From Cloacibacterium sp. TD35 (GTDB lineage Bacteria; Bacteroidota; Bacteroidia; Flavobacteriales; Weeksellaceae), in contig NZ_CP104850.1 in NCBI RefSeq assembly GCF_028864635.1, positions 1,246,001 through 1,310,000 on the forward strand: a DNA stretch of 64,000 bases, given 5' to 3'. The notes below the pieces were generated by a model. The model did no database searches and was not told the DNA's origin. It saw nothing but the letters and a program-made list of their open reading frames with translations. Shown here piece by piece: positions 1 through 64,000 of this stretch; position 1 is the first letter of the stretch; the number at the start of each line of letters is the position of its first letter. Made by a program: the position numbers and the translations under genes.

Positions 1-1310
1 GAAATCGGTGAATATTGCGTTTGGTCATCAAATAAGAAAATTCTTAAAAACTGTGATGCAGAAATGGTTCTTCCGTTTGCTAAAGGGAAATTCTCAGAAA
101 TATTTTTGATAAAATCAATCACTCTTTCTTCTTCATTATATTGCAGCCCTTTTTGCGAGAAATAACCAAATTTTATAGTTTCTCCCGTTTCTATTTCGCC
201 AGAATCTTTGGGCTCTAAACCTTGTATAATATTGAGAAGTGTAGATTTTCCTGCTCCATTTTTTCCTACAATTCCTACTTTTTCGCCTCGCTGAAATGAA
301 TATGAAAAATCTTTGAGCAAAACCAAATTTCCAAAACTTTTGTTGATGTTTTTGAGTTCCAAAATCTTTTTTCCCAATCTTTTCATCTCAAAATCGAGTT
401 CCAAAGATTGCTTTTTAGTATTGGTTTTCGCTACCTTTTCGGTGTCGTAGAAAGCATCAATTCTAGATTTTGATTTGGTAGTTCTCGCTTTTGGTTGACG
501 GCGCATCCATTCTAATTCTTTTCGGTAAAGATTGTTAGCTTTGTCAATTGTAGCGTTCAAATTATCTTCACGAATCATCTTGTTTTCCAGATAAGTCGCA
601 TAACTTCCGTTATGAACATACAGATTTTGGTCTTCCATTTCCCAAACTGTGTCGCAAACAGAATCCAGAAAATAACGGTCGTGGGTTACCAAAAGCAAAG
701 TAATCATGGCTTTAGAAAGGTAATTTTCTAACCATTCTACCATTTCTACGTCTAAGTGATTGGTAGGTTCGTCCATAATCAGCAAGACGTGTCTGTGTTC
801 TGCTCTGGTTTCTGTAAGGAGTTTTGCAAGGGCAACTCTTTTGATTTGTCCTCCAGAAAGCGTTCCCATTTTCGCCTCTAAATTGGTGATTTTTAGCTGC
901 GAAAGAATTTGTTTCATTTCGGTTTCTAAATCCCAAGCTTTGTGAATTTCCATTTCTGCCAAAGCTTTTTCTATGAATTTTTGGTCAGTAGAATGAAGCG
1001 ACTGATGATAGTTTTTAAGCGCTTGAATAGGCTTAGAATCTAGTGTCATCATGAATTCTTCCACAGTAAGTTGAGAGTCAAACTCTATTTCTTGGTCGAA
1101 CAAAACTACCTGAACATCTTTGTTAATCACTACTTCGCCAGAATCTGCAATTTCTTTTCCTAAAAGGATTTTTAAAAGCGTAGATTTTCCAGTGCCGTTT
1201 TTGGCAACAATCGCAATTTTGTCTCCTTCATTAATATGGAAAGAAATATTCTTAAAAAGCGTTTTGATACCGTAAGATTTGGTCAGATTTTCTGCGGAAA
1301 CGTAGTTCAT
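1..1310 (-). CDS. ABC-F family ATPase, Uup-like (3' part outside window)
   Basis: The reading frame is open from the ATG at 1310 to the left window edge, giving about 436 residues; the C-terminus is missing. Two nucleotide-binding domains are visible. The first has a P-loop KNGTGKS (residues 37-43), the signature LSGGQ, and a Walker B region ending MDEPTNHLD. A charged linker containing WMRRQPKART follows, and then a second P-loop GKNGAGKS. There are no membrane segments, so this is a soluble ABC-F protein, not a transporter. The linker resembles Uup, a ribosome- and DNA-repair-associated ABC-F ATPase; EttA-like factors lack it. The first P-loop starts with Ala where Gly is usual. The gene lies 79 bases downstream of the hopJ-like gene and has a weak -7 box (TACTTTCGC, 1343-1351), so it may have its own promoter. 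The family call is firm; the exact role (translation factor or repair) is inference. Confidence 0.9.
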   Translation of the reverse strand, partial: MNYVSAENLTKSYGIKTLFKNISFHINEGDKIAIVAKNGTGKSTLLKILLGKEIADSGEVVINKDVQVVLFDQEIEFDSQLTVEEFMMTLDSKPIQALKNYHQSLHSTDQKFIEKALAEMEIHKAWDLETEMKQILSQLKITNLEAKMGTLSGGQIKRVALAKLLTETRAEHRHVLLIMDEPTNHLDVEMVEWLENYLSKAMITLLLVTHDRYFLDSVCDTVWEMEDQNLYVHNGSYATYLENKMIREDNLNATIDKANNLYRKELEWMRRQPKARTTKSKSRIDAFYDTEKVAKTNTKKQSLELDFEMKRLGKKILELKNINKSFGNLVLLKDFSYSFQRGEKVGIVGKNGAGKSTLLNIIQGLEPKDSGEIETGETIKFGYFSQKGLQYNEEERVIDFIKNISENFPLANGRTISASQFLRIFLFDDQTQYSPI

Positions 1311-1389
1311 TGTAGGTTTGGTTAATTCAAAAAATTGAGATTGCGAAAGTACAAAAAATGAAATGGGAAAAATTTTATTGTGGAAAGAT

Positions 1390-1722
1390 TTATTTTTTCT
1401 TCAAAGCTTCTCCTTCGAAAATAATTCCATCCCAGCCAAATTTTATGAAATTTCTGATATTTTGGTGGTCTGTTCCTTCTGGATTTTTCAAAACGTCTTC
1501 TCTGTAAAACTCGCTGAATAATAAAAGAGTCTCTTCTGGAGAAAGTTGGTTGATTTTGGCAAAACTGAAAACCTTGCAAGAACCATTATTTTGATTGGCT
1601 TCGTTTACCGTATTTCCGTTAGTGAATTTAGTAGGTGTGAATTCGTAATGTTCATCTATATAAGCAATTACATTGTTGAAAATCAATTCTTCTGGTGTGT
1701 TTTTTAATTGTTCTAATATCAT
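1390..1722 (-). CDS. HopJ type III effector family protein
   Basis: This 110-residue soluble protein matches what I know of the HopJ family (PF08888), short proteins common in Flavobacteriia and gamma-proteobacteria. Characteristic stretches are FTPTKFTNG near residue 30, GSCKVFSFA near 50 and EGTDHQNIRNF near 85. It has no signal peptide or membrane segment. Despite the family name, nothing here suggests a type III secretion system; the name comes from a Pseudomonas syringae homologue, and the cellular role is unknown. It starts 11 bases after the lysozyme stop and is probably transcribed with it. An alternative reading frame in the same segment (1322-1579) has no recognisable features and was discarded. 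Confidence 0.85.
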   Translation of the reverse strand: MILEQLKNTPEELIFNNVIAYIDEHYEFTPTKFTNGNTVNEANQNNGSCKVFSFAKINQLSPEETLLLFSEFYREDVLKNPEGTDHQNIRNFIKFGWDGIIFEGEALKKK

Positions 1723-1733
1723 TTTATTTTTCT

Positions 1734-2597
1734 TTAATCAAGTTTTAATTCGATGAAACTCCATGAGTTTCCATTATAAATATTAAGGTCTACTTTCGTG
1801 TTAATTCCTTTTACGATACCTTTTTCCGTGAATTGCCACATTTTCCACGAGTCTTCTTCCGAAGGGACTAAAACATCATTGTAGTTGGCTAACCAAAGTG
1901 GATAATCATCAAACTCGCCACGCAAATAATCTTTGTAATAATGGTAGTAAGTGTAAATAATGGGTTTTTCGCCATATTTTTCTTCTATAATTTTACACCA
2001 AACCTTCAGGTCTTCTATCAATTTTTCCTTAGATTTTCTTCTGGGAATTCTTTCGATGTCTAAAACAGGTCGTAAATCTCCGCTTTCTAGATTTACACTT
2101 TCTAAGAAATTATTGGCTTGTAAAATGGGGTCTTCGTCTGCACGATAAAAGTGATAAGCACCTCTCGTAAGATTATTTTCTTTAGCCAATTCCCAAAAAT
2201 CATCAAAATGTTTGTCTTTTTTTCGGTTTCCCATAGAAGCTCTCATAATCACAAATTCTAACGGAATAGAACCATTGGCAATGGTAAGGCTGTCCCATTT
2301 TATGTCTCGTTTGTGCTGATAATGAGAAATATCGAAACCAAAAATTTTATCATTATATTCGGTGACTATTTTGTTGATTCTTGCGGTTTCTTCTTCAGAA
2401 TTTTTTAAGTTTTTATGTACAAATTTCTCAAAATACATGGCGTAATAAAATGCCACTTTGTCTCTGAGGTAAAGCCCAGTTCCTAGCAAGGTCAATCCTA
2501 AAATTGCTAACAAAATATATCTGCGAAAAAGATAATTTTTTCGTCTGGTTTTATGGATTTTTTTCCTTTTGGTAGCTTTTGGATTGGTTTTTGACAT
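1734..2597 (-). CDS. membrane-anchored glycoside hydrolase family 25 (lysozyme)
   Basis: This 287-residue protein begins with a very basic cytoplasmic segment (residues 1-26), then one transmembrane helix (about 27-46), then a GH25 muramidase domain (about 85-285). The family's acidic residues are visible as D89 in GFDISHYQ and D180/E182 in VLDIE. It should cleave the MurNAc-GlcNAc bond of peptidoglycan from the periplasmic side of the inner membrane. The frame is open upstream to 2774, but I chose the ATG at 2597 because a -7 box (2605-2613) lies just before it and because the longer version would run into the divergent NDH-2 gene. An alternative ATG at 2648 is less likely. With HopJ downstream it forms a short operon. 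Confidence 0.88.
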   Translation of the reverse strand: MSKTNPKATKRKKIHKTRRKNYLFRRYILLAILGLTLLGTGLYLRDKVAFYYAMYFEKFVHKNLKNSEEETARINKIVTEYNDKIFGFDISHYQHKRDIKWDSLTIANGSIPLEFVIMRASMGNRKKDKHFDDFWELAKENNLTRGAYHFYRADEDPILQANNFLESVNLESGDLRPVLDIERIPRRKSKEKLIEDLKVWCKIIEEKYGEKPIIYTYYHYYKDYLRGEFDDYPLWLANYNDVLVPSEEDSWKMWQFTEKGIVKGINTKVDLNIYNGNSWSFIELKLD

Positions 2598-2604
2598 AAG
2601 TTTT

Positions 2605-2613
2605 GCAAAAGTA
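2605..2613 (-). promoter_or_regulatory. -7 promoter box for lysozyme gene
   Basis: TACTTTTGC on the minus strand matches the flavobacterial TAnnTTTG box. Its G lies 9 bases before the A of the ATG at 2597, so the message would be leaderless or nearly so. No clear TTG at -33. Confidence 0.6.
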
Positions 2614-2636
2614 AAATTTTTAGAAAATAAATTCAG

Positions 2637-2645
2637 TAATTTTGC
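2637..2645 (+). promoter_or_regulatory. -7 promoter box for NDH-2 gene
   Basis: TAATTTTGC matches TAnnTTTG. Its G lies 11 bases before the ATG at 2655. Together with the box at 2605-2613 it makes a compact 57-base divergent promoter region. Confidence 0.6.
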
Positions 2646-2654
2646 CATAATCTT

Positions 2655-3920
2655 ATGGAAATTAGAGATAAAATAATTGTAATCGGTGGTGGTTTTGCAG
2701 GGTTGCAATTCGCTAAAAAACTTAATGGCAGTCTTACCAAGAAATTGGTGATGATTGACAAGGCGAATCATCATATGTTTCAGCCGTTATTTTATCAGGT
2801 GGCTTGTGGAAGAATTGAGCCTTCTAATATTTCGTTTCCGTTTAGAAAAATTTTTCAGCGTTCTAAAAATATTCAGTTTAGAATGACGGAAGTGAAACAG
2901 ATTATTCCTTCGGAAAATAAAATTATTACAGAAGACCATGTTTTTCACTATGATAAATTGGTGATTGCAACTGGCTGTAAAACGAATTTCTTTGGAAATC
3001 AAAAAATGGAAAATCTGGCTTTTGGGATGAAAAACACTCAGGAAGCGATTTCTATAAGAAACCATGTTTTGCTCACTTTCGAAAAATTAATCATTGAAAA
3101 AAGTAGAAGTGATGATGGCAATTGGAACATCGTAATCGTAGGTTCTGGCCCAACTGGTGTGGAATTGGCTGGTGCTTTTGCCGAAATGAAAAGAGAAATC
3201 TTGCCGAGAGATTATCCTAGAATGAATTTTGATGATTTAGAAATTATTCTGGTGAGTTCTACCGAAAGACCTTTGGCGGTAATGAGCGAAGAATCTCAGG
3301 AAAAATCTGAACAATATTTGAAAGATTTGGGCGTGAGATTTATCTCAAATGATAGAGTTACAGATTATGATGGCGATAGAGTTTATCTAAGTTCTGGTAA
3401 TGTTATTCCGAGCAATAATGTGATTTGGGCAGCAGGTGTTACTGGGAATATTATTGAAGGATTAACCGAAAATTCCATTAAAAACAATAGGTATATAGTA
3501 GATAGATATAATAAAATAGTAGGATTTGATGATATTTATGCAATAGGAGATATTGCTTACATGGAAACCCCGAAATATCCGAATGGTCATCCTCAAGTGG
3601 CGAATGTAGCGATTAATCAAGGAAAAAATTTGGCTAAAAATTTCTTAAAAAAAACAGAAAATGATTGGCAACCATACGAATATGATGACAAAGGAAGCAT
3701 GGCAACCATTGGGAAACATAGAGCGGTAGTAGATTTACCAAAATTTAAATTTCAAGGGATTTTTGCGTGGTATTTTTGGATGTTTCTTCATTTAATGTTG
3801 ATTTTAAGTGTGAGAAATAAACTCGCCATTTTCTTCAATTGGATGTGGAGTTACATTAATAGAGATTCTTCACTTCGCTTAATCATCATCCCGAATAAAA
3901 AAAATAAAACCGAACAATGA
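2655..3920 (+). CDS. ndh: type II NADH:quinone oxidoreductase (NDH-2)
   Basis: This 421-residue flavoprotein oxidises NADH and reduces quinone without pumping protons. The FAD-binding dinucleotide fold starts with GGGFAG (residues 11-16), the NADH-binding fold has GSGPTG (163-168), and the second FAD contact is AIGDIA (296-301). [11 protein letters not shown] (313-323) corresponds to the quinone-site AxxxQG motif of the family. The C-terminal hydrophobic, aromatic-rich segment (about 368-400) should anchor the protein to the inner membrane. The stop overlaps the trmD start (ATGA), which implies translational coupling. The genome also carries complex I at 33-46 kb, so electrons from NADH have two entry routes. 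Confidence 0.93.
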
Positions 3921-4597
3921 GAATAGATATTATAAGTGCAGTTCCTGATTTATTAGAAAGTCCTTTCAAAACTTCCATCCTGAAAAGAGCAATGGAAAAA
4001 GGTTTGGCAGAAGTTCATTTTCATAATGTTCGCGATTTTGCATTTAACAAACAACGTCAAATAGATGATACTGTTTATGGTGGCGGCGCTGGAATGGTGA
4101 TGATGTGTGAACCATTAGATTTATGTATTTCTCAGTTAAAATCTGAGAGAGAGTATGATGATATTATTTATTTAACTCCAGATGGAGAAACTTTTAACCA
4201 AAAAATAGCGAATTCTTACTCGCTAAAGAAAAATTTAATTCTGCTTTGTGGTCATTATAAAGGAATAGATCAAAGAATTAGAGATTTACACATTACCAGA
4301 GAAATTTCGATTGGTGATTTTGTGCTAACTGGTGGTGAACTGGCAGCTTGTGTATTTGCTGATGCGATTATTCGTCTTTTGCCAGGCGTTTTAAATGATG
4401 AACAATCTGCTTTGACGGATAGTTTTCAAGATGATTTGCTTTCTCCGCCTATTTATACCAAACCAGAAGTTTATAAAGGGATGAGAGTTCCAGAAATACT
4501 TTTGAGCGGTAATTTTGGTAAAATTGAAGAGTGGAGACATCAGAAAGCAATAGAAATTACACAGCAGAAAAGACCAGATTTATTAAAAGATTTCTAA
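3917..4597 (+). CDS. trmD: tRNA (guanine-N1-)-methyltransferase TrmD
   Basis: At 226 residues this has the normal length for TrmD, which methylates G37 of tRNAs with S-adenosylmethionine and prevents frameshifting. Family landmarks are YGGGAGMVM (54-62), GHYKGID (112-118) in the trefoil-knot SAM site, and [11 protein letters not shown] (131-141). It is a cytoplasmic dimer in known cases. It overlaps NDH-2 by four bases and ends 53 bases before the EEP-family gene. In many bacteria trmD sits with rpsP, rimM and rplS; that context is absent here. Confidence 0.96.
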
Positions 4598-4650
4598 TCA
4601 TAATAAATTATTTTTACTAAATTTACAATCCGAAAAATTGAGGCAAGGCT

Positions 4651-5607
4651 ATGGAGAATTTTTTGAAAAAAGAACTTGTCATGTTCTATAATGTAGAAAA
4701 CTTGTTTTCTCCAGACCCTAAACCAAAACATTTTTTAGATCCTACCATTTCTGGATTAAGGAATTGGGACGAAAGAAAGTATCAGAATAAACTTCGAAAA
4801 ATAGCTAATGTTTTCAGGCTTATCGAAGAAAAAGAAGAGGTACTTCCGATGATTGTAGGTTTGTGTGAGGTGAATAATGAAGAAGTTTTGCAAGACTTAA
4901 TTCAACAAGAACCCCTTCAAAATTATGATTTTGTTCATTATAATTCTTTAGATGAAAGAGGCGTAGATACAGCGCTTCTGTACGATAAGAGAAAAATAGA
5001 ATTAGTAGATTCTGAAGCCATTTCTTTTATTTTCGAAGGAGTTAATCAAGAGCAAAATGAGTATTATGATACAACCAGAGATGTTCTTTTTTGTAAATTG
5101 AAATACAATAATGAATTGATTAATGTTTTTGTGGCGCATCTTCCTTCAAAAAGAGAAAAAGATGTAAACAAACCCAAAAGAGATTACATTCTTAATTCGA
5201 TTAAAGAAAGAGTACTTACTTTGTTAGAAAAAGAAGAACCTATAATAATTTGTGGAGATTTTAATGATGACCCGATTGAAGAAAATTTAAACAATTTATT
5301 ATATGACAATGGGGTTGATAAGATTTTAGTAAATCCATACGTAGAACTTTACAATAATAAGGTTTATTCTACGTTTCACTACAATCAAGGTCTGCTGTTT
5401 GATCAAATTCTTTTCTCTAAACATTTCTTTTTGCCTATATCATCTTTAGCATTTAAAAGTGCTGCGGTCTTTAATTCGGAGAAGCTAAGTGCTTGGGACA
5501 AAAAGTTTAAAGGAAGACCTTTTAGAACTTTTGCAGGAACCAGATATCTTGGTGGGTATAGTGATCATTATCCCGTTTATACAATTTTAGAAACAAAAGA
5601 TAATTAA
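4651..5607 (+). CDS. endonuclease/exonuclease/phosphatase (EEP) family protein
   Basis: This 318-residue protein carries the EEP fold motifs in order: FYNVENLF with N15, the metal ligand E73 in LCEVNNEE, H163 in VAHLPS, D203/N205 in CGDFNDDP, and D305/H306 in GYSDHYPVY. These are the Mg-binding and catalytic residues shared by exonuclease III, DNase I and inositol phosphatases. No signal peptide is visible, so it is probably cytoplasmic. The substrate cannot be decided from sequence: DNA, RNA or a phosphoester are all possible. It lies between trmD and the Lrp-type regulator and is followed after 7 bases by that gene, so the two are probably co-transcribed. Confidence 0.85.
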   Translation: MENFLKKELVMFYNVENLFSPDPKPKHFLDPTISGLRNWDERKYQNKLRKIANVFRLIEEKEEVLPMIVGLCEVNNEEVLQDLIQQEPLQNYDFVHYNSLDERGVDTALLYDKRKIELVDSEAISFIFEGVNQEQNEYYDTTRDVLFCKLKYNNELINVFVAHLPSKREKDVNKPKRDYILNSIKERVLTLLEKEEPIIICGDFNDDPIEENLNNLLYDNGVDKILVNPYVELYNNKVYSTFHYNQGLLFDQILFSKHFFLPISSLAFKSAAVFNSEKLSAWDKKFKGRPFRTFAGTRYLGGYSDHYPVYTILETKDN

Positions 5608-5614
5608 ATTAAAA

Positions 5615-6085
5615 ATGAAAAGCGTTACAGAAGTAGGTTACAAACTAGATGCAATAGATAAAAAGATTATCTATATGCTTATGGACAATGCCAAAACATC
5701 TTTGGCTCAAATTTCTAAAAACATTGGTATTTCTACCACTGCTGTACATCAGAGAATTAAAAAATTAGAAACCGCAGGAGTAATAGAAAATTCTGTATCT
5801 TTTCTTAACCCAAGAAAAATAGGTTACAAAGTAGTTTCTTACATTGGTGTTTATATGGATCAGCCCAGCCATTTTCAAGAACTGATTAAATCTCTGAACG
5901 ATATTAATGAAATCGTAGAAGCACATTACACCACAGGAAACTGGACGGTTTTCCTTAAAGTGCTTTGTATTGATAATGATCATCTCATGCAAATTTTAAG
6001 TAAAATACAGAAGCTAAAAGGCGTTACTAGAACAGAAACTTTCATATCTTTGGAGCAAAGTATTAATAGACAATTAAAAGTGTAA
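5615..6085 (+). CDS. Lrp/AsnC family transcriptional regulator
   Basis: At 156 residues this has the standard length for the family. An N-terminal helix-turn-helix (about residues 12-55, LDAIDKKIIYML then ISTTAVHQRIKKLE) is followed by a RAM ligand-binding domain (about 75-145, with the EIVEAHYTTGNW segment). Such proteins form octamers or dimers that sense amino acids or related metabolites. The gene is only 4 bases upstream of deoC and 7 bases after the EEP gene, so an operon is likely. Whether it controls deoC or acts elsewhere cannot be told from sequence. Confidence 0.92.
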   Translation: MKSVTEVGYKLDAIDKKIIYMLMDNAKTSLAQISKNIGISTTAVHQRIKKLETAGVIENSVSFLNPRKIGYKVVSYIGVYMDQPSHFQELIKSLNDINEIVEAHYTTGNWTVFLKVLCIDNDHLMQILSKIQKLKGVTRTETFISLEQSINRQLKV

Positions 6086-6089
6086 CATT

Positions 6090-6833
6090 ATGAAAATCAA
6101 CACTTATTTAGATTCTACTTATCTAAAAACTCCAGCTCAATCTGGTCTTACTGAAGAACAAACGCTAGAAATGGTAATTAATCTTGCCAAAGAAGCTATC
6201 GAAAATGACATTTTTGCAGTAATGATAAGACCTGATTATGTTAAAAAAATGAAGGAATTCCTTACAGAACAAAATTCTAAAGTAATAATCGGTACAGTAA
6301 TCGGTTTCCACGAAGGAACTTACTCTAAAGAACATAAATTAGCTGAAGCGCAAAAAGCAATCGAAGATGGAGTAGATGAATTAGATTTTGTAATCAATTA
6401 TGAAGCCTACAAAAATGGTGAAGTAGATGCAGTAAAATCAGAATTTGTAGACTGTACGAAACTTTGCTTAGATAATGGTAAAATTGCAAAATGGATTATA
6501 GAAATCGCTGCACTTACCGATGAGCAAATTGCAGATATTACCAAAAAAATATCTACTTGGGCAGGAGAAAATTTCAAGGCAGAAGAATTACATAAAATAT
6601 TTGTAAAATCATCTACAGGTTTCTATCAAACAGAAGGAGGAAAGCCAAATGGGGCAACTGTAGAAGGAATTAAAATTATGCTAGAAAACGCAGGCTCACT
6701 TCCTGTAAAAGCTGCAGGTGGTGTAAGAACGCCAGAAGAAGCAGAATTCATGATTAACCTAGGCGTAAAAAGAATAGGAACATCTTCTGCAAAAGCTTTA
6801 ATTAAAAACGAAGAAGTTTCTGGAGGATACTAA
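6090..6833 (+). CDS. deoC: deoxyribose-phosphate aldolase
   Basis: This 247-residue TIM-barrel enzyme cleaves 2-deoxyribose-5-phosphate into glyceraldehyde-3-phosphate and acetaldehyde in deoxynucleoside breakdown. The Schiff-base lysine is K173 in FVKSSTGF. The second active-site lysine is K207 in VKAAGGVRT, and the catalytic aspartate is D99 in ELDFVIN. This arrangement matches the E. coli triad D102/K167/K201. It is the last gene of the plus-strand run and is followed by a strong hairpin terminator. Confidence 0.96.
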   Translation: MKINTYLDSTYLKTPAQSGLTEEQTLEMVINLAKEAIENDIFAVMIRPDYVKKMKEFLTEQNSKVIIGTVIGFHEGTYSKEHKLAEAQKAIEDGVDELDFVINYEAYKNGEVDAVKSEFVDCTKLCLDNGKIAKWIIEIAALTDEQIADITKKISTWAGENFKAEELHKIFVKSSTGFYQTEGGKPNGATVEGIKIMLENAGSLPVKAAGGVRTPEEAEFMINLGVKRIGTSSAKALIKNEEVSGGY

Positions 6834-6857
6834 TGATTTTTCGAAATTTCTCAAAAT

Positions 6858-6891
6858 AAAAAAACCATCGAATTTCGATGGTTTTTCTTTT
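6858..6891. terminator. bidirectional terminator deoC / T9SS mini-protein
   Basis: CCATCGAA and TTCGATGG (6865-6872, 6874-6881) form a hairpin with A-run before and T-run after, placed between convergent genes. It can serve both strands. Confidence 0.85.
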
Positions 6892-6906
6892 TTATGGTTA
6901 AAAAAA

Positions 6907-7266
6907 TTATTGCTGTTTTACTACTTGCGTTACCTTTTGGGTATTATCTGACAAGGTGTATTTCATTAAATATTTGCCAGGTTTCAGTTTGTCTAATCTA
7001 ATTTCGGCGGTGTTCATATTCACCATTGTTTCTGAAATTTGAGTCCCAATAATCGAATAAAAAGTTACAGATTTTACCTTTAGCAAAGGATTTTTAGCCT
7101 TTACAATAATAAAATCTCTAGCAGGATTAGGATAAGCTACTAAAGCTCCATCATCAGATTTTTGAGAATCAGAAAACGGCTCTCTTAATGTTTGTTGAGC
7201 TTTTGCTTCGCCCGAAAACATTAATAGACCTACCGAAAATAATATAAAATATAAAGTTCTTTTCAT
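6907..7266 (-). CDS. short secreted protein with T9SS type A sorting domain
   Basis: The protein has 119 residues. Residues 1-23 are a signal peptide ending AKA. A short linker leads to YPNPARDFIIVKA, the usual opening of the type A T9SS C-terminal domain. The rest (about 45-119) is that beta-sandwich domain, with LDKLKPGKYLMKYTL near the end and KVTQVVKQQ at the terminus. There is therefore almost no cargo between signal peptide and sorting domain. It should be exported by Sec and then moved across the outer membrane by T9SS. Function unknown. It stands alone between deoC and hemB; its promoter was not clearly identified. Confidence 0.85.
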   Translation of the reverse strand: MKRTLYFILFSVGLLMFSGEAKAQQTLREPFSDSQKSDDGALVAYPNPARDFIIVKAKNPLLKVKSVTFYSIIGTQISETMVNMNTAEIRLDKLKPGKYLMKYTLSDNTQKVTQVVKQQ

Positions 7267-7344
7267 TTTACTTTAATTATTCTTATCTCAAAGAATAAAC
7301 AAATTTATTTAAACGAATTGATATACACAATAGTTATAAATAAC

Positions 7345-7353
7345 TAAATTTGC
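7345..7353 (+). promoter_or_regulatory. -7 promoter box for hemB
   Basis: TAAATTTGC is a perfect TAnnTTTG box 29 bases before the hemB ATG. The nearest upstream TTG (7318-7320) is spaced slightly too far (24 bases). Confidence 0.6.
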
Positions 7354-7381
7354 AGTATATAAAACAAACACTGTTCCAAAA

Positions 7382-8374
7382 ATGATAATTTTTTCAAGAA
7401 ATAGAAGATTAAGAACCAACGAGAGCATCAGAAGTTTAGTAAGAGAAACCGTTCTTACAACTCATGATTTTGTTATGCCAATGTTCGTAATGGAAGGCGA
7501 AAACGCACAAGAAGCCATTCCATCAATGCCAGGAATTTTCCGCAGAACCGTAGATTTAACAGTGAAAGAATGTAAAGAACTTTTTTCACTAGGAGTGAAA
7601 GCGGTTAATATTTACATGAAAGTTCCAGAACATTTAAAAGACAATCTAGGAACCGAAGCTTGGAATACACTTGGTTTGATGCAAAGAACCATCAGAGAAA
7701 TTAAAAATGCCATTCCTGAAATGATTGTAATGCCAGATGTTGCATTAGATCCTTATTCAATCTATGGACATGACGGAATTATTACCAATGGGCAAGTAGA
7801 TAATGATGCTACCAATGATGCTTTGGCAAGAATGTCTGTTTCTCATGCAGAAGCAGGTGCAGACGTTGTAGCGCCAAGTGATATGATGGATGGAAGAGTT
7901 GCTGCAATTCGTCAAGCTTTAGAAGAAACTGGGCATATTAATGTAGGAATTTTGAGCTACGCCGCAAAATATGCAAGTTCATTCTATGGACCTTTCAGAA
8001 GTGCATTAGATTCTGCTCCGAAAGATTTTCAGGAAATTCCAAAAGATAAAAAGACCTACCAAATGGATTTTCATAATTCTAGAGAAGCCTTAAATGAAGT
8101 TTACAAAGACATCGAAGAAGGCGCTGATATTATCATGATAAAGCCAGGTCTTCCGTATTTAGATATTGTAGCTAAGGTTCGTCAAGAAATAGATTTACCA
8201 ATCGCCGTTTATAATGTGAGCGGAGAATATGCAATGCTGAAAGCGGCTGCTCAAAACGGTTGGTTAGATAATGACAAAGCCATAATAGAAAGCCTTACTT
8301 GTATTAAAAGAGCAGGTGCAGATATGATTTTCACCTATGCTGCCAAAGAAGCTGCTATTCTTTTAAATCAATAA
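7382..8374 (+). CDS. hemB: porphobilinogen synthase (delta-aminolevulinate dehydratase)
   Basis: This 330-residue TIM-barrel enzyme condenses two 5-aminolevulinate molecules to porphobilinogen in heme synthesis. The two substrate lysines are K196 in [13 protein letters not shown] and K254 in MIKPGLPYL. At the metal site (residues 119-132) the three cysteines of zinc-type enzymes are replaced: the segment reads [14 protein letters not shown]. This marks it as a magnesium-type enzyme, as in plants and pseudomonads. A terminator follows directly, so the gene is probably monocistronic. Confidence 0.96.
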
Positions 8375-8395
8375 AATTTTAAAAAAAAATATTCA

Positions 8396-8428
8396 AAAAA
8401 TCGTTCCTAGAAATAAGGAACGATTTTT
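8396..8428 (+). terminator. terminator after hemB
   Basis: AAAAATCGTTCC (8396-8407) and GGAACGATTTTT (8417-8428) form a 12-bp stem with a 9-base loop and a T-rich tail. Confidence 0.88.
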
Positions 8429-8470
8429 GTTTCTTGAGAGTTCTGAACACTTTACATTCAACAATTTTTA

Positions 8471-8478
8471 TATCTTTG
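8471..8478 (+). promoter_or_regulatory. -7 promoter box for lptB
   Basis: TATCTTTG matches TAnnTTTG; its G is 6 bases before the ATG at 8484. This position argues against the longer frame that opens at 8427 inside the terminator region. Confidence 0.6.
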
Positions 8479-8483
8479 TCTCT

Positions 8484-9212
8484 ATGATTTTACGTGGCGA
8501 AAATTTAATTAAAGAATACGGACCCAAAAAAGTAGTAAAAGGTGTTACCGTAGAAGTAAAAAAAGGAGAAATTGTAGGTTTACTCGGGCCAAATGGTGCG
8601 GGAAAAACCACTACTTTCTATATGATTGTGGGATTGGTAAAACCTACTTCTGGCAAAATTACGCTTGACGGAAAAGATATTACTAATGATGCCATGTATA
8701 AACGTGCGCAAAAAGGAATTGGTTATTTGGCTCAGGAAGCTTCTGTTTTTAGAAAACTGTCAGTAGAAGATAATATTTTAGGCGTTTTACAACTCACCAA
8801 TAAATCTAAAGAAGAACAAATACGCAGAACCAATGAACTGATTGAAGAGTTTTCTCTAGAGCACGTTCGTAAAAACCGTGGAGACTTGCTTTCAGGAGGT
8901 GAAAGACGTAGAACCGAAATCGCGCGTTGTCTTGCTACAGACCCAGATTTTATTCTTTTAGATGAGCCTTTTGCAGGAGTAGACCCTATTGCGGTAGAAG
9001 ATATTCAGAAAATTATCAGAAGTTTGGTGAAAAAAGACATAGGTGTTTTAATTACTGACCACAATGTTCAACAAACTTTGGCAATTACCAATAAAACCTA
9101 CATCATGTTCGAAGGAAACATCTTGAAAGAAGGTTTACCAGAAGATTTAGCTAATGATCCACAAGTAAGACAAGCTTATTTGGGTGAGAATTTTAGATTT
9201 GAAAAATTCTAA
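8484..9212 (+). CDS. lptB: LPS export ABC transporter ATP-binding protein LptB
   Basis: This 242-residue ATPase powers extraction of lipopolysaccharide from the inner membrane together with LptF/LptG. It has Walker A GPNGAGKT (35-42), signature LSGGERRR (about 138), Walker [13 protein letters not shown] (about 160) and the H-loop in ITDHNV. The ERRR signature and the FAGVDP wording are typical of LptB. No permease gene is adjacent, which is normal because lptFG usually lie elsewhere. The start at 8484 gives the normal family length; the extra upstream residues come from terminator sequence. A 7-bp repeat array separates it from the adenosyltransferase gene. Confidence 0.93.
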
Positions 9213-9213
9213 A

Positions 9214-9241
9214 CATCCATCATCTAACATCCAACATCCTG
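9214..9241 (+). repeat. heptamer array, 4 units, before adenosyltransferase start
   Basis: Four consecutive 7-base units on the mRNA strand: CATCCAT, CATCTAA, CATCCAA, CATCCTG. The array begins right after the lptB stop (9210-9212) and ends 7 bases before the ATG at 9249. The same kind of array recurs in the complex I operon. Confidence 0.85.
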
Positions 9242-9248
9242 CTATTTT

Positions 9249-9824
9249 ATGAAAATCTACACCAAAACTGGCGATAAAGGCGAAACCTCTTTGTACGGAG
9301 GAACCAGAGTTTCAAAAGCTGCTGCAAGAGTAGAGTCTTACGGAACTTTAGACGAACTTAATGCGTTCATTGGTTTGGCAAAAGCCGAAATTTCCGATGA
9401 AAAAGTATTGAATCAACTGCAGAAAATTCAGTTTGATTTATTTACCGTAGGTTCAGAAGCAGCTACGCCAACAGATAAACTGATTTTAGCCAATGGTAAA
9501 AATCGTTTAGATTTAATGATTTCCGAAGAAGAAATATTAGAATTAGAATATTGGATGGATGATTTAGATGCGTCTTTAGAACCTTTACAATTCTTTATTT
9601 TACCAAGCGGTGGAAAAGCTGCTGCATCTATTCACGTTTGTAGAACGGTCTGCAGAAGAGCAGAACGCGCTATGGTTCATCTCAATGAAACCGAAGAAGT
9701 AAGAGCAGAACTCATCAAATATCTCAATAGATTGTCTGATTATCTTTTTATTTTGGCAAGATATATCTCTAAAATTTCTGGAGAAAAAGAAGAATACTGG
9801 AATCCTTCAGAAAGAGCTAAGTAA
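9249..9824 (+). CDS. PduO-type cob(I)yrinic acid a,c-diamide adenosyltransferase
   Basis: This 191-residue protein transfers adenosine from ATP to cob(I)alamin to make coenzyme B12. The N-terminal ATP site TKTGDKGETSLYGG (5-18) and YGTLDELNAFIG (31-42) are diagnostic. The C-terminal helices carry CRRAERAMV (about 134-142) and NRLSDYLFILAR (about 161-172). It is a trimeric helical bundle in known members. The methylmalonyl-CoA epimerase gene at 61 kb belongs to a B12-dependent pathway that would use this cofactor. It lies 36 bases after lptB, with only the heptamer array between them. Confidence 0.94.
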   Translation: MKIYTKTGDKGETSLYGGTRVSKAAARVESYGTLDELNAFIGLAKAEISDEKVLNQLQKIQFDLFTVGSEAATPTDKLILANGKNRLDLMISEEEILELEYWMDDLDASLEPLQFFILPSGGKAAASIHVCRTVCRRAERAMVHLNETEEVRAELIKYLNRLSDYLFILARYISKISGEKEEYWNPSERAK

Positions 9825-9849
9825 AACGCTCTAAACAATTATAAAATCT

Positions 9850-10470
9850 GTGATAAAATCTGCACTTCTTTTCATCAACGGAACTCCACCTCATGAACTT
9901 CCTCATTTGGAAGGTTATGATGTGATTGCATGTAGTGATGGGGCTTTTCATTATTTAAAAGATAAAAATTTCCCTCTGGATAAACTAGATTTTATTTCAG
10001 GAGATTTTGATTCTCATGAAGGCAGTGATGAAAATATTTACCACGAAAAATTTATTCATACTCCAGACCAAGATTTTACAGATTTTCAAAAAGCTTTAGA
10101 CATTCTCAAAAAAAATGGAGTAAAAAGAGTAGATGTTTACGGAGGAAGTGGTGGTGAACAAGACCATTTTCTCGGGAATCTTCATGTAGCTTTTCTCTTT
10201 AAAAATGAAATGGAAATCACTTTTTTTGACGAGTTTTCCAGATACTTTTTCATCTCTAAAAATTTTAAAATACACGATGTAGAAGGAAAGATGATTTCGC
10301 TTTTACCATTTCCTTTTGTAGAAAAAATTTCGACCAAAGGTCTTAACTGGGAGCTCTTTAACGAAGAATTGAGCTTAACCAGAAGAGTAGGAACCCGAAA
10401 TTTTGCCCGAGAAAATACCGTAGAAATCACTTATGAAAACGGCGATGTATTGATTTTTATAGGAAACTAA
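9850..10470 (+). CDS. thiamine pyrophosphokinase
   Basis: This 206-residue enzyme converts thiamine to thiamine diphosphate with ATP. Family motifs are CSDGA (28-32), SGDFDS (50-55) with metal-binding aspartates, DQDFTDF (73-79) and GGEQDH (101-106). The C-terminal beta domain, with KGLNWEL, binds thiamine. I chose the GTG at 9850 because no ATG is available before the conserved N-terminal strand. The gene starts 25 bases after the adenosyltransferase and is probably in the same operon. I saw no TPP riboswitch upstream, as expected for a gene inside an operon. Confidence 0.93.
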   Translation: MIKSALLFINGTPPHELPHLEGYDVIACSDGAFHYLKDKNFPLDKLDFISGDFDSHEGSDENIYHEKFIHTPDQDFTDFQKALDILKKNGVKRVDVYGGSGGEQDHFLGNLHVAFLFKNEMEITFFDEFSRYFFISKNFKIHDVEGKMISLLPFPFVEKISTKGLNWELFNEELSLTRRVGTRNFARENTVEITYENGDVLIFIGN

Positions 10471-10540
10471 ATTTGTGAATTTTTAACTCAAAAAATCCAA
10501 TCTTTTTTCGCATTTTTGTAGTCTTAAATTTTTGCAATAA

Positions 10541-11935
10541 ATGAAGATAAAATATGCTGAACTTATTGACCAAACACTTTACTTTCCGCAAGAGGAATTT
10601 AAGTATGAGGATCAACAGTTGTACTTTCATGATATTCCTTTGATGGACTTGGTAGAAAAATTCGGAACCCCGCTTAAGTTCAGTTATTTACCCAAGATTT
10701 CGCAAAACATTCAGCGTGCAAAAACGTGGTTTAAAGATGCCATCAAAAAGAATGAATATAAAAATTCTTACAGATACTGTTACTGTACCAAATCTTCGCA
10801 CTTTTCTTTCGTATTAGAAGAAGCGCTTAAGAATGATATTTCTATCGAAACGTCTTCTGCTTTTGACATGAATATTGTTAAAAACCTATTCGAAACAGGG
10901 AAAATTGACAAGACAATAGAAGTGGTTTGTAATGGTTTCAAAACCGATGATTATTTGGCTAAAATTTCAGATTTAATCAATAATGGTTTTGAAAATGTGA
11001 TTCCTGTTTTAGATAATTACAGAGAATTAGATAAACTGACCGAAAGTATAGATACTACCTTTGACATTGGAATTAGAATTGCTTCGGAAGAAGAACCGAA
11101 ATTCGAATTTTACACCAGCAGATTAGGAATTGGGTACAAAGATATTATCCCTTATTACAGCCAAAAAATTGCAGAACACCCGAATGCAAGGTTGAAAATG
11201 CTTCACTTTTTCATCAATACCGGAATTAAAGATACAGCGTACTATTGGAATGAACTTTTCAAATGTTTGAGAGTATATGCAAGATTGAAAAAAATTGCGC
11301 CAGAAGTAGATTCACTGAATATTGGTGGTGGTTTTCCAATTAAAAATTCTTTGCAATTTGATTATGATTATGAATACATGGCAAATGAAATCGTGTATCA
11401 AATCAAAAAATTCTGTGAAGAAGAAGGAGTAGAAGAACCAAACATTTACACTGAATTTGGTAGTTTTACTGTAGGTGAAAGTGCTGGAAATTTATACAAA
11501 ATCATTTCTCAAAAACGCCAAAACGACAGAGAAAAATGGAACATGATAGACTCTTCTTTCATGACTACACTTCCAGATTCTTGGGCGATTTCTAAGCGTT
11601 TTATCATGTTTCCGCTGAATCGTTGGGAAGATTCTTATGAAAGAGTTTTCTTAGGCGGATTAACATGTGATTCAGATGATTATTACAATTCTGAGCAACA
11701 TGCAAATGCGATTTATTTGCCAGTATTCAGCGATACCAAACCATTGTACATTGGTTTCTTTAACACAGGAGCTTATCAAGAAAGTATTGCTGGTTTTGGT
11801 GGTGTACACCACTGTTTATTGCCTCAGCCAAAACATATTCTCATCCAAAAAGCTAAAAACGGAAAATTACAATACGAGGTTTTCAGCGAAGAGCAAAAAC
11901 CTGAAGATGTATTGCATCTTTTAGGATATAAATAA
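10541..11935 (+). CDS. arginine decarboxylase, short PLP fold III type
   Basis: This 464-residue enzyme belongs to the alanine-racemase-fold (fold III) PLP decarboxylases. The PLP lysine is in CYCTKSSHFS (K about 88), the phosphate-binding glycines are in NIGGGFP, and the second-subunit region is TEFGSFTVGESAG. It is about 170-190 residues shorter than SpeA of E. coli. Bacteroidota proteins of this type are annotated as arginine decarboxylase, and the agmatinase gene 52 bases downstream supports that substrate. Together they convert arginine to agmatine and then to putrescine. Diaminopimelate or another amino acid as substrate cannot be fully excluded from sequence. Confidence 0.85.
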   Translation: MKIKYAELIDQTLYFPQEEFKYEDQQLYFHDIPLMDLVEKFGTPLKFSYLPKISQNIQRAKTWFKDAIKKNEYKNSYRYCYCTKSSHFSFVLEEALKNDISIETSSAFDMNIVKNLFETGKIDKTIEVVCNGFKTDDYLAKISDLINNGFENVIPVLDNYRELDKLTESIDTTFDIGIRIASEEEPKFEFYTSRLGIGYKDIIPYYSQKIAEHPNARLKMLHFFINTGIKDTAYYWNELFKCLRVYARLKKIAPEVDSLNIGGGFPIKNSLQFDYDYEYMANEIVYQIKKFCEEEGVEEPNIYTEFGSFTVGESAGNLYKIISQKRQNDREKWNMIDSSFMTTLPDSWAISKRFIMFPLNRWEDSYERVFLGGLTCDSDDYYNSEQHANAIYLPVFSDTKPLYIGFFNTGAYQESIAGFGGVHHCLLPQPKHILIQKAKNGKLQYEVFSEEQKPEDVLHLLGYK

Positions 11936-11987
11936 TTGGTTAATAGAATTTTATATTATAATAAAAACATAAAAATTTAAAATTTCA

Positions 11988-12842
11988 ATGAAAACATACG
12001 CAGGAATTCCTGAAGAAAATGCACAGTTAGAAACTTCAAAAGTAATGCTTGTTACGGTTCCTTATGACGGAACTTCTACTTGGGGAAAAGGTGCAGATAA
12101 AGGTCCAGAACTTTTCTTAGATGCTTCAGAAAACATGGAGCTTTATGATATAGAAACAGATACAGAACCTTATTTAGAGGGAGTTTGGCTGGCTGGTGAA
12201 GTTTCAGAAAATGCTTCGCCTGAAGCGATGACAGAAGCGGTTTACCAAAAAACCAAAGAAATGATGCAAAACGAAGGAAAGTTATTTACACTTTTCGGAG
12301 GTGAGCATTCTGTTTCTATCGGTTCAATTAGAGCATTTGGAGAAAAATATCCAGATTTAACAGTTCTTCAGTTAGATGCACATACCGATTTGAGACCAGA
12401 GTTTCACGGTTCTACTTCTAACCATGCTTGTGCGGTTTTTGAAGCTTCTCAAAAATTAAATCTAGTACAAGTAGGAATTCGTTCTTGTGATGCAGAAGAA
12501 ATGCAATACGTTCCAAAAGGACAGTGTTTCTGGGCGCATGAAATTGCTAAAAATCCGAATTGGATAGATGATGTTTTAGAAAAAGTTTCTGCTAATGTGT
12601 ATATTACTATTGATTTAGATGCTTTTGATCCGTCATTTGCACCAAGTACAGGAACACCAGAACCAGGAGGTTTAGAATGGTACCCTACATTAGAATTATT
12701 GAAAAAAGTGTTCGAAAAGTGTAATGTAGTAGCTTTTGATATTGTAGAATTAATGGATTCTCCTTACGTGAAACCTACTGCGTTTTTAGCAGCTAAGTTG
12801 TATTACAAAATGTTGGCTTACTATCATTTAAACCAAAAATAA
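11988..12842 (+). CDS. speB: agmatinase (arginase/ureohydrolase family)
   Basis: This 284-residue binuclear manganese hydrolase converts agmatine to putrescine and urea. Metal ligands are visible as H107 in FGGEHS, D130/H132/D134 in LDAHTDLR, and the two aspartates of DLDAFDPS (about 218-220). STSNHACAV (142-150) is a conserved substrate-side loop. Pairing with the decarboxylase upstream favours agmatinase over arginase or formiminoglutamase. The spacer before it ends in two AT-rich 7-base units (ATTTAAA, ATTTCAA) that look like weak relatives of the heptamer arrays. A hairpin terminator follows. Confidence 0.9.
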   Translation: MKTYAGIPEENAQLETSKVMLVTVPYDGTSTWGKGADKGPELFLDASENMELYDIETDTEPYLEGVWLAGEVSENASPEAMTEAVYQKTKEMMQNEGKLFTLFGGEHSVSIGSIRAFGEKYPDLTVLQLDAHTDLRPEFHGSTSNHACAVFEASQKLNLVQVGIRSCDAEEMQYVPKGQCFWAHEIAKNPNWIDDVLEKVSANVYITIDLDAFDPSFAPSTGTPEPGGLEWYPTLELLKKVFEKCNVVAFDIVELMDSPYVKPTAFLAAKLYYKMLAYYHLNQK

Positions 12843-12867
12843 AAAATTGATTTATTCAAAATAAATT

Positions 12868-12897
12868 TAAAAAGCATCAGAATTCTGGTGCTTTTTT
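12868..12897 (+). terminator. terminator after agmatinase
   Basis: AAAGCATCAGAA / TTCTGGTGCTTT form a stem with one T-G wobble, followed by a T-run. Confidence 0.85.
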
Positions 12898-12975
12898 ATT
12901 TAGCTCTGATTTGAAATTTCAAAAATTTAATAAAACTTTATAAAAATTGTATAAAGTAGACCTAGTTTTTATCTT

Positions 12976-12983
12976 TACATTTG
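12976..12983 (+). promoter_or_regulatory. -7 promoter box for BON lipoprotein
   Basis: TACATTTG matches TAnnTTTG and lies 29 bases before the ATG at 13013. An overlapping TATCTTTAC with a TTG 20 bases upstream is an alternative. Confidence 0.55.
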
Positions 12984-13012
12984 GAAACAATAATCATTAA
13001 AACCTTCTCATT

Positions 13013-13498
13013 ATGAAAAAAACGATTAAAATCACTGCTTTAGCTTTCGTGGTTTCTTTTGCCGCTATCTCATGTCAAAAATCTGTTTCAGATGCAGAAC
13101 TGACTACGCAATCTACTACAGCTATTTCTGCGTATCCTGAAACTTCTGTTGAGGTAAAAGATGGAGTGGCGCATTTAAGCGGAACTTTTGCTTCTCAAGG
13201 TGATAAAGATGCTGCCATTGCTGCGATTAAAAAGATTAAAGGAGTAAGAGATGTGATGGATATGGCAAGTGTAGAAGCTGCAGATCCTGTAATGGAGACG
13301 ATTACAGCGATAGACCAAGATACACAAAATAAAGTAGCAGATGCTATTAAGGATTTCCCATCGGTAAAAATGGATGTAGAAAATGGCGAACTTACTTTAA
13401 CTGGAGAAGTTACAGCAGAACAGGCTAAAAAGATTAAAATGTCTGTAGATGCATTGAAGGTAGGAAAGGTAAATTATGATTATAGCATTAAAGACTAA
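13013..13498 (+). CDS. BON-domain lipoprotein
   Basis: This 161-residue protein has a lipoprotein signal peptide (residues 1-20) with the lipobox AAIS-C and acylated Cys21. Two BON-like repeats follow: about 45-90, with VKDGVAHLSGTF, and about 95-160, with VENGELTLTGEVT. BON domains bind phospholipid or act as adaptors in the periplasm (OsmY and DolP are examples). It is probably anchored to the inner or outer membrane facing the periplasm, and a stress or envelope-integrity role is inference. It has its own promoter and terminator. Confidence 0.88.
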   Translation: MKKTIKITALAFVVSFAAISCQKSVSDAELTTQSTTAISAYPETSVEVKDGVAHLSGTFASQGDKDAAIAAIKKIKGVRDVMDMASVEAADPVMETITAIDQDTQNKVADAIKDFPSVKMDVENGELTLTGEVTAEQAKKIKMSVDALKVGKVNYDYSIKD

Positions 13499-13632
13499 AC
13501 GCCATGTCATCTTTATGTTTATGGAAACCTATATAAAGTTTAATTTTACGAAAATCAGTAAAATATGAAAAAAAGGTTACGCTTTTCCAGATATTTAAAA
13601 GCTTAATTCAAGTCTCAAAAATATATTTACAG

Positions 13633-13657
13633 TCCCGAATTTTTCGGGATTTTTTTA
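13633..13657 (+). terminator. terminator after BON lipoprotein
   Basis: TCCCGAA / TTCGGGA with a 3-base loop and a run of seven or more T. It lies about 135 bases after the stop; the 235-base gap between this gene and the symporter holds nothing else I can recognise apart from the symporter promoter. Confidence 0.82.
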
Positions 13658-13682
13658 TTTTTTTAATTGAATTCTTAAAATT

Positions 13683-13712
13683 TTGGCGGAGTATGATAAA
13701 AACTTATATTTG
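13683..13712 (+). promoter_or_regulatory. promoter of dicarboxylate symporter
   Basis: TTG at 13683-13685, exactly 19 bases, then TATATTTG at 13705-13712: a textbook flavobacterial promoter 22 bases before the ATG at 13734. It lies inside the longer open frame, which argues for the internal start. Confidence 0.75.
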
Positions 13713-13733
13713 TATTCTATAGAAAATCAATAT

Positions 13734-14984
13734 ATGAAAGGACAAAACAAACTCTTCTTTGCAATTATCATTGCTCTTGTTTTAGGGGTAATTATTGGTG
13801 GGGTAGTTCACACTCAGTTTCCAGAAAATACAGAATCTTTTTCTAAAAATATAAAACTTCTCGGAACCATCTTTATCAGATTGGTACAGATGATTATCGC
13901 ACCATTGGTTTTCACTACATTAGTTGTGGGAATTGCGAAAATGGGAGATACTGCAATGATTGGTAGAGTAGGAGGTAAAGCGATGCTTTGGTTTATTACA
14001 GCTTCTTTGGTTTCGCTTATGTTAGGTTTAGTTTTGGTAAACTGGTTAGAGCCTGGTCATGTTACCAAATTACCAATTCAAGATGCAACGTCTGCTAAAG
14101 AAATCTTGGATAATTCCAAAGGATTTTCTCTGGAAGATTTTGTGAAACACGTAGTCCCAAAAAGCGTTTTCGAAGCTTTTGCTACCAATGAGGTTCTACA
14201 AATTGTATTGTTTTCTATCATGTTTGGGATTGCCCTTTCTCATTTGGGTGATGAATATTCTAAACCTGTTATCAAGTTTTTAGATATTTGCGCACATGCT
14301 ATTCTGAAAATGGTAGGTTATATCATGTGGTTTGCTCCACTGGGTGTTTTAGGAGCTATTGCAGCAGTTGTGGCAACCAATGGTTTCGAAATTTTCAAAG
14401 TTTATGCGATTTATCTTCGAGATTTCTTCTTTGCACTTGGGGTTTTATGGTTGATTTTATGTATTGTAGGATATTTTATCTTAGGAAATAGATTATTCGA
14501 ATTACTAAGAAGAATAAAAGAGCCTTTACTTATCGCCTTTTCTACCACCAGTTCAGAAGCGGTTTTCCCGAAATTGGTAACAGAATTAGAGCGCTTTGGA
14601 TGTAATAACAGAATTGTATCATTCATTTTACCACTAGGATATTCTTTCAATTTAGATGGAAGCATGATGTATATGACTTTCGCATCTATTTTCATTGCTC
14701 AGATTTATGGAATCGACATGACGGTTGGTCAACAAATCACCATGCTTTTGGTGTTAATGCTCACTTCAAAAGGAATTGCAGGAGTTCCAAGAGCGAGTTT
14801 GGTGATTATTGTAGCGACTTGTTCTATGTTCGGAATTCCGCCAGAAGGAATTGCACTCATTTTACCGATAGACCATTTCTGTGATATGGGAAGAAGTATG
14901 ACCAATGTTTTAGGAAACGCACTCGCTACTTCAGCCGTTTCTAAATGGGAAGGACAACTGGATAACCACGGTGGTGAATTATAA
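13734..14984 (+). CDS. dicarboxylate/amino acid:cation symporter
   Basis: This 416-residue membrane protein belongs to the DAACS (GltP/DctA) family and imports glutamate, aspartate or C4-dicarboxylates with protons or sodium. The first helices (about 5-100) are followed by reentrant hairpin 1 with the serine-rich AFSTTSSEAVFP. TM7 carries NLDGSMMYM and hairpin 2 contains GIAGVPRAS, which precedes the TM8 motif CDMGRSMTNVLGN. These are the substrate- and ion-binding elements. The ATG at 13734 lies after a clear promoter; 17 extra upstream codons are rejected. A terminator follows. Confidence 0.92.
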   Translation: MKGQNKLFFAIIIALVLGVIIGGVVHTQFPENTESFSKNIKLLGTIFIRLVQMIIAPLVFTTLVVGIAKMGDTAMIGRVGGKAMLWFITASLVSLMLGLVLVNWLEPGHVTKLPIQDATSAKEILDNSKGFSLEDFVKHVVPKSVFEAFATNEVLQIVLFSIMFGIALSHLGDEYSKPVIKFLDICAHAILKMVGYIMWFAPLGVLGAIAAVVATNGFEIFKVYAIYLRDFFFALGVLWLILCIVGYFILGNRLFELLRRIKEPLLIAFSTTSSEAVFPKLVTELERFGCNNRIVSFILPLGYSFNLDGSMMYMTFASIFIAQIYGIDMTVGQQITMLLVLMLTSKGIAGVPRASLVIIVATCSMFGIPPEGIALILPIDHFCDMGRSMTNVLGNALATSAVSKWEGQLDNHGGEL

Positions 14985-15005
14985 ATTTTTATAATGACAA
15001 AAATT

Positions 15006-15038
15006 AAAAACTTCGGAACTATCTGAAGTTTTTTTTAT
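15006..15038 (+). terminator. terminator after symporter
   Basis: AAAAACTTC / GAAGTTTTT stem (15006-15014, 15025-15033) with T-run. Confidence 0.8.
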
Positions 15039-15104
15039 TGTAAATCAATTCTATCAATTACCATTATTGTTATTTTTATTCATTCCAAATTAATTATTTT
15101 TATG

Positions 15105-15112
15105 TAAATTTG
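15105..15112 (+). promoter_or_regulatory. -7 promoter box for Mrp ATPase
   Basis: TAAATTTG, 25 bases before the ATG at 15137. The longer open frame beginning at 15110 would start inside this box. Confidence 0.55.
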
Positions 15113-15136
15113 TATCTCAAAAAATTTCAAAAAATT

Positions 15137-16240
15137 ATGTTGACGAAAACTAGAGTTCAGGAGTTTCTGAAAGAAATAGAAGTTGATGATTTAGTACAAA
15201 ACTTCCAAGTAATGGGTGATGATGTGTACATTGATATGATTGCACATTCCCCAGCAATGCACGAAAAGAAGAAGCTAGAAGCAGCTATGAAGCAGGCTTT
15301 TGCTACGGAATTTGGTGACCAAGTAGTGCTGAAACTTAAAATTACTTCGCCTGAGCCCTCGCAAGTTCAACAGAATCAAATCAAAGGAAAAGAAATCCCA
15401 GGAATTCAAAATATTATCTCCATTGCTTCTGGTAAAGGTGGCGTAGGAAAATCTACAGTTACTGCAAACTTAGCTGTGACTTTACAAAAAATGGGATTCT
15501 CTGTAGGCGTTCTTGATGCAGATATTTACGGACCATCTGTTCCTACTATGTTTGATACCGAAGCAGAAAAACCAATTTCTGTAGAAGTAGATGGTAAAAA
15601 TATGATGAAACCTATCGAAAATTACGGCGTTAAAATGCTTTCGATTGGTTATTTCTCTGGAGCTAATCAAGCAGTAGTGTGGAGAGGACCTATGGCAAGT
15701 AAAGCTTTGAATCAAATGCTTCGTGATGCAGCTTGGGGAAATCTAGATTTCTTATTAATAGACCTTCCTCCAGGAACAGGAGATATTCACCTTTCGATTA
15801 TTCAAGAAGTTCCTGTAACGGGTGCTGTAATCGTTTCTACACCACAACATGTAGCTTTAGCAGACGTGAAAAAAGGAATCGCTATGTTTACGATGGAAAG
15901 CATTAATATTCCAGTTTTAGGTTTAATTGAAAATATGGCGTATTTTACACCTGAAGAATTGCCAGAAAATAAATATTACATTTTTGGAAAACAAGGAGCT
16001 CAATTCATGGCAGAAGATTTAGGAATTCCTGTTTTAGGTGAAATTCCTTTAATTCAAAGCATCAGAGAAGCGGGAGATGTTGGTAGACCAGTAGCATTGC
16101 AAGAAGGTTCTAAAATTGCAGAAATCTATAAAGAAACTGCACAAAAAATGATAGAAAGCTTAGTGGAAAGAAATAAAAATCTACCACCAACTGAAGCGGT
16201 GAAAATTACAACAATGGCAGGTTGTTCGCCTAAGAAATAA
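15137..16240 (+). CDS. Mrp/NBP35-family iron-sulfur carrier ATPase
   Basis: This 367-residue protein has an N-terminal MIP18/DUF59 domain (about 1-75) and a P-loop ATPase domain with deviant Walker A GKGGVGKS (99-106), then DADIYGPSVP and the DLPPGTGD motif. Such proteins (ApbC/Mrp, NBP35) transfer Fe-S clusters to target proteins. The CxxC pair that many members use to hold a bridging cluster is absent from the expected place after IENMAYF; the only C-terminal cysteine is in MAGCSPKK. The NifU-type gene 42 bases downstream supports a role in Fe-S maturation, possibly for complex I. The ATG at 15137 is preferred because of the promoter. Confidence 0.9.
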   Translation: MLTKTRVQEFLKEIEVDDLVQNFQVMGDDVYIDMIAHSPAMHEKKKLEAAMKQAFATEFGDQVVLKLKITSPEPSQVQQNQIKGKEIPGIQNIISIASGKGGVGKSTVTANLAVTLQKMGFSVGVLDADIYGPSVPTMFDTEAEKPISVEVDGKNMMKPIENYGVKMLSIGYFSGANQAVVWRGPMASKALNQMLRDAAWGNLDFLLIDLPPGTGDIHLSIIQEVPVTGAVIVSTPQHVALADVKKGIAMFTMESINIPVLGLIENMAYFTPEELPENKYYIFGKQGAQFMAEDLGIPVLGEIPLIQSIREAGDVGRPVALQEGSKIAEIYKETAQKMIESLVERNKNLPPTEAVKITTMAGCSPKK

Positions 16241-16252
16241 TTAGGGCAATTA

Positions 16253-16278
16253 CAATTTTTGAATACAAATTTTGAATA
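16253..16278 (+). repeat. 13-bp direct repeat before NifU-type gene
   Basis: CAATTTTTGAATA (16253-16265) is followed at once by CAAATTTTGAATA (16266-16278), differing at one base and ending 4 bases before the ATG at 16283. Confidence 0.7.
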
Positions 16279-16282
16279 AATT

Positions 16283-16534
16283 ATGAATAAAGATAAACTC
16301 ACTCACGAAGAAATAGTAACCAAAGTAATGGAAGCTTTGGAAAGTATTCGTCCGTTTCTAAATAATGATGGTGGTGATATAGAATTGGTAGATGTTATTG
16401 ATAATAGAGTAATGGTAAAATTGCAAGGAAACTGTTCTGGTTGCCCTATGAGTTTTTCTACCATGAAACTAGGTGTAGAAAATACCATCAAACAATTTGT
16501 GCCAAGCATCAAAGAAGTGGTGAGTGTAGACTAA
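16283..16534 (+). CDS. NifU-like C-terminal domain iron-sulfur scaffold
   Basis: This 83-residue protein consists only of the NifU C-terminal (NFU) domain. NDGGDIELVDV (28-38) is the usual start of the beta sheet, and C51/C54 in CSGCPMS bind an Fe-S cluster between two subunits. Such proteins receive clusters and pass them to apo-enzymes. Co-transcription with the Mrp ATPase upstream is likely. A hairpin terminator lies 24 bases after the stop. Confidence 0.93.
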   Translation: MNKDKLTHEEIVTKVMEALESIRPFLNNDGGDIELVDVIDNRVMVKLQGNCSGCPMSFSTMKLGVENTIKQFVPSIKEVVSVD

Positions 16535-16557
16535 TCTTTTTTGCGAAAAAATAAATG

Positions 16558-16590
16558 AAGGCTGCAATTTTGCAGCCTTTTGTGTTTTTA
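16558..16590. terminator. terminator between NifU-type gene and acyl-CoA synthetase
   Basis: AAGGCTGCAA / TTGCAGCCTT (16558-16567, 16570-16579) form a 10-bp stem. The T-run on the plus strand is better than on the minus strand, so the NifU side is the more certain user. Confidence 0.8.
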
Positions 16591-16599
16591 TGTTTCAAT

Positions 16600-18225
16600 T
16601 TATTTTTTGCCTAACCCGAGTTCTTTAATTGCCATTTCGCGCATTTCTACTTTTCTTACTTTTCCCGAAATCGTCATTGGGAATTCTTGTACGAATTTCC
16701 AGTATTTGGGAACTTTATAATGGGCAATTTGTCCTTTGCAGAAGTTGACAAGCTCTTCTTCGGTTAAAGAAAATCCTTCTCTTACTTTAATCCAAGCCAT
16801 TACTTCCTCTCCGAATTTTTCACTCGGAATGCCAATAACTTGAGCATCTAAAACATTAGGATATTGATATAAAAAATCTTCAATTTCTTTAGGAGAAATG
16901 TTTTCCCCTCCTCTGATAATCAAGTCTTTAATTCTTCCAGAAATATGAATGTAACCTTCTTCGTCCATCATGGCTAAATCGCCAGTATGCATCCATCTTG
17001 CGCTGTCTAAAACTTGATTGGTTGCTTCTGGATTATCCCAATATTTTAACATTACAGAGTAACCTCTGGTACAGAGTTCTCCATTTTCGCCTCTGTTCAC
17101 GATTTTACCGGTTTCTGGATTGATGATTTTAATTTCTAAATGGTCATGAATGGTTCCTACTGAGTGAATTTGTTTTTCAAAAGGAGTTCCAATTTTAGTC
17201 TGAGTAGAAACCGGCGAAGTTTCCGTCATTCCGTAGCAAATGGTCACTTCTTTCATGTTCATTTGGTTTTCTACTCTTTTCATTACTTCTGGCGGACAAA
17301 CTGCTCCTGCCATAACCCCCGTTCTAAGGCTCGAAAGATCATAATTTTTTAAATCCAGTTCATGCAAAGTAGCGATAAACATCGTAGGAACGCCATAAAG
17401 GGACGTACATTTTTCTTTTTCTACCACTTCTAAAGTTATTTTTGGATCAAAACTATCATTAGGAATAACCATGGTAGAACCGTGAGCGGTACAACATAAA
17501 TTTCCGATGACCATTCCGAAGCAATGATAAAAAGGAACAGGAATACAAACTCTATCTTTTTCGGTATAATGAAGTCTGATGCCAATGAAATACCCATTAT
17601 TCAAAATATTATGATGAGATAAAGTAACTCCTTTTGGGAAACCTGTAGTTCCAGAAGTATATTGAATATTTACAGGGTCGTCAAACTGAATTTGGTTTTC
17701 ATAATTTTGAAGTTCTTCATCAGAAATGTGAGCCGCTCCTTTTAGAAAATCATCCCAGTTTTCATCAAAAAAGACTTCATCTAGTAGCGTAGAGGTAAAT
17801 TCTCGAGCATCGTCTACCATTTTTTTATAATTGCTGGTTTTGAAACTCAAGGAAGCAAAAATATATTTGATTTGAGATTGATTCAATACAAAAATTAGTT
17901 CACTGGTTCTGTAAGCAGGATTAATGTTAACCAAAATCACTCCAATTCTGGCAGTTGCATATTGCAGTAAAACCCATTCATAACGATTGGGAGACCAAAT
18001 TCCAACTCTATCACCTGGTTTTGCGCCTAGATGTAAAATTGCTTTGGCAACTTGCGAAGTTTGCTCATAAAATTCTTCGTAAGTAGCTCTGTAATTTTGG
18101 TGTGAACATATCAGAGCATCATTTTTAGGAAATCTTTCTACTGTTTTCTTTAAATTTTCGCCAATAGTTTCTCCTAAAAGTGGAATAGAAGAATCGCCGT
18201 GAACATAGGATAATTGAGTATTCAT
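16600..18225 (-). CDS. acyl-CoA synthetase (AMP-binding, ACSF2-like)
   Basis: This 541-residue adenylate-forming enzyme activates a fatty or other carboxylic acid with ATP and CoA. The P-loop-like motif YTSGTTGFPKG (about 189-199), YGMTETSP (about 330), the hinge TGDLAMMDEEGYIHISGRIKD (quoted in part) and the final catalytic lysine in ISGKVRK (about 525) are all present. The N-terminal region resembles medium-chain ACSF2/FadD-like ligases, but chain length cannot be read from sequence. There is no signal peptide. It follows the Ppx gene after a terminator and probably has its own promoter. Confidence 0.9.
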   Translation of the reverse strand: MNTQLSYVHGDSSIPLLGETIGENLKKTVERFPKNDALICSHQNYRATYEEFYEQTSQVAKAILHLGAKPGDRVGIWSPNRYEWVLLQYATARIGVILVNINPAYRTSELIFVLNQSQIKYIFASLSFKTSNYKKMVDDAREFTSTLLDEVFFDENWDDFLKGAAHISDEELQNYENQIQFDDPVNIQYTSGTTGFPKGVTLSHHNILNNGYFIGIRLHYTEKDRVCIPVPFYHCFGMVIGNLCCTAHGSTMVIPNDSFDPKITLEVVEKEKCTSLYGVPTMFIATLHELDLKNYDLSSLRTGVMAGAVCPPEVMKRVENQMNMKEVTICYGMTETSPVSTQTKIGTPFEKQIHSVGTIHDHLEIKIINPETGKIVNRGENGELCTRGYSVMLKYWDNPEATNQVLDSARWMHTGDLAMMDEEGYIHISGRIKDLIIRGGENISPKEIEDFLYQYPNVLDAQVIGIPSEKFGEEVMAWIKVREGFSLTEEELVNFCKGQIAHYKVPKYWKFVQEFPMTISGKVRKVEMREMAIKELGLGKK

Positions 18226-18251
18226 TCTTTATATTTTTTGTAAGAAAAAAA

Positions 18252-18271
18252 ACCTTTCTTTGCAGAAAGGT
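18252..18271 (-). terminator. terminator after ppx on minus strand
   Basis: ACCTTTCT / AGAAAGGT with a 4-base loop. On the minus strand it is followed by a run of eight T, so it ends the sixA-ppx unit before the acyl-CoA synthetase gene. Confidence 0.82.
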
Positions 18272-18330
18272 AGAATAAAGGTATAAAGAATTTGTAATAA
18301 ATGGGTTATATGTATATTAATTTAGCAAGA

Positions 18331-19221
18331 TTATGAAGATTTCTTTTTCACTTTATCATAAATGCTGTGAATTAATCCATCTGCAACAGAAATTTTTGGA
18401 ACGAAAATCTGTGAAATTTCTGCCCAACCTAATACTTTATTGAAAATTTCTAGTGCCGGAACAATTACATCTGCTCTGTCTTCTCTCAAATTATGTTTCA
18501 GCATTCTTTCTTCTACGGTAAGTTCTTTTAAATCTTTATAAAAAGTTTTGAGCATATTCGCGGACATTGGTTTTCCGTCTTTGGTTTTGCTCATACTGAA
18601 AATTTTATTGATGTTTCCGCCAGAACCAATTGCAACCATAGGTTTTTTGCTCACGACTTTTGTTTTGATTTCGGTTTTCATTTCTTCCCAATTTTCTTTG
18701 GTGACCAAATTATTGAGTAATCTAATCGTACCAATATTGAAAGAATGTTCATATTTCATTTTCCCATTTTCGTAGTATGTTAATTCTGTAGAACCACCAC
18801 CTACGTCTATATACAAATATCCAAAATTTTTATCAAGACCTTCTGCTACGTGATTTTCGTAGATAAGAGTAGCTTCTTCGTCTCCAGAAATAATTTCTAT
18901 TTCTATGCCAGATTCTTTTTTGACCAAATCTCTGATTTCTTTACCGTTTTTGGCATCACGCATGGCACTTGTAGCACAAGCTCGGTAATATTCTACACCA
19001 TAAATTTCCATCAATTGAGAGAAAACTTTCATAGATTTAATGACCATTTCCTTTCTTTCTTTGCCAATTTCGCCAGTAGTAAAAACATCTATTCCCAATC
19101 TGAAAGGAATTCTTAGAAGATTCAGTTTTACGAATTCTGGCTTTCCTTTTTTAGATTCTTTTACTTCATTAATGAGCAACCTCGCTGCATTACTCCCGAT
19201 GTCTATTGCTGCAATTTTCAT
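18331..19221 (-). CDS. Ppx/GppA phosphatase (exopolyphosphatase family)
   Basis: This 296-residue member of the sugar-kinase/Hsp70/actin fold has the N-terminal phosphate loop AAIDIGSNAARL (3-14), EEATL with the catalytic glutamate (about 120) and the second phosphate loop YIDVGGGSTEL (about 137-147). AIGSGGNINK (about 195-204) is the adenosine-side loop. It hydrolyses polyphosphate or the gamma phosphate of pppGpp. It lacks the C-terminal HD domain of full-length E. coli Ppx and so is the short type. It starts 3 bases after the SixA-like gene, a tight operon linked to phosphate or phosphoryl metabolism. Confidence 0.92.
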   Translation of the reverse strand: MKIAAIDIGSNAARLLINEVKESKKGKPEFVKLNLLRIPFRLGIDVFTTGEIGKERKEMVIKSMKVFSQLMEIYGVEYYRACATSAMRDAKNGKEIRDLVKKESGIEIEIISGDEEATLIYENHVAEGLDKNFGYLYIDVGGGSTELTYYENGKMKYEHSFNIGTIRLLNNLVTKENWEEMKTEIKTKVVSKKPMVAIGSGGNINKIFSMSKTKDGKPMSANMLKTFYKDLKELTVEERMLKHNLREDRADVIVPALEIFNKVLGWAEISQIFVPKISVADGLIHSIYDKVKKKSS

Positions 19222-19224
19222 GTT

Positions 19225-19707
19225 TTATAATTCTTTTGGGGTGTGGAAGAATAAGAAATTTTTCTCTGCATTTTTAAAATCTTTCCAACTGTTAGCAGAA
19301 ATTTTAAAAGCAACTACAGAGCAAGTTGGCATATGTTCTATATTTTCATTAGTTAGAGAATTGGCAAAATATGTAATCCCATTATTATGAGAAAAAATGG
19401 CAATGTGTTCTAAAGAATCGCTTAAATTTTCTATTACTTCTAGAAATTCTGTAGGCGAAGCATTGTATAATTCTTCTGTTTTTTGAATGTTTTTATTTTC
19501 ATACACTTCAGCAAAATATCTACAAGTAGTCAATGCTCTTTTTGCAGGACTGGTTACAAATGCGTCTATGGTTGTAGGAATTTCTTTGAGAAATTTCGCC
19601 ATTTTAGGTGCATCTTTGTGTCCGCGCTCATTTAGTGATCGGTCAAAATCATCTGTGTTCGTTGGCCAATCACTTTTGGCATGTCTTACTAAAAGAAGTG
19701 TTTTCAT
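19225..19707 (-). CDS. SixA-like histidine phosphatase
   Basis: This 160-residue protein starts with LLLVRHAKSDW; R8 and H9 are the catalytic pair of the RHG branch of histidine phosphatases. FVTSPAKRALTTC (about 51-63) contains the second active-site arginine region, and IAIFSHNNGI (about 102-111) provides the second histidine. The length and RHAKS motif match SixA, which dephosphorylates phosphohistidine on phosphorelay proteins; a small-molecule substrate is also possible. It is co-transcribed with the Ppx gene downstream. Confidence 0.88.
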   Translation of the reverse strand: MKTLLLVRHAKSDWPTNTDDFDRSLNERGHKDAPKMAKFLKEIPTTIDAFVTSPAKRALTTCRYFAEVYENKNIQKTEELYNASPTEFLEVIENLSDSLEHIAIFSHNNGITYFANSLTNENIEHMPTCSVVAFKISANSWKDFKNAEKNFLFFHTPKEL

Positions 19708-19774
19708 AGAGTAGAAAAGTTTCTGAGTTTAAAATTAGCAAAAATTTGAATTTCTACAAGCTGAAAAATTTTAG

Positions 19775-19783
19775 TAAATTTGC
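19775..19783 (+). promoter_or_regulatory. -7 promoter box for ruvX
   Basis: TAAATTTGC, with its G only 7 bases before the ATG at 19789, which predicts a leaderless message. Confidence 0.6.
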
Positions 19784-19788
19784 AAACT

Positions 19789-20205
19789 ATGAGTCAAGTA
19801 GTTGCCATTGATTACGGAAAAGCGCGTTGCGGAATTGCAGCTACAGATGATATGCAGTTGATTGCTAGTGCATTAACTACTGTAGAAACCAAAAATATAT
19901 TTTCTTTTTTAGAAAAATATTTTTCAGAAAATAAAGTTGAAACGCTGGTGATAGGTTTACCTACTGATTTGAAAGGAAATTTATCAGAAATAGAGACGGA
20001 TATTTTAATATTTATAGAAAAAGTGAAAGAACTTTTTCCTGAAGTAGAAATTCATCGATTTGATGAACGTTTTACCTCAAAAATGGCTTCGTTTTTTATC
20101 TCTCAAAGTGGGAAAAATAAAAAGCAGAGACAAGAAAAAGCGCTCATCGATAAAGTGAGTGCCACGATAATTTTACAGAATTTTTTAGAACAAAAACAAA
20201 GATGA
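19789..20205 (+). CDS. ruvX: Holliday junction resolvase-like protein RuvX/YqgF
   Basis: This 138-residue RNase H-fold nuclease begins VVAIDYGKARCGIAATD, which carries the first catalytic aspartate. GLPTDLKGN (about 63-71) and the FDERFTSKMA motif (about 93-102) complete the YqgF signature. The family processes pre-16S rRNA 5' ends and may act in recombination or transcription. The ATG at 19789 is preferred over the TTG at 19780 because the -7 box overlaps the latter. Its stop overlaps the def start by four bases. Confidence 0.92.
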   Translation: MSQVVAIDYGKARCGIAATDDMQLIASALTTVETKNIFSFLEKYFSENKVETLVIGLPTDLKGNLSEIETDILIFIEKVKELFPEVEIHRFDERFTSKMASFFISQSGKNKKQRQEKALIDKVSATIILQNFLEQKQR

Positions 20206-20774
20206 TTTTACCAATCAGAGCATACGGAGACACGGTTTTAAGAAAAAAAGCCCATGATATTACGCCAGATTATCCTGAGCTTAAAGAACTTATAGACAAT
20301 ATGTTCGAAACCATGAACGCAGCACATGGAATAGGTCTTGCTGCGCCTCAAATAGGCTTAGATATTCGTCTTTTCATCGTAGATGTAACTCCATTAGCTG
20401 ATGATGAAGACTATGAAGATATTGCAGATGAATTGCAAGATTTCAAAAAAGTATTCATTAACGCTAGAATTTTAGAAGAAAGCGGTAATGAATGGAAATT
20501 TAATGAAGGTTGTCTTTCGATTCCTGATGTAAGAGAAGATGTAAGCAGAAAAGAAACCATTTTGATAGAATATTTTGACGAAAATTTCGTTAAACATACC
20601 GAAACTTTTTCAGACATTAGAGCCAGAGTAATTCAGCATGAGTATGACCACATCGAAGGTGTACTTTTTACGGATAAACTCAGTCCATTAAAGAAAAAAA
20701 TAATCAAAGGGAAATTAACTAAAATTACTTCAGGAGATATTCATGTAGGATATAAAATGAGATTTCCGAAGTAA
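20202..20774 (+). CDS. def: peptide deformylase
   Basis: This 190-residue metallo-hydrolase removes formyl groups from new proteins. All three motifs are present: GIGLAAPQIG (43-52), EGCLS (102-106) with the metal-binding Cys104, and QHEYDH (145-150) with H146, E147 and H150. An acidic insert (about 66-80, rich in D and E) follows the first motif, as is common in Bacteroidota. Translation is likely coupled to ruvX through the ATGA overlap. Confidence 0.96.
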   Translation: MILPIRAYGDTVLRKKAHDITPDYPELKELIDNMFETMNAAHGIGLAAPQIGLDIRLFIVDVTPLADDEDYEDIADELQDFKKVFINARILEESGNEWKFNEGCLSIPDVREDVSRKETILIEYFDENFVKHTETFSDIRARVIQHEYDHIEGVLFTDKLSPLKKKIIKGKLTKITSGDIHVGYKMRFPK

Positions 20775-20856
20775 CAAATATCTCAAGTTCGAGACTTATA
20801 GAATCACCAAAAAATCTTGAACAAAACTATTTTGAACTTAAAAAAATAAAAATAAA

Positions 20857-21423
20857 ATGCAGTTAGAAAAAATAATTTCGATTTCTGGGAAACCAGGTTT
20901 GTTTACCCTAGTAACGCAATTAAGATCAGGTTTTATTGTAGAAGATATTTCTACAGGAAAAAAAGCAAGTATTTCTAATACTTCACAAGTAAGTTTATTA
21001 GACAATATTGCCATTTATACTTTTGACCAAGAAGTTCCACTTTTTCAAGTAATGAAAAATATTGCTGAAAAATATGATTATAAAGAAGCTATTAATCACA
21101 AATCTTCTGATAATGAACTAAAAGCATTTATGTCTTCAGTTTTACCAAACTATGACGTAGATAGAGTTTATGGTTCAGATATTAAGAAATTAGTACAATG
21201 GTATAACTTATTACAAAAAGCAGGATTTATTACTCCAGAAGCTTTTGTAAAAGCAGAAGAACCAGCGGTAGAAGAAGCTGAGGTAGTAGAAGAAAAGCCA
21301 GCAGAAAAGAAAGCAGCAGCTAAAAAAGCGGCTCCAAAAACAGAAAAACCAGCTGCCCCAAAAGCGAAAGCATCTTCATCTGCTAAAACTACCGTAAAAT
21401 CTACTCAAAGAAAACAAGGATAA
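20857..21423 (+). CDS. DUF5606 domain protein with Lys/Ala/Pro-rich tail
   Basis: This 188-residue protein has a folded N-terminal part (about 1-130) starting MQLEKIISISGKPGLF, which I recognise as the DUF5606 family restricted to Bacteroidota. The tail (about 130-188) is low complexity, rich in glutamate, then lysine, alanine and proline, like histone-H1-style or nucleic-acid-binding tails. There is no signal peptide. It lies between def and mazG and ends in a strong terminator. Function unknown; the basic tail suggests RNA or DNA contact, which is inference. Confidence 0.85.
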   Translation: MQLEKIISISGKPGLFTLVTQLRSGFIVEDISTGKKASISNTSQVSLLDNIAIYTFDQEVPLFQVMKNIAEKYDYKEAINHKSSDNELKAFMSSVLPNYDVDRVYGSDIKKLVQWYNLLQKAGFITPEAFVKAEEPAVEEAEVVEEKPAEKKAAAKKAAPKTEKPAAPKAKASSSAKTTVKSTQRKQG

Positions 21424-21461
21424 TCTTACTTTTTGCTTTTAGCAATAAGTAATTTGCATAG

Positions 21462-21498
21462 CTTTGTCAAAGTTCCGAACTTTGACAAAGTTTTTTTT
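21462..21498 (+). terminator. terminator after DUF5606 gene
   Basis: CTTTGTCAAAGTT and AACTTTGACAAAG form a perfect 13-bp stem with a CCG loop, then eight T. One of the strongest terminators in the window. Confidence 0.92.
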
Positions 21499-21525
21499 AT
21501 CACATAATCTCATCCACACATCATC

Positions 21526-22293
21526 ATGAATTCCAAAGAACAAAAACTAGACGCCTTCTCTAAATTACTCGATATCATGGACGATTTGCGAGAAAAATGT
21601 CCATGGGATAGAAAGCAAGATTTACAATCTTTGAGACATTTGACGCTAGAAGAAGTCTATGAACTTTCTGATGCTTTACTCGAAGAAAATCTTACAGAAA
21701 TTAAGAAAGAATTGGGTGATGTTTTATTGCATTTGGTTTTTTATGCTAAAATTGGTTCAGAAAAGAAGAGTTTTGATATTGCAGATGTGATTAATTCACT
21801 TAACGAGAAACTCATTTTCCGTCATCCTCACATTTATGGAAATGTAGAAGTGAAAGACGAAGAAGAAGTGAAGCAAAATTGGGAAAAACTGAAGTTGAAA
21901 GAAGGAAACAAGTCTATTTTAGCAGGAGTTCCGAAAAGTTTGCCACCGATTATTAAAGCATATCGAATTCAGGAAAAAGTAAAAGGAATCGGTTTTGAAT
22001 TTGCTTCTGTCGAAGATGCTTGGAAAAAAGTAGATGAAGAACTCGCCGAATTTCATGCCGAAACCAATCCAGAAAAAAAGGAACAAGAATTAGGAGATGT
22101 TTTCTTTTCGCTGATTAATTACGCCAGACTTTCTGGGCTTAATGCAGACTCTGCTCTGGAACGCACCAATATTAAGTTTATCAAACGTTTCCAAACGCTA
22201 GAAAAATTGGCTTTAGAAAAAAATCTTAACCTTGCAGAAATGTCTTTAGAAGAAATGGATATTCTTTGGGAAGAAGCCAAGAAAACGGTTTAA
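21526..22293 (+). CDS. mazG: nucleoside triphosphate pyrophosphohydrolase MazG
   Basis: This 255-residue all-alpha NTP pyrophosphatase hydrolyses (d)NTPs to NMP and pyrophosphate, which clears non-canonical nucleotides. The first MazG half has CPWDRKQDLQSLRHLTLEEVYEL (quoted in part) with the EExxE-type metal site and then KKELGDVLLHLVFY. The second half has ELAEFHAE and ELGDVFFSLINYARL. The overall length matches the two-domain E. coli protein. It runs convergently into the DUF202 gene with no spacer; its last codon abuts the other gene's stop. Confidence 0.93.
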   Translation: MNSKEQKLDAFSKLLDIMDDLREKCPWDRKQDLQSLRHLTLEEVYELSDALLEENLTEIKKELGDVLLHLVFYAKIGSEKKSFDIADVINSLNEKLIFRHPHIYGNVEVKDEEEVKQNWEKLKLKEGNKSILAGVPKSLPPIIKAYRIQEKVKGIGFEFASVEDAWKKVDEELAEFHAETNPEKKEQELGDVFFSLINYARLSGLNADSALERTNIKFIKRFQTLEKLALEKNLNLAEMSLEEMDILWEEAKKTV

Positions 22294-22686
22294 TTATTTC
22301 GCATAAGATTCTACGCTGGTAATCAAATACCAAATGAGAATCAAGGTGAAAACAATCAAAATAATGGTTGAAAGCCCGATTAAAAAAGAATTGTTTTTAA
22401 ATGAATCTTCATTAATCTGTTTTTCAGTTTTTTTATAACGGAAGTATCCAAAAATGGAAATAATAAGCCCAAAAACAACTAATAAGATTCCTATCTCTGC
22501 TGAATAACTTTTGTTATGAATGATGTTTGGGTTCCCGAATATCAGTGAAAATTGTTTCAAAAAAAGAGAGAATTTTACCACTACAAAACCAAACGCCATC
22601 ACTCCAATTCCCGTTCTTAACCATGCTAAAAAAGTTCTTTCGTTAGCAAGATGGTCATTAAGGTTTTTAGGTTTATCGGGTTGCAT
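22294..22686 (-). CDS. DUF202 / YidH-family membrane protein
   Basis: This 130-residue protein has the DUF202 hallmark DHLANERTFLAWLRTGIGVMAFGF (residues 10-33, cited in part) leading into the first transmembrane helix. Two more helices follow at about 70-90 and 105-127. It belongs to a widespread family of small inner-membrane proteins of unknown function; eukaryotic relatives are found in the VTC polyphosphate complex. I chose the ATG at 22686 over a TTG two codons upstream. It is convergent with mazG. Confidence 0.85.
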   Translation of the reverse strand: MQPDKPKNLNDHLANERTFLAWLRTGIGVMAFGFVVVKFSLFLKQFSLIFGNPNIIHNKSYSAEIGILLVVFGLIISIFGYFRYKKTEKQINEDSFKNNSFLIGLSTIILIVFTLILIWYLITSVESYAK

Positions 22687-22733
22687 AACCAATTTTTCTT
22701 GACAATTTAAGTATTATTTTTTGATTGAAAATA

Positions 22734-22761
22734 AATTGGCAGAATATTTCTTCTGCCAATT
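22734..22761 (-). terminator. terminator after CocE/NonD hydrolase
   Basis: AATTGGCAGAA / TTCTGCCAATT, a perfect 11-bp stem with a 6-base loop; a T-rich tract follows on the minus strand. Confidence 0.8.
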
Positions 22762-22770
22762 CTACATTTT

Positions 22771-24630
22771 TTATTTCAAAATCTCCACTTCAATCACTGA
22801 GTTGTTAAATATTTTTTGGAAAGCTTTAGTATAATCAGATTTTTCTGCTTTGTAAGGATTTTCTATAAATTTCTGAGGATTTACAGCAAATAGAGGATAA
22901 GCTGTACTCTGCACTTGAATTTGGATTTTGTGTCCTTTTTTGAAAGTGTGCAATACATCTTGAAGGTTAAAAACCACTTCTGTTTCTTGATTAGGAACTA
23001 ATGCTTCTGGTTTTTCAAAAGAATTTCTAAATCTCGCAGGCATGATTTCGCTTCTTACCATTTGGTGATAATTTCCGTAGATTACGCCCGGTTTTTCTTT
23101 CATTCCTTTTTCGTCTGCAGGATAAATATCAATCAGTTTTACGAAAAAGTCTGCATCTGTTCCTGTAGTCGCTATTTTTAATTTTACTTTAATTTCTCCA
23201 GCCAAAGTAAGGTCTTCTGCAAGGATTTCTGTGGTGAAAGAAGCTACATCTGGTCTATTTTCTGCAAATCTTTGGTCTTCACTCATGTAATTTCTAGGTG
23301 TAAAACCATTGAAGTCTTTCAAATTAGTACTGCTCGGAACAGGTTTGTTTGGATCAGAATAATATTCTGTGAAAGATACATTAGTAGGTGATTCTATACT
23401 AAACTGTCCGTTTTCTCTTAAATAAAAAGCAGTTTTTTGAGCATTTTTCGGTGGCCATTCTGCAAATTGTTTCCATTCCTTTTTACCAGTATCAAACATA
23501 TAGGCTTCAGGAAGGTCAATTGCAGATTTGGTGTTCTTTAAATGATGATTAAAGAACGGAGTTTCTATATTTTTTTGATAAAAAGTAGCAATGCTATCCC
23601 CGAAATATACTTCATTATGAAAATGTTTTCCCATTTCATAAGACCATCCACCATGAGAAAAAGGCCCCATTACAATAGAGTTTTTAGCTTTAGGATTGTT
23701 ATTTTCAATGGTTTTGTAAATGTGAAGCGGACCTCTCAAATCTTCTGCGTCAAACCAACCGCCAACTGTCATTACGGCGTGTTTTATGTTTTTGAGATGA
23801 GGTAAAAGGTCTCTTTTTTTCCAAAAATCATCATAATTAGGATGGTCTACAATTTCATTGATGAAAAAATTATCTCTTCCATAATATTTGTCAATGCCTT
23901 CTTTTAACGTTCCCATTTCATTGAAGAAAAGTGAACCATCTTCAGATTTTGCACTTAATTTTTTGCTTTGTTCTGTATACCAAGCAGAATTCTCTGGCTT
24001 AGTTTTTTGTACTCCAAATACAGGGAAAGTTCTAAAATATCCCATCATAAAAGCTCCATTGTGATGAAAATCGTCAAACCAGAAATCAGAAATAGGAGCT
24101 TGAGGAGAAGAAGCTTTCAGAGCAGGATGATTTGCTAAAGTGCCTACTGCAGCATAAAAACCAGGATAAGAAGTTCCGTATTGACCTACATTTCCGTTAT
24201 TATTTTCAATATTTTTGATGAGCCAATCAATCGTGTCATAAGTATCGGTACTTTCGTCTACATCTTTTTTTGTTTTATGGTCTACTTGAGGCGTCATATT
24301 GGTAAATGTACCTTCGCTCATGTATCTTCCGCGAACGTCTTGATAAACGAAAATATATTTATCGTTTTGCAAAAATTTATTCGGACCAAGGCTTCTTTTG
24401 TATTGATCTTCACCATAAGGCGCTACAGAATAGCATGTTCTCTGCATTAAAAAGGGATATTTGTTTTTAGCAGAAATATCTTTCGGAATGTAGATAGAGG
24501 TGAATAATTTTACACCATCTCTCATGGTGATGTATACTTCTTTTTTGGTGTAATTGTCTTTTACAAAAGTGTTTTGAGCAGAAAGCCAAACAATGCAAAA
24601 AATTGCTAAAAGCGCAAGTATTTTCTTCAT
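22771..24630 (-). CDS. CocE/NonD family hydrolase (X-Pro dipeptidyl-peptidase-like)
   Basis: This 619-residue secreted serine hydrolase has a signal peptide (residues 1-18, ending LSA). An alpha/beta-hydrolase domain carries the nucleophile S154 in YGTSYPGF and a histidine in GPFSHGGW (about 318-325). A C-terminal jelly-roll domain begins near residue 400. The order matches the S15/CocE family, which includes cocaine esterase, glutaryl-7-ACA acylase and Xaa-Pro peptidases. The natural substrate is probably an acylated amino acid, peptide or ester in the periplasm, but this is inference. A -7 box TATTTTTG lies at 24649-24656. Confidence 0.88.
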   Translation of the reverse strand: MKKILALLAIFCIVWLSAQNTFVKDNYTKKEVYITMRDGVKLFTSIYIPKDISAKNKYPFLMQRTCYSVAPYGEDQYKRSLGPNKFLQNDKYIFVYQDVRGRYMSEGTFTNMTPQVDHKTKKDVDESTDTYDTIDWLIKNIENNNGNVGQYGTSYPGFYAAVGTLANHPALKASSPQAPISDFWFDDFHHNGAFMMGYFRTFPVFGVQKTKPENSAWYTEQSKKLSAKSEDGSLFFNEMGTLKEGIDKYYGRDNFFINEIVDHPNYDDFWKKRDLLPHLKNIKHAVMTVGGWFDAEDLRGPLHIYKTIENNNPKAKNSIVMGPFSHGGWSYEMGKHFHNEVYFGDSIATFYQKNIETPFFNHHLKNTKSAIDLPEAYMFDTGKKEWKQFAEWPPKNAQKTAFYLRENGQFSIESPTNVSFTEYYSDPNKPVPSSTNLKDFNGFTPRNYMSEDQRFAENRPDVASFTTEILAEDLTLAGEIKVKLKIATTGTDADFFVKLIDIYPADEKGMKEKPGVIYGNYHQMVRSEIMPARFRNSFEKPEALVPNQETEVVFNLQDVLHTFKKGHKIQIQVQSTAYPLFAVNPQKFIENPYKAEKSDYTKAFQKIFNNSVIEVEILK

Positions 24631-24648
24631 AAGTCAAATAAATTTTAA

Positions 24649-24656
24649 CAAAAATA
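24649..24656 (-). promoter_or_regulatory. -7 promoter box for CocE/NonD hydrolase
   Basis: TATTTTTG on the minus strand, about 19 bases before the ATG at 24630. Confidence 0.45.
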
Positions 24657-24764
24657 ATAATTAATCGTTATTATGATTACTAAAACTGAATTTTATTTTA
24701 AAAAGATGAATTCTTTAACCCTAAAAAATTAAAAATAGTAAGAAAATCTAGACGTTTTTTCAAA

Positions 24765-25886
24765 TTAAGAAGTCTTTCTGTAATTCCAAACAGCCCAAGA
24801 GTTAAAGAAAACAGCCATTCCTAAAATGGAGACAAACTGAGGAATTAAATCTTTGAAACCAGAATTTTTGAGCATAATTAATCGAATGACTTCTATTAAA
24901 TATGTAAGCGGATTAAGAAGCGTCAATTTTTGAGACCATTCTGGCATGCTTTCAATTGGCGTATATAAACCGCTCATCATTATAAAAATCATCATGAAGA
25001 AAAATATGGTAAACATTGCCTGTTGCTGCGTTTCACTATAGGTGGAAATCAATAAACCAAATCCTAAAATGGCTAAAAGATAAACTCCTACAAAGAAATA
25101 AAGTAGTGGTAAACTCCCATAAATTTCTATCCCATAGACAAATCTGGAAACCAAAAGTCCCATGGTAAAAGCTACATTTGCCAAAATCCAAAAGGGAATA
25201 AGTTTCCCGAGGATGAAAGTAGATTTTTTGATGGGTGAAACATTAATTTGTTCAATTGTGCCAATTTCTTTCTCAGAGACAATGTTTAGCGCAGAAAGCA
25301 TTCCGCCAACTAGAGTCACAAGAAATGCCAAAATACCAGGAACCAGAGCCAATCTGTAGTTGTAAAATCTATTGAACCAAAGGGTAGCATTTACTTCTAG
25401 ACCTGCATTTTTTTGAAATTCTAACAATTGTGGTGAGAGTTTTGTTTGGATATTTTGGTTGTAGTCTTGTAGAATTTGTGCTAGATAGCTTCCTCCCAAT
25501 CCTGCTTTAGTGCCGTTTATTGCATTAATAGCAACTAATACTTTTTGTTGATTTTCCCTCACCAGGTTTTGTTCAAATTTTGGTGGAATTTCTAGAATAA
25601 TATCTGATTTTTCACTTTCAATGGTTTCAAAAGCCTTTTGGTAGTCTTCACCATAATACTGCAATTTGAAATAGTTACTTGCGGTAATTTTTTGAATTAA
25701 TTCCCTTGAAAAACTAGAGTGGTCATGGTCTACCACAGATAGATTGATGTTTTTTATCTCATAACTTGCAGCTAAAGGCAAGATGATGAGCTGCATCATG
25801 GGTGCAACGAAAATAATTGCCAATATAGATTTGTTCCGAAAGATTTGTCGGAATTCTTTACGAAGTAAGAAGAGTAGCTGTTTCAT
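24765..25886 (-). CDS. ABC-2 type efflux permease (YbhR-like)
   Basis: This 373-residue inner-membrane protein has one N-terminal helix (about 20-38), a large periplasmic region (about 40-175) and a cluster of five to six helices in the C-terminal half. The EIGTIEQINVSPI motif (about 207-219) lies on the cytoplasmic loop. It is paralogous to the next upstream gene; both begin MKQL and end near residue 370. The two should form a heterodimer driven by the two ATPases upstream. It is the last gene of the efflux operon. Confidence 0.9.
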   Translation of the reverse strand: MKQLLFLLRKEFRQIFRNKSILAIIFVAPMMQLIILPLAASYEIKNINLSVVDHDHSSFSRELIQKITASNYFKLQYYGEDYQKAFETIESEKSDIILEIPPKFEQNLVRENQQKVLVAINAINGTKAGLGGSYLAQILQDYNQNIQTKLSPQLLEFQKNAGLEVNATLWFNRFYNYRLALVPGILAFLVTLVGGMLSALNIVSEKEIGTIEQINVSPIKKSTFILGKLIPFWILANVAFTMGLLVSRFVYGIEIYGSLPLLYFFVGVYLLAILGFGLLISTYSETQQQAMFTIFFFMMIFIMMSGLYTPIESMPEWSQKLTLLNPLTYLIEVIRLIMLKNSGFKDLIPQFVSILGMAVFFNSWAVWNYRKTS

Positions 25887-25917
25887 AGTTTTCCAATTTT
25901 GCTATGCATGTGAATCA

Positions 25918-27024
25918 TCATTCTAACCTTATTTTAAATTTTTTCACAGCAATCGTGAAAAGAACCATCATCATTCCGATTAAAATCAAAAGAGATTTCC
26001 AGATTACGGCGAGTCCTGTTCCTTTGATCATAATATTTTTAATCATTATATAATACCATTTTGCAGGTATAATATTAGACATCACTTGTAATGGAATGGG
26101 CATATTTTCTATAGGAAACATAAATCCGCTTAGCATGAGTGTAGGAAGCATAGTCCCCATCATCGAAAAGAGCATAGCTTGTTGTTGAGTTTTTGAAAAG
26201 ATAGAAATTAAAATCCCGATAAGTAAATTGGTGATGATGAAAATAGTGCTCACAAAAAATAGCAAAATAATGCTTCCTTTTATGGGTAAATCCAGTAAAA
26301 AATAACTTAAAAGTAGAATCACTCCAAGAATTCCCATCGCTAAAATAAAGTAAGGAATTGCCTTAGAAATAATAATAAATTGGGGTTTGATAGGCGAAAC
26401 CAATAGAATTTCCATAGTTCCTGTTTCTTTTTCTTTTACGATGGCAATTGCGGTCATCATCACGCAAACAATCAATAAAACGAGTGCTATAACTCCGGGA
26501 ACGAAATTAGGTGCTCCTTTCAGTTGAGGATTATAAAGCATTTTTATTTCTGGAGAAACAGAAAACGTTTGCATTGTTTCTTTTTGTTGATTTTGATAGA
26601 AATCGAGTACAATATTTTGAAAATAATTCGCGATTTGATTTCCAAGGTTTACATCTGTCCCGTCAATTAAAATCTGCAATTTTGCTTTTTTTTCTTGGGT
26701 TAAATTTTCTGAGAAATCAGAAGGAATGACGAGGAGTAGCTTTGTTTTTCCGTCTTTAAAAGCGTTTTCAAAGTCTTTGTTAAAAGTCAGATTTTTTTCA
26801 ATATCAAAATATTGATTTTCATGAATTTTAGAAACCAATTGTGCTGAGATGATGCTTTTATCTTGGTCAAAAATAGCAACTTTGGTGTTTTTAATCTCCG
26901 TAGAAAGTGCAAACCCAAATAGTAAAACTTGTACAATAGGCAAAGCAAAAAGCATGAGCAAAACACGTCTGTCTCGCAAAACGTGATAAAATTCTTTTCG
27001 GATAAAAGGGAATAACTGTTTCAT
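25918..27024 (-). CDS. ABC-2 type efflux permease (YbhS-like)
   Basis: This 368-residue partner of the permease above has the same topology and the related cytoplasmic motif KETGTMEILLVSPI. The frame extends to a GTG at 27036 that overlaps the ATPase gene. I chose the ATG at 27024 because it gives an MKQLFPFIRKEF start parallel to its paralogue (MKQLLFLLRKEF), and because it lies right after the ATPase stop. The family (YhhJ/YbhS) exports drugs or other amphiphiles with a HlyD adaptor and TolC. Confidence 0.9.
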   Translation of the reverse strand: MKQLFPFIRKEFYHVLRDRRVLLMLFALPIVQVLLFGFALSTEIKNTKVAIFDQDKSIISAQLVSKIHENQYFDIEKNLTFNKDFENAFKDGKTKLLLVIPSDFSENLTQEKKAKLQILIDGTDVNLGNQIANYFQNIVLDFYQNQQKETMQTFSVSPEIKMLYNPQLKGAPNFVPGVIALVLLIVCVMMTAIAIVKEKETGTMEILLVSPIKPQFIIISKAIPYFILAMGILGVILLLSYFLLDLPIKGSIILLFFVSTIFIITNLLIGILISIFSKTQQQAMLFSMMGTMLPTLMLSGFMFPIENMPIPLQVMSNIIPAKWYYIMIKNIMIKGTGLAVIWKSLLILIGMMMVLFTIAVKKFKIRLE

Positions 27025-27025
27025 T

Positions 27026-27772
27026 TTAATCAGCACTTCTTTTTGCGCCTCTGGCTAATTGATAAAATACTTCGTCCATGGTTTTTGTTTGAAAACTTTT
27101 TTTCAAATTTTCAGGAGAATCAATTGCCGCAATTTTTCCGTCAACCATGATGGAAACTCGGTTGCAATATTCGGCTTCGTCCATATAGTGTGTAGTTACA
27201 AAAATGGTAATTCCTTGTTCTGCAGCATCATAAATTAAGTCCCAAAATTGTCTTCTGGTAATGGGGTCTACACCACCAGTTGGTTCGTCTAGAAAAACGA
27301 TTTCTGGCTGATGAAAAATGGCGACCGAAAATGCTAGTTTTTGTTTCCAACCCAATGGAAGTTCGGATACCATCTTGTTTTTTTCTTGTTCTAAACCTAA
27401 TTTCTCAATAAGTTCTTTGCTTTTTAGTTTGATTTCCTTCATGCTTAACCCATAGATTCCGCCGAAGAATTCCAAATTTTCTAAAATGGATAAATTCTCA
27501 TACAAAGAAAACTTTTGACTCATGTAGCCTATGTTTTTTTTGATTTGTTCAGCGTTTTTGTAGACATCAAAACCAGCAACCATCGCTTTACCAGAAGTAG
27601 GAATAGAGAGGCCACAAAACATACGCATTGCAGTGGTTTTTCCAGCTCCATTTGCACCTAGAAATCCGAAGATCTCTCCTTTTTTTACTTCAAAGGAAAT
27701 GTGGTCTACCGCAGTGAAATCTCCAAAGATTTTAGTGATTTGTTCAGCTTGTATGGCGATTTCTTTATTCAT
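27026..27772 (-). CDS. ABC efflux ATPase (second half of YbhF equivalent)
   Basis: This 248-residue ATPase has Walker A GANGAGKT (39-46), Walker B IVFLDEPTGGVDP and the H-loop in VTTHYMDEAE. Its signature is ELPLGWKQ instead of LSGGQ, a degenerate form found in one half of such paired ATPases. In E. coli YbhF the two ATPase domains are fused in a single chain; here they are separate genes that overlap by 8 bases. The degenerate signature suggests one asymmetric catalytic site, which is inference. Confidence 0.9.
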   Translation of the reverse strand: MNKEIAIQAEQITKIFGDFTAVDHISFEVKKGEIFGFLGANGAGKTTAMRMFCGLSIPTSGKAMVAGFDVYKNAEQIKKNIGYMSQKFSLYENLSILENLEFFGGIYGLSMKEIKLKSKELIEKLGLEQEKNKMVSELPLGWKQKLAFSVAIFHQPEIVFLDEPTGGVDPITRRQFWDLIYDAAEQGITIFVTTHYMDEAEYCNRVSIMVDGKIAAIDSPENLKKSFQTKTMDEVFYQLARGAKRSAD

Positions 27773-28688
27773 GATTTGAGAGTAAAAGAATAAAACTATC
27801 TTCTATGGTAGCTTCTATTTTATTGATTTCAATTTTGTTAAATCTTTTTTCTTGTAAAAATTTCTCAAGAGTTTCCTTTTTAAAATCTTTTTCTTTTTTA
27901 ATCACCACATGTACAAATTCGCCAAAGGCATATGTATTTTTAGTGGTTTCGTATTCTTTAAGAATTTTGATGAGTGCAGGAATATTTTCGGTTTTTACTT
28001 CGTATAAATCTTCAGGATAGCTATTGCAAATGTTTTGTGGAGTGTCAATTTTTAAAATTTTCCCGTTTTGCATGAGAGCAACTCTGTCACAGAGTGTGGC
28101 TTCATCCATGTAAGGTGTTGCTACCACGATGGTGATGCCTTGTTGTTTTAAGCGTTTCAGCATCTCCCAAAATTCTTTTCTCGAAACAGGATCTACTCCA
28201 GTAGTGGGTTCGTCTAGAAATAGTACTTTTGGTTTGTGAATCAGAGCGCAAGAAAGAGCTAATTTTTGTTTCATTCCGCCAGAAAGTTTCCCTGCTTTTC
28301 GGTCTTTAAATGGTTCTATCTGTTGATATATATCTTTTATTAATTCATAATTTTCTTGTATGCTTGTATTGAAAACACTTGCGAAAAATTCTAGATTTTC
28401 TTCTACAGATAAATCTTGATACAGAGAAAATTTTCCGGGCATATACCCTAAAATCTGACGGATTTTCTTGTAGTCTTTAACCACATCAAGTCCTTCAATT
28501 TCTGCAGAACCAGAATCTGGATGTAGAAGAGTAGTTAGCATTCGGAAAATAGAGGTTTTGCCACTTCCATCTGGGCCAATCAATCCGAAAATTTCTCCAT
28601 CTTCTACCGAAAAGGAAATATTATCTACCGCAAGAATTTTTTGTTTTTTTTCGCCGTAAGATTTTGATATGTTTTCTACTTTAATCAT
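27765..28688 (-). CDS. ABC efflux ATPase (first half of YbhF equivalent)
   Basis: This 307-residue ATPase has Walker A GPDGSGKT (38-45), the canonical signature KLSGGMKQKL (about 135), Walker B VLFLDEPTTGVDP and a switch region ATPYMDEA, in which the usual H-loop histidine is replaced by proline. It has an extra C-terminal domain (about 225-307) absent from its partner. The gene overlaps the next by 8 bases and starts 2 bases after the HlyD adaptor gene, so translation of the set is probably coupled. Confidence 0.9.
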   Translation of the reverse strand: MIKVENISKSYGEKKQKILAVDNISFSVEDGEIFGLIGPDGSGKTSIFRMLTTLLHPDSGSAEIEGLDVVKDYKKIRQILGYMPGKFSLYQDLSVEENLEFFASVFNTSIQENYELIKDIYQQIEPFKDRKAGKLSGGMKQKLALSCALIHKPKVLFLDEPTTGVDPVSRKEFWEMLKRLKQQGITIVVATPYMDEATLCDRVALMQNGKILKIDTPQNICNSYPEDLYEVKTENIPALIKILKEYETTKNTYAFGEFVHVVIKKEKDFKKETLEKFLQEKRFNKIEINKIEATIEDSFILLLSNHE

Positions 28689-28690
28689 TG

Positions 28691-29668
28691 TTAATTAATT
28701 CTAACTTCTCCGTACATTCCAATTTTTAGGAAGCCATCATTTTTAACATGTATTTTGGTAGCGTATACTAGATTGGCTCTTTCATCTTTGGTTTGAATGG
28801 TTTTGGGAGTGAATTCAGATTTTTGTGAAATCCAGTAGATTTTTCCAGTAAGTTCTTTGGTGTTGTCATCACCTGCATCTACGAGCACTTTAACATTTTG
28901 ACCAACTTTTACTTTTGCCAATTGGTCTCCTGTAATGTAAGCTCTCAGTGTCATTTCATCTAAATTCGCTATTTTATAAATGGGTTTTCCGATAGTGGCA
29001 AACTCGCCTTTATTCATGTATTTTGTAAGTACAATTCCTTTAATGGGCGAAGAAATAACATTATGTTTTAGCTGTTCATCTATTTGCAAAACTTTCTTCT
29101 CGGTAGGATTTTTCTCACTTAAAATAGCTCTGTTTTGAATTTTCACTTGCTCTAGAGTAGAAGAAATCTGTTGTTTTAAAATTTCTGATTGTGATTTTGC
29201 CGTTGCTATTTGTTTTTGAATTACCACAACATTTCCGTTTAAATCATCTAATTGCTTGCGCGTTGCAGCATCTGATTTTACAAGATTGGCGGTTCTGTTT
29301 CTTTCTCTCACTGCATTGTTTAATTGCTCTTGAAGCACAGTAATTTGAGAATTTTGTGTAGCCAACTGAGATTGTAGAACTGCAATTTGAGGTGCAGCAT
29401 CATTGGTTTTTTGTTCGATGGCATTGATAGAAGCCAAAACCTGTTCTTTTTGTAATTCTACGCCTTTTCCGTCAATAAGACCTAAGTTTTGATTGGCTGT
29501 TAATGCATCTCCTTCATTGAGATTGAGTTCAAGAATTTTTCCTGTAGCTTCCGCCGTAACGATGATTTCATCTGCTTCGAAAGTTCCGGAAGCATCATAA
29601 TCTTGGTCTGCTCTTTTACAAGAGAAAATTGTGAAAACAATTGCTGAAAATATTAATGTTTTTTTCAT
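28691..29668 (-). CDS. HlyD-family periplasmic adaptor lipoprotein
   Basis: This 325-residue membrane fusion protein has a lipobox ending FTIFSC with acylated Cys17. A biotinyl/lipoyl-like half motif (about 40-70) is followed by a long coiled-coil hairpin (about 75-190, rich in Q, N and I heptads). The second lipoyl half comes next, then a beta-barrel (about 220-325, with KVGQNVKVLVDAG). It links the two permeases to the TolC-type protein encoded just upstream. The gene starts 21 bases after the TolC gene. Confidence 0.91.
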   Translation of the reverse strand: MKKTLIFSAIVFTIFSCKRADQDYDASGTFEADEIIVTAEATGKILELNLNEGDALTANQNLGLIDGKGVELQKEQVLASINAIEQKTNDAAPQIAVLQSQLATQNSQITVLQEQLNNAVRERNRTANLVKSDAATRKQLDDLNGNVVVIQKQIATAKSQSEILKQQISSTLEQVKIQNRAILSEKNPTEKKVLQIDEQLKHNVISSPIKGIVLTKYMNKGEFATIGKPIYKIANLDEMTLRAYITGDQLAKVKVGQNVKVLVDAGDDNTKELTGKIYWISQKSEFTPKTIQTKDERANLVYATKIHVKNDGFLKIGMYGEVRIN

Positions 29669-29689
29669 GTTTAAATTTTTGCAGGATTC

Positions 29690-30940
29690 TTAATTATTCA
29701 ATTGAGCTTTCAAATTATATTGTGTCAATAAATATTGAATTTCGTGGGTAATTTTTGTGAGAATTGCTTGTTCTTCGGCGGTTACTTCGCGCAGATAATC
29801 ATTGGTATTGATAACGCCATTTTCTAATTGGGCAAGACTTGCTGTTTTGATGTTTTTTCTTAGTTCAATCAGTTCAGTGTCTTTGTCAATTAAATTTTGA
29901 ATTTTTTCAAGGTCATTTATTTGTTGAATTTCAATAAAATTTTGATTAAACAAGAAGTTTTCTCTTTGGATTTCGATTTCTTGTGACTGATTTTCTAACA
30001 AAGCCAAATCGTTTTTCTGAGTGTAAAATCCAGAAATCGGGATATTAAGTCTAATTCCACCAATATAGAAGAGGTCAAACTCATTTTTCAGCATATTAAA
30101 ACCCGGTTTTCCGTATCCTCCTGTGAAAAAAGCTCCTAGTTTTGGAGTGTTTTTAGTGTTGATGATTTTTCTTTGCGTTTCTAGAAGTTGTTTTTGTGCA
30201 TCAAAAAGTTTTAGTTCTGAGCGATTATTATTTTTCGTTAAGAGAATTTTTTCAGGAGTTTCAAGCTGAGTGTTTTCGTCGATATTTTTTTTGATGAAGT
30301 AAGAAAGCATTTGCATGAAATTTTGCTTTATGGCTTGAAGTTCAATTTCTTTTTGTTCAATTTTTACCAATTCTGCTTTTAAAACATCTAGATTACTTCT
30401 AAAAATAACCCCATTTTTCAATTGTGCTTCTGCTTTTTTGATGCCTTCTTTGATGTCAATTTTTGTGAATTTCAGTTGAGTCCATTGTTTATTGGTTTGA
30501 AGAATCCCAAAATAGAGTTGATTAATTCTCTCTTTCAGTTTGTCTAATTCCACTTCAGTTTGTATGTTTTGAACTTCGGACTGGATTTTGGCTAAATTTT
30601 TCTGATTTCTAATATTTCCACCATCGTAAATAGTTTGTGAAACATCTGCAAACACTTTGTATTGGTCTTTGCTGAGAGGATCTACATTCACGTTTGGCAA
30701 TTTCACGGGAAATTGAGTAACATCATTTTGGTAAGTAGCTTGCGCAGTAATGTTTACTTGAGGAAGCCAGCCTTTTAGGGCGTTTTCTGTAGTGTATTGC
30801 TCTGCTTTTTTAATCAATTCTTGTTTTTTGATTAAAGGATAATTTTCTCGTGACCATTGGTAACATTGTTCAAGGGTAATGGTTTCTTGGGCATTGACAA
30901 GCCCTACGAATAGGAGGAAAATGTATTTAAGTTTTTCCAT
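29690..30940 (-). CDS. TolC-family outer membrane efflux protein
   Basis: This 416-residue protein has a signal peptide (1-17, ending VNA). Two TolC-type helical repeats follow, rich in Q, N, K and L heptads (about 20-215 and 230-415). YDGGNIRNQKNLA near residue 110 and PISGFYTQKNDLA near 300 are the equivalent beta-strand-to-helix turns of each repeat. It forms the trimeric outer-membrane exit duct. It lies 4 bases after the TetR stop, so the regulator, duct, adaptor and pump are made from one transcript. Confidence 0.9.
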   Translation of the reverse strand: MEKLKYIFLLFVGLVNAQETITLEQCYQWSRENYPLIKKQELIKKAEQYTTENALKGWLPQVNITAQATYQNDVTQFPVKLPNVNVDPLSKDQYKVFADVSQTIYDGGNIRNQKNLAKIQSEVQNIQTEVELDKLKERINQLYFGILQTNKQWTQLKFTKIDIKEGIKKAEAQLKNGVIFRSNLDVLKAELVKIEQKEIELQAIKQNFMQMLSYFIKKNIDENTQLETPEKILLTKNNNRSELKLFDAQKQLLETQRKIINTKNTPKLGAFFTGGYGKPGFNMLKNEFDLFYIGGIRLNIPISGFYTQKNDLALLENQSQEIEIQRENFLFNQNFIEIQQINDLEKIQNLIDKDTELIELRKNIKTASLAQLENGVINTNDYLREVTAEEQAILTKITHEIQYLLTQYNLKAQLNN

Positions 30941-30944
30941 CGTT

Positions 30945-31574
30945 TTAAAGATTTTCAGTTTTTATTTCTAAAAGTTGTTTCATCCACATAGGAACGAGTT
31001 TTCTTCTTTCACCAATAAATTGGTAGTATTCTTCTTCATTGGTGAGTTCAAAAGCATTAAAAACGGGTTTTGCCATGAAAGGAAAAATGCTCATAGCCAA
31101 AAAGTTTACCAAATAATGCAATGGATTGATTTCTGGTCTCTTTTCCTTGATTTGTTTGATGATAATAGAGTTATCAAAAATTTTATTTACAGGAATAATC
31201 TTCGTGATGTTAGAGTTTTTTTTCTGAATTTCACTGATTACAAAAAGAGGGAGGTTAGGGTTTTTCGATAAAATTTCGAAATATTTTTCGGAGGCTAAGT
31301 CTATTTTTTCTTCTAATGATGTTTTTTCGTTGCTTAGAATAGGGAAAATTTTTCCGAAGAGCAGCACTACTTTTATCTTCATCACTTGCTCAAAAAGTTT
31401 TTCTTTACTTCGGAAGTAGTAATTAAGTAGTGCCAGATTTATTCCTGCTTTTTCGGCAATATCTCTGGTTCTGGTTCCTGCAAATCCTTTTTCGGTAAAT
31501 ACTTCTGAAGCAGCTTCTAGAATTTTTTCTTCTGTAGTTTGCTCCTGTTCATTCATCTGTTTTTCACTTTTCAT
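30945..31574 (-). CDS. TetR/AcrR-family repressor of the efflux operon
   Basis: This protein of about 209 residues has an N-terminal helix-turn-helix (about residues 14-58, ILEAASEVF through LALLNYYFRSKEKLF, quoted in part) and an all-helical ligand domain. It is the first gene of the six-gene efflux operon, so it most likely autoregulates it. Two palindromes lie just upstream (31595-31613 and 31615-31632). The start is uncertain: the -7 box lies 5 bases before the ATG at 31574, so the message may be leaderless or may use the ATG at 31556, which removes six residues. Confidence 0.9.
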   Translation of the reverse strand: MKSEKQMNEQEQTTEEKILEAASEVFTEKGFAGTRTRDIAEKAGINLALLNYYFRSKEKLFEQVMKIKVVLLFGKIFPILSNEKTSLEEKIDLASEKYFEILSKNPNLPLFVISEIQKKNSNITKIIPVNKIFDNSIIIKQIKEKRPEINPLHYLVNFLAMSIFPFMAKPVFNAFELTNEEEYYQFIGERRKLVPMWMKQLLEIKTENL

Positions 31575-31577
31575 GAA

Positions 31578-31586
31578 GCAAATGTA
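31578..31586 (-). promoter_or_regulatory. -7 promoter box of the efflux operon
   Basis: TACATTTGC on the minus strand. It overlaps no operator itself, but the putative -33 region lies in the palindrome at 31595-31613. Confidence 0.6.
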
Positions 31587-31594
31587 CAATTAAA

Positions 31595-31632
31595 AATTTG
31601 ATTTAAACAAATTATTTAATCATTTGATTAAA
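31595..31632. promoter_or_regulatory. two palindromes, candidate TetR operators
   Basis: AATTTG-ATTTAAA-CAAATT (31595-31613) and TTTAATCA-TT-TGATTAAA (31615-31632) lie side by side upstream of the -7 box. The second is a perfect 18-bp palindrome. Position and symmetry suit a TetR dimer; AT-rich composition makes chance palindromes possible. Confidence 0.5.
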
Positions 31633-31649
31633 AATTATTTTGAATTAGT

Positions 31650-31669
31650 GCGCGAGCGAAGCGAGCGCC
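31650..31669. repeat. GC-rich 9-bp direct repeat
   Basis: GCGCGAGCGAAGCGAGCGCC contains GCGAGCGAA followed by GCGAGCGCC. It is an isolated GC-rich island in an intergenic region that is otherwise strongly AT-rich. Confidence 0.6.
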
Positions 31670-31685
31670 AATTTTTTCAAAGAAA

Positions 31686-31711
31686 AACGCAACTCATTGC
31701 TGAATTGCGTT
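31686..31711 (-). terminator. terminator after MBL-fold hydrolase
   Basis: AACGCAA / TTGCGTT stem with a 12-base loop, followed on the minus strand by TTTTTC. Confidence 0.72.
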
Positions 31712-31715
31712 GCAT

Positions 31716-32831
31716 TTATTTATATTCTTTCCACCACTTAGGATAAATTTTTTCATCATCTTGCCAAAAAACTTTTTCACCAATTTTTGGAGTGATTACT
31801 CTCAATTTTTCGGTATTGAGCTCATGAAGTTTTTCCATAGGTTCATACCAAGAGTGAAGCGCCAATTTGAATTTAGAATTATGAACTGCAATCATTCTGT
31901 CGGCATTTAAATCTTTCATTGCTTGTAATTGCTCACCAGGAAGCATGTGGATGTATTTCCAGGCATTGTTATATTGTCCGGTTTCTAGAATTGCTAAATC
32001 TAATTTTCTATACTTTTCACCAATTTTTTTGAAATGAGTGTCATAACCAGAATCTCCACCAATGTAAATTTTAGAATTTGGTGTTTCCAAAACAAAACTT
32101 GCCCAAATTGCTTGGTCTCTTTTGAATCCTCTACCAGAAAAATGTCTGGCTGGTTCTGCATTAATTTTAAATCCGTTACCTAAGTCAGAACCTTCAAACC
32201 AGTCTAATTCTATAATTTTGGTTGTTTCATAATCCCAAGATTCTAAATGCGTGCCAGTTCCTAATCCTGTGATGACTTGCTTTACTTTTGAACGAATTTT
32301 AGTAACCGTTTCGTAGTCTAAATGGTCCCAATGATCATGCGTAATCACCAAATAGTCTAATTCAGGAATATCATTTGAGGTGTAAATATCTGTTCCTTCA
32401 AATGCTTTATTGGTAATTTTTAAAGGAGAAACGCTACCGCTGAAAACGGGATCAACTAATATTTTTTTCCCATCAATTTGAATAAAATACGATGAATGTC
32501 CCATCCAAACATAGATGTTTTCGTTTGGGTTCAAGTTTTTTAAATCTGTTTTTGTGAAATTGAATTTCTTTTTGGGAGTTGCATTTTCAACTTTAGAAAA
32601 GAAAAAATTGAAAAATACTTGAGTCATTGAAGTTCCTTCTGCCAATTGTGGAGTAGGATTCAGGTTTTGAAATTTTCCGTTTTTGTAATGAGGGGATTTT
32701 AGAATTCTTTCTAATCTTTTTCCAGAAGGTAATTCTCCGAATTGTTTTCCTTGCATAAAAAGATAAGTTCCTATTGCAATTGCTGCAATAAGTATTATAA
32801 ATGTTATTGTCATTTTCTTTAATAATTTCAT
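31716..32831 (-). CDS. MBL-fold metallo-hydrolase (NAPE-PLD/RomA-like)
   Basis: This 371-residue protein has an N-terminal membrane anchor or signal (about residues 8-27) and a metallo-beta-lactamase domain. The metal motif THDHWDHLD (about 171-179) matches HxHxDH. Further ligands are in ARHFSGRG and GGDSGYD. It resembles the family that includes RomA and mammalian N-acylphosphatidylethanolamine phospholipase D, so a phospholipid-like substrate is a reasonable guess. The ATG at 32831 is chosen because it gives a normal signal-like start; the open frame continues 22 codons further without support. Confidence 0.85.
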   Translation of the reverse strand: MKLLKKMTITFIILIAAIAIGTYLFMQGKQFGELPSGKRLERILKSPHYKNGKFQNLNPTPQLAEGTSMTQVFFNFFFSKVENATPKKKFNFTKTDLKNLNPNENIYVWMGHSSYFIQIDGKKILVDPVFSGSVSPLKITNKAFEGTDIYTSNDIPELDYLVITHDHWDHLDYETVTKIRSKVKQVITGLGTGTHLESWDYETTKIIELDWFEGSDLGNGFKINAEPARHFSGRGFKRDQAIWASFVLETPNSKIYIGGDSGYDTHFKKIGEKYRKLDLAILETGQYNNAWKYIHMLPGEQLQAMKDLNADRMIAVHNSKFKLALHSWYEPMEKLHELNTEKLRVITPKIGEKVFWQDDEKIYPKWWKEYK

Positions 32832-32889
32832 ATAATTATTGAGACGTTTGAGTTTTTGATTTACTTTAATATTAATAAAATAAAAACAA

Positions 32890-32917
32890 AAACACAACCC
32901 ATTTCTGAATTGTGTTT
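32890..32917 (-). terminator. terminator of the complex I operon
   Basis: AAACACAA / TTGTGTTT, an 8-bp stem with a 12-base loop, followed on the minus strand by TTGTTTTTA. It lies 24 bases after the nuoN stop. Confidence 0.8.
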
Positions 32918-32940
32918 ATTTTATGATATAGACTTTCTAA

Positions 32941-34320
32941 TTAAAGTCCGAATAATATTTTGAAAAGGTCTGGATAGATACCAATCGTAAGAATTGCTAC
33001 AATGATAAATACCGCAGTAATATTATACGTAATGCTTACTTTTTCTGAACTTTTGAATGAAGTTTCTGTATGAAAAAACATTGAAATAATAAGTTTTAAA
33101 TAATAAGCGATACTTAGTGCAGAACCAATTACAGCAATTAAAACTAAGAAAGCAGCTCCATTCATTGCTTGTGCAAAAATGTTAAATTTCGCTACGAACC
33201 CAGCTGTTAATGGAATACCTGCCATTGATAATAATGAAACCGCAGTTACAACAGCTAATAAAGGTTCAGATTTTGCTAATCCTTTGAATGCTTCAAACGA
33301 AGTTTCTCTTTTCAGTTTTTCTACCCAAATTAAAGTCATAAATACTCCAACTGTAGATAGTGAATATGCGAATAGATAAAATGCTAAATTATATACAGAT
33401 AAGCTGTTTGCTCCAAAGAAAATTAAACCTAAGTAACCTGCATGTGAAATAGAAGAATAAGCAAGCATTCTCTTAGCATTGGTCTGTGCTAATCCCATTG
33501 CGTTGGCTAATAAAAGCGTGATGATTACTAAAACGCCTAGAATGTTAATCCATTCTTTGATGCTTCCTGCAAAAGCAAGATTCATAACCTTGAAGAAGGC
33601 AAAGAATGCAGCAATTTTTACTACAGAAGCCATGAATGAAGTAATCAATGATGGAGCACCTTGGTAAACATCTGGACTCCACATGTGGAAAGGAGCTAGA
33701 GAAACCTTAAATGCCATTGCTACGAGCATTAACATGATTCCCATTACAAACATTAAATCTTTAGGATTTGCTATGCTAAATGTATTGATTACATGAACGT
33801 CAAAACTCCCAGTGCTTCCATAAATTAGTGCAATCCCAAAAAGAAGGAATCCTGTAGCAAATGCTCCCATTAAGAAATACTTAATTGAAGCTTCGTTTGA
33901 GCGTAAATCTGTCTTGTTACTTCCAGCCATTACATATAGCGGAATAGATAAGATTTCGATTCCTAAAAATAGCGTTACTAAATTTGTAAAACTGAAAAGA
34001 ATTACTGCTCCAATTAATGAAAATAACATTAACGAATATAATTCTGATTGGTGACTACGGTGATTGTTAAATGCAAAACCTCCCAAGAAGAAAATTAACA
34101 ATGTAACCACTAAAGAAATTTTGGTAAATAAAGCCGCATTTTCATTAAAATCAAACATAGATTTGTATTGATTAAAAAATGCTAACTCAGGAGAGAAGCT
34201 TACACAAAGTGCAACCAAAAGTCCCAAAATTCCGATATATCTTGCAAATTTTCCTTGATTATAAACTCCAGAAAATAATGCTAATACTGCCGTAAGGAAT
34301 AAAACTACTAAAACACTCAT
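32941..34320 (-). CDS. nuoN: NADH-quinone oxidoreductase subunit N
   Basis: This 459-residue polytopic membrane protein is one of three antiporter-like proton-pumping subunits of complex I. The family core reads LYVMAGSNK, then a glutamate- and lysine-containing helix (SIKYFLMGAFATGFLLFG, residues about 145-162). MAFKVSLAPFHMWSPDVYQGAP carries the conserved lysine and the HxW motif, and KRMLAYSSISHAGY lies in helix 8. It is the last gene of the operon. Its start codon is preceded by the best heptamer array of the window. Confidence 0.96.
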   Translation of the reverse strand: MSVLVVLFLTAVLALFSGVYNQGKFARYIGILGLLVALCVSFSPELAFFNQYKSMFDFNENAALFTKISLVVTLLIFFLGGFAFNNHRSHQSELYSLMLFSLIGAVILFSFTNLVTLFLGIEILSIPLYVMAGSNKTDLRSNEASIKYFLMGAFATGFLLFGIALIYGSTGSFDVHVINTFSIANPKDLMFVMGIMLMLVAMAFKVSLAPFHMWSPDVYQGAPSLITSFMASVVKIAAFFAFFKVMNLAFAGSIKEWINILGVLVIITLLLANAMGLAQTNAKRMLAYSSISHAGYLGLIFFGANSLSVYNLAFYLFAYSLSTVGVFMTLIWVEKLKRETSFEAFKGLAKSEPLLAVVTAVSLLSMAGIPLTAGFVAKFNIFAQAMNGAAFLVLIAVIGSALSIAYYLKLIISMFFHTETSFKSSEKVSITYNITAVFIIVAILTIGIYPDLFKILFGL

Positions 34321-34325
34321 TATTT

Positions 34326-34360
34326 ATAGATTTGAGATTTAAGATTTGAGATTTGAGATT
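34326..34360 (-). repeat. heptamer array, 5 units, before nuoN start
   Basis: On the mRNA strand: AATCTCA, AATCTCA, AATCTTA, AATCTCA, AATCTAT, then AAATA and the nuoN ATG. Five consecutive units with a period of exactly 7, three of them identical. Confidence 0.9.
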
Positions 34361-34393
34361 CTCAAAAAACAAATTCTAAAATTTATTATTTTT

Positions 34394-35878
34394 TTAACCC
34401 TTAATAGAAGAGTAGATAAACTTCAACGAACTATTCACCATTTCTAAAACACCGCTTGGGAAAACTCCTAATAAGATTACCACTACAGCTAAACTTGCCA
34501 ATACTACAAATTCTACATTAGAAATGTCTTTTAAGGTACTTACCACTCTTTCATCACCGGTTCCAAACATGGCTTTTCCATACATTCTGAGCAGATAAAC
34601 TGCTGCTAGAATAATAGTAAGACCTGCAAAAATGACTACCACTTTGTCATAATCAAAAATAGATTTTAATAAAATAAATTCGCCGATGAATCCATTCGTT
34701 AATGGAACTCCCATAGAACCAAGTAATAAAATCATGAAAAGCGTAGCAAATTTAGGGGCTGCTTTAGCGTAACCTCCCATTTGTCTGATGTCTCTTGTTT
34801 TAAATTGTTTGATTAAAATATCAGCACAGTAGAATAAACCTACTACGTTAATACCGTGTGCAAAAGTTTGAACTAAAGCTCCCTGGGCTCCTTCGAAAGT
34901 GAAATTCCCTTGAGCCGTAAGGATAGCAGAAGCAAAAATACCTGCCACCATTAATCCTACGTGAGAAAGCGATGAGAAAGCGATAATTTTCTTAATATCA
35001 TGGTGTACAATCGCGATAAGCGCTCCGTAAACCACTCCTAGAATAGAAAGAATCATCACTACTTGCCCTGAAGTTCCGAGTAAAGCAGTTGGTGCAATTG
35101 GTAATAAATATCTTAAAACACCATAAATAGCCATTTTAAGCATGATACCAGAAAGCAACATCGTTCCTTGAGTAGGAGAGAAGGTGTAAGTGTCTGGTTG
35201 CCAATTGTGAAGTGGGAAAATCGGTAATTTTACAGCAAAAGCTAAGAAAATTAACCAGAAAACCACTACTTGTTGTACTTCGTTTAAGTTAGCGTTATAT
35301 AAATCTGTTAGTTCAAAAGATGCAGAATGGTTGTAAACATAAATCAAACCAATGAACATAAATAATGAACCTACAAAAGTATATACGAAAAACTTGGTGG
35401 TAACTTTAATTCTCTTTTCTTCGTCTCCCCAAAGTCCAGCGATGAACCAAATTGGGATAAGAGTTACTTCCCAGAAAACGTAGAACAATAATCCGTCTAG
35501 AGCGGTGAAAACACCTACTAAACCAAACTGCATTAATAGGATTAACGCATAGAAATTATTATTGTATTTCTCGTTTTCATTGAAAGAAGAAAGAATAATC
35601 AATGGAACTAAGATGTTTGTTAATAATAACAAAAGCATACTCATTCCGTCTACACCAAAGTGTAATGTGCTTTTAATATATGATGACCACGGTTTGATAA
35701 TCTCAAATTGCAATTGAGAGTCTACCGTAGGTACATTATTAAATTGTGATAGCATGTAGAATGTTAAAAACATCTGCACGAAAGCAATTCCTACTGCTAA
35801 ATATTTGCTATTAGAGTTTCTAAACGCAAAAACTAATCCTGAACCAATTAAAGGTAAAAGTAACAGTGCTTCTAACAT
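34394..35878 (-). CDS. nuoM: NADH-quinone oxidoreductase subunit M
   Basis: This 494-residue antiporter-like subunit has about 14 helices. FYVFWEVTLIPIWF (about 129-142) contains the essential glutamate of helix 5. KLPIFPLHNWQPDTYTFSPTQGTMLLSG (about 217-244, quoted in part) carries the conserved lysine and the histidine-containing loop, and KKIIAFSSLSHVG (about 293-305) is the helix 8 motif. It starts 3 bases after the nuoL stop and is followed by a 73-base spacer containing the nuoN heptamer array. Confidence 0.96.
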   Translation of the reverse strand: MLEALLLLPLIGSGLVFAFRNSNSKYLAVGIAFVQMFLTFYMLSQFNNVPTVDSQLQFEIIKPWSSYIKSTLHFGVDGMSMLLLLLTNILVPLIILSSFNENEKYNNNFYALILLMQFGLVGVFTALDGLLFYVFWEVTLIPIWFIAGLWGDEEKRIKVTTKFFVYTFVGSLFMFIGLIYVYNHSASFELTDLYNANLNEVQQVVVFWLIFLAFAVKLPIFPLHNWQPDTYTFSPTQGTMLLSGIMLKMAIYGVLRYLLPIAPTALLGTSGQVVMILSILGVVYGALIAIVHHDIKKIIAFSSLSHVGLMVAGIFASAILTAQGNFTFEGAQGALVQTFAHGINVVGLFYCADILIKQFKTRDIRQMGGYAKAAPKFATLFMILLLGSMGVPLTNGFIGEFILLKSIFDYDKVVVIFAGLTIILAAVYLLRMYGKAMFGTGDERVVSTLKDISNVEFVVLASLAVVVILLGVFPSGVLEMVNSSLKFIYSSIKG

Positions 35879-35881
35879 TTG

Positions 35882-37780
35882 CTATTGTAATAAAAAGTTA
35901 ACAATTAAAATTAAACCGATTGCCAAAGACATAATGAGAACATAATTTTCTACATTACCATTTTGGAATTTTTTAAACGATCTTCCAGATTCTACTGCTC
36001 CGAAACCTACAAAATTGAAGAATCTATCCATCAGTTTATCAAACATTCTGGTGCCTTTTCCAAGACCTTCTACAGGTTTCACTACCGTAGCATTGTAAAG
36101 CTCGTCTATTAATAATTTTTTAGCTGATAGTCTTTCCCAGCCTTTATAATTTTCTTCTGGTTGAGCCATTTTGTTTTTAGTAACATAAATATTTCTTACA
36201 ATGAAGAATACCGCTGCTACCATTACTAATGTAATCGCCAAAAGAATCATTTCAATATTAAATGGAACTTCTGCATGTTTCGCTCCATATACGTAAAGTG
36301 GTTCTAACCAATGTGCTAAATTTTGATATTCACCATGACCTATGAAATGAGGTAAATTAATGAAACCTCCTACCACTGATAATACAGCTAATACTACTAA
36401 TGGTAAAGTCATAGAGATAGGACTTTCGTGTAAATGATGTTTTTGTTCTTCTGTTCCTCTGAAATTTCCAAAGAAGGTTAAGAATAACAATCTAAACATA
36501 TAAATTCCAGTTAATGCAGCACTGAACAATGTTAAGCCCCAAATTACTGGAGATTTTGCCCAAAGTGCAACTAAAATTTCGTCTTTAGAAATCATACCAG
36601 ACAATGGCGGAATTCCAGCAATGGCTAATGTTCCGATTAAGAAAGTCCAATAGGTTACAGGAATTTTAGATTTTAAACCTCCCATAAATCTCATATCTTG
36701 TTCTCCACTCATCGCGTGAATTACCGAACCAGCTCCTAAGAATAACAATGCTTTGAAGAAAGCGTGCGTCATTAAGTGGAACATAGCAGAAGTATAGGCT
36801 TCTACACCCAGTGCTATAAACATAAGTCCTAACTGAGAAACAGTAGAGTATGCTAACACTTTTTTGATATCATTTTGTCTTAAACCGATGAATGCTGCAA
36901 TTAATGAAGTAGCAAGACCTATTACAAGAATAAAGTCTAAAGTGCTCGGTGAAAGATGATATAAGAAATTAGAACGTACAACTAAATAAATACCAGCTGT
37001 AACCATGGTTGCCGCGTGAATTAACGCAGAAACTGGGGTAGGACCAGCCATCGCATCTGGTAGCCATGTAAATAAAGGAATCTGTGCAGATTTACCCATA
37101 GCTCCAATGAATAAACTAAGTGTGATAAACATAATCACCACTCCGTCAAATTCAAATTTTGAAGCGTTTTGTGCTACAGAAAGATAATCTAGTGCATTGG
37201 TTTGTGAAGCGATTAGGAAAATACCAATCAATAAACCAAGGTCACCAATTCTGTTCATAATGAAAGCTTTTCTAGCAGCTTTACCATATTCTGTATTTTC
37301 GTACCAGAAACCAATCAGTAAGTAAGAACAAAGACCTACACCTTCCCAACCGATGAAAAGAATAAGGTAATTGCTTCCCATTACCAAAAGGAGCATGGAG
37401 AAAATAAATAAATTCAAATAAGTGAAAAACTTGTAGAAACCTTTGTCATGGCTCATGTAGCCAATAGAGTACAAGTGAATCAAAGAACCAATTCCTGTAA
37501 CAATCATCATCATCATTAATGATAATTGGTCTATTTGGAACCCGAAATTTACTTGAATTCCACCGATGGTGAACCATTCAAATGCTTTTACAATAACTGG
37601 TGTTCCGTCTGCAGGAAAACCTATAAAAATACTTACAGAAATTAGAAAAGCAGCGAATACTACTAATGTAGCTAATCCGCCAACCAAAGCTTTTGGTAAG
37701 CGCTTTCCGAATAATCCGTTGATTACAAATCCAATTAAAGGAAGTAAAACGATTGCGTATACTAAATTTTCCATCTGCAT
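35882..37780 (-). CDS. nuoL: NADH-quinone oxidoreductase subunit L
   Basis: This 632-residue protein is the distal antiporter-like subunit with the long lateral helix HL at its C-terminus (about 500-632). GWEGVGLCSYLLIGFW (about 143-158) contains the functional glutamate region. KSAQIPLFTWLPDAMAGPTPVSALIHAATMV (quoted in part) holds lysine and histidine residues of the proton path, and KKVLAYSTVSQLG (about 308-320) is the second lysine helix. The start ATG overlaps the nuoK stop by one base (TAATG). An ATG two codons later is possible. Confidence 0.96.
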   Translation of the reverse strand: MQMENLVYAIVLLPLIGFVINGLFGKRLPKALVGGLATLVVFAAFLISVSIFIGFPADGTPVIVKAFEWFTIGGIQVNFGFQIDQLSLMMMMIVTGIGSLIHLYSIGYMSHDKGFYKFFTYLNLFIFSMLLLVMGSNYLILFIGWEGVGLCSYLLIGFWYENTEYGKAARKAFIMNRIGDLGLLIGIFLIASQTNALDYLSVAQNASKFEFDGVVIMFITLSLFIGAMGKSAQIPLFTWLPDAMAGPTPVSALIHAATMVTAGIYLVVRSNFLYHLSPSTLDFILVIGLATSLIAAFIGLRQNDIKKVLAYSTVSQLGLMFIALGVEAYTSAMFHLMTHAFFKALLFLGAGSVIHAMSGEQDMRFMGGLKSKIPVTYWTFLIGTLAIAGIPPLSGMISKDEILVALWAKSPVIWGLTLFSAALTGIYMFRLLFLTFFGNFRGTEEQKHHLHESPISMTLPLVVLAVLSVVGGFINLPHFIGHGEYQNLAHWLEPLYVYGAKHAEVPFNIEMILLAITLVMVAAVFFIVRNIYVTKNKMAQPEENYKGWERLSAKKLLIDELYNATVVKPVEGLGKGTRMFDKLMDRFFNFVGFGAVESGRSFKKFQNGNVENYVLIMSLAIGLILIVNFLLQ

Positions 37781-38106
37781 TATCCTTTTAATTTGTTAAA
37801 AATACTTACATCTACATTTCTGGTATTTCTGTACATCATAGTGATAATCGCTAGACCTACCGCAACTTCTGCAGCGGCCACTACCATGATAAAGAATACC
37901 AAAATTTGTCCGTTTCCATCTCCTTTATAAGCAGAAAATGCAGCCAAAAGTAGATTTACAGAATTAAGCATTAATTCTACACATCCTAAAATGATGATGG
38001 CATTTTTACGAACGAGAACTCCTAAAACTCCTAAACAAAACAATGTAGTACTTAAAATAATGTACCAATTGAGCGGTATGTTTTGTAAAAATGAATTGAC
38101 TTCCAT
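37780..38106 (-). CDS. nuoK: NADH-quinone oxidoreductase subunit K
   Basis: This 108-residue three-helix membrane subunit carries the conserved glutamates in GCVELMLNSVNL (about 41-52) and VVAAAEVAVGLAI (about 74-86), which lie on the proton wire. The ATG at 38106 gives the normal length and lies 4 bases after the nuoJ stop. A TTG further upstream at 38130 would overlap nuoJ and is not needed. Confidence 0.95.
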   Translation of the reverse strand: MEVNSFLQNIPLNWYIILSTTLFCLGVLGVLVRKNAIIILGCVELMLNSVNLLLAAFSAYKGDGNGQILVFFIMVVAAAEVAVGLAIITMMYRNTRNVDVSIFNKLKG

Positions 38107-38110
38107 AATT

Positions 38111-38605
38111 CTATAAATCTTTTTTACCAATTAATACTGCGCTTACAATACCTGCTAAAATCAGTATAGAAGCGAGTTCGAATGGTAATACATATTCGTT
38201 AAACAATAATTTTCCAAGGTTTTTAGTCAAACCGATGCTGCTATCAATATTATCAACAACATTCGATTGAGAAAGGCCTTTATAAGCTCCTAACATTCCT
38301 ACGAAAAGGATTCCGGCAGAAAAAATACCGATAAATTTCGTAAGGTTTTGTTTTTTGCTTTCGTCTTTAGAATTAAGATTAAGCATCATTAATACATAAA
38401 GGAATAACACCATGATGGCTCCTGTGTACACGATAATTTGTACAATTCCTAAGAACTGCGCATTTAATAAAACATATAATGCAGCAATGCTAAAGAAAGT
38501 TACAACTAGTGATAAAATGGCGTACAAAGGATTTCTTGCAAATACAAAGTAAACAGCACTTGCAACCGCTACTAAAGCGATAAAAAAGAATAAGAACTGT
38601 TCCAT
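38111..38605 (-). CDS. nuoJ: NADH-quinone oxidoreductase subunit J
   Basis: This 164-residue five-helix subunit has the helix 3 region NAQFLGIVQIIVYTGAIMVLFLYV (about 48-71, cited in part), in which the family has its pi-bulge and conserved Tyr-Thr-Gly. It starts directly after the nuoI stop with no spacer. It is shorter than in some proteobacteria but normal for Bacteroidota. Confidence 0.95.
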   Translation of the reverse strand: MEQFLFFFIALVAVASAVYFVFARNPLYAILSLVVTFFSIAALYVLLNAQFLGIVQIIVYTGAIMVLFLYVLMMLNLNSKDESKKQNLTKFIGIFSAGILFVGMLGAYKGLSQSNVVDNIDSSIGLTKNLGKLLFNEYVLPFELASILILAGIVSAVLIGKKDL

Positions 38606-39160
38606 TTATTTAAGAGCTTTTTTTTGTGATTCTGTTTGTCTGTCAGAAATATCTATTCTGTTTTCCATGCTTTCTACCAAAAGATCTTTGCCGTAGATAA
38701 AAGAGCCTCTGTTTTGTTCTGGTTTTACAATTCTATCGGTAAGATAAATTGCAGATTTAGGACAAGCTTCTTCGCATAATCCACAGAAGATACATCTTAG
38801 CATATTGATTTCATATACTTCGGCATATTTTTCTTCTCTGTAAAGATGTTTTTGCTCTTTGGTACGTTCTCCTGCAGTCATGGTAATGGCTTCAGCCGGA
38901 CAAGCTACCGCACATAATCCACAAGCAGTACATCTTTCTCTGCCTTCATCATCACGCTTTAGAACGTGTAATCCACGATAAATTTTAGAAAATTCTCTTT
39001 GCTCTTCAGGATAGCTTACCGTAGGTAATTTCCCAGTAAGAGTCATTATCGCATGTTTTCCGGTAATTCCCATTCCTTTGAAAATTGCAGGGAGATAAAT
39101 TTTCTCTGCAAAAGTCATCTTTTTGTTAGAAGCTACCTTTGATCTATTGGTTAATTTCAT
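38606..39160 (-). CDS. nuoI: NADH-quinone oxidoreductase subunit I
   Basis: This 184-residue ferredoxin-like subunit carries clusters N6a and N6b. The two CxxCxxCxxxC motifs are C77/C80/C83/C87 and C123/C126/C129/C133. An N-terminal amphipathic segment (about 20-45) contacts the membrane arm. It passes electrons towards NuoB. The start codon follows a four-unit heptamer array in the 71-base spacer after nuoH. Confidence 0.96.
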   Translation of the reverse strand: MKLTNRSKVASNKKMTFAEKIYLPAIFKGMGITGKHAIMTLTGKLPTVSYPEEQREFSKIYRGLHVLKRDDEGRERCTACGLCAVACPAEAITMTAGERTKEQKHLYREEKYAEVYEINMLRCIFCGLCEEACPKSAIYLTDRIVKPEQNRGSFIYGKDLLVESMENRIDISDRQTESQKKALK

Positions 39161-39164
39161 ATTG

Positions 39165-39192
39165 TTAGATTTCAGATTTTAGATGTTAGATT
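39165..39192 (-). repeat. heptamer array, 4 units, before nuoI start
   Basis: On the mRNA strand: AATCTAA, CATCTAA, AATCTGA, AATCTAA, then CAAT and the nuoI ATG. Confidence 0.88.
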
Positions 39193-39231
39193 TATTTTAA
39201 TCTACACCAATTATCATTTATCACTTATAAT

Positions 39232-40281
39232 TTAAATCCATTGATAATGTTGGTTCAAAAGAACTACAGCTCCAGTTACCAACAAGTTTACTAATGCAAG
39301 CGGAATTAATGATTTCCAACCTAGGTGCATTAATTGGTCATATCTAAATCTAGGTAAAGTCCATCTAATCCACATAAATGTAATGATTACAGCAATGGTC
39401 TTAACCAAGAATGCTAAAATACTCGCAATTCCAGCAGCGTTTTCTCCCCAGTTTTCACCAATCCATGCTAATCCTGGGAAATTGTAACTTCCTAAGAAAA
39501 GGGTAGTGATTAATGCTGAAGAAATAAATAAGTTTACATATTCGCCGAATAAGAAAAGTCCTAGTTTCATTGCAGAGTATTCTGTATGGAAACCTCCTAC
39601 TAATTCTGTTTCACATTCTGGTAAATCAAACGGAGCTCTATTGGTTTCTGCTAATGCTGCTACAAAGAAGATGATAAATGCTAATGGTTGGAAGAAGATA
39701 TTCCATTTCATACCATACCATCCACTTTGAGATTCTGCAATTACCTTAAGGTCTAGAGAACTGTTCATCATGATGATAGCTAATAGAGATAGCCCCATTG
39801 CTAATTCGTAAGAAATCATTTGAGATGAAGCTCTAATTGCTCCGATTAATGAATATTTATTGTTAGAAGCCCAGCCTCCAATCATAATTCCGTAAACACC
39901 GATAGAAACCATTCCCATTAAGTAGAGAACACCTACATCTAGATTGGCTACTTGTAAATCAAAAGATTGTCCGCCAATATTAAGAGATTTTCCCCATGGA
40001 ATTACGGCTCCTGTAATGAGTGAAATAAACATTACTAAACCAGGCCCGAAGAAAAATAAGAATTTTTCTGCTTTTTCTGGGATAAAGTCTTCTTTGAAGA
40101 AGAATTTTCCACCGTCAGCTAATGGTTGAAGTAAACCGAATTTCCAGCTTCTGTTGGGACCAATTCTGTCTTGCATAATAGCAGCCACTTTTCTCTCTGC
40201 CCAAGTAGAGTAGGCTGCTACAGCCATAGAAAGGGCGAAAAGTGATACTACAAGTATTGTTTTGAAAAGTATTAAATCCAT
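39232..40281 (-). CDS. nuoH: NADH-quinone oxidoreductase subunit H
   Basis: This 349-residue eight-helix subunit forms most of the quinone chamber. ERKVAAIMQDRIGPNR (about 29-44) is the conserved matrix-side loop 1. ETNRAPFDLPECETELVGGFHTEYS (about 207-231, quoted in part) is the acidic loop near the quinone entrance, and RFRYDQLMHLGWK (about 312-324) lies in the last loop. The gene lies between nuoG and nuoI, the standard order. Confidence 0.96.
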   Translation of the reverse strand: MDLILFKTILVVSLFALSMAVAAYSTWAERKVAAIMQDRIGPNRSWKFGLLQPLADGGKFFFKEDFIPEKAEKFLFFFGPGLVMFISLITGAVIPWGKSLNIGGQSFDLQVANLDVGVLYLMGMVSIGVYGIMIGGWASNNKYSLIGAIRASSQMISYELAMGLSLLAIIMMNSSLDLKVIAESQSGWYGMKWNIFFQPLAFIIFFVAALAETNRAPFDLPECETELVGGFHTEYSAMKLGLFLFGEYVNLFISSALITTLFLGSYNFPGLAWIGENWGENAAGIASILAFLVKTIAVIITFMWIRWTLPRFRYDQLMHLGWKSLIPLALVNLLVTGAVVLLNQHYQWI

Positions 40282-40318
40282 TTCTTTGATTTATGAATTT
40301 TTATTTTATTCTTTTTAA

Positions 40319-41329
40319 TTAAGCGTTATGTTGTTCGTCTTCTGCGCTAATTTCTTTAGCGGTTTCATTTTCTAACGCTTTTACCACCATTTCTTCTGGT
40401 TTTTGGTAATGGTTAAGAGAAATTACAGAATGTCTGCTGATGTGTCTAGGTCCTTCTATGTTCCAGTGTTTTACATCTTTTTTCTCGAATCTACATTCGT
40501 TACAGATAAATTCTTCTACTTCTCCGTATTGGTCTTTTCTGGCAGTTACTCTTACGATTTCGTCTCCTTTCATCCATAGAACTGCTTTACCAGAACATTT
40601 AGAACAAGTACAAGTAGCATCTACTGGTTTTGTAAACCAAACTCTGCTTGCAAATCTTGCAGTTCTATCTGTTAATGCTCCTACTGGACAAACGTCTATC
40701 ACGTTTCCAATAAAATCATTATCTAAAGCTTTATTTAAGTATGTAGAGATTTCTGCATGCTCACCTCTGAAAAGAATACCGTGCTCTCTCTTGTTAGTTA
40801 ACTGATTTGCCACCAAAACGCATCTTGCACACAAGATACATCTGTTCATATTTAGCTTAATGTTTGGACCTAAATCATCAGCATCAAAAGTATTTCTTTC
40901 GAAATCAGTTCTGGTTTGCTGAAGACCATGTTCGTAACCTAAATCTTGAAGGTGACATTCACCAGCCTGGTCACAAATAGGGCAGTCTAGTGGGTGATTT
41001 AATAAAAGGAATTCAGTAACGGCTTTTCTTGCTTCTTGCGTTTTTTCAGAAGTAAGATTTTTCACTTCCATTCCGTCCATTACTGTAGTTCTACAGCTTG
41101 CCACTAATTTTGGCATAGGACGAGGATCTGCTTCAGAACCTTTAGAAACTTCTACTAGGCAAGTTCTGCATCTACCGCCACTATTTTCTAATTTACTGTA
41201 ATAACACATAGCCGGAGGTACAGATTTACCACCAATCTGGCGCGCTGCGTTTAGAATGGTAGTTCCTGGCTCTACTTCCGTAGTTTGCCCGTCAATGGTT
41301 ACTTTAAATTTTTTAATTTCTTCGCTCAT
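40319..41329 (-). CDS. nuoG: NADH-quinone oxidoreductase subunit G, short form
   Basis: This 336-residue protein has only the N-terminal iron-sulfur part of NuoG. Cluster ligands are C42/C54/C57/C79 (2Fe-2S), H112/C116/C119/C125 (N5) and C164/C167/C170/C214 (N4). The roughly 350-550-residue molybdopterin-like domain found in E. coli is missing. The 37-base spacer to nuoH leaves no room for a remnant, so this is a short gene and not a frameshift. After N4 there are five more cysteines (C240, C242, C245, C276, C279), arranged like a zinc ribbon or an altered N7-type site. I recall short NuoG proteins in other Flavobacteriia. Confidence 0.93.
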   Translation of the reverse strand: MSEEIKKFKVTIDGQTTEVEPGTTILNAARQIGGKSVPPAMCYYSKLENSGGRCRTCLVEVSKGSEADPRPMPKLVASCRTTVMDGMEVKNLTSEKTQEARKAVTEFLLLNHPLDCPICDQAGECHLQDLGYEHGLQQTRTDFERNTFDADDLGPNIKLNMNRCILCARCVLVANQLTNKREHGILFRGEHAEISTYLNKALDNDFIGNVIDVCPVGALTDRTARFASRVWFTKPVDATCTCSKCSGKAVLWMKGDEIVRVTARKDQYGEVEEFICNECRFEKKDVKHWNIEGPRHISRHSVISLNHYQKPEEMVVKALENETAKEISAEDEQHNA

Positions 41330-41374
41330 TTCTATGTATTATGAATTAAGCTTTAGCTTTATTAATGTCTAATA

Positions 41375-42727
41375 TTATTGTTTTTCAACTACCGGAAGTG
41401 GATCTGCATAATGTGCAATTCCATAGTTTCTGGTTAAGCATTCTGGATTATTGATATGCCATTCGAACTCATCTCTAAAATGACAAATTGCTGCTGCTAC
41501 AGGCCAAGCTGCTGCATCTCCTAATGGGCAAATGGTATTTCCTTCAATTTTTCTCTGAATATCCCATAGCAAGTCGATATCTTTCATTTCGCCTTGCCCT
41601 GATTCTATTTTTTTCAGAATTTTATACATCCATCCTGTTCCTTCACGACATGGTGTACATTGTCCGCAACTTTCGTGGTTGTAGAAATGTGCTAAGGTCA
41701 TGGTGTGTTTTACCACACATTGGTCTTCATCTAAAACAATGAAACCACCAGAACCCATCATAGTTCCTGTAGCGAAACCACCATCAGAAAGAGATTCGTA
41801 GTTCATGTATCTTGGTTCACCTGCAGCTGTTTTAAGCAATAGATTTGCTGGAACAATTGGAACTGAAGAACCTCCAGGAATACACGCTTTTAATTTTTTA
41901 CCATTCGGAATTCCGCCACAATATTCATCAGAGTAGATAAATTCTTCTACGGTGATGGTCATGTCTATTTCGTAAACTCCTGGTTTATTGATGTTTCCAC
42001 AAGCGGAAATTAATTTAGTACCTGTAGAACGTCCTAAGCCAATTTTAGCGTATTCTGCTCCTGTAATATCAATTATTGGAACTACTGCAGCGATGGTTTC
42101 TACGTTATTTACCACAGTTGGAGATTGCCAAAGACCTTTTACCGCAGGGAAAGGTGGTTTTAATCTAGGATTTCCACGTTTTCCTTCTAGTGATTCTAGA
42201 AGTGCAGTTTCTTCTCCACAGATATAAGCACCAGCTCCTCTCTGAACATAGATTTCTAAATCGAAACCACTGCCTAAAATATTTTTACCAAGGAAACCTG
42301 CTTTTTTAGCTTCGTCAATTGCTTGTTCTAAAATATCTGGAATCCATGCATATTCTCCTCTGATGTAGATGTAAGAAGTATTAGAACCTAATGCATAAGA
42401 TGCGATAATCATTCCTTCAATCAATAAATGAGGGATATGCTCCATCAAATATCTATCTTTAAAAGTTCCAGGTTCAGATTCGTCTGCATTTACAACCAAA
42501 TATCTAGGCACACCTTCTGGTTTTGCTAGGAAACTCCATTTCATACCTGTAGGGAAACCAGCGCCACCACGCCCTCTAAGACCAGAAGTTTTTACTTCTT
42601 CTACAATTTGGTCTGGAGTCATTTTCAGTGCTTTTTCTACAGACTGGTAACCACCATGTTCTCTGTAAGTATCAAAGTTTCTGATACCTTCTATGTGTGC
42701 GTTTTTAAGTAAAAGTTTTTTACTCAT
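41375..42727 (-). CDS. nuoF: NADH-quinone oxidoreductase subunit F
   Basis: This 450-residue subunit oxidises NADH. GRGGAGFPTG (52-61) is the FMN/NADH glycine loop, YICGEETALLESLEG (about 165-179) is the second NADH-side motif, and ESCGQCTPCREG plus the downstream NTICPLGD hold the N3 4Fe-4S cluster. FMN accepts hydride and passes electrons to N3 and to the NuoE cluster. It starts 12 bases after the nuoE stop. Confidence 0.96.
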   Translation of the reverse strand: MSKKLLLKNAHIEGIRNFDTYREHGGYQSVEKALKMTPDQIVEEVKTSGLRGRGGAGFPTGMKWSFLAKPEGVPRYLVVNADESEPGTFKDRYLMEHIPHLLIEGMIIASYALGSNTSYIYIRGEYAWIPDILEQAIDEAKKAGFLGKNILGSGFDLEIYVQRGAGAYICGEETALLESLEGKRGNPRLKPPFPAVKGLWQSPTVVNNVETIAAVVPIIDITGAEYAKIGLGRSTGTKLISACGNINKPGVYEIDMTITVEEFIYSDEYCGGIPNGKKLKACIPGGSSVPIVPANLLLKTAAGEPRYMNYESLSDGGFATGTMMGSGGFIVLDEDQCVVKHTMTLAHFYNHESCGQCTPCREGTGWMYKILKKIESGQGEMKDIDLLWDIQRKIEGNTICPLGDAAAWPVAAAICHFRDEFEWHINNPECLTRNYGIAHYADPLPVVEKQ

Positions 42728-42739
42728 AACTGTTATTTA

Positions 42740-43249
42740 TTAATCAATAGCGATTTGTCCTTGTCTACAAAGGTCAAGAATTTCGTCTACTTTTTCTTTA
42801 GTTAAATTTTCGTGATAGAATTTTCCAAGTTGCATCATGGGTGCATAACCGCAAGCTCCAAGACATTCTGCAGGTTTTAGGGTAAATAAACCATCTGCAG
42901 TAGTTTCGCCTGCTTTAATGCCTAATCTTTCTTTAATGTGATTTACAATATCATCACTTCCTCTTAGCATACATGGCCCTGTAACGCAAACTTCTAAAAC
43001 GTATTTTCCTACAGGCTGCATGTTAAACATGGTGTAGAAAGTAGCTACTTCATACACTTCTATTGGAGTAATTTCTAAAACACTTGCTACATAATCCATC
43101 ACAGGAACGTCTAACCAACCTCCAAATTCTTTTTGTGCTAAGTGAAGCACAGGAATTAATGCAGATTTTTGTTTTCCTTCTGGATATCTTGCAATGATTT
43201 GTTTTACTTTTTCTAAAGTTTCTGGTTTAAAAGCAATTGTTTCGCTCAT
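42740..43249 (-). CDS. nuoE: NADH-quinone oxidoreductase subunit E
   Basis: This 169-residue thioredoxin-like ferredoxin binds the N1a 2Fe-2S cluster through C88, C93, C129 and C133 (CVTGPC and ECLGACGYAP). The N-terminal helical domain (1-75) contacts NuoF. The 101-base spacer from nuoD contains a short inverted repeat and two heptamer units just before the ATG. Confidence 0.96.
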   Translation of the reverse strand: MSETIAFKPETLEKVKQIIARYPEGKQKSALIPVLHLAQKEFGGWLDVPVMDYVASVLEITPIEVYEVATFYTMFNMQPVGKYVLEVCVTGPCMLRGSDDIVNHIKERLGIKAGETTADGLFTLKPAECLGACGYAPMMQLGKFYHENLTKEKVDEILDLCRQGQIAID

Positions 43250-43257
43250 AATTTTAT

Positions 43258-43271
43258 TTAGATTTCAGACA
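43258..43271 (-). repeat. heptamer array, 2 units, before nuoE start
   Basis: On the mRNA strand: TGTCTGA, AATCTAA, then ATAAAATT and ATG. A third AATCTGA copy lies separately at 43286-43292. Confidence 0.6.
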
Positions 43272-43350
43272 CTGTATTTCAAGTGTCAGATTTTTAAATT
43301 TATAATTATTGATGTCTTATATATGGTTTCTGATATTAGACATCTCATTT

Positions 43351-44574
43351 TTATCCGTCTAATTCTCCAGCAATTACATTCATACTACTCATGGTAACGA
43401 TTGCATCAGAAATTACAGATCCTTTAATCATTTCTGGATATGCTTGGTAGTAAATGAAACATGGTCTTCTGAAGTGTAATCTGTATGGGCTTCTACCGCC
43501 ATCACTTACTAAATAGAAACCAAGTTCACCGTTTCCACCTTCTACGGAATGGTAAACTTCACCAGCAGGAACATCAGTTTCGCCCATTACGATTTTGAAG
43601 TGATAAATTAATGCTTCCATGTTGCTGTAAACCTCTGCTTTTTCTGGTAAGAAAAATTCTGGTACATCTGCATGGAAATCTCCTTCTGGTAAATTATTAT
43701 ATGCTTGGTTAATGATTTTTAAACTTTCCCAAATTTCTTGTTGACGAACCATGAATCTATCATAAGTATCTCCTGCAGTACCAATTGGGATAATAAAATC
43801 AAAATCTTGATAAGATGAATAAGGACTTGCCACCCTTACGTCATAATCTACACCTGCAGCTCTTAAGTTAGGACCTGCAAAACTGTAGTTTAATGCACGT
43901 TCAGCACTAATAGCACCCGCACCAATGGTTCTGTCCATAAAGATTCTGTTACGCTCTATTAAGTTGCTGAATTCTTGGAATCTTGCGGGGAATGTTTTTA
44001 AGAAGTCTTTTAATAATTCGTGGAATTTAGGAGTGAAATCTCTGTCAAAACCACCAATTCTTCCCATGTTTGTAGTCATTCTGGCGCCACAAACTTGTTC
44101 GTACATATCGTAAATCTTTTCTCTGTCTTGGAAAACATAGGTGAAACCTGTTAAGGCTCCTGTATCAACACCAATTACAGAGTTACAAACCAAGTGGTCT
44201 GCAATACGAGCTAGCTCCATCATGATAACACGCATGTAATCTACTCTCTTTGGCATTTCTATACCAAGAAGTTTTTCTACAGTCATGTGCCAACCAATGT
44301 TATTGATAGGTGCAGAACAATAATTTAAACGGTCTGTAAGTGTAGTGATTTGAGTGAAATTTCTACGTTCAGCTATTTTTTCAAAAGCTCTGTGGATATA
44401 ACCTACGGTTTGTTCAGAATGAAGAATTCTCTCACCATCCATGGTTAACACATTTTGGAAAATACCGTGTGTAGCAGGGTGGGTAGGACCGAGGTTCAGT
44501 GTATATAGTTGACCATCTACTTGCTCTTGAGCATCATACTGGTTAAGTATATTTGATAATTGATTGTCTTTCAT
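43351..44574 (-). CDS. nuoD: NADH-quinone oxidoreductase subunit D
   Basis: This 407-residue subunit of the quinone-reducing module is related to the large subunit of NiFe hydrogenases. LNLGPTHPATHG (about 26-37) contains the quinone-site histidine, and GYIHRAFEKIAE (about 59-70) and the C-terminal end with MSSMNVIAGELDG complete the pattern. The hydrogenase metal cysteines are absent, as expected. NuoC and NuoD are separate here, unlike the fused NuoCD of E. coli. A 22-base spacer to nuoC holds two heptamer units. Confidence 0.96.
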   Translation of the reverse strand: MKDNQLSNILNQYDAQEQVDGQLYTLNLGPTHPATHGIFQNVLTMDGERILHSEQTVGYIHRAFEKIAERRNFTQITTLTDRLNYCSAPINNIGWHMTVEKLLGIEMPKRVDYMRVIMMELARIADHLVCNSVIGVDTGALTGFTYVFQDREKIYDMYEQVCGARMTTNMGRIGGFDRDFTPKFHELLKDFLKTFPARFQEFSNLIERNRIFMDRTIGAGAISAERALNYSFAGPNLRAAGVDYDVRVASPYSSYQDFDFIIPIGTAGDTYDRFMVRQQEIWESLKIINQAYNNLPEGDFHADVPEFFLPEKAEVYSNMEALIYHFKIVMGETDVPAGEVYHSVEGGNGELGFYLVSDGGRSPYRLHFRRPCFIYYQAYPEMIKGSVISDAIVTMSSMNVIAGELDG

Positions 44575-44580
44575 AATAAT

Positions 44581-44594
44581 TTAGATTTCAGAAT
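44581..44594 (-). repeat. heptamer array, 2 units, before nuoD start
   Basis: On the mRNA strand: ATTCTGA, AATCTAA, then ATTATT and the nuoD ATG. The unit next to the start is identical to that before nuoI and nuoE. Confidence 0.6.
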
Positions 44595-44596
44595 TT

Positions 44597-45091
44597 TTAT
44601 CTACCGAACATAGAGTCGTCTTTGTCAGTTCTTGATCCATCTTCTAGCGCATACTCTTTTAGAAGAGGGTGATAACCTAGCTCTTCCATGTTTAGAATAA
44701 CTCTTAAATCTGGGTGACCTTTAAACGTAATTCCGTAGAAATCATATGTTTCTCTTTCCATCCAATTGGCTCCTGAATACAAGTCTGTAATAGAATCTAC
44801 CTCGGCGTTATCTTTTGGGAAAAAGCTTTTGATTCTTATTCTAAAATTTTCTTGTAAATTATGAAGGTGATAGATTACCCCAAGTTCTTTCTCCTTATTG
44901 TCTGGATAATGAATACCACAAATATCTGTAAGGAACATAAAATTAAGGGAAGACTCTTTAAGATGATGAATCACTTTTTTAAGCTCTTCTTTTTTTACTT
45001 CTACAGTAAGAAATCCATAAGGTTCAGACGAAGAAATCACTGCTTCTGGAAATTCTCTATTGATGGCTTCTAAAACAAATTCGCTTGTCAT
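44597..45091 (-). CDS. nuoC: NADH-quinone oxidoreductase subunit C
   Basis: This 164-residue peripheral subunit has the signature YDFYGITFKGHPDLRVILN (about 117-135) and GYHPLLKEYALEDG near the C-terminus, typical of the 30-kDa subunit. It contains no cofactor and ties NuoB to NuoD. It is preceded by the longest spacer of the operon (131 bases). Confidence 0.95.
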   Translation of the reverse strand: MTSEFVLEAINREFPEAVISSSEPYGFLTVEVKKEELKKVIHHLKESSLNFMFLTDICGIHYPDNKEKELGVIYHLHNLQENFRIRIKSFFPKDNAEVDSITDLYSGANWMERETYDFYGITFKGHPDLRVILNMEELGYHPLLKEYALEDGSRTDKDDSMFGR

Positions 45092-45157
45092 ATTATTAAT
45101 TTGAAAATTTGAAATCGAGGTAAATTACATCGCCTTCAAAAATTTGTTTCTATTATT

Positions 45158-45195
45158 GTTTCAAATTTATTTTTGATAAACGCAAGATTTGAAAC
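45158..45195. repeat. inverted repeat in nuoB-nuoC spacer
   Basis: GTTTCAAAT (45158-45166) and ATTTGAAAC (45187-45195), perfect 9-bp arms with a 20-base loop. Further TTTCAAAT-like copies occur at 45099-45114 and near 45200-45215. Confidence 0.6.
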
Positions 45196-45222
45196 TTATT
45201 TTCAAATCATTACATTTTCAAA

Positions 45223-45780
45223 TTACTTAATTCCGTAGCTTTCTAATAAAGCTTTGTATTCTGGTAAATCTCTTCTTCTTAAGCTTTCGTTTTCTGCCAA
45301 AGCTTGTACTTGCATGTAGCCTTCTAGAATTTGTTCTGGTCTTGGTGGGCATCCTGGTACATAAACATCTACAGGAATAATTTTATCAATTCCTTGTAAA
45401 ACAGAATAAGTATCAAAAATACCACCGCTACTTGCGCAAGCACCTACAGCAACTACCCATCTTGGTTCTGCCATTTGTGTATAAACTTGTTTAAGAACTG
45501 GAGCTAATTTTTTAGAAATAGTACCACAAACCAGTAGGATATCTGCTTGTCTTGGCGAGAAACTCATTCTCTCTGCCCCGAATCTAGATAAATCATAGTT
45601 AGGAGCCATAGTTGCCATAAATTCGATACCACAACAAGAAGTAGCAAATGGTAATGGCCAAAGTGAAAACTTACGAGCCATACCGATAATATCGCTTAAT
45701 TTTCCTGCGAAAAAGCCTTCACCTTCAATTCCTGGAGGCGCAGGTGCATTAGTATTGATTACAGGTTTATTATCTGACAT
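45223..45780 (-). CDS. nuoB: NADH-quinone oxidoreductase subunit B
   Basis: This 185-residue subunit binds the terminal N2 4Fe-4S cluster that reduces quinone. The ligands are the adjacent C49 and C50 in SCCGIEFM, C115 in GACASSGG and C144 in VPGCPPRPE. This is the full canonical set. It starts 69 bases after the nuoA stop. Confidence 0.97.
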   Translation of the reverse strand: MSDNKPVINTNAPAPPGIEGEGFFAGKLSDIIGMARKFSLWPLPFATSCCGIEFMATMAPNYDLSRFGAERMSFSPRQADILLVCGTISKKLAPVLKQVYTQMAEPRWVVAVGACASSGGIFDTYSVLQGIDKIIPVDVYVPGCPPRPEQILEGYMQVQALAENESLRRRDLPEYKALLESYGIK

Positions 45781-45849
45781 TTTTAATTTTTTTAAAGTTT
45801 TTTTTTGAAAATCTTACTCTAATGTGCATAACACTTTAGCGGTATAAAT

Positions 45850-46221
45850 TTACTTATTCCAATCTAAAGCTCCACGTTTTAGTACATAGAAAAATCCTAT
45901 GAAGAAAATTGCTATAAAAGTAGTTACAGCAAGAAATCCTTCAAATCCTAATTCTTTAAAATTTACAGCGTAAGGATAGAAAAAAACAATTTCTATGTCG
46001 AATAAAACGAATAAAATTGCGGTAAGAAAATATTTTACAGAAAACGGGGTTCTGGCATTTCCATCTACTTCAATTCCACATTCGAAAGTATCATCTTTAG
46101 TAGCTCCAGAAGTATGTCTTTTAGGACCCCAATTGTGTGATGCGTATAAGGTAAACAACACAAAACCTAAACCTACTGCCGCCTGAATAAGAACAGGGAT
46201 ATAATTATCAGGTAAATTCAT
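45850..46221 (-). CDS. nuoA: NADH-quinone oxidoreductase subunit A
   Basis: This 123-residue three-helix membrane subunit is the first gene of the operon. TFECGIEVDGNARTPFSVKYF (about 44-64, cited in part) is the loop with the conserved cysteine near the quinone site, and LFDIEIVFFYPYA (about 72-84) carries the acidic residues of helix 2. A good -7 box lies at 46244-46252. Confidence 0.95.
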   Translation of the reverse strand: MNLPDNYIPVLIQAAVGLGFVLFTLYASHNWGPKRHTSGATKDDTFECGIEVDGNARTPFSVKYFLTAILFVLFDIEIVFFYPYAVNFKELGFEGFLAVTTFIAIFFIGFFYVLKRGALDWNK

Positions 46222-46243
46222 CTCTATTAAGTATTTCTAACAC

Positions 46244-46252
46244 GCAAATTTA
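46244..46252 (-). promoter_or_regulatory. -7 promoter box of the complex I operon
   Basis: TAAATTTGC on the minus strand, with the nuoA ATG 22 bases downstream of the box. No clear TTG at the -33 position. Confidence 0.6.
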
Positions 46253-46338
46253 CGAAATATAAATAGAAAAGAGAATTTTTTTTGATGACTTTTGTCTTTA
46301 AAAAACGGTTTTTAGTAATTTAGAATTAATAAAAATAA

Positions 46339-46518
46339 CTATTTATTTTTGAGATTTTTTAAAACCTTAAAAGCAATGAATGCAATGTACCCAAAAAGAA
46401 AGCTAGCAAACAAAATATTAATGATAGCGTTTGTTTTCTCATCTTTTACCTGAAAGAACTGATTGTACATCACGTACATGATGATAATGCCAATGTAATA
46501 ATAAAGTTGAGTTTTCAT
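46339..46518 (-). CDS. small two-helix membrane protein (59 aa)
   Basis: This short frame runs from ATG at 46518 to TAG at 46339. It encodes 59 residues: MKTQ, a first hydrophobic segment with many Tyr and Ile (about 5-22), a polar turn VKDEKTN (about 24-30), a second hydrophobic segment (about 31-51), and a basic end KVLKNLKNK. The positive end and two-helix shape suggest a genuine inner-membrane microprotein. It starts 10 bases after the stop of the GNAT-like gene and so is probably co-transcribed with it; the nuo promoter lies after it. I do not recognise a family. Confidence 0.6.
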   Translation of the reverse strand: MKTQLYYYIGIIIMYVMYNQFFQVKDEKTNAIINILFASFLFGYIAFIAFKVLKNLKNK

Positions 46519-46528
46519 TTCTAAATTT

Positions 46529-47653
46529 TTAAAATTCTAAAGCGTAAGTTCTTCTTCTCTTGTGGTTTACAGGATTATAATCTTGCCAAAGTAACTGGAT
46601 GTTTTTGTTCTCTTCTAACTCTGGATTGGTCTCTAAAAATTTCACGCCTTTTTTCTTAAAAGTTTTCCAGATTTCTTTGAAAATAATAGCGGTAACTCCT
46701 CTTCTTTGGTATTCTGGATGAATTCCGATTAAATAAAAGTTAGCTCTCTCGTTTTTTCTTCCAGCATTTAGCAGATGGTACCATCCGAATGGTAATAAAC
46801 TACCATTGGCTTTTTGTAAAGCTCTGGAATATGAAGGCATGGTAATCGCAAAAGAAATCAACTTGTCATCCTTATCAGTAATGCAGATAATGTAATCTTT
46901 GTCTATAAAACCGAAATATTTTTCTTTATAATTTAGGATTTGCTCATCGGTAATAGGAGTGTAAGTCGAAAGATTTTTGTATGTTTCGTCTAGTAACTTA
47001 AACATTGGTTCTACCAAAGGAAGAATTTCTTCTTTAGAATTGAATTTTATGGTTTTTAGTTGATATTTTTCTGCAATAAGTTGGCTGAATTTTTCAACTT
47101 TATCTGGTAAAACGTCAGGAAACATAATTTCGAATTCTACCCATTCTTTTTCTTTCACCAATCCCAATTTTTCTAAATGTTTTGGGTAATAACTGAAATT
47201 GTAAATCCCAATCATTGTCGCCAATCTGTCAAACCCAAAAGTGAGCATTCCGGCTTTGTCTAAATTGGTAAAACCCATTGGTCCTTCTATTTTTTTGATG
47301 TTTTTTTCTTTAGCATAAGCTATAGCAGTGTCAATAAGTGCTTTAGAAACACCTTCATCATCTATAAAATCTAACCACCCGAATCTTACCTTTTCTATGC
47401 CGAGTTCTTGTGCTTCTTTGTGGTTAATCATCACTGCAATTCTTCCTACGATTTCATTATTTTTATAAGCCAAAAATTGCTTGGCTTCTGAATAGGCAAG
47501 AGCGGGATTTTCTTCTTTATTCCAAATGCTTTTCTCATCTTTGATTAAAGATGGTACGTAATTTTGATTATTTTTGTACAGATTCATCGGGAATTTGATA
47601 AAATCTGATAATTGTTTTTCGGTAGTAACTTGAATGATTTTTACTTCAGACAT
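46529..47653 (-). CDS. GNAT-fold N-acetyltransferase-like protein (YghO-type)
   Basis: This 374-residue protein resembles the YghO-like family, sometimes mislabelled GTP cyclohydrolase in databases. The N-terminal half (about 55-180) includes FLAYKNNEIVGRIAVMIN and KKIEGPMGFTNLDKAGML. The C-terminal half has a GNAT core with GIHPEYQRRGVTAIIFKEIW (about 310-329), which contains the acetyl-CoA-binding R-G segment. The substrate is unknown. A -7 box TATCTTTG lies 22 bases before the ATG. It is probably in one transcript with the 59-residue membrane protein. Confidence 0.8.
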   Translation of the reverse strand: MSEVKIIQVTTEKQLSDFIKFPMNLYKNNQNYVPSLIKDEKSIWNKEENPALAYSEAKQFLAYKNNEIVGRIAVMINHKEAQELGIEKVRFGWLDFIDDEGVSKALIDTAIAYAKEKNIKKIEGPMGFTNLDKAGMLTFGFDRLATMIGIYNFSYYPKHLEKLGLVKEKEWVEFEIMFPDVLPDKVEKFSQLIAEKYQLKTIKFNSKEEILPLVEPMFKLLDETYKNLSTYTPITDEQILNYKEKYFGFIDKDYIICITDKDDKLISFAITMPSYSRALQKANGSLLPFGWYHLLNAGRKNERANFYLIGIHPEYQRRGVTAIIFKEIWKTFKKKGVKFLETNPELEENKNIQLLWQDYNPVNHKRRRTYALEF

Positions 47654-47674
47654 GTTGATAAAAAATTAGAATAA

Positions 47675-47682
47675 CAAAGATA
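47675..47682 (-). promoter_or_regulatory. -7 promoter box for GNAT-like gene
   Basis: TATCTTTG on the minus strand, 22 bases before the ATG at 47653. Confidence 0.55.
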
Positions 47683-47763
47683 GCGTAAAAGATGACAATG
47701 CCCAAGTTTGGCATAGTTTTTACTTCAAAAAGGATAAATAAAAATAAAAAAGAAAATAAAAAT

Positions 47764-48474
47764 ATGACAGGTTATTATTTAATTTTAGGAGCGTTAATGC
47801 TTGTGAGTTGGTTGGTTTCGGCAAGATTGAAGTCGAAATTCCAACATTATTCTAAACTTCATCTCAGAAATGGAATGTCTGGGAAAGAAATTGCCGAAAA
47901 AATGCTTCGCGATAATGGTATTCATGATGTGCAAGTGATTTCGGTTCCAGGGCAATTAACTGACCATTATAATCCAGTAAATAAAACAGTAAATCTATCG
48001 GAAGGAGTTTACATGCAGAGAAATGCAGCTGCAGCAGCGGTTGCGGCTCACGAATGTGGTCACGCCGTACAGCACGCAGTAGGTTATTCTATGTTGCAGC
48101 TTCGTTCTAAACTGGTTCCGCTAGTAAATATTAGTTCTACGCTTTCTCAGTTTGTAATTATTGCGGGTATTTCTGTAATGGTGGCCTCTAGAAGCATACA
48201 GAATCCACAAGGAAATACTACGGTTTTGGCGATTGGTGTTTTACTCTTTGCGGTGACTACACTTTTTGCATTCATCACTTTACCAGTAGAGTATGATGCG
48301 AGTAAAAGAGCGCTAGTTTGGTTAGAAAATTCTGGAACATTAGGCAGAGAAGAACATTCTGCAGCAGAAGATTCTCTAAAATGGGCAGCTAGAACTTATG
48401 TTGTGGCAGCACTTGGTTCATTAGCGCAATTGCTTTATTGGGCATCAATGCTTTTCGGAGGAAGAAGAGAGTAA
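47764..48474 (+). CDS. membrane zinc metallopeptidase (PF04298 type)
   Basis: This 236-residue membrane protein has an N-terminal helix (about 3-20), then a peptidase domain with the zinc motif HECGH (96-100: H96, E97, H100), and further helices at about 118-142, 155-175 and 212-230. The family (YugP in Bacillus) is a set of membrane-bound neutral zinc peptidases of unknown substrate. The ATG at 47764 gives the usual start; the frame runs 24 codons further upstream through basic, low-complexity sequence that is unlikely to be translated. It is divergent from the GNAT-like gene. Confidence 0.88.
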   Translation: MTGYYLILGALMLVSWLVSARLKSKFQHYSKLHLRNGMSGKEIAEKMLRDNGIHDVQVISVPGQLTDHYNPVNKTVNLSEGVYMQRNAAAAAVAAHECGHAVQHAVGYSMLQLRSKLVPLVNISSTLSQFVIIAGISVMVASRSIQNPQGNTTVLAIGVLLFAVTTLFAFITLPVEYDASKRALVWLENSGTLGREEHSAAEDSLKWAARTYVVAALGSLAQLLYWASMLFGGRRE

Positions 48475-48476
48475 TC

Positions 48477-49082
48477 TTATTCTAAAAATTTAAAATTTAC
48501 ATATTGAATCTCGGACAAAAGTTCCGAGATTTTTTCTTTTTCTGACAAATTGAGCCTTGCGGTAATTGTACAGTCTTCTTGCGCATCAAAATTCAAGACT
48601 TTCGCATCAAATTTGTTGAGAAGAGAAAAAATGATGTTTTGTTGAGAGAATTTAAAATGAATTTCGAGTTCGGTTTCTAATTCTTTGGTGATGATTTCGG
48701 CGTGTTCCAAAGTATATTTGGTACTTTCTTTATACGTTTTTACCAAACCTGAAACTCCTAATTTGGTTCCGCCATAATAACGAACAATGACTACTAAAAT
48801 ATTGGTAAGATTGTGAGCGAGAAGTTGATTGTAAATAGGTAGACCAGCACTTCCTGAAGGTTCGCCGTCATCATTTGCGCGGTAATTTTCACCATTAATT
48901 CCTATTCTGAAAGCATAGCAATGATGAGTAGCTTTAGGATGTTCTTCTTTTAACCCTTCTAAAGCAGTTTTGAGTTCCTTTTCATTATTCACAGGAAATG
49001 CAAAACCGATAAATTTGCTCCCTTTTTCTTTGAGCAAAATATCTCGTACTTCAGATTTTATGGTGGTGTAATTGTATTGCAT
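48477..49082 (-). CDS. YigZ/IMPACT family protein
   Basis: This 201-residue protein shows the UPF0029 (IMPACT) N-terminal domain: KGSKFIGFAFPV (about 19-30), HHCYAFRI (about 53-60), NDDGEPSGSAGLPI (about 68-81) and VVIVRYYGGTKLGVSGL (about 93-109). The C-terminal domain (about 130-201) is the YigZ ferredoxin-like fold. The family is linked to translation regulation in eukaryotes; the bacterial role is unclear. It is convergent with the zinc peptidase gene, separated by 2 bases. Confidence 0.9.
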   Translation of the reverse strand: MQYNYTTIKSEVRDILLKEKGSKFIGFAFPVNNEKELKTALEGLKEEHPKATHHCYAFRIGINGENYRANDDGEPSGSAGLPIYNQLLAHNLTNILVVIVRYYGGTKLGVSGLVKTYKESTKYTLEHAEIITKELETELEIHFKFSQQNIIFSLLNKFDAKVLNFDAQEDCTITARLNLSEKEKISELLSEIQYVNFKFLE

Positions 49083-49088
49083 AAAAAA

Positions 49089-49112
49089 AACACCTCAAAA
49101 GTATGAGATGTT
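49089..49112 (-). terminator. terminator after T9SS protein gene
   Basis: AACACCTCA / TGAGATGTT stem with one wobble that is tolerated only in the minus-strand RNA (U-G), followed by a T-run on that strand. Confidence 0.75.
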
Positions 49113-49134
49113 TTTTGTTTTATAAAATTTAATT

Positions 49135-49803
49135 TTAGTTTTTAATCAATTTTAATGTTTCTGAGTTGGTTTTTAGTAAATAAATTCCAGTATTAAGGTT
49201 AGAAACATCAAAGTTGTTTTGTCCTTTTTTAAGGTTAAACTTTTTAATTAATTTTCCTTGATAATCAAATAACTCAGCATCTTGATTAAGAGGGGAAAGA
49301 ATATCAAGAGAATTTTTTACCGGATTAGAAGTTAGTAAAAGTTTATTTTTTGATAATTCTTCTGTGCTCAGATTGGTGCTTTGTACTGCTCCGGTTAGTG
49401 TTCCGTTACCTGAAGTAAGATTCCCTCCACAAACACCTCCAGTAATATCGGTGTTTTCTGTCCAAACTCCTAATGTTAAATTTGGTGGATTAGGTATAGA
49501 AGCAGAAGAGTTATGATAAATGAGAAATGGACTAGAAAAATCTCCATTTCCTCTATCCGCTAAAAATTCCCATCTGTTATTAGTGTTATTCCAAGAAATT
49601 TGGAATTCGCAAGTTCCTACACCGCTACAATCTTGTGCACCATCAATTGGAGTGGTTTGGTAAACGTTTCGCCCGTTAACATCAGTGCTTGTTTTCGTGA
49701 AAACAAAAGTTTGATTGTCAAATAAATTAACACATCCCGAAAATGTAATCGTTTGTGAATAAGCCAAAGATGTAAATAAAAGAAAGATTAATAGTTTTTT
49801 CAT
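49135..49803 (-). CDS. secreted protein with T9SS type A sorting domain
   Basis: This 222-residue protein has a signal peptide (about 1-16, ending AYS), a central region (about 20-140) with four cysteines and many Asn, Thr and Gly, and a T9SS C-terminal domain (about 150-222). That domain starts LLLTSNPVKNSLDILSP and ends with GIYLLKTNSETLKLIKN. The cargo part (with GCVNLF and GVGTCEFQISWN) resembles no family I know. It lies 12 bases downstream of the tail-collar-domain gene, so the two exported proteins are probably made together. It ends in a terminator. Confidence 0.82.
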   Translation of the reverse strand: MKKLLIFLLFTSLAYSQTITFSGCVNLFDNQTFVFTKTSTDVNGRNVYQTTPIDGAQDCSGVGTCEFQISWNNTNNRWEFLADRGNGDFSSPFLIYHNSSASIPNPPNLTLGVWTENTDITGGVCGGNLTSGNGTLTGAVQSTNLSTEELSKNKLLLTSNPVKNSLDILSPLNQDAELFDYQGKLIKKFNLKKGQNNFDVSNLNTGIYLLKTNSETLKLIKN

Positions 49804-49815
49804 GCTTTCTTTTTT

Positions 49816-50400
49816 TTAATTTCTAGATGGATAAACACCTTGTAAAGCAATATAATAACCTATTGACAGATAAGGTTGCATGTTGTTTATAGGAGTGCCA
49901 TTTCCTGTGTTTACTACCATTGTTGGGTTCATTGTAGTGTTTGCGGTAGCACTAGAATATTCTTTATCTAATGTTTTAGTGTCTGCTGGAAGATTGTTGG
50001 TTGGTGAATTTTGATTTCCTTCAGAATTAACCGCTTTAATAGAATGATTGTGAGGAGGTAGATTAGTAACCAATAAAGTATTGGTCTCTGTACCAGCCAT
50101 TTCACCTAGATTCTTAGGAGTTAATCCAGGTCCATTTCCAATACCTACAATTACTCTTCCTCTTAAATCTGGCAAAGCAAAAGTATTTATTCCGTCGCCA
50201 CCATAAGTTGTTCCTAAAAGAGAGAATAAAGCTGTGTTTTGTGCAATAGATAATAATCTTCCATCGCATAAAGCCCAACCTTTTGGTTCGAAGTTGTATG
50301 GGAAAATTGCAATTTGTCCAATGTAAGGATCAATCTGTGCTTTCACAGTAGTTGTACTGCTGAAAAATACAATTACAAAAAATAATAGAATTTTTTTCAT
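49816..50400 (-). CDS. secreted phage tail collar-domain protein
   Basis: This 194-residue protein has a signal peptide (about 1-20, ending VKA) and then a tail collar domain (about 24-95). Its markers are YIGQIAIFPYNFEPKGWALCDG (cited in part), LLGTTYGGDGINTFALPDLRGRV and GIGNGPG. This is the MdpB/microcystin-dependent-protein type, common in bacterial chromosomes outside prophages. The C-terminal part (about 120-194) is Asn- and Thr-rich and ends IGYYIALQGVYPSRN. It lacks a T9SS sorting domain. No phage genes are nearby. The ATG at 50400 follows a -7 box at 50428-50435. Confidence 0.85.
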   Translation of the reverse strand: MKKILLFFVIVFFSSTTTVKAQIDPYIGQIAIFPYNFEPKGWALCDGRLLSIAQNTALFSLLGTTYGGDGINTFALPDLRGRVIVGIGNGPGLTPKNLGEMAGTETNTLLVTNLPPHNHSIKAVNSEGNQNSPTNNLPADTKTLDKEYSSATANTTMNPTMVVNTGNGTPINNMQPYLSIGYYIALQGVYPSRN

Positions 50401-50427
50401 GTGTAAAAAAGTTTTTTGGTTACTACA

Positions 50428-50435
50428 CAAATTTA
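50428..50435 (-). promoter_or_regulatory. -7 promoter box for tail collar gene
   Basis: TAAATTTG on the minus strand, 27 bases before the ATG at 50400. The remaining 150 bases up to ribD are A/T-rich and hold nothing else recognisable. Confidence 0.55.
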
Positions 50436-50589
50436 ACTTAATTATAGTTATGTTTATGAAAAATAATGTTAATATTTTGTAATTATATTTTTTTGTTTTT
50501 ATTCTATTTATAATAATAAATGTAATTATTTTGAGAATAAATTATTATTTTAATAAATGATAAGCGGTTAAATAAATTTGAAATAAAAG

Positions 50590-51612
50590 TTATGTATTTC
50601 GAAAAATTACCAATTTATTATCTCTAAAAAGTTTTTCTTCCGCCAGTTTTCCATTAAATTTTGGAGCTTTTGTGCCATTTTCTAATAGGAGGTTTTCATT
50701 TTTTATGATAATGACTTCATCCCAAAGATTTTGATCAATAAAAGTTTGTAAAGTTCTGCTTCCACCTTCTACTAAAACCGATTGAATTTGATTTTCGTAA
50801 AGTTTTTGCATCAATTCTTCCGTGAAATTCTCTTTAGAAATTTTAATAAATTTTACATTTTCTTCTTCTGCCTCTTTTTCTTGGTTAAAAACCAGGGTAG
50901 AGGCTTCATCATTATAAATTTTAAAATTTCTAGGAACTTTTAAATCGAAATCAATCAAAATTCTCACAGGATTTCTGCCTTCCACTAATCGAGTAGTTAA
51001 GCTAGGATTATCATTCAAAGCAGTCTGAGTTCCCACCAAAATAGCATGTTCCTCGCTTCTTATTTGATGTACAAATTGAGAAGCTAATTCATTAGATATT
51101 TTAGTAGGTTTGAAATCTTGGTCGATAAAACCATCTTTACTTTCTGCCCATTTTAGAATCAAATAAGGACGCTTTTTCTCATGAAAAGTGAAAAATCTTT
51201 TGTTTAAATCTCTGCATTCTTCTTCCAGAATTCCAGAAACGGTTTCTATTCCTGCATCCATAAGGATTTTTTTGCCTTTTCCGTTTACTTTATCATGGCT
51301 GTCCATTGCGCCAATCACCACTTTCTTAAAACCAATTTCTTTTAATTTCAATGAACAAGGTGGCGTTTTTCCGAAATGCGCACAAGGTTCTAGGGAAACA
51401 TAAATGGTAGATTCTGGTAAAAGTTCTATGTTTTTCACAGAATTGATGGCGTTTATTTCTGCATGAGGTTCACCCGCTTTTTGGTGAAAACCTTCGCCTA
51501 TGATTACATCATTATGAACAATTACTGCGCCGACTAAAGGATTTGGATATGTTTTTCCAGTCGCTTTTTTGGCAAGTTCTATACAGCGTTTTATGTAAGT
51601 TTCGTGATTCAT
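50590..51612 (-). CDS. ribD: riboflavin biosynthesis bifunctional deaminase/reductase RibD
   Basis: This 340-residue protein has two domains. The N-terminal cytidine-deaminase-like domain (about 1-145) binds zinc through H50, C77 and C86, with catalytic E52 (HAEINAI, EPCAHFGKTPPC). The C-terminal HTP reductase domain (about 150-340) carries KWAESKDGFID and VLVEGGSRTL. It converts 2,5-diamino-6-ribosylamino-pyrimidinone phosphate to the ribityl intermediate of riboflavin. It stands alone, preceded by a terminator that belongs to the upstream gene. Confidence 0.95.
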   Translation of the reverse strand: MNHETYIKRCIELAKKATGKTYPNPLVGAVIVHNDVIIGEGFHQKAGEPHAEINAINSVKNIELLPESTIYVSLEPCAHFGKTPPCSLKLKEIGFKKVVIGAMDSHDKVNGKGKKILMDAGIETVSGILEEECRDLNKRFFTFHEKKRPYLILKWAESKDGFIDQDFKPTKISNELASQFVHQIRSEEHAILVGTQTALNDNPSLTTRLVEGRNPVRILIDFDLKVPRNFKIYNDEASTLVFNQEKEAEEENVKFIKISKENFTEELMQKLYENQIQSVLVEGGSRTLQTFIDQNLWDEVIIIKNENLLLENGTKAPKFNGKLAEEKLFRDNKLVIFRNT

Positions 51613-51626
51613 TTTATTTGAAAAAA

Positions 51627-51650
51627 AATTCCGAAAGAAATTCCGGAATT
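51627..51650 (-). terminator. terminator after exported protein gene
   Basis: AATTCCG / CGGAATT stem that begins within the stop codon of the minus-strand gene at 51649, followed by a run of eight T on that strand. Confidence 0.8.
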
Positions 51651-52251
51651 AGTTTGTTTTTAAATTTACAGAAGGAATGTTCATGGTAATAATTCCTTCT
51701 AAAAGTTTATTTCTTTTTTTGCCGATTGATTTTTGGAAGTCCTTAGCATTTCCAGTAGATTTTTCTTTATACGCTACAATCATAAAAGTGCTTCCTTCGC
51801 CTAATAGGGTGTTTCTGAATCTGTAGATGTTATAATCTGCTAATTCTACTTCTGTTACCTCTTGTTTTTTATCTTTTGGAACATTAGTTGTCATGAAGTC
51901 TACAATAAACTCAGTTCCGTTAGGGTTTTCGGTAATATTGTAAGTGCAATACTTGTCAGTTTCTGCTCTTCTGTCTAGCTCTTCTGTTTTTTGATAAGTA
52001 GCTTCTTTAGCATCTATATTTTTATTGAAAAAATAAATGGTAATTACCGCAGAAGCATCTTCTATTCTTTCGTCTTCTAAAATGTATTCTTGTACAAATT
52101 GGACTTTAGATTTTTGCTGAGCAGAAGCCAATACATATTTGCTTTCGTTAAAAGTAAGTTCTGGCACACCAATTAAGTCTTCGGTGTTTTGTGAATAAAA
52201 AATCCCCGAAAATAGTAAAATTACAACTATCGAAAACAGTTTATGTATCAT
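51649..52251 (-). CDS. exported protein of unknown function
   Basis: This 200-residue protein has a signal peptide (about 1-20, LLFSGIFYSQ). The mature part is polar and mixed alpha/beta, with an YILEDERIEDASAVITIYFF segment near residue 55 and a basic end. I do not recognise a family. It starts one base after the DUF349 gene and ends in a terminator, so the two are probably one unit. A periplasmic role is likely from the signal peptide alone. Confidence 0.75.
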   Translation of the reverse strand: MIHKLFSIVVILLFSGIFYSQNTEDLIGVPELTFNESKYVLASAQQKSKVQFVQEYILEDERIEDASAVITIYFFNKNIDAKEATYQKTEELDRRAETDKYCTYNITENPNGTEFIVDFMTTNVPKDKKQEVTEVELADYNIYRFRNTLLGEGSTFMIVAYKEKSTGNAKDFQKSIGKKRNKLLEGIITMNIPSVNLKTN

Positions 52252-52252
52252 G

Positions 52253-54037
52253 CTATTCTCCCGAAATAATGTGGTGAAGATTTTGTTTTAACATTTCTAA
52301 CTGAGCTTTTTTGTCATCAATCTTATCAAAAGTATCTTTCAATAAAGGATTATCACGAGATACTTTGCCAAAGAAGCCTAAGTTGTTTTCTAATTTTACA
52401 ATTTCAGCTTCTAAATCAGCTACTTGATTTTTGATTTTTCTAGCTTTATCAGTTAATTGAGATTCAGTAAGACCTTCTTCTTTCAAATCAAATTCATTGA
52501 TTTTGTTTAGTCTTAATTTTTCTCTCATTGTTTTATTAAACTCTGTATTGATAGCCATTTTATCTCTTGGTACTTTTCCGATGTTGTTCCAAGCAGTTTT
52601 AATGTTTTCAATTTTTTCTACGCTTCCTTCTTCGTCCCCAATTTCTTTTAATTCATCTAAAAGCGCACGTTTTTGTTTGTAATTTTCTTTCCAGTCGTCT
52701 GTTACAGCATTGTTTTTAGTTCTGTAATTGTTGAAAAACGTGTTGCAAGCTTCACGGAAATCATCCCAAACTTTATTGGTCATACTTCTAGGAACATGAC
52801 CTATTTTTTTCCAGTCTTCTTGTAATTTTTTGAACAATGGAACTGCAATTTCCCAATCTTCAGAATTCATATTATCCTGAGCAGTTTGTATGAGTTTCAG
52901 TTTTTCTTCTAAATTGGTGTGCTGAGAGTTTTTTAGCCCTTTGTAGAATTCATTTTTCTTCGCATTAAAAGCTCTAAGCGCTAATTTAAATTCGTTCCAG
53001 TTTTGGTTAGAAATTTTTCTAGGAACACTTCCTAATTTTAAGAAATCTGCTCTTAGACTTTCTACGGTATTGATGGCATTTTGCCAATAGTTATGATTTG
53101 GTGCTTTATCTGGAGAAGTCAGTTTTTTAATCGTTTCTATAATCTGATTTTTCTTCTCTAAATTTGCTTGCTGTTCGCCTTCGATTACTGCTAATAATTC
53201 TGATTTTCTTTCGTGAATTTTGTTAGAAATTTCTTTGAATTCTTCCCAAGTTTTATCACGAAATTCTTCAGCAACTGGTTCAGCTTCTTCTTTCCAAAGC
53301 TTGTGTAAAAACTGTAATTCGTTTAATGCTTTTTGTACTACAGGTTCGTTTTGTAATTCTTTGGCTCTGGCAATAATATGCTGTCTTTTTTCTAGATTAT
53401 GTGCGTATTCTTGCTCTCTGTATTCTTTATTTAAATCTAACATTTGATAGAAATTATTCAAATGATAGAAATAATTATTATTAAGATTTTTGAATTCTGA
53501 TTTTGCTACTTGTCCAGCGTTGCTCCATTCTTCTTTAATTTCTCTGATGGCGCGGAAAAGATTGGTATTAGGTTCAGAATGGGTATATAGGTTTTTTAGC
53601 TTTTCTATGATTGAGATTCTCTTTTCGAGATTGTCTTTTTGCTCAGATTCTTGTTTTCTGTGGAAAACATCATATTTTTCTTTGAAAATATTGCTTAGTG
53701 CAGAAACTTTTGATTGAAGAGGATGTTCATAATGTGCATCTGCTTCTTTTTGGTCTTCACTTTCTAGGTTTATTTTGTGAAGAAGCATTTCTTTTACTGC
53801 ATTAAATTTTTTATGATTAGCTCCAGCATCTTCAGCATTAATCAGTGCTTCTAACTTGGTCATTAATTCACCCGAAGTCATTTTTTCATGTTCGTGGTGT
53901 TCTACCATATCATGAGTTTCTTCTTCATGAACTTCTGAATCATGACTTTCTTGATGAGCAACAGTTTGATTAGCAGTTTCTTCGTTTGGATTTAGAATGT
54001 TTTCTTGAGCTTCAGAATTAGGGTTATCTGTAATCAT
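52253..54037 (-). CDS. DUF349 repeat protein
   Basis: This 594-residue, highly charged, mostly helical protein has an acidic, His- and Glu-rich N-terminus (about 1-60, with many HEE and EHHE runs). At least four DUF349 repeats follow, recognisable by W-K/N-x-x-G-x-V-P/A steps: NAGQVAKSE, KLGSVPRKI, KIGHVPRSM and NIGKVPRDK (about residues 170, 337, 415 and 490). The C-terminal end is a coiled coil (about 535-594). There is no signal peptide. The family occurs in many Bacteroidota and actinobacteria, with no firmly known role that I can cite. Repeats of this kind suggest a scaffolding or binding rod. Confidence 0.85.
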   Translation of the reverse strand: MITDNPNSEAQENILNPNEETANQTVAHQESHDSEVHEEETHDMVEHHEHEKMTSGELMTKLEALINAEDAGANHKKFNAVKEMLLHKINLESEDQKEADAHYEHPLQSKVSALSNIFKEKYDVFHRKQESEQKDNLEKRISIIEKLKNLYTHSEPNTNLFRAIREIKEEWSNAGQVAKSEFKNLNNNYFYHLNNFYQMLDLNKEYREQEYAHNLEKRQHIIARAKELQNEPVVQKALNELQFLHKLWKEEAEPVAEEFRDKTWEEFKEISNKIHERKSELLAVIEGEQQANLEKKNQIIETIKKLTSPDKAPNHNYWQNAINTVESLRADFLKLGSVPRKISNQNWNEFKLALRAFNAKKNEFYKGLKNSQHTNLEEKLKLIQTAQDNMNSEDWEIAVPLFKKLQEDWKKIGHVPRSMTNKVWDDFREACNTFFNNYRTKNNAVTDDWKENYKQKRALLDELKEIGDEEGSVEKIENIKTAWNNIGKVPRDKMAINTEFNKTMREKLRLNKINEFDLKEEGLTESQLTDKARKIKNQVADLEAEIVKLENNLGFFGKVSRDNPLLKDTFDKIDDKKAQLEMLKQNLHHIISGE

Positions 54038-54068
54038 AGCAAATTAATTTTAAAAGTAATATGCTTTT

Positions 54069-54177
54069 TTCAAACACTTTTTTTGAATGTTTGAACGCAT
54101 TTCGGCACTAAATTAAGGGTTTTTTATGAAATATGCAATTTTTTTGAAAGCGAGATGAGTGTGTTCACTTTCAAAAA
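54069..54177. repeat. two inverted repeats between DUF349 gene and aroE
   Basis: TTCAAACA / TGTTTGAA (54069-54076, 54088-54095) and TTTTTGAAAG / CTTTCAAAAA (54141-54150, 54168-54177). Neither has a clean T-run in the expected direction, so they are not called terminators. Confidence 0.5.
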
Positions 54178-54213
54178 TTACATCTGTCTAAATCTTTGAT
54201 GGCTCATAAGTGT

Positions 54214-54948
54214 TTACATTTCTTCATTCCAAATTTCCCAAGCTTTTTCGGCTTGTTGTTCTAGCATGAAATAACCGTTAATGGTTTTAGCGCCTTTTTC
54301 GGCAGCATTTTTTAGAAATTTAGAAAGAGTAGGGTTGTAAATTAAATCGATGACGAGATGATTTTCTGTAATATTTTCAAATGGGAAGACAAGAGTTTCT
54401 TCTACATTAGGAAAAGTCCCAACTGGTGTACATTGTATAATGATGAGGTTCTCTAGAACTTGATTTTCAGCGAGATTCTGATAATTAATTTCTGTATTTC
54501 TAGAAACTGTAATAAACGGAATATTATTCTTTTTCAATACAAATTGAATGGCTTTTGCAGCACCGCCATTTCCTAAAACAATGGCAGATTTTTGATGTGG
54601 TTTTTTGTGCAGTAGAAGTGTTTTTTCAAATCCAAATGCATCGGTATTGAAACCTTTTGTTTTTCCGTTTTTGATGGAAATACAATTGATGGCGCCTATT
54701 TCTTGGGCTTCTTCGCTCAGTTCGTCTAGATAAGGAATAATTTGTTCTTTGTATGGAATGGTCACATTAAGTCCTACAAGATTTTCGGTTTGAAAAATAG
54801 CAGGAATAGTCTGAAGATTTTCGATGTCAAATACTTCATAGGAATGGTTTTTCAAGAAAAGTTTTTGAAATTTCTGTTCGAAATATTTTTTTGAAAACGA
54901 GTAGGAAATATTTCTTCCTATAAGACCTAATTTTACTGATTTTTCCAT
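54214..54948 (-). CDS. aroE: shikimate dehydrogenase
   Basis: This 244-residue enzyme reduces 3-dehydroshikimate with NADPH in aromatic amino acid synthesis. Shikimate-side residues are visible as S15/S17 in SYSFSK, catalytic K67 in NVTIPYKE and D103 in GFNTDAFGF. The NADP glycine loop is GNGGAA (126-131). It is slightly shorter than the E. coli enzyme (272), mainly in the C-terminal domain, but no motif is missing. It lies between the terminator after the nuclease gene and the DUF349 gene. Confidence 0.94.
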   Translation of the reverse strand: MEKSVKLGLIGRNISYSFSKKYFEQKFQKLFLKNHSYEVFDIENLQTIPAIFQTENLVGLNVTIPYKEQIIPYLDELSEEAQEIGAINCISIKNGKTKGFNTDAFGFEKTLLLHKKPHQKSAIVLGNGGAAKAIQFVLKKNNIPFITVSRNTEINYQNLAENQVLENLIIIQCTPVGTFPNVEETLVFPFENITENHLVIDLIYNPTLSKFLKNAAEKGAKTINGYFMLEQQAEKAWEIWNEEM

Positions 54949-54967
54949 AGTTCAAAGGTAATAAAAA

Positions 54968-54989
54968 AGGCTGGAAATTTTTCCAGCCT
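54968..54989 (-). terminator. terminator after endonuclease I gene (55010)
   Basis: AGGCTGGAA / TTCCAGCCT, a 9-bp stem, followed on the minus strand by a T-run. Confidence 0.88.
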
Positions 54990-55009
54990 CGCAATGATTT
55001 GTATCAAGT

Positions 55010-57115
55010 TTATTCTATGATTATTTTCTGGCTTTGATTATCGTAAGTGATAATGTAGTTGCCTTTTGGTAAGTTTTTAAGATTAAGTTTATTGGTTTTA
55101 GCAAATGGTTTTACAGCTTCGTAAAATAATTTACCGTTCATGTCGTACACTTTTACATTTTCCACTCCTTGAATGTTTCCTTTAAAGAAAACTTCTTTAT
55201 TTTTAACAGGATTTGGATAAATGCTAATTTCTGAATTTAGATTTTCATTAGGCATCATTCTCGCAGTTCCTGTTGGGTTTACAGTGCCAATATTAGAGCA
55301 AGTATCTACAGTGTAAGAAGTCCACTCAGAAGCCAAATAAGTAGTTCTAGGTTTAGAAACATTTCTTCTTAATGTTACATCTATTGCAAAATTCGCAGAT
55401 GAACCAGAAGTTCCGATAATGTCTATCAAAACATTGTTTTTGAATAAACCTACGGTATCATTTCCATTAAAATCTAAATTAGTAGTTTTTAAATTGATGG
55501 TTCCGCCACAAGTAAGCGCATAAGAACTATGAGCTACTACATAAGTAGTATTGTTGGCCAATGTTCCAGATAATGTAGCAACTGCAGTCCAAGATGTAGA
55601 ACCGTTTACTTGTTTTTTGATAGAATAAGCAGATAATGCGATTGAGGAACCCGTTCTGTTGCTTATTTCAATGGCTTTGTTATTACTGCTTCCTTCTAAA
55701 TATTCTGAAAAATATAATTCTGTAAAAGTTGCAGCAGCTGTAGTGGTTAAAGATAAAGCTGTAGAACTTGCAGAAGAATTTCCTGCTGCGTCATAAGCTT
55801 GAACGGTTATAGAATAAGTAGTTCCAGCTGTTAAACCTGTTAAACCATAAGATGTAGAAGTAGAAGTCCCAACTTGAGTTCCGTTTCTGAAAATTTTATA
55901 CCCGGTTACACCCACGTTATCTGTAGAAGCCGTCCAAGAAACGGTAGCAGAAGTTTGGGTAATATTGCTTGAAGTTAATCCAGAAGGTACAGACGGAGCT
56001 GTAATATCAGCGGTATTATTGTCAGTGGTTAAAGATAAAGCTGTAGAACTTGCAGAAGAATTTCCTGCTGCGTCATAAGCTTGAGCAGTAATAGAATAGG
56101 TAGTTCCTGCTGTTAAGCCAGTTAGGTTATAAGATGTAGAAGTAGAGGTGCCTACTTGAGTTCCGTTTCTGAAAATTTTATAACCTGTTACGCCTACATT
56201 ATCAGTAGAAGCCGTCCATGAAATGGTAGCAGATGTAGTGGTAATTGAGCTAGCAGTTAAATTGCTAGGAATTGTAGGAGCGGTGGTGTCTGTAGAAGTT
56301 CCTCCCCAGATTAAACCTACATATTCTGGATGGTCAATAAAAGGATTTCTATTTCCTTGAAAAGTGTAAGATGCGTTATTTCTATTGATTTCTGCTTGAG
56401 AAACTGGGTCTGCATTATGCCATGCCAAAAGTACATCTCTTTCCCAAGTTTGTAAACCTGGATAAGCAGAAGTTCCTAGCATGTTACCAGTGGTAAAAGT
56501 AGAGAGTTTTGATTCGTATCTTGTCACAAAATAGAAGATCATTCTAGCAATATCTCCTTTGAATTCATCAATAGGTTCGAAAACCGTTCCTGCGTAACCA
56601 GCAGAAATAGAATTTCCTAGTTTTCCTCCATTTCTAGAAGTGAAAGTTACTGTTCCTACTTTACCGAAAGGATAGTTGCTTCTCATTCCGTTTACTTTGC
56701 CATCAGTTGCTCTAATATGATGTACATCAGAAACCATAGGTGCAGCTTGGCTAAATAAACTCTGAGGAACTACATGTTCTCTGTTATAACAATCACCTTC
56801 TACAGAATAAGTACCGCATTGATCGGTGGTTACTATAAATTTATAAGGGTCTGTTCCTGATGGGTTTTCTGAGTACATATCTAAGATGCTTCCATCATTC
56901 TCGTAGTTTTGGTCTATGTCTGTAGTTTTATAAGCAGTCCATAATCCTGCATACCCTTTGTCTACGTGTCCGTTGGTAATAATTGTAGAAAGTTTGGTTT
57001 TAAGTGCTGCTCCCGATAAACCAGTGGCGCTGTCATAATATCCAGTAGGGATTTGAGAAAATAAAGAGGTGCTAATTAAGAAAAGCACCATGAATAGGTA
57101 GTTTTTTGTCTTCAT
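55010..57115 (-). CDS. secreted endonuclease I with two FN3 repeats, LTD and T9SS domain
   Basis: This 701-residue extracellular protein has a signal peptide (1-20, ending LFS), then an endonuclease I domain (about 21-275). NREHVVPQSLF (about 112-122) contains the His and neighbouring residues of the beta-beta-alpha metal active site, and NPFIDHPEYVGLIWG closes the domain. Two nearly identical fibronectin type III repeats follow (about 278-368 and 372-462), then a lamin-tail-like domain (about 470-610, with ELYFSEYLEGSSNNKAIEI). Last comes a type A T9SS sorting domain (about 625-701, YPNPVKNKEVFF). It should degrade extracellular DNA or RNA. It is paralogous to the next gene. Confidence 0.9.
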   Translation of the reverse strand: MKTKNYLFMVLFLISTSLFSQIPTGYYDSATGLSGAALKTKLSTIITNGHVDKGYAGLWTAYKTTDIDQNYENDGSILDMYSENPSGTDPYKFIVTTDQCGTYSVEGDCYNREHVVPQSLFSQAAPMVSDVHHIRATDGKVNGMRSNYPFGKVGTVTFTSRNGGKLGNSISAGYAGTVFEPIDEFKGDIARMIFYFVTRYESKLSTFTTGNMLGTSAYPGLQTWERDVLLAWHNADPVSQAEINRNNASYTFQGNRNPFIDHPEYVGLIWGGTSTDTTAPTIPSNLTASSITTTSATISWTASTDNVGVTGYKIFRNGTQVGTSTSTSYNLTGLTAGTTYSITAQAYDAAGNSSASSTALSLTTDNNTADITAPSVPSGLTSSNITQTSATVSWTASTDNVGVTGYKIFRNGTQVGTSTSTSYGLTGLTAGTTYSITVQAYDAAGNSSASSTALSLTTTAAATFTELYFSEYLEGSSNNKAIEISNRTGSSIALSAYSIKKQVNGSTSWTAVATLSGTLANNTTYVVAHSSYALTCGGTINLKTTNLDFNGNDTVGLFKNNVLIDIIGTSGSSANFAIDVTLRRNVSKPRTTYLASEWTSYTVDTCSNIGTVNPTGTARMMPNENLNSEISIYPNPVKNKEVFFKGNIQGVENVKVYDMNGKLFYEAVKPFAKTNKLNLKNLPKGNYIITYDNQSQKIIIE
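55742..56305 (-). repeat. 282-bp tandem duplication encoding FN3 repeats
   Basis: Two adjacent copies offset by 282 bp (94 codons). The first 60 or so bases (55742 on and 56024 on) are identical; the rest diverges mainly at synonymous sites. Each copy encodes one fibronectin type III domain. Confidence 0.85.
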
Positions 57116-57268
57116 AAATTTTGATTTTTAACTAACCTAAAATAATGAATTTTAATATATCAAAAATTAACAATTGATTAATTTTTTGTAATTTTTTTAA
57201 AAAATATGTAATACTTTGATACTCTTTTAGAAAGAATAAATAATAAAGTTATTTTATTTTGCATAAAA

Positions 57269-57293
57269 AAGCCAAGGCAATATACCTTGGCTT
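57269..57293 (-). terminator. terminator after endonuclease I gene (57316)
   Basis: AAGCCAAGG / CCTTGGCTT, a 9-bp stem with a 7-base loop, followed by a T-run on the minus strand. It is the only feature in the 200-base gap between the two nuclease genes. Confidence 0.9.
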
Positions 57294-57315
57294 TTATAAT
57301 TATTATTTTTTGTTT

Positions 57316-59181
57316 TTATTGTAAAATTATTTTCTCAGACTTTTCGTCGGTTTTTATGAAATAAACACCCTTTGGTAGCTCATGGACTTTAATAGAAGTA
57401 TTTTTGATAAAAGGATTATTTATTTTTTTCATGAGTTTTCCTTCTATGGAATAAATTTCTAAAAATTTTATTGCCTTTAAATTTTCACCACTGAAGAAAA
57501 TTTCACCATTTTTTATAGGATTAGGATATATGGTGAAATATTTTTTTATGGCCTGTTCTGTAGCTAAAGGTTGAGGGTTTACAATTCCTAGATTATCACA
57601 GTTGGCAGAAGTAGAAGAGATTGTATAAGAGTCCCATTCCGTAATGTCAAATGTGGTAGAAGGGGTGTTGGTTTTTTTTCTCAGATTTACATCTTCTGCA
57701 AATATAGTAGCGTTGTTAAAAGTTCCTATAATGTCTATTAAAGTCCCAGATTTAAATAAACCAATTGGGTCATTCCCATTAAAATCTAGAGGTGAACCAC
57801 TAACGGATTGTGCTGTAAATGTACAAGATAAAACTGTAGAAGAATTCTTAAGTGCAATAGTTGAGTTTGGACTTAAATTTCCTGAGAGTATCAATTCATT
57901 TACCCAGCTTCCAGCTCCGTTTGCTTGTTTTTTAATTGAATAATTGGATAAAGAAACAGTAGAAGAAGTAGGGTTGGTGATTTCAATAGCTTTGTTATTG
58001 CTTAATCCTTCATAGTATTCTGAAATGTATAATTCTGTGCCAGGTAAGTTTCCGCCTCCAGATGATGCTGTAGTAGTTCCAGAGGCAGTATTACTAGCAG
58101 AGGATTTATTACCTGCCGCGTCTTTTGCTATGATGTAAAAGTTGTAGCTGGTGCTGGGAGTTAATCCAGAAATAGTGGCAGATGTTCCTGTGACTGAAGT
58201 TTTGAATGCACTATTCATATAGATTTCATATGCTGAAACTCCAATATTATCAGTAGAAGCGGTCCAGCTTAATGCGATGGAATTAGATGTAACCGTACCT
58301 ATTGTTAAATTACTAGGATTAGTAGGGACTTCTGTATCTATAGTTGGTGAACCCCAAATAGATGTTACATATTCTGGGTGATCTATATAAGGATTTCTAT
58401 TTCCTTGAAAAGTATAAGAGGCGTTATTTCTATTTATTTCTTCTTGAGAAACTGGATCAGAAGAATGCCAAGATAATAAAACGGCTAATTCCCAATCTGT
58501 AATTCCAGGAAAAGTGTTTGAACCAATGATGTTTCCTGATGAGAATGTTAATAGTTGAGATTCATATCTCGTTACAAAGTAAAAAATCATTCTTGCTACA
58601 TCTCCTTTGAAGGCATCAATAGGCTCAAAAACAGTTCCTGTGTAATTAGGAGAAATAGAAGTTCCTAATTTAGAACCGTTTCTAGAAGTAAAACTTACTG
58701 TACCTACCTTTCCAAAAGGATAATTACTTCTCATTCCATTTACTTTTCCATCTGTTGCTCTTATGAAATGTATGTCAGAAACCATAGGGGCATCACCATC
58801 GCCACTTTTGTCTACATCAAACAGACTTTGAGGAACAATATGTTCTCTGTTATAACAATCACCTTCTACAGAATAAGTTCCGCATTGATCTGTAATCAGT
58901 GTAAATTTATAAGGATCTGTTCCAGAGGGATTTTCTGAATAGATGTCTAGAATACTGCCATCATTTTCAAAGGTTTGGTCAATGTCAGTCGTTTGATAAG
59001 CAGTCCAGAGACCAGAGTAGCCTCTGTCTATGTGTCCTGATGAAATGATTTGTGAAAGTTTTGTTTTAAGAGCTGCGCCAGATAATCCTGCTGCTGCATC
59101 ATAGTAACCTGTAGGAATTTGTGCAAAAATATTGACTGCAGAAAACAGTAGTCCTACAATAAGTAAAGTTTTAATCTTCAT
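57316..59181 (-). CDS. secreted endonuclease I with one FN3 repeat, LTD and T9SS domain
   Basis: This 621-residue paralogue of the downstream gene has the same order: signal peptide (1-20, ending IFA), endonuclease I domain (about 21-280) with NREHIVPQSLF, one fibronectin type III domain (about 283-372), a Gly/Ser linker, lamin-tail-like domain (about 378-520), and T9SS sorting domain (about 545-621, YPNPIKNGEIFFSG). A small acidic insert (VDKSGDGDA) follows the active-site motif and is absent from the paralogue. The pair arose by tandem duplication. A -7 box lies at 59207-59214. Confidence 0.9.
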   Translation of the reverse strand: MKIKTLLIVGLLFSAVNIFAQIPTGYYDAAAGLSGAALKTKLSQIISSGHIDRGYSGLWTAYQTTDIDQTFENDGSILDIYSENPSGTDPYKFTLITDQCGTYSVEGDCYNREHIVPQSLFDVDKSGDGDAPMVSDIHFIRATDGKVNGMRSNYPFGKVGTVSFTSRNGSKLGTSISPNYTGTVFEPIDAFKGDVARMIFYFVTRYESQLLTFSSGNIIGSNTFPGITDWELAVLLSWHSSDPVSQEEINRNNASYTFQGNRNPYIDHPEYVTSIWGSPTIDTEVPTNPSNLTIGTVTSNSIALSWTASTDNIGVSAYEIYMNSAFKTSVTGTSATISGLTPSTSYNFYIIAKDAAGNKSSASNTASGTTTASSGGGNLPGTELYISEYYEGLSNNKAIEITNPTSSTVSLSNYSIKKQANGAGSWVNELILSGNLSPNSTIALKNSSTVLSCTFTAQSVSGSPLDFNGNDPIGLFKSGTLIDIIGTFNNATIFAEDVNLRKKTNTPSTTFDITEWDSYTISSTSANCDNLGIVNPQPLATEQAIKKYFTIYPNPIKNGEIFFSGENLKAIKFLEIYSIEGKLMKKINNPFIKNTSIKVHELPKGVYFIKTDEKSEKIILQ

Positions 59182-59206
59182 GATGATAAGTAATAAAAAG
59201 GGGATA

Positions 59207-59214
59207 CAAATTTA
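59207..59214 (-). promoter_or_regulatory. -7 promoter box for endonuclease I gene (57316)
   Basis: TAAATTTG on the minus strand, 25 bases before the ATG at 59181. Confidence 0.55.
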
Positions 59215-59239
59215 TTACAATTATCATTATGATAATCAA

Positions 59240-60451
59240 TTAATTTTCATTAATATTCTCTTTATTTATTTTTGAAAATATCCAAGAGACAGAAACTCCG
59301 AAGAAAAGTCCTATTAAAGCCACATAGAAATAATTAGGCCAGTAGATTTTAACCGGAAAAGGGAGCGTTTCGGTGGCCTTAAAAATACCAGTTTGTATTT
59401 GGATGACACAAATAATCGTTCCCAATATTAAGCCAGAGATTACCCCAAACAGTACAATAAGTAATCCAGTATTAAAGTAGGTCTTTCTTAAATCATTGAT
59501 GGTAAAGCCTAAAGAAATCAAAGATTTAGCTTGATCTTTTTTGTCAAGCTGAAGAATAATAATAGCACCTGCGAGGTTAAATGTAGTAATGAAAATCACC
59601 AAAGCAAAGATGAGGTAAATCATCAGTTTTTCGGTGTTAATCATTTTCCAGAAGGCGGCATTTTCTTCTGCTTTTGTTTTTATGGTAACCTGACTGCCGA
59701 GTTTATTTTGTAAATCTTCTTTTACGGCATCTGCTTTTTCAGGATTTTTTAGTTTTATGGCAATCTCGTAAGCAGAATTTTTAGGCAAGTTCAATAACTC
59801 CGAAGTCAGTTCCAGAGGAGCAATAATATAATTGTTCAGCTGGTCATTTCCAGGGAAAATTCCAGTAACATAAATATCTCTTTTGTTGAAAATATCTTCT
59901 TCTTTATTGATGATTCCTTTGCCAGGTTTTGGCATAAAAAGAGTCGCTACATTTACATCATTGGCTACGGGAATTGCCAATCTATTGTTCAGTTGAGCCT
60001 CCATAATCACTTCATTCATAAATTTAAATGAAGGATAACTTCCGTAGAAAATGTTTTTGTCAATAGGATTTACTTTTACATAAGCCGAATCTACGCCTCT
60101 TATGTAAGCTATTTCGCCCGTATTGTTATAGTCTATGTATACTTTTTCTTCAATCATTTTAGAAAAATGATTGATTTCGTTTTCAGATTTCAGGGTAGAA
60201 GTTACTTTTTGAATATTAGGGATAACTTTTCCTTGAGAGCTTTTCAGCGTAAGATCGGCATGAAGATTAGAGATAAAATCCTTGTTAAGGTCTTCTAATC
60301 CAGAAAAAACCGAAATAATAATAAACATAGCGGCTACCGCTACCATCATAGCAAAAGCAGCCAATCCTGTAATAAAACTTACAGCCTGGCTTCCTTTTTT
60401 AGCAATGAGATATCTTCTCGCGATATAAAAAGCGGTATTTCCTTTGGCCAT
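59240..60451 (-). CDS. FtsX-like ABC permease (LolC/LolE type)
   Basis: This 403-residue membrane protein starts FYIARRYLIAKKGSQAVSFITG, typical of LolC/LolE. An N-terminal helix (about 27-48) is followed by a large periplasmic domain (about 50-265) and three helices near 275-300, 322-348 and 370-392. LolC/E proteins extract lipoproteins from the inner membrane with the ATPase LolD. No ATPase gene is adjacent, so the lipoprotein role is an inference from similarity. It starts 3 bases after the rbfA stop. Confidence 0.85.
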   Translation of the reverse strand: MAKGNTAFYIARRYLIAKKGSQAVSFITGLAAFAMMVAVAAMFIIISVFSGLEDLNKDFISNLHADLTLKSSQGKVIPNIQKVTSTLKSENEINHFSKMIEEKVYIDYNNTGEIAYIRGVDSAYVKVNPIDKNIFYGSYPSFKFMNEVIMEAQLNNRLAIPVANDVNVATLFMPKPGKGIINKEEDIFNKRDIYVTGIFPGNDQLNNYIIAPLELTSELLNLPKNSAYEIAIKLKNPEKADAVKEDLQNKLGSQVTIKTKAEENAAFWKMINTEKLMIYLIFALVIFITTFNLAGAIIILQLDKKDQAKSLISLGFTINDLRKTYFNTGLLIVLFGVISGLILGTIICVIQIQTGIFKATETLPFPVKIYWPNYFYVALIGLFFGVSVSWIFSKINKENINEN

Positions 60452-60454
60452 TTT

Positions 60455-60817
60455 TTATAAAATAGGATTGTCTCCCAGACCTTTTAGTTCTTTTTCTATA
60501 CGTTCTACATCATCTAATGTAGTGTCTAAATAGAAATTAAGTTCAGGAATAATTCGCACTTGTTTTGCCATTTTCTGACCAATAAAATTTCTATAGAAAG
60601 ACTTATTTTCGTCTATCTCCTTCATAATTGGCGTTCTAAATTCTTGCGGAAAGATGCTCAAATAAATTTTAGCAATGCTTAAATCAGCCGTTACCTTTAC
60701 ATCAGAAACGGTGATTAGAAAATTTTGTTTGCTCTCTGAAGCGAGTTTTCTAAAAAGTTCAGCAAAATCTTCTTGAATAATCTGTGCTACTTTTCTTTGT
60801 CTGTTACTTTCATTCAT
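60455..60817 (-). CDS. rbfA: 30S ribosome-binding factor A
   Basis: This 120-residue KH-fold protein starts MNESNRQRKVAQIIQEDFAELF (quoted in part), the usual helix 1. VSDVKVTADLSIAKIYLSIF (about 38-57) and RIIPELNFYLDTTLDDVERIEKEL (about 88-111) are characteristic. It helps mature the 30S subunit. The -7 box lies so close (60821-60829) that the message should be leaderless. It is co-transcribed with the LolC/E-type permease and divergent from mce across the structured element. Confidence 0.94.
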   Translation of the reverse strand: MNESNRQRKVAQIIQEDFAELFRKLASESKQNFLITVSDVKVTADLSIAKIYLSIFPQEFRTPIMKEIDENKSFYRNFIGQKMAKQVRIIPELNFYLDTTLDDVERIEKELKGLGDNPIL

Positions 60818-60820
60818 GTT

Positions 60821-60829
60821 GCAAATTTA
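60821..60829 (-). promoter_or_regulatory. -7 promoter box for rbfA
   Basis: TAAATTTGC on the minus strand; its G is 5 bases before the A of the ATG at 60817. Confidence 0.6.
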
Positions 60830-60848
60830 GTATTTTTGTTTGAGATTT

Positions 60849-61000
60849 TGGGCGTGTCCTTTTCTTTTTGCCAATCGCAAGGTCTTGACCATAAAAAGAA
60901 AAGGTCGGTATTCGGCTCCCACTTTTTTCTAAATTTTTTATTAAAACCTATGCCTTTGCATAAAAATTTAGAAAAAGAGTTCCGCCTACTCCCTCACGCA
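60849..61000. other. structured intergenic element with two long hairpins
   Basis: The element starts GGGCGTGTCC and ends CCCTCACGCA; GCGTG (60852-60856) and CACGC (60995-60999) can pair as an outer stem. Hairpin 1 has perfect 12-bp arms (60858-60869, 60893-60904) and a 23-base loop. Hairpin 2 has imperfect arms of about 18 bp (60921-60940, 60961-60980). The two segments between the stems, TCGGTATTCGGCTCC and GTTCCGCCTACTCCC, are GC-richer. No open frame crosses it. From memory, similar elements occur between genes in other flavobacterial genomes, but I cannot confirm this here. Confidence 0.65.
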
Positions 61001-61038
61001 AACCAAGATTAGAGATTAAAAATAAATAAAAAGTCAAC

Positions 61039-61437
61039 ATGAAAATAGAGCACTTAGGAATCGCTATCAAAAGTCTAGAAACGTCAGACAATCTTTTTGC
61101 AAGATTATTGGGAAAGAGCCATTATAAACAAGAATCGGTAGAAAGAGAAGGCGTAACTACTTCTTTTTATCAATTAGGAGAGAGCAAAATAGAACTTTTG
61201 GAAGCTACCAATCCAGAAAGTCCAATTGCTAAGTTTATCGACAAAAAAGGAGAAGGAATACACCATATTGCTTTTGGAGTAGAAGATATAAGAGCAGAAA
61301 TAGAAAGATTAAAAGCAGAGGGTTTTGTTTTTATTTCCGAAGAGCCCAAAGATGGCGCAGATAATAAGTTGGTGGTTTTCTTACATCCTAAGTCTACAAA
61401 TGGGGTTTTGGTAGAATTGTGTCAAGAAAAACCTTAA
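61039..61437 (+). CDS. mce: methylmalonyl-CoA epimerase
   Basis: This 132-residue protein has two beta-alpha-beta-beta-beta modules of the glyoxalase/VOC fold. Metal ligands are visible as H5 in KIEHLGIAI, H75 or H76 in GIHHIAFGVED and the glutamate in GVLVELCQ near the end. It interconverts the R and S forms of methylmalonyl-CoA between propionyl-CoA carboxylase and the B12-dependent mutase. The adenosyltransferase gene at 9.2 kb supplies the cofactor for that pathway. No -7 box is visible in its upstream region, which is filled by the structured element. Confidence 0.93.
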   Translation: MKIEHLGIAIKSLETSDNLFARLLGKSHYKQESVEREGVTTSFYQLGESKIELLEATNPESPIAKFIDKKGEGIHHIAFGVEDIRAEIERLKAEGFVFISEEPKDGADNKLVVFLHPKSTNGVLVELCQEKP

Positions 61438-61444
61438 TTTTTTT

Positions 61445-61474
61445 TTGAATTTTCCGAAAAAATCTTACATTTGC
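61445..61474 (+). promoter_or_regulatory. promoter of CAU tRNA
   Basis: TTG at 61445-61447, 18 bases, then TACATTTGC at 61466-61474. The tRNA starts 40 bases downstream. Confidence 0.7.
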
Positions 61475-61513
61475 ACACCCAATTGAAATAAAGATATTTT
61501 ATCATAAATATTT

Positions 61514-61587
61514 GGCCTTGTAACTCAGTTGGTTAGAGTAGCTGACTCATAATCAGCAAGTCCTTGGTTCGAGCCCAAGCTGGGCCA
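61514..61587 (+). tRNA. tRNA with anticodon CAT (elongator Met, Ile2 not excluded)
   Basis: A 74-base cloverleaf. The acceptor is GGCCTTG with CTGGGCC, with one T-T mismatch at pair 6-67 and one G-T wobble. The D arm is ACTC/GAGT, the anticodon stem GCTGA/TCAGC with loop CTCATAA, and the T arm CTTGG/CCAAG with loop TTCGAGC; discriminator is A. CCA is not encoded. CAT fits elongator methionine or the TilS-modified isoleucine tRNA. The D-loop with TTGGTT favours methionine, but this is not decisive. Confidence 0.9.
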
Positions 61588-61588
61588 C

Positions 61589-61615
61589 AAAATCCTCAGA
61601 ATTTCTGAGGATTTT
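61589..61615 (+). terminator. terminator after tRNA
   Basis: AAAATCCTCAGA / TCTGAGGATTTT, perfect 12-bp stem with a 3-base loop, then GTTTTTTT. Confidence 0.92.
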
Positions 61616-61644
61616 GTTTTTTTAGAATAAAATTTTTTAACCTT

Positions 61645-61669
61645 AATTGTAATAAGATTTGTTACAATT
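61645..61669. promoter_or_regulatory. operator palindrome upstream of Rrf2 gene
   Basis: AATTGTAA-N9-TTACAATT, perfect 8-bp arms. It contains the TTG (61659-61661) of the promoter that ends in the -7 box at 61681. Confidence 0.72.
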
Positions 61670-61689
61670 TAAAATTTGTATATCTTTGC
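61659..61689 (+). promoter_or_regulatory. promoter of Rrf2 gene
   Basis: TTG at 61659-61661, exactly 19 bases, TATCTTTGC at 61681-61689. The ATG at 61697 is 9 bases after the box G, so the message is predicted to be leaderless. Confidence 0.75.
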
Positions 61690-61696
61690 ATCAGAA

Positions 61697-62107
61697 ATGA
61701 ACAATACTAGATTTTCCACAGCACTTCATATTATGACTATTCTTGGTACTAAACCAGAAGAATGGCACACCTCTGATTGGCTGGCGGGGAGTATCAATGT
61801 AAATCCTGTAATCGTTAGAAAAGAAATTTCTGTACTTAGAGAAGCGGGTTTGGTAGAAAGCAAAAAAGGGAAAGAAGGTGGCTCTAGATTAGGAAAAAAC
61901 CTGGACCAAATTACCATGGCAGAGATTTACAATGCCGTAAAAAACTCAGAAGTTTTAGGAAAAAAAAATCAGCATCCTAATCCACACTGTGAAGTAGGAA
62001 AGGTGATTAATAGGCATCTGGATTTTCTTTTTTCTGAAACAGATGAGGTAGTGGTGAATTTCTTAAAAGAAAAATCATTGAAAAATTTTATAGAACAGTT
62101 CAAATAA
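61697..62107 (+). CDS. Rrf2-family transcriptional regulator (YwnA-like)
   Basis: This 136-residue winged-helix protein starts MNNTRFSTALHIMTIL. Helix-turn-helix residues lie at about 25-55 (SINVNPVIVRKEISVLREAGLV, cited in part) and the wing carries KKGKEGGSRLGK (about 56-67). It has a single cysteine (HCEVGK, about 96-101), so it is not the three-cysteine Fe-S type such as IscR or NsrR. It resembles Bacillus YwnA, which also pairs with an NAD(P)-binding protein (YwnB). Matched palindromes before this gene and before its neighbour suggest that it controls both. The ATG at 61697 is chosen because the promoter ends just before it. Confidence 0.88.
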   Translation: MNNTRFSTALHIMTILGTKPEEWHTSDWLAGSINVNPVIVRKEISVLREAGLVESKKGKEGGSRLGKNLDQITMAEIYNAVKNSEVLGKKNQHPNPHCEVGKVINRHLDFLFSETDEVVVNFLKEKSLKNFIEQFK

Positions 62108-62121
62108 AATTTTTTATACAT

Positions 62122-62146
62122 AAGTGTAACAAAAATTATTACAATT
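62122..62146. promoter_or_regulatory. operator palindrome upstream of NAD(P)-binding protein gene
   Basis: AAGTGTAA-N9-TTACAATT, identical to the first operator except one base in the left arm, with the same 9-base spacer. It lies 14 bases before the ATG at 62161. Confidence 0.65.
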
Positions 62147-62160
62147 TAAATTATAGAAAA

Positions 62161-62814
62161 ATGAAAAAAATAGCAGTAATAGGAGCTACGGGTTTTGTAG
62201 GCACTCAATTAGTAAAAGAATTAGCAAATAGAGGATATTTCGTAAATGCCTTGGCTAGAAATACTTCTAAAATTGAAAAAACAGAAAATGTAAAAGCAAT
62301 AGCTGTAGATGTTTACAATACCGATGAATTGTCAGAAATACTAAAAGGGAATGATGCGGTAATTAGCGCATTCAATCCGGGCTGGGCAAATCCTAATATT
62401 TTTGAAGATTTCTTAAAAGGGGCAGTCAGCATAGAAAAAGCGGTAGAAGAATCTGGAGTAAAGAGATTTATTACGGTAGGTGGAGCAGGAAGTTTATACA
62501 TTGCCGAAAACTTACAATTAATAGATACCACAGAATTTCCTGCGGAGATAAAACCTGGCGCAGAAGCAGCCAGACAATATTTAGAAATCATTAAAAAGAA
62601 CGAAAATCTAGATTGGACATTCTTTTCTCCAGCTATAGAAATGCATCCGGGTACAGCTGGCGTAAGAAAAGGAACATACAGAACGGCGCTAGAAAATCCG
62701 GTTTTTGATGAGGAGGGAAGAAGCGTACTTTCTGTAGAAGATGTAGCAGTAGCTTTGGTAGACGAATTAGAAAATAATAAGTTTGTGAAGCAAAGATTTA
62801 CAGCGGCTTATTAA
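62161..62814 (+). CDS. NAD(P)-binding SDR-like protein (YwnB-like)
   Basis: This 217-residue atypical short-chain dehydrogenase has the Rossmann motif GATGFVGTQLV (8-18), LARNTSK near residue 36, which would bind the NADP phosphate, and VISAFNPGWANP near residue 75. VKRFITVGGAGSLY (about 100-113) forms the next strand. It has no clear YxxxK catalytic pair, as in NmrA/YwnB-like redox-sensing or quinone-reductase proteins. The 53-base gap from the Rrf2 gene holds a second operator. The pair is likely a redox or electrophile response unit, which is inference. Confidence 0.85.
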   Translation: MKKIAVIGATGFVGTQLVKELANRGYFVNALARNTSKIEKTENVKAIAVDVYNTDELSEILKGNDAVISAFNPGWANPNIFEDFLKGAVSIEKAVEESGVKRFITVGGAGSLYIAENLQLIDTTEFPAEIKPGAEAARQYLEIIKKNENLDWTFFSPAIEMHPGTAGVRKGTYRTALENPVFDEEGRSVLSVEDVAVALVDELENNKFVKQRFTAAY

Positions 62815-62854
62815 TCGGTTAAATATTTTGAAACTGACCCATCTGAGTAGTTTT

Positions 62855-62998
62855 TTATAGGTATTCGTCTCTTATTTCTTTACTTTTTGCAAAGCAAACT
62901 GGTGAAGAATTTTCATGGATGATGATTTCCTTCTTCTCAGCAGAATTTTTTTTAGTAGAATTCTTTTTGGTCTTTTTAGGAACTTTGTCTTTTTTCAT
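62855..62998 (-). CDS. small Lys-rich protein (47 aa)
   Basis: This short frame runs from ATG at 62998 to TAA at 62855. It encodes 47 residues: a basic N-terminal part rich in lysine (about 1-24), then EIIIHENSSPVCFAKSKEIRDEYL, quoted here only by its core HENSSPVC. I recall similar small proteins in Chryseobacterium-like genomes with the same HENSSPVC core. It has no signal peptide. A function is not known; the basic half may bind nucleic acid, which is inference. It fills most of the gap between the NAD(P)-binding gene and the M23 peptidase terminator. Confidence 0.6.
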   Translation of the reverse strand: MKKDKVPKKTKKNSTKKNSAEKKEIIIHENSSPVCFAKSKEIRDEYL

Positions 62999-63030
62999 AA
63001 CTCAAAATTTTCACTAAAGTTAAATAAAAA

Positions 63031-63054
63031 AAGCATCCAATCAGATGGATGCTT
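63031..63054 (-). terminator. terminator after M23 peptidase
   Basis: AAGCATCCA / TGGATGCTT, 9-bp stem with a 6-base loop; T-runs on both sides, so it could serve both strands. Confidence 0.85.
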
Positions 63055-63076
63055 TTTTACATTTTATAGTTCGATT

Positions 63077-63967
63077 TTATAAATTCAGAAATAATTTAGG
63101 GTTTACAGGAGTATTGTTCTTATGAACTTCGTAATGCAAATGTGGACCAGTACTTCTTCCTGAATTGCCAGATTGTGCGATTACTTCTCCCGCTTTTACA
63201 CTTTGGTTAGCCTTTACATTAATTTTAGAAAGGTGAGCATAGAGCGTAGCTAAACCGTTACCATGGCTTATGATTACGCAGTTTCCATACCCGCTTTTTT
63301 GACCTGCAAAAATTACTTTTCCAGTGGCGGTACACATTACATTACTGCCGTAATCTACACCATAATCTATTCCCTTGTGGAATTGCATTTGGTCTTTTTC
63401 AGCAGGAGCAGCGTTTTTTGATGCTATGTTAACGTTACTTTTGTTGATTACATTTCCAGTGCTGTCTTTTTCTATTTTTTCAGATGAAATAGCAAGAGGT
63501 CTTGCAGAAGCGAGTAGGATTTTCTTAGACGGAATAGGATTTTTTCTCATTCCGAAATTAGACGATAGAAAACCGTTGTCTATAGGATGTCCAACTGGTA
63601 CTTGTTGTAAACGTTTTTCTAATTCTACGAGATATTCAGAATATCTAGAACTCTGGTTAGACAGATAAACCGAACTAGATAAACTATCTCTAGATAGAGC
63701 TTCAATGCTTAGGTTAGAGGCGTTTTTTGCCTTTAAATAATTGTTGATTGTTCTTACTGTGTTTTCTACAGAGGCTAAATCATTTTTTAATTTAAAGAAA
63801 TCTAAGCTGTCTTTTTGGGTGTTAATTTTTACTAAATTGACTTGATAGTTTTTGTCATCTTTTTCTGAATATAATTTTGCAATAACAAAACTTTGTAGAA
63901 GGATAACGAAAAGAAGAGCGCCCATAAACAGCTGAACATTCTTCTTTTTTATAAATAAATTCTTCAT
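63077..63967 (-). CDS. M23-family metallopeptidase (membrane anchored)
   Basis: This 296-residue protein has a basic N-terminus, one transmembrane helix (about 12-32), a coiled-coil linker (about 40-135) and a LytM domain (about 180-296). Zinc ligands are in HKGIDYGVDYG (H, D) and HLHYEVHKN (second H), with LYAHLSK between them. It should cut peptidoglycan cross-links or act as an inactive NlpD/EnvC-type activator, but the intact motifs favour catalysis. The ATG at 63967 is preferred over a TTG at 63988 close to the window edge. Confidence 0.91.
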   Translation of the reverse strand: MKNLFIKKKNVQLFMGALLFVILLQSFVIAKLYSEKDDKNYQVNLVKINTQKDSLDFFKLKNDLASVENTVRTINNYLKAKNASNLSIEALSRDSLSSSVYLSNQSSRYSEYLVELEKRLQQVPVGHPIDNGFLSSNFGMRKNPIPSKKILLASARPLAISSEKIEKDSTGNVINKSNVNIASKNAAPAEKDQMQFHKGIDYGVDYGSNVMCTATGKVIFAGQKSGYGNCVIISHGNGLATLYAHLSKINVKANQSVKAGEVIAQSGNSGRSTGPHLHYEVHKNNTPVNPKLFLNL

Positions 63968-64000
63968 TACTTTTTTCTCAGTTTTCAATTTTTAGCGACG

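Follow-up and report, generated by a model that had tools for sequence, protein, structure and literature searches.

The window, that is, the whole 64-kb stretch of the Cloacibacterium sp. TD35 genome (G000) that was analysed, carries the nuo operon, in which tandem copies of a 7-nt unit precede start codons of internal genes. The nuoN heptamer array (34326..34360, minus strand) holds the units AATCTCA, AATCTCA, AATCTTA and AATCTCA plus the variant AATCTAT, and the nuoI heptamer array (39165..39192, minus strand) the units AATCTAA, CATCTAA, AATCTGA and AATCTAA. The initial annotation had described four arrays in this operon, all reading MATCYNA. Two of them are real under the strict pattern, with four units each, the fifth unit ascribed to nuoN (34326-34332) being the variant. 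Those claimed for nuoE (43258..43271, minus strand; overlapping a hairpin at 43268-43287) and nuoD (44581..44594, minus strand) hold a single strict unit, AATCTAA, preceded by TGTCTGA and ATTCTGA, respectively, and are not arrays under this pattern. The coordinates of all four were confirmed, as were distances of 4 to 8 nt to an ATG (5 nt at nuoN from the variant unit, or 12 nt from the last strict unit; 4 nt at nuoI; 8 nt at nuoE; 6 nt at nuoD) and the start-proximal unit AATCTAA common to nuoI, nuoE and nuoD.

A strict scan of both strands of the 64 kb for at least two tandem MATCYNA units returned three places in total: 34333-34360 at nuoN (four units), 39165-39192 at nuoI (four units) and 9221-9234 on the plus strand (two units). 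The last belongs to a further imperfect array, absent from the initial annotation (9212..9239, plus strand; unit AACATCC / CATCYAA, four copies, 80% matches), which takes up the greater part of the spacer ahead of a cobalamin adenosyltransferase gene (9249-9824) and ends 9 nt before its ATG.

At both nuo arrays the spacer folds into an imperfect hairpin with the array as its 3' arm, namely between nuoM and nuoN (34321..34393, minus strand; -10 kcal/mol, z -2.44 against dinucleotide shuffles) and between nuoH and nuoI (39161..39231, minus strand; -9.7 kcal/mol, z -2.09), which speaks, at these two genes, against the proposal that the arrays supply an unstructured leader. Among orthologous spacers, the nuoN array has the same sequence in genomes G001, G002, G003 and G006 and is missing in G004, and the sequence claimed as the nuoD array shows the same distribution. 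The nuoI site holds an array in all six genomes compared, spread over two different spacer alleles. The nuoG-nuoH spacer (40282..40318, minus strand) is array-free in this genome, and its ortholog in G001, G002, G003, G004 and G006 carries AATCTAA x4 followed by AATCTCA.

Distribution, units and copy number

In the whole 2.6-Mb genome, the three-unit MATCYNA pattern has 15 placements, which fall into eight arrays. All eight are intergenic and read MATCYNA in the sense of the downstream gene, ending -1, 4, 6, 9, 10, 12, 14 or 17 nt before an ATG; one of them is AATCCTA x4. The genes behind them are ordinary cell genes, encoding according to Pfam L16, a PheT-like synthetase subunit, two UbiA-family prenyltransferases, nuoN, nuoI, a 2OG-Fe(II) oxygenase and an AcrB-type transporter. 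The reversed pattern, with 3 placements, is a weak control, and uninformative for AATCTAA because this unit is identical in both directions. Single MATCTNA units are mildly enriched both in 291 leaders, window arrays counted in (18, with 9.2 expected), and in 277 trailers (12, with 7.6 expected), and a genome-wide single-unit leader motif was rejected as weak.

The statement that the arrays are hard to explain by AT-richness alone is supported: 464 kb of this genome (18% of it, made up of the window and 20 further 20-kb stretches) contain five period-7 arrays with a score of at least 14, all intergenic, against none in one run of a Markov-simulated control of equal length. Period 7 accounts for 5/9 arrays found in this sample, and elsewhere, too, units of exactly 7 nt outnumber those of other lengths. 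They make up 30/40 intergenic arrays of periods 4-12 at 80 loci (10 of the 30 come from locus L074 alone), and the spacers of 79 Bacteroidota loci show an excess of 2.78% at lag 7 (z 16.8), compared with 0.1 to 1.2% at each of lags 3 to 6, 8 and 9. In array-free spacers, any hidden 7-period is small and no different from neighbouring lags. Arrays inside called ORFs amount to 22/137 in G001, G003 and the Saprospiraceae genome G148.

Within the genus, the three-unit pattern has 13 to 56 placements per genome, many at shared sites, and four tandem AATCTNA units occur family-wide in 56/148 genomes and 15/33 genera. The MATCTNA family makes up 39/78 arrays of the genus after deduplication by 3' flank, an imperfect filter that also underlies the other deduplicated genus counts and the flank statistics given below. 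Positions 6, 1 and 4 of the unit are the most variable, the non-modal bases at positions 1-7 being 51, 25, 15, 41, 20, 61 and 25 (of 220 to 232 each). The variable unit number suspected at the outset is seen as whole-unit differences between species, with one genome per species compared: one orthologous site holds three units in G001, five in G003 and three in G000, and the lengths at the gene of locus L148 are 71 and 85 nt. G001 and G004 have the same nuoH array, though fourfold sites of nuoH differ at 48%, which looks like constraint. Orthologous leaders without the MATCTNA units are those of nuoH and purN in G000 and of nuoN in G004. In other Bacteroidota, many unrelated units take the same gene-edge position.

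Orientation at gene edges

The initial annotation had held that arrays in both orientations and at random distances from starts would speak against a role in translation. The genome-wide scan does not refute such a role within G000, whose eight arrays are all in sense and start-proximal, but this orientation is not universal across the genus. Among 45 deduplicated period-7 arrays of any unit, from genus regions mostly picked for MATCTNA arrays, 43 lie in tandem spacers, 34 of them in sense, including 25 within 20 nt of a start. Seven of the nine antisense arrays lie within 14 nt of an upstream stop codon, and one within 20 nt of a downstream start. Since antisense arrays adjoin upstream stops, the arrays mark gene edges, beyond starts alone; a start-codon signal is too narrow a reading, given that arrays in the genus and other Bacteroidota also stand at stops.

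Intergenic period-7 arrays of many different units tend to obey a mirror rule: at a start, and on the opposite strand at a stop, it is the G-poor strand that runs into the edge of the gene. The G-rich strand is accordingly antisense before starts and sense after stops, in the genus and in the sets from other Bacteroidota. The 3' end of the C strand is nearer the gene in 52/66 arrays of G148 (partly confounded, as judged by eye, by start calls inside ATG-containing arrays and by several stops inside arrays whose G strand has stop codons), 17/18 at the 79 loci, 15/18 in G001, 16/21 in G003 (sets that share orthologues, L016 and L017 being the same array) and 6/7 in the G000 sample. These counts, with a score cut-off of 12 for the G000 sample and 14 for the other sets, omit ORF-internal arrays (1 in the G000 sample, 15 in G148, 6 at the 79 loci, 5 in G001 and 2 in G003) and arrays in which G equals C or that stand without both neighbours (0, 7, 2, 1 and 2, respectively). 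The unbiased regions are the G000 stretches, those of G001, G002, G003 and G148 having been chosen for holding arrays; outside the genus, orientation counts cover nuoI loci and G148, and genes were called mechanically as the longest ATG-started ORFs. In G148, close pairs of arrays are G-then-C in 14/17 cases, C-then-G in one and G-G in two.

In plasmid A of Trichormus variabilis (350 of 366 kb), period 7 was found in 7/8 intergenic arrays, without mirror polarity (2/7, a count from few arrays whose units are nearly G/C balanced) and with no period in two 5' flanks. No array was found in 50 kb of E. coli.

Explanations for position and polarity

The explanation given here an even chance of being right is that these are slippage-prone intergenic heptamer repeats whose start-side orientation is filtered by translation. 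Units of 7 nt would be gained and lost in spacers, most likely through slippage; MATCTNA would prevail in the genus partly as the G-poor 3' arm of a spacer hairpin, and the fixed polarity before starts would reflect selection by translation rather than a dedicated signal. Since 7 cannot be divided by 3, each triplet of a heptamer array appears in all three frames. The A/C/U-rich strand, free of AUG, GUG and UUG, would suit the A-rich leaders without Shine-Dalgarno sequences of this phylum, and most flipped arrays would place decoy start codons just upstream of the gene. Arrays of the other polarity would survive beside stop codons, and copy number may slightly shift expression.

In fact, ATG, GTG and TTG are missing from the MATCYNA strand of all 29 arrays of G000 and G001 (8 and 21, two of the latter in called ORFs), and 21/29 would carry one if flipped, which supports the filter, as does the scarcity of antisense arrays near downstream starts. 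Array-free leaders are rich in A (0.46) and poor in G (0.08) at -1..-20, and Bacteroidetes have been described as lacking Shine-Dalgarno sequences, with AUG underrepresented close to start codons (Baez et al. 2019, PMC6847099). The idea of an unstructured leader holds weakly in general: 18 array leaders are more open than 142 controls at -20..+10 (0.574 against 0.518, p=0.04) but the same at -35..-1. Against the filter, 8/29 arrays would contain no start codon if flipped, and the period of 7 is left without explanation. Slippage from random local seeds would not produce a shared unit, so the filter does not account for the prevalence of one unit family, and the apparent constraint on the nuoH array also speaks against it. 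The C-poor polarity after stops is not explained by a filter at starts unless the two arms of a spacer are coupled.

In a serious, if unlikely, alternative, the hairpin itself matters: a G-containing arm after the stop would pair with the G-poor arm before the start, the heptamers being only arm modules, and the stop and start would be brought together (translational coupling) or the mRNA between genes protected. Some of the arrays do make up the 3' side of an imperfect hairpin, and the opposite arm likewise leans towards a 7-nt period. Beyond a 7-nt guard, 5' flanks have their own 7-period in the genus (+9.8%, z 9.1, 43 flanks), at the 79 loci (+8.6%, z 5.2, 14 flanks) and in G148 (+6.6%, z 8.2, 49 flanks); in G148, 3' flanks are also somewhat periodic (z 2.4 at lag 7, 3.8 at lag 14) and carry inverted matches (mean z 2.04). 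The 5' flanks contain more G than C in the genus (0.15 against 0.09), and the inverse complement of the array is matched in them with a mean z of 1.21 (36 genus arrays, at least L011/L147 and L152/L165 counting twice owing to imperfect deduplication by 3' flank) against 0.34 in 120 control spacers (p=0.002). The purN spacers of G000, G004, G005 and the G001 group differ in sequence, yet each of them folds (z from -3.8 to -8.1 relative to mononucleotide shuffles), the hairpin persisting while the heptamer-like units differ by eye among G000, G004 and the G001 group, and at the gene of L148, G005 is one unit short in each arm. Nevertheless, array-free spacers are no less prone to folding (mean z -2.03, compared with -1.47 for those with arrays), so that hairpins are ordinary here and hairpin strength was ruled out as a special mark of arrays. 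Moreover, the inverted match exceeds z 2 in only 15/43 arrays, the G000 spacers at the genes of L148 (z 0.4) and L157 (z 1.4) have no significant fold, and flank periodicity may come in part from the array's own decayed repeats (direct z 0.81; 7/43 above 2).

It is rather improbable that the arrays are a dedicated translational enhancer, a putative landing site at which a ribosomal or other RNA-binding protein would recognise ATCTNA units in the leader. Their place just before starts, the lower variability of unit positions 2, 3, 5 and 7 and the conserved nuoH array would fit, and S1, Csp or Csr-type proteins have been proposed for TAACTGA repeats (MacGregor 2015, PMC4679880, in the part of that work drawn on here). 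However, the arrays end anywhere from -1 to 17 nt before the ATG, the enrichment of single units is mild and extends to trailers, the orthologous leaders named above manage without the unit, and unrelated units occupy the same position in other Bacteroidota.

A directional DNA process, by which G-strand repeats would grow outward from gene edges on a template of RNA or other arrays, is very improbable. The symmetry of the mirror rule at starts and stops, the G-then-C order of close pairs and the recurrence of the same unit at many loci would agree with it. Spacers with and without the nuoH array share the last bases before the nuoH ATG, so growth does not overwrite up to the gene edge, and templating by a reverse transcriptase was rejected, as PF00078 has no match in 8/11 array-bearing genomes searched (G000, G001, G003-G006 and G148 among them) and one each in G002, G149 and G150. 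Base composition alone, with arrays and orientation arising by chance in A-rich, G-poor leaders, is hardly credible: by a hand calculation, leader composition gives AATCTAA an advantage of about 2.9-fold per unit over the complementary sequence, but the Markov control gave no arrays at any period from 4 to 12 and the 79-locus spacers peak at lag 7 and not at neighbouring lags.

Comparison with known repeat systems

Contingency loci are phase-variable simple sequence repeats linked to surface or variable genes. The arrays resemble them as tandem repeats near starts that differ by whole units, but stand in G000 at ordinary cell genes, and the differences known here are between species. They share with Bacteroidetes leaders without Shine-Dalgarno sequences, tuned by upstream bases, the scarcity of AUG near the start (PMC6847099); the abstract of that study does not mention repeats.

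The arrays belong to a known but little-studied class, the intergenic heptamer repeats of bacteria. According to the sections consulted of MacGregor (2015, PMC4679880), TAACTGA direct repeats occur in Beggiatoaceae, Cyanobacteria and some Bacteroidetes, mostly forward and close before the start codon at the Shine-Dalgarno position, with a reverse set just after stops in Flexibacter-like F. litoralis and 7-nt indel steps between strains. The forward position just before the start codon is shared by the eight G000 arrays, whose unit is, in contrast, MATCYNA; in G148, units of the TAACTGA type form one family among several.

The detailed polarity study found for such repeats, drawn on here in part, tied them to G-quadruplexes (Rehm et al. 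2015, PMC4692102). The GGGNATC / GGGGA(C/T)T repeats of Xanthomonas and Nostoc are intergenic with a 7-nt unit, and in the 50 bp ahead of starts it is the antisense strand that is G-rich, in the 50 bp behind stops the sense strand, whatever the gene direction. Their unit number varies among close relatives, many of the genes belong to general metabolism, no function was found according to those sections, and the units form G-quadruplexes in vitro, with four copies preferred. The exact 7-nt unit, the intergenic position and the strand rule at starts and stops are the same here. Unlike those units, GGG occurs on the G strand of 0/64 arrays in the G000, G001, G003 and 79-locus sets (orthologues counted repeatedly) and of 3/66 in G148; the eight G000 arrays have no GGG, and GG in one. 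Because GGG is absent from nearly all units, polarity cannot rest here on quadruplexes, and GGG-free units following the same rule in a second phylum mean that the rule needs another cause. A genus with so many placements per genome, many of them shared, makes the translation, hairpin and slippage accounts separable by reporters. A broader generalisation, for now doubtful, is that Bacteroidota spacers would consist of two arms of 7-nt modules, C-poor after the stop and G-poor before the start, and that species would swap these units without the arms losing their complementarity or register, under a rule shared with the G-quadruplex heptamers of other phyla; if true, a single mutational or selected process, so far unrecognised, would both make and maintain repeats of exactly 7 nt at gene edges.

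Orientation of the heptamer arrays at gene edges

Tandem arrays of a 7-nt unit (MATCYNA in the mRNA sense) had been claimed in the initial annotation before four genes of the nuo operon, which lies on the minus strand of the window. Those preceding nuoN and nuoI are real, but a strict scan leaves a single strict unit before each of nuoE and nuoD. When the scan was extended to the whole genome of Cloacibacterium sp. TD35 (G000; one contig of 2,595,287 bases, in which the window covers 1246001-1310000), 8 arrays of at least three tandem MATCYNA units were found. All 8 share the orientation of the gene that follows, whose ATG lies -1 to 17 nt beyond the end of the array. According to Pfam, these genes encode L16, a PheT-like subunit, two UbiA-family proteins, nuoN, nuoI, a 2OG-Fe(II) oxygenase and an AcrB-type transporter. 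An imperfect array (9212-9239) ends 9 nt before the ATG of the cobalamin adenosyltransferase gene, and in another stretch of the genome (L097, 5455-5483) an array of a different unit, CTCATCA in the mRNA sense, has a start codon 7 nt downstream.

Polarity was evaluated on period-7 arrays of any unit located outside called ORFs, unequal in G and C and with a called gene on either side, taking the strand in which C outnumbers G as reference and comparing the distances from its two ends to the nearest called gene. The 3' end of this strand is the nearer one in 6 of 7 arrays of the G000 sample, 15 of 18 in G001 and 16 of 21 in G003 (both congeners), 17 of 18 in a set of 79 nuoI loci drawn from Bacteroidota at large, and 52 of 66 in G148, a Saprospiraceae MAG. 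Nearly all deduplicated genus arrays (43 of 45) occupy tandem spacers, where 25 of the 34 sense arrays have a start within 20 nt and 7 of the 9 antisense arrays a stop within 14 nt. Thus, gene edges tend to have the 3' end of the G-poor strand facing them, at starts and at stops alike.

The period itself is also biased. In 464 kb of G000, 5 period-7 arrays passed a score of 14, along with 2, 1 and 1 for periods 8, 9 and 11, and a Markov control yielded none at any period from 4 to 12. A single unit family accounts for 39 of the 78 deduplicated genus arrays, with positions 6, 1 and 4 the most variable, a pattern not predicted by slippage from local seeds. No reverse transcriptase match was found in 8 of the 11 array-bearing genomes searched. 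The sole explanation at hand for the preference for 7 is the polymerase-footprint idea cited in Rehm et al. 2015 (PMC4692102).

Arrays of the nuo operon in related genomes

MATCTNA arrays are present in all 7 genus genomes compared, each of which has between 13 and 56 placements of the three-unit pattern; among the 80 nuoI matches listed, the closest that carry a name belong to Elizabethkingia, Bergeyella and Kaistella. The nuo operon was compared in six genomes (G000-G004 and G006); in the G005 stretch analysed it was not found. At fourfold sites of nuo genes, G001 and G003 diverge from G000 by 12%, and G004 by 42%. The nuoN array is the same in G000, G001, G002, G003 and G006 and missing from G004, a conservation that is not special, as judged by eye, since other unrearranged nuo spacers are about equally conserved. 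An array precedes nuoI in 6/6 genomes, with two unrelated spacer alleles. Before nuoH, an array missing in the window is found in G001-G004 and G006, and it is identical in G001 and G004 despite a 48% fourfold-site difference in nuoH. In G003 the 100 nt leading up to nuoF (L164, nuoE-nuoF spacer), and in G004 those leading up to nuoG (L160), are completely unlike their counterparts elsewhere, which would fit an insertion of additional DNA within the operon.

TAnnTTTG is the -7 promoter motif of Bacteroidota. It appears on the antisense strand of 5/29 arrays, at 34327-34334 in the window and in flipped arrays of the genus. By eye, congener arrays at L143, L154, L161 and L168 are not at a start but precede a TAnnTTTG-like promoter element by some 10 to 20 nt.

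Hairpins and flanking sequence

The 5' flank of the arrays has a period of 7 of its own; in the genus it is also enriched in the array's inverse complement (mean z 1.21, versus 0.34 in controls). Neither signal was found in the genus 3' flank, and both occur to some extent in that of G148. Three orthologous spacers were traced through 7 genomes. The purN spacer folds in 7/7 (z -3.8 to -8.1), with heptamer-like units that by eye are unlike between G000, G004 and the G001 group. Upstream of a second gene (that of L148), the stem consists of 6 base pairs plus one mismatch per 7 nt; each arm is one unit shorter in G005, and the hairpin is missing from the G000 spacer. The third (L157) gives a mixed picture. 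In the window, the nuoD-nuoE spacer (fold z -4.03) holds a strong hairpin, GACACT ... AGTGTC (43268-43287), adjoining the single AATCTAA unit, and its sequence differs in G001, G002, G003, G004 and G006. Ordinary G000 spacers fold as well as or better than array spacers, so the hairpin is no mark of arrays.

G148 is very dense in heptamer arrays (L074 and L242-L261; 88 in 344 kb picked around arrays), of several unit families including the TAACTGA type. Its close array pairs run G-then-C in 14 of 17 cases, and several surround a palindrome; some arrays flank palindromes beginning GTAG and ending CTAC, similar to REP elements.

Possible causes of the polarity and comparison with known repeats

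On the start side, the polarity would follow from what translation tolerates, as most arrays in the flipped orientation would bring start codons before the gene. The MATCYNA strand carries ATG, GTG or TTG in 0/29 arrays, and the flipped strand would do so in 21/29; this phylum has been described as lacking Shine-Dalgarno sequences, with AUG underrepresented near starts (PMC6847099), and array-less leaders are rich in A and poor in G. On the stop side, the polarity may derive from the stop codons that, by eye, the G strands of several units hold in all frames, many arrays overlapping the stop codon itself, or it may derive from the coupling of two hairpin arms.

No study on the polarity of Bacteroidota heptamers was found among the matches listed, all of them open-licence papers. 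The literature found on heptamer or 7-bp repeats comprises a 2014 survey (PMC4060949), a 2019 satellite survey (PMC6749651), Rehm et al. 2015 and MacGregor 2015 (PMC4679880). Rehm et al. describe the same polarity rule for GGGNATC repeats of Xanthomonas and Nostoc; the rule is common to both, whereas the GGG is missing in nearly all units here (0/8 G000 arrays and 0/64 arrays of four sets carry it on the G strand, and 3/66 in G148). The start-side rule is likewise similar to that described by MacGregor 2015 for TAACTGA repeats.
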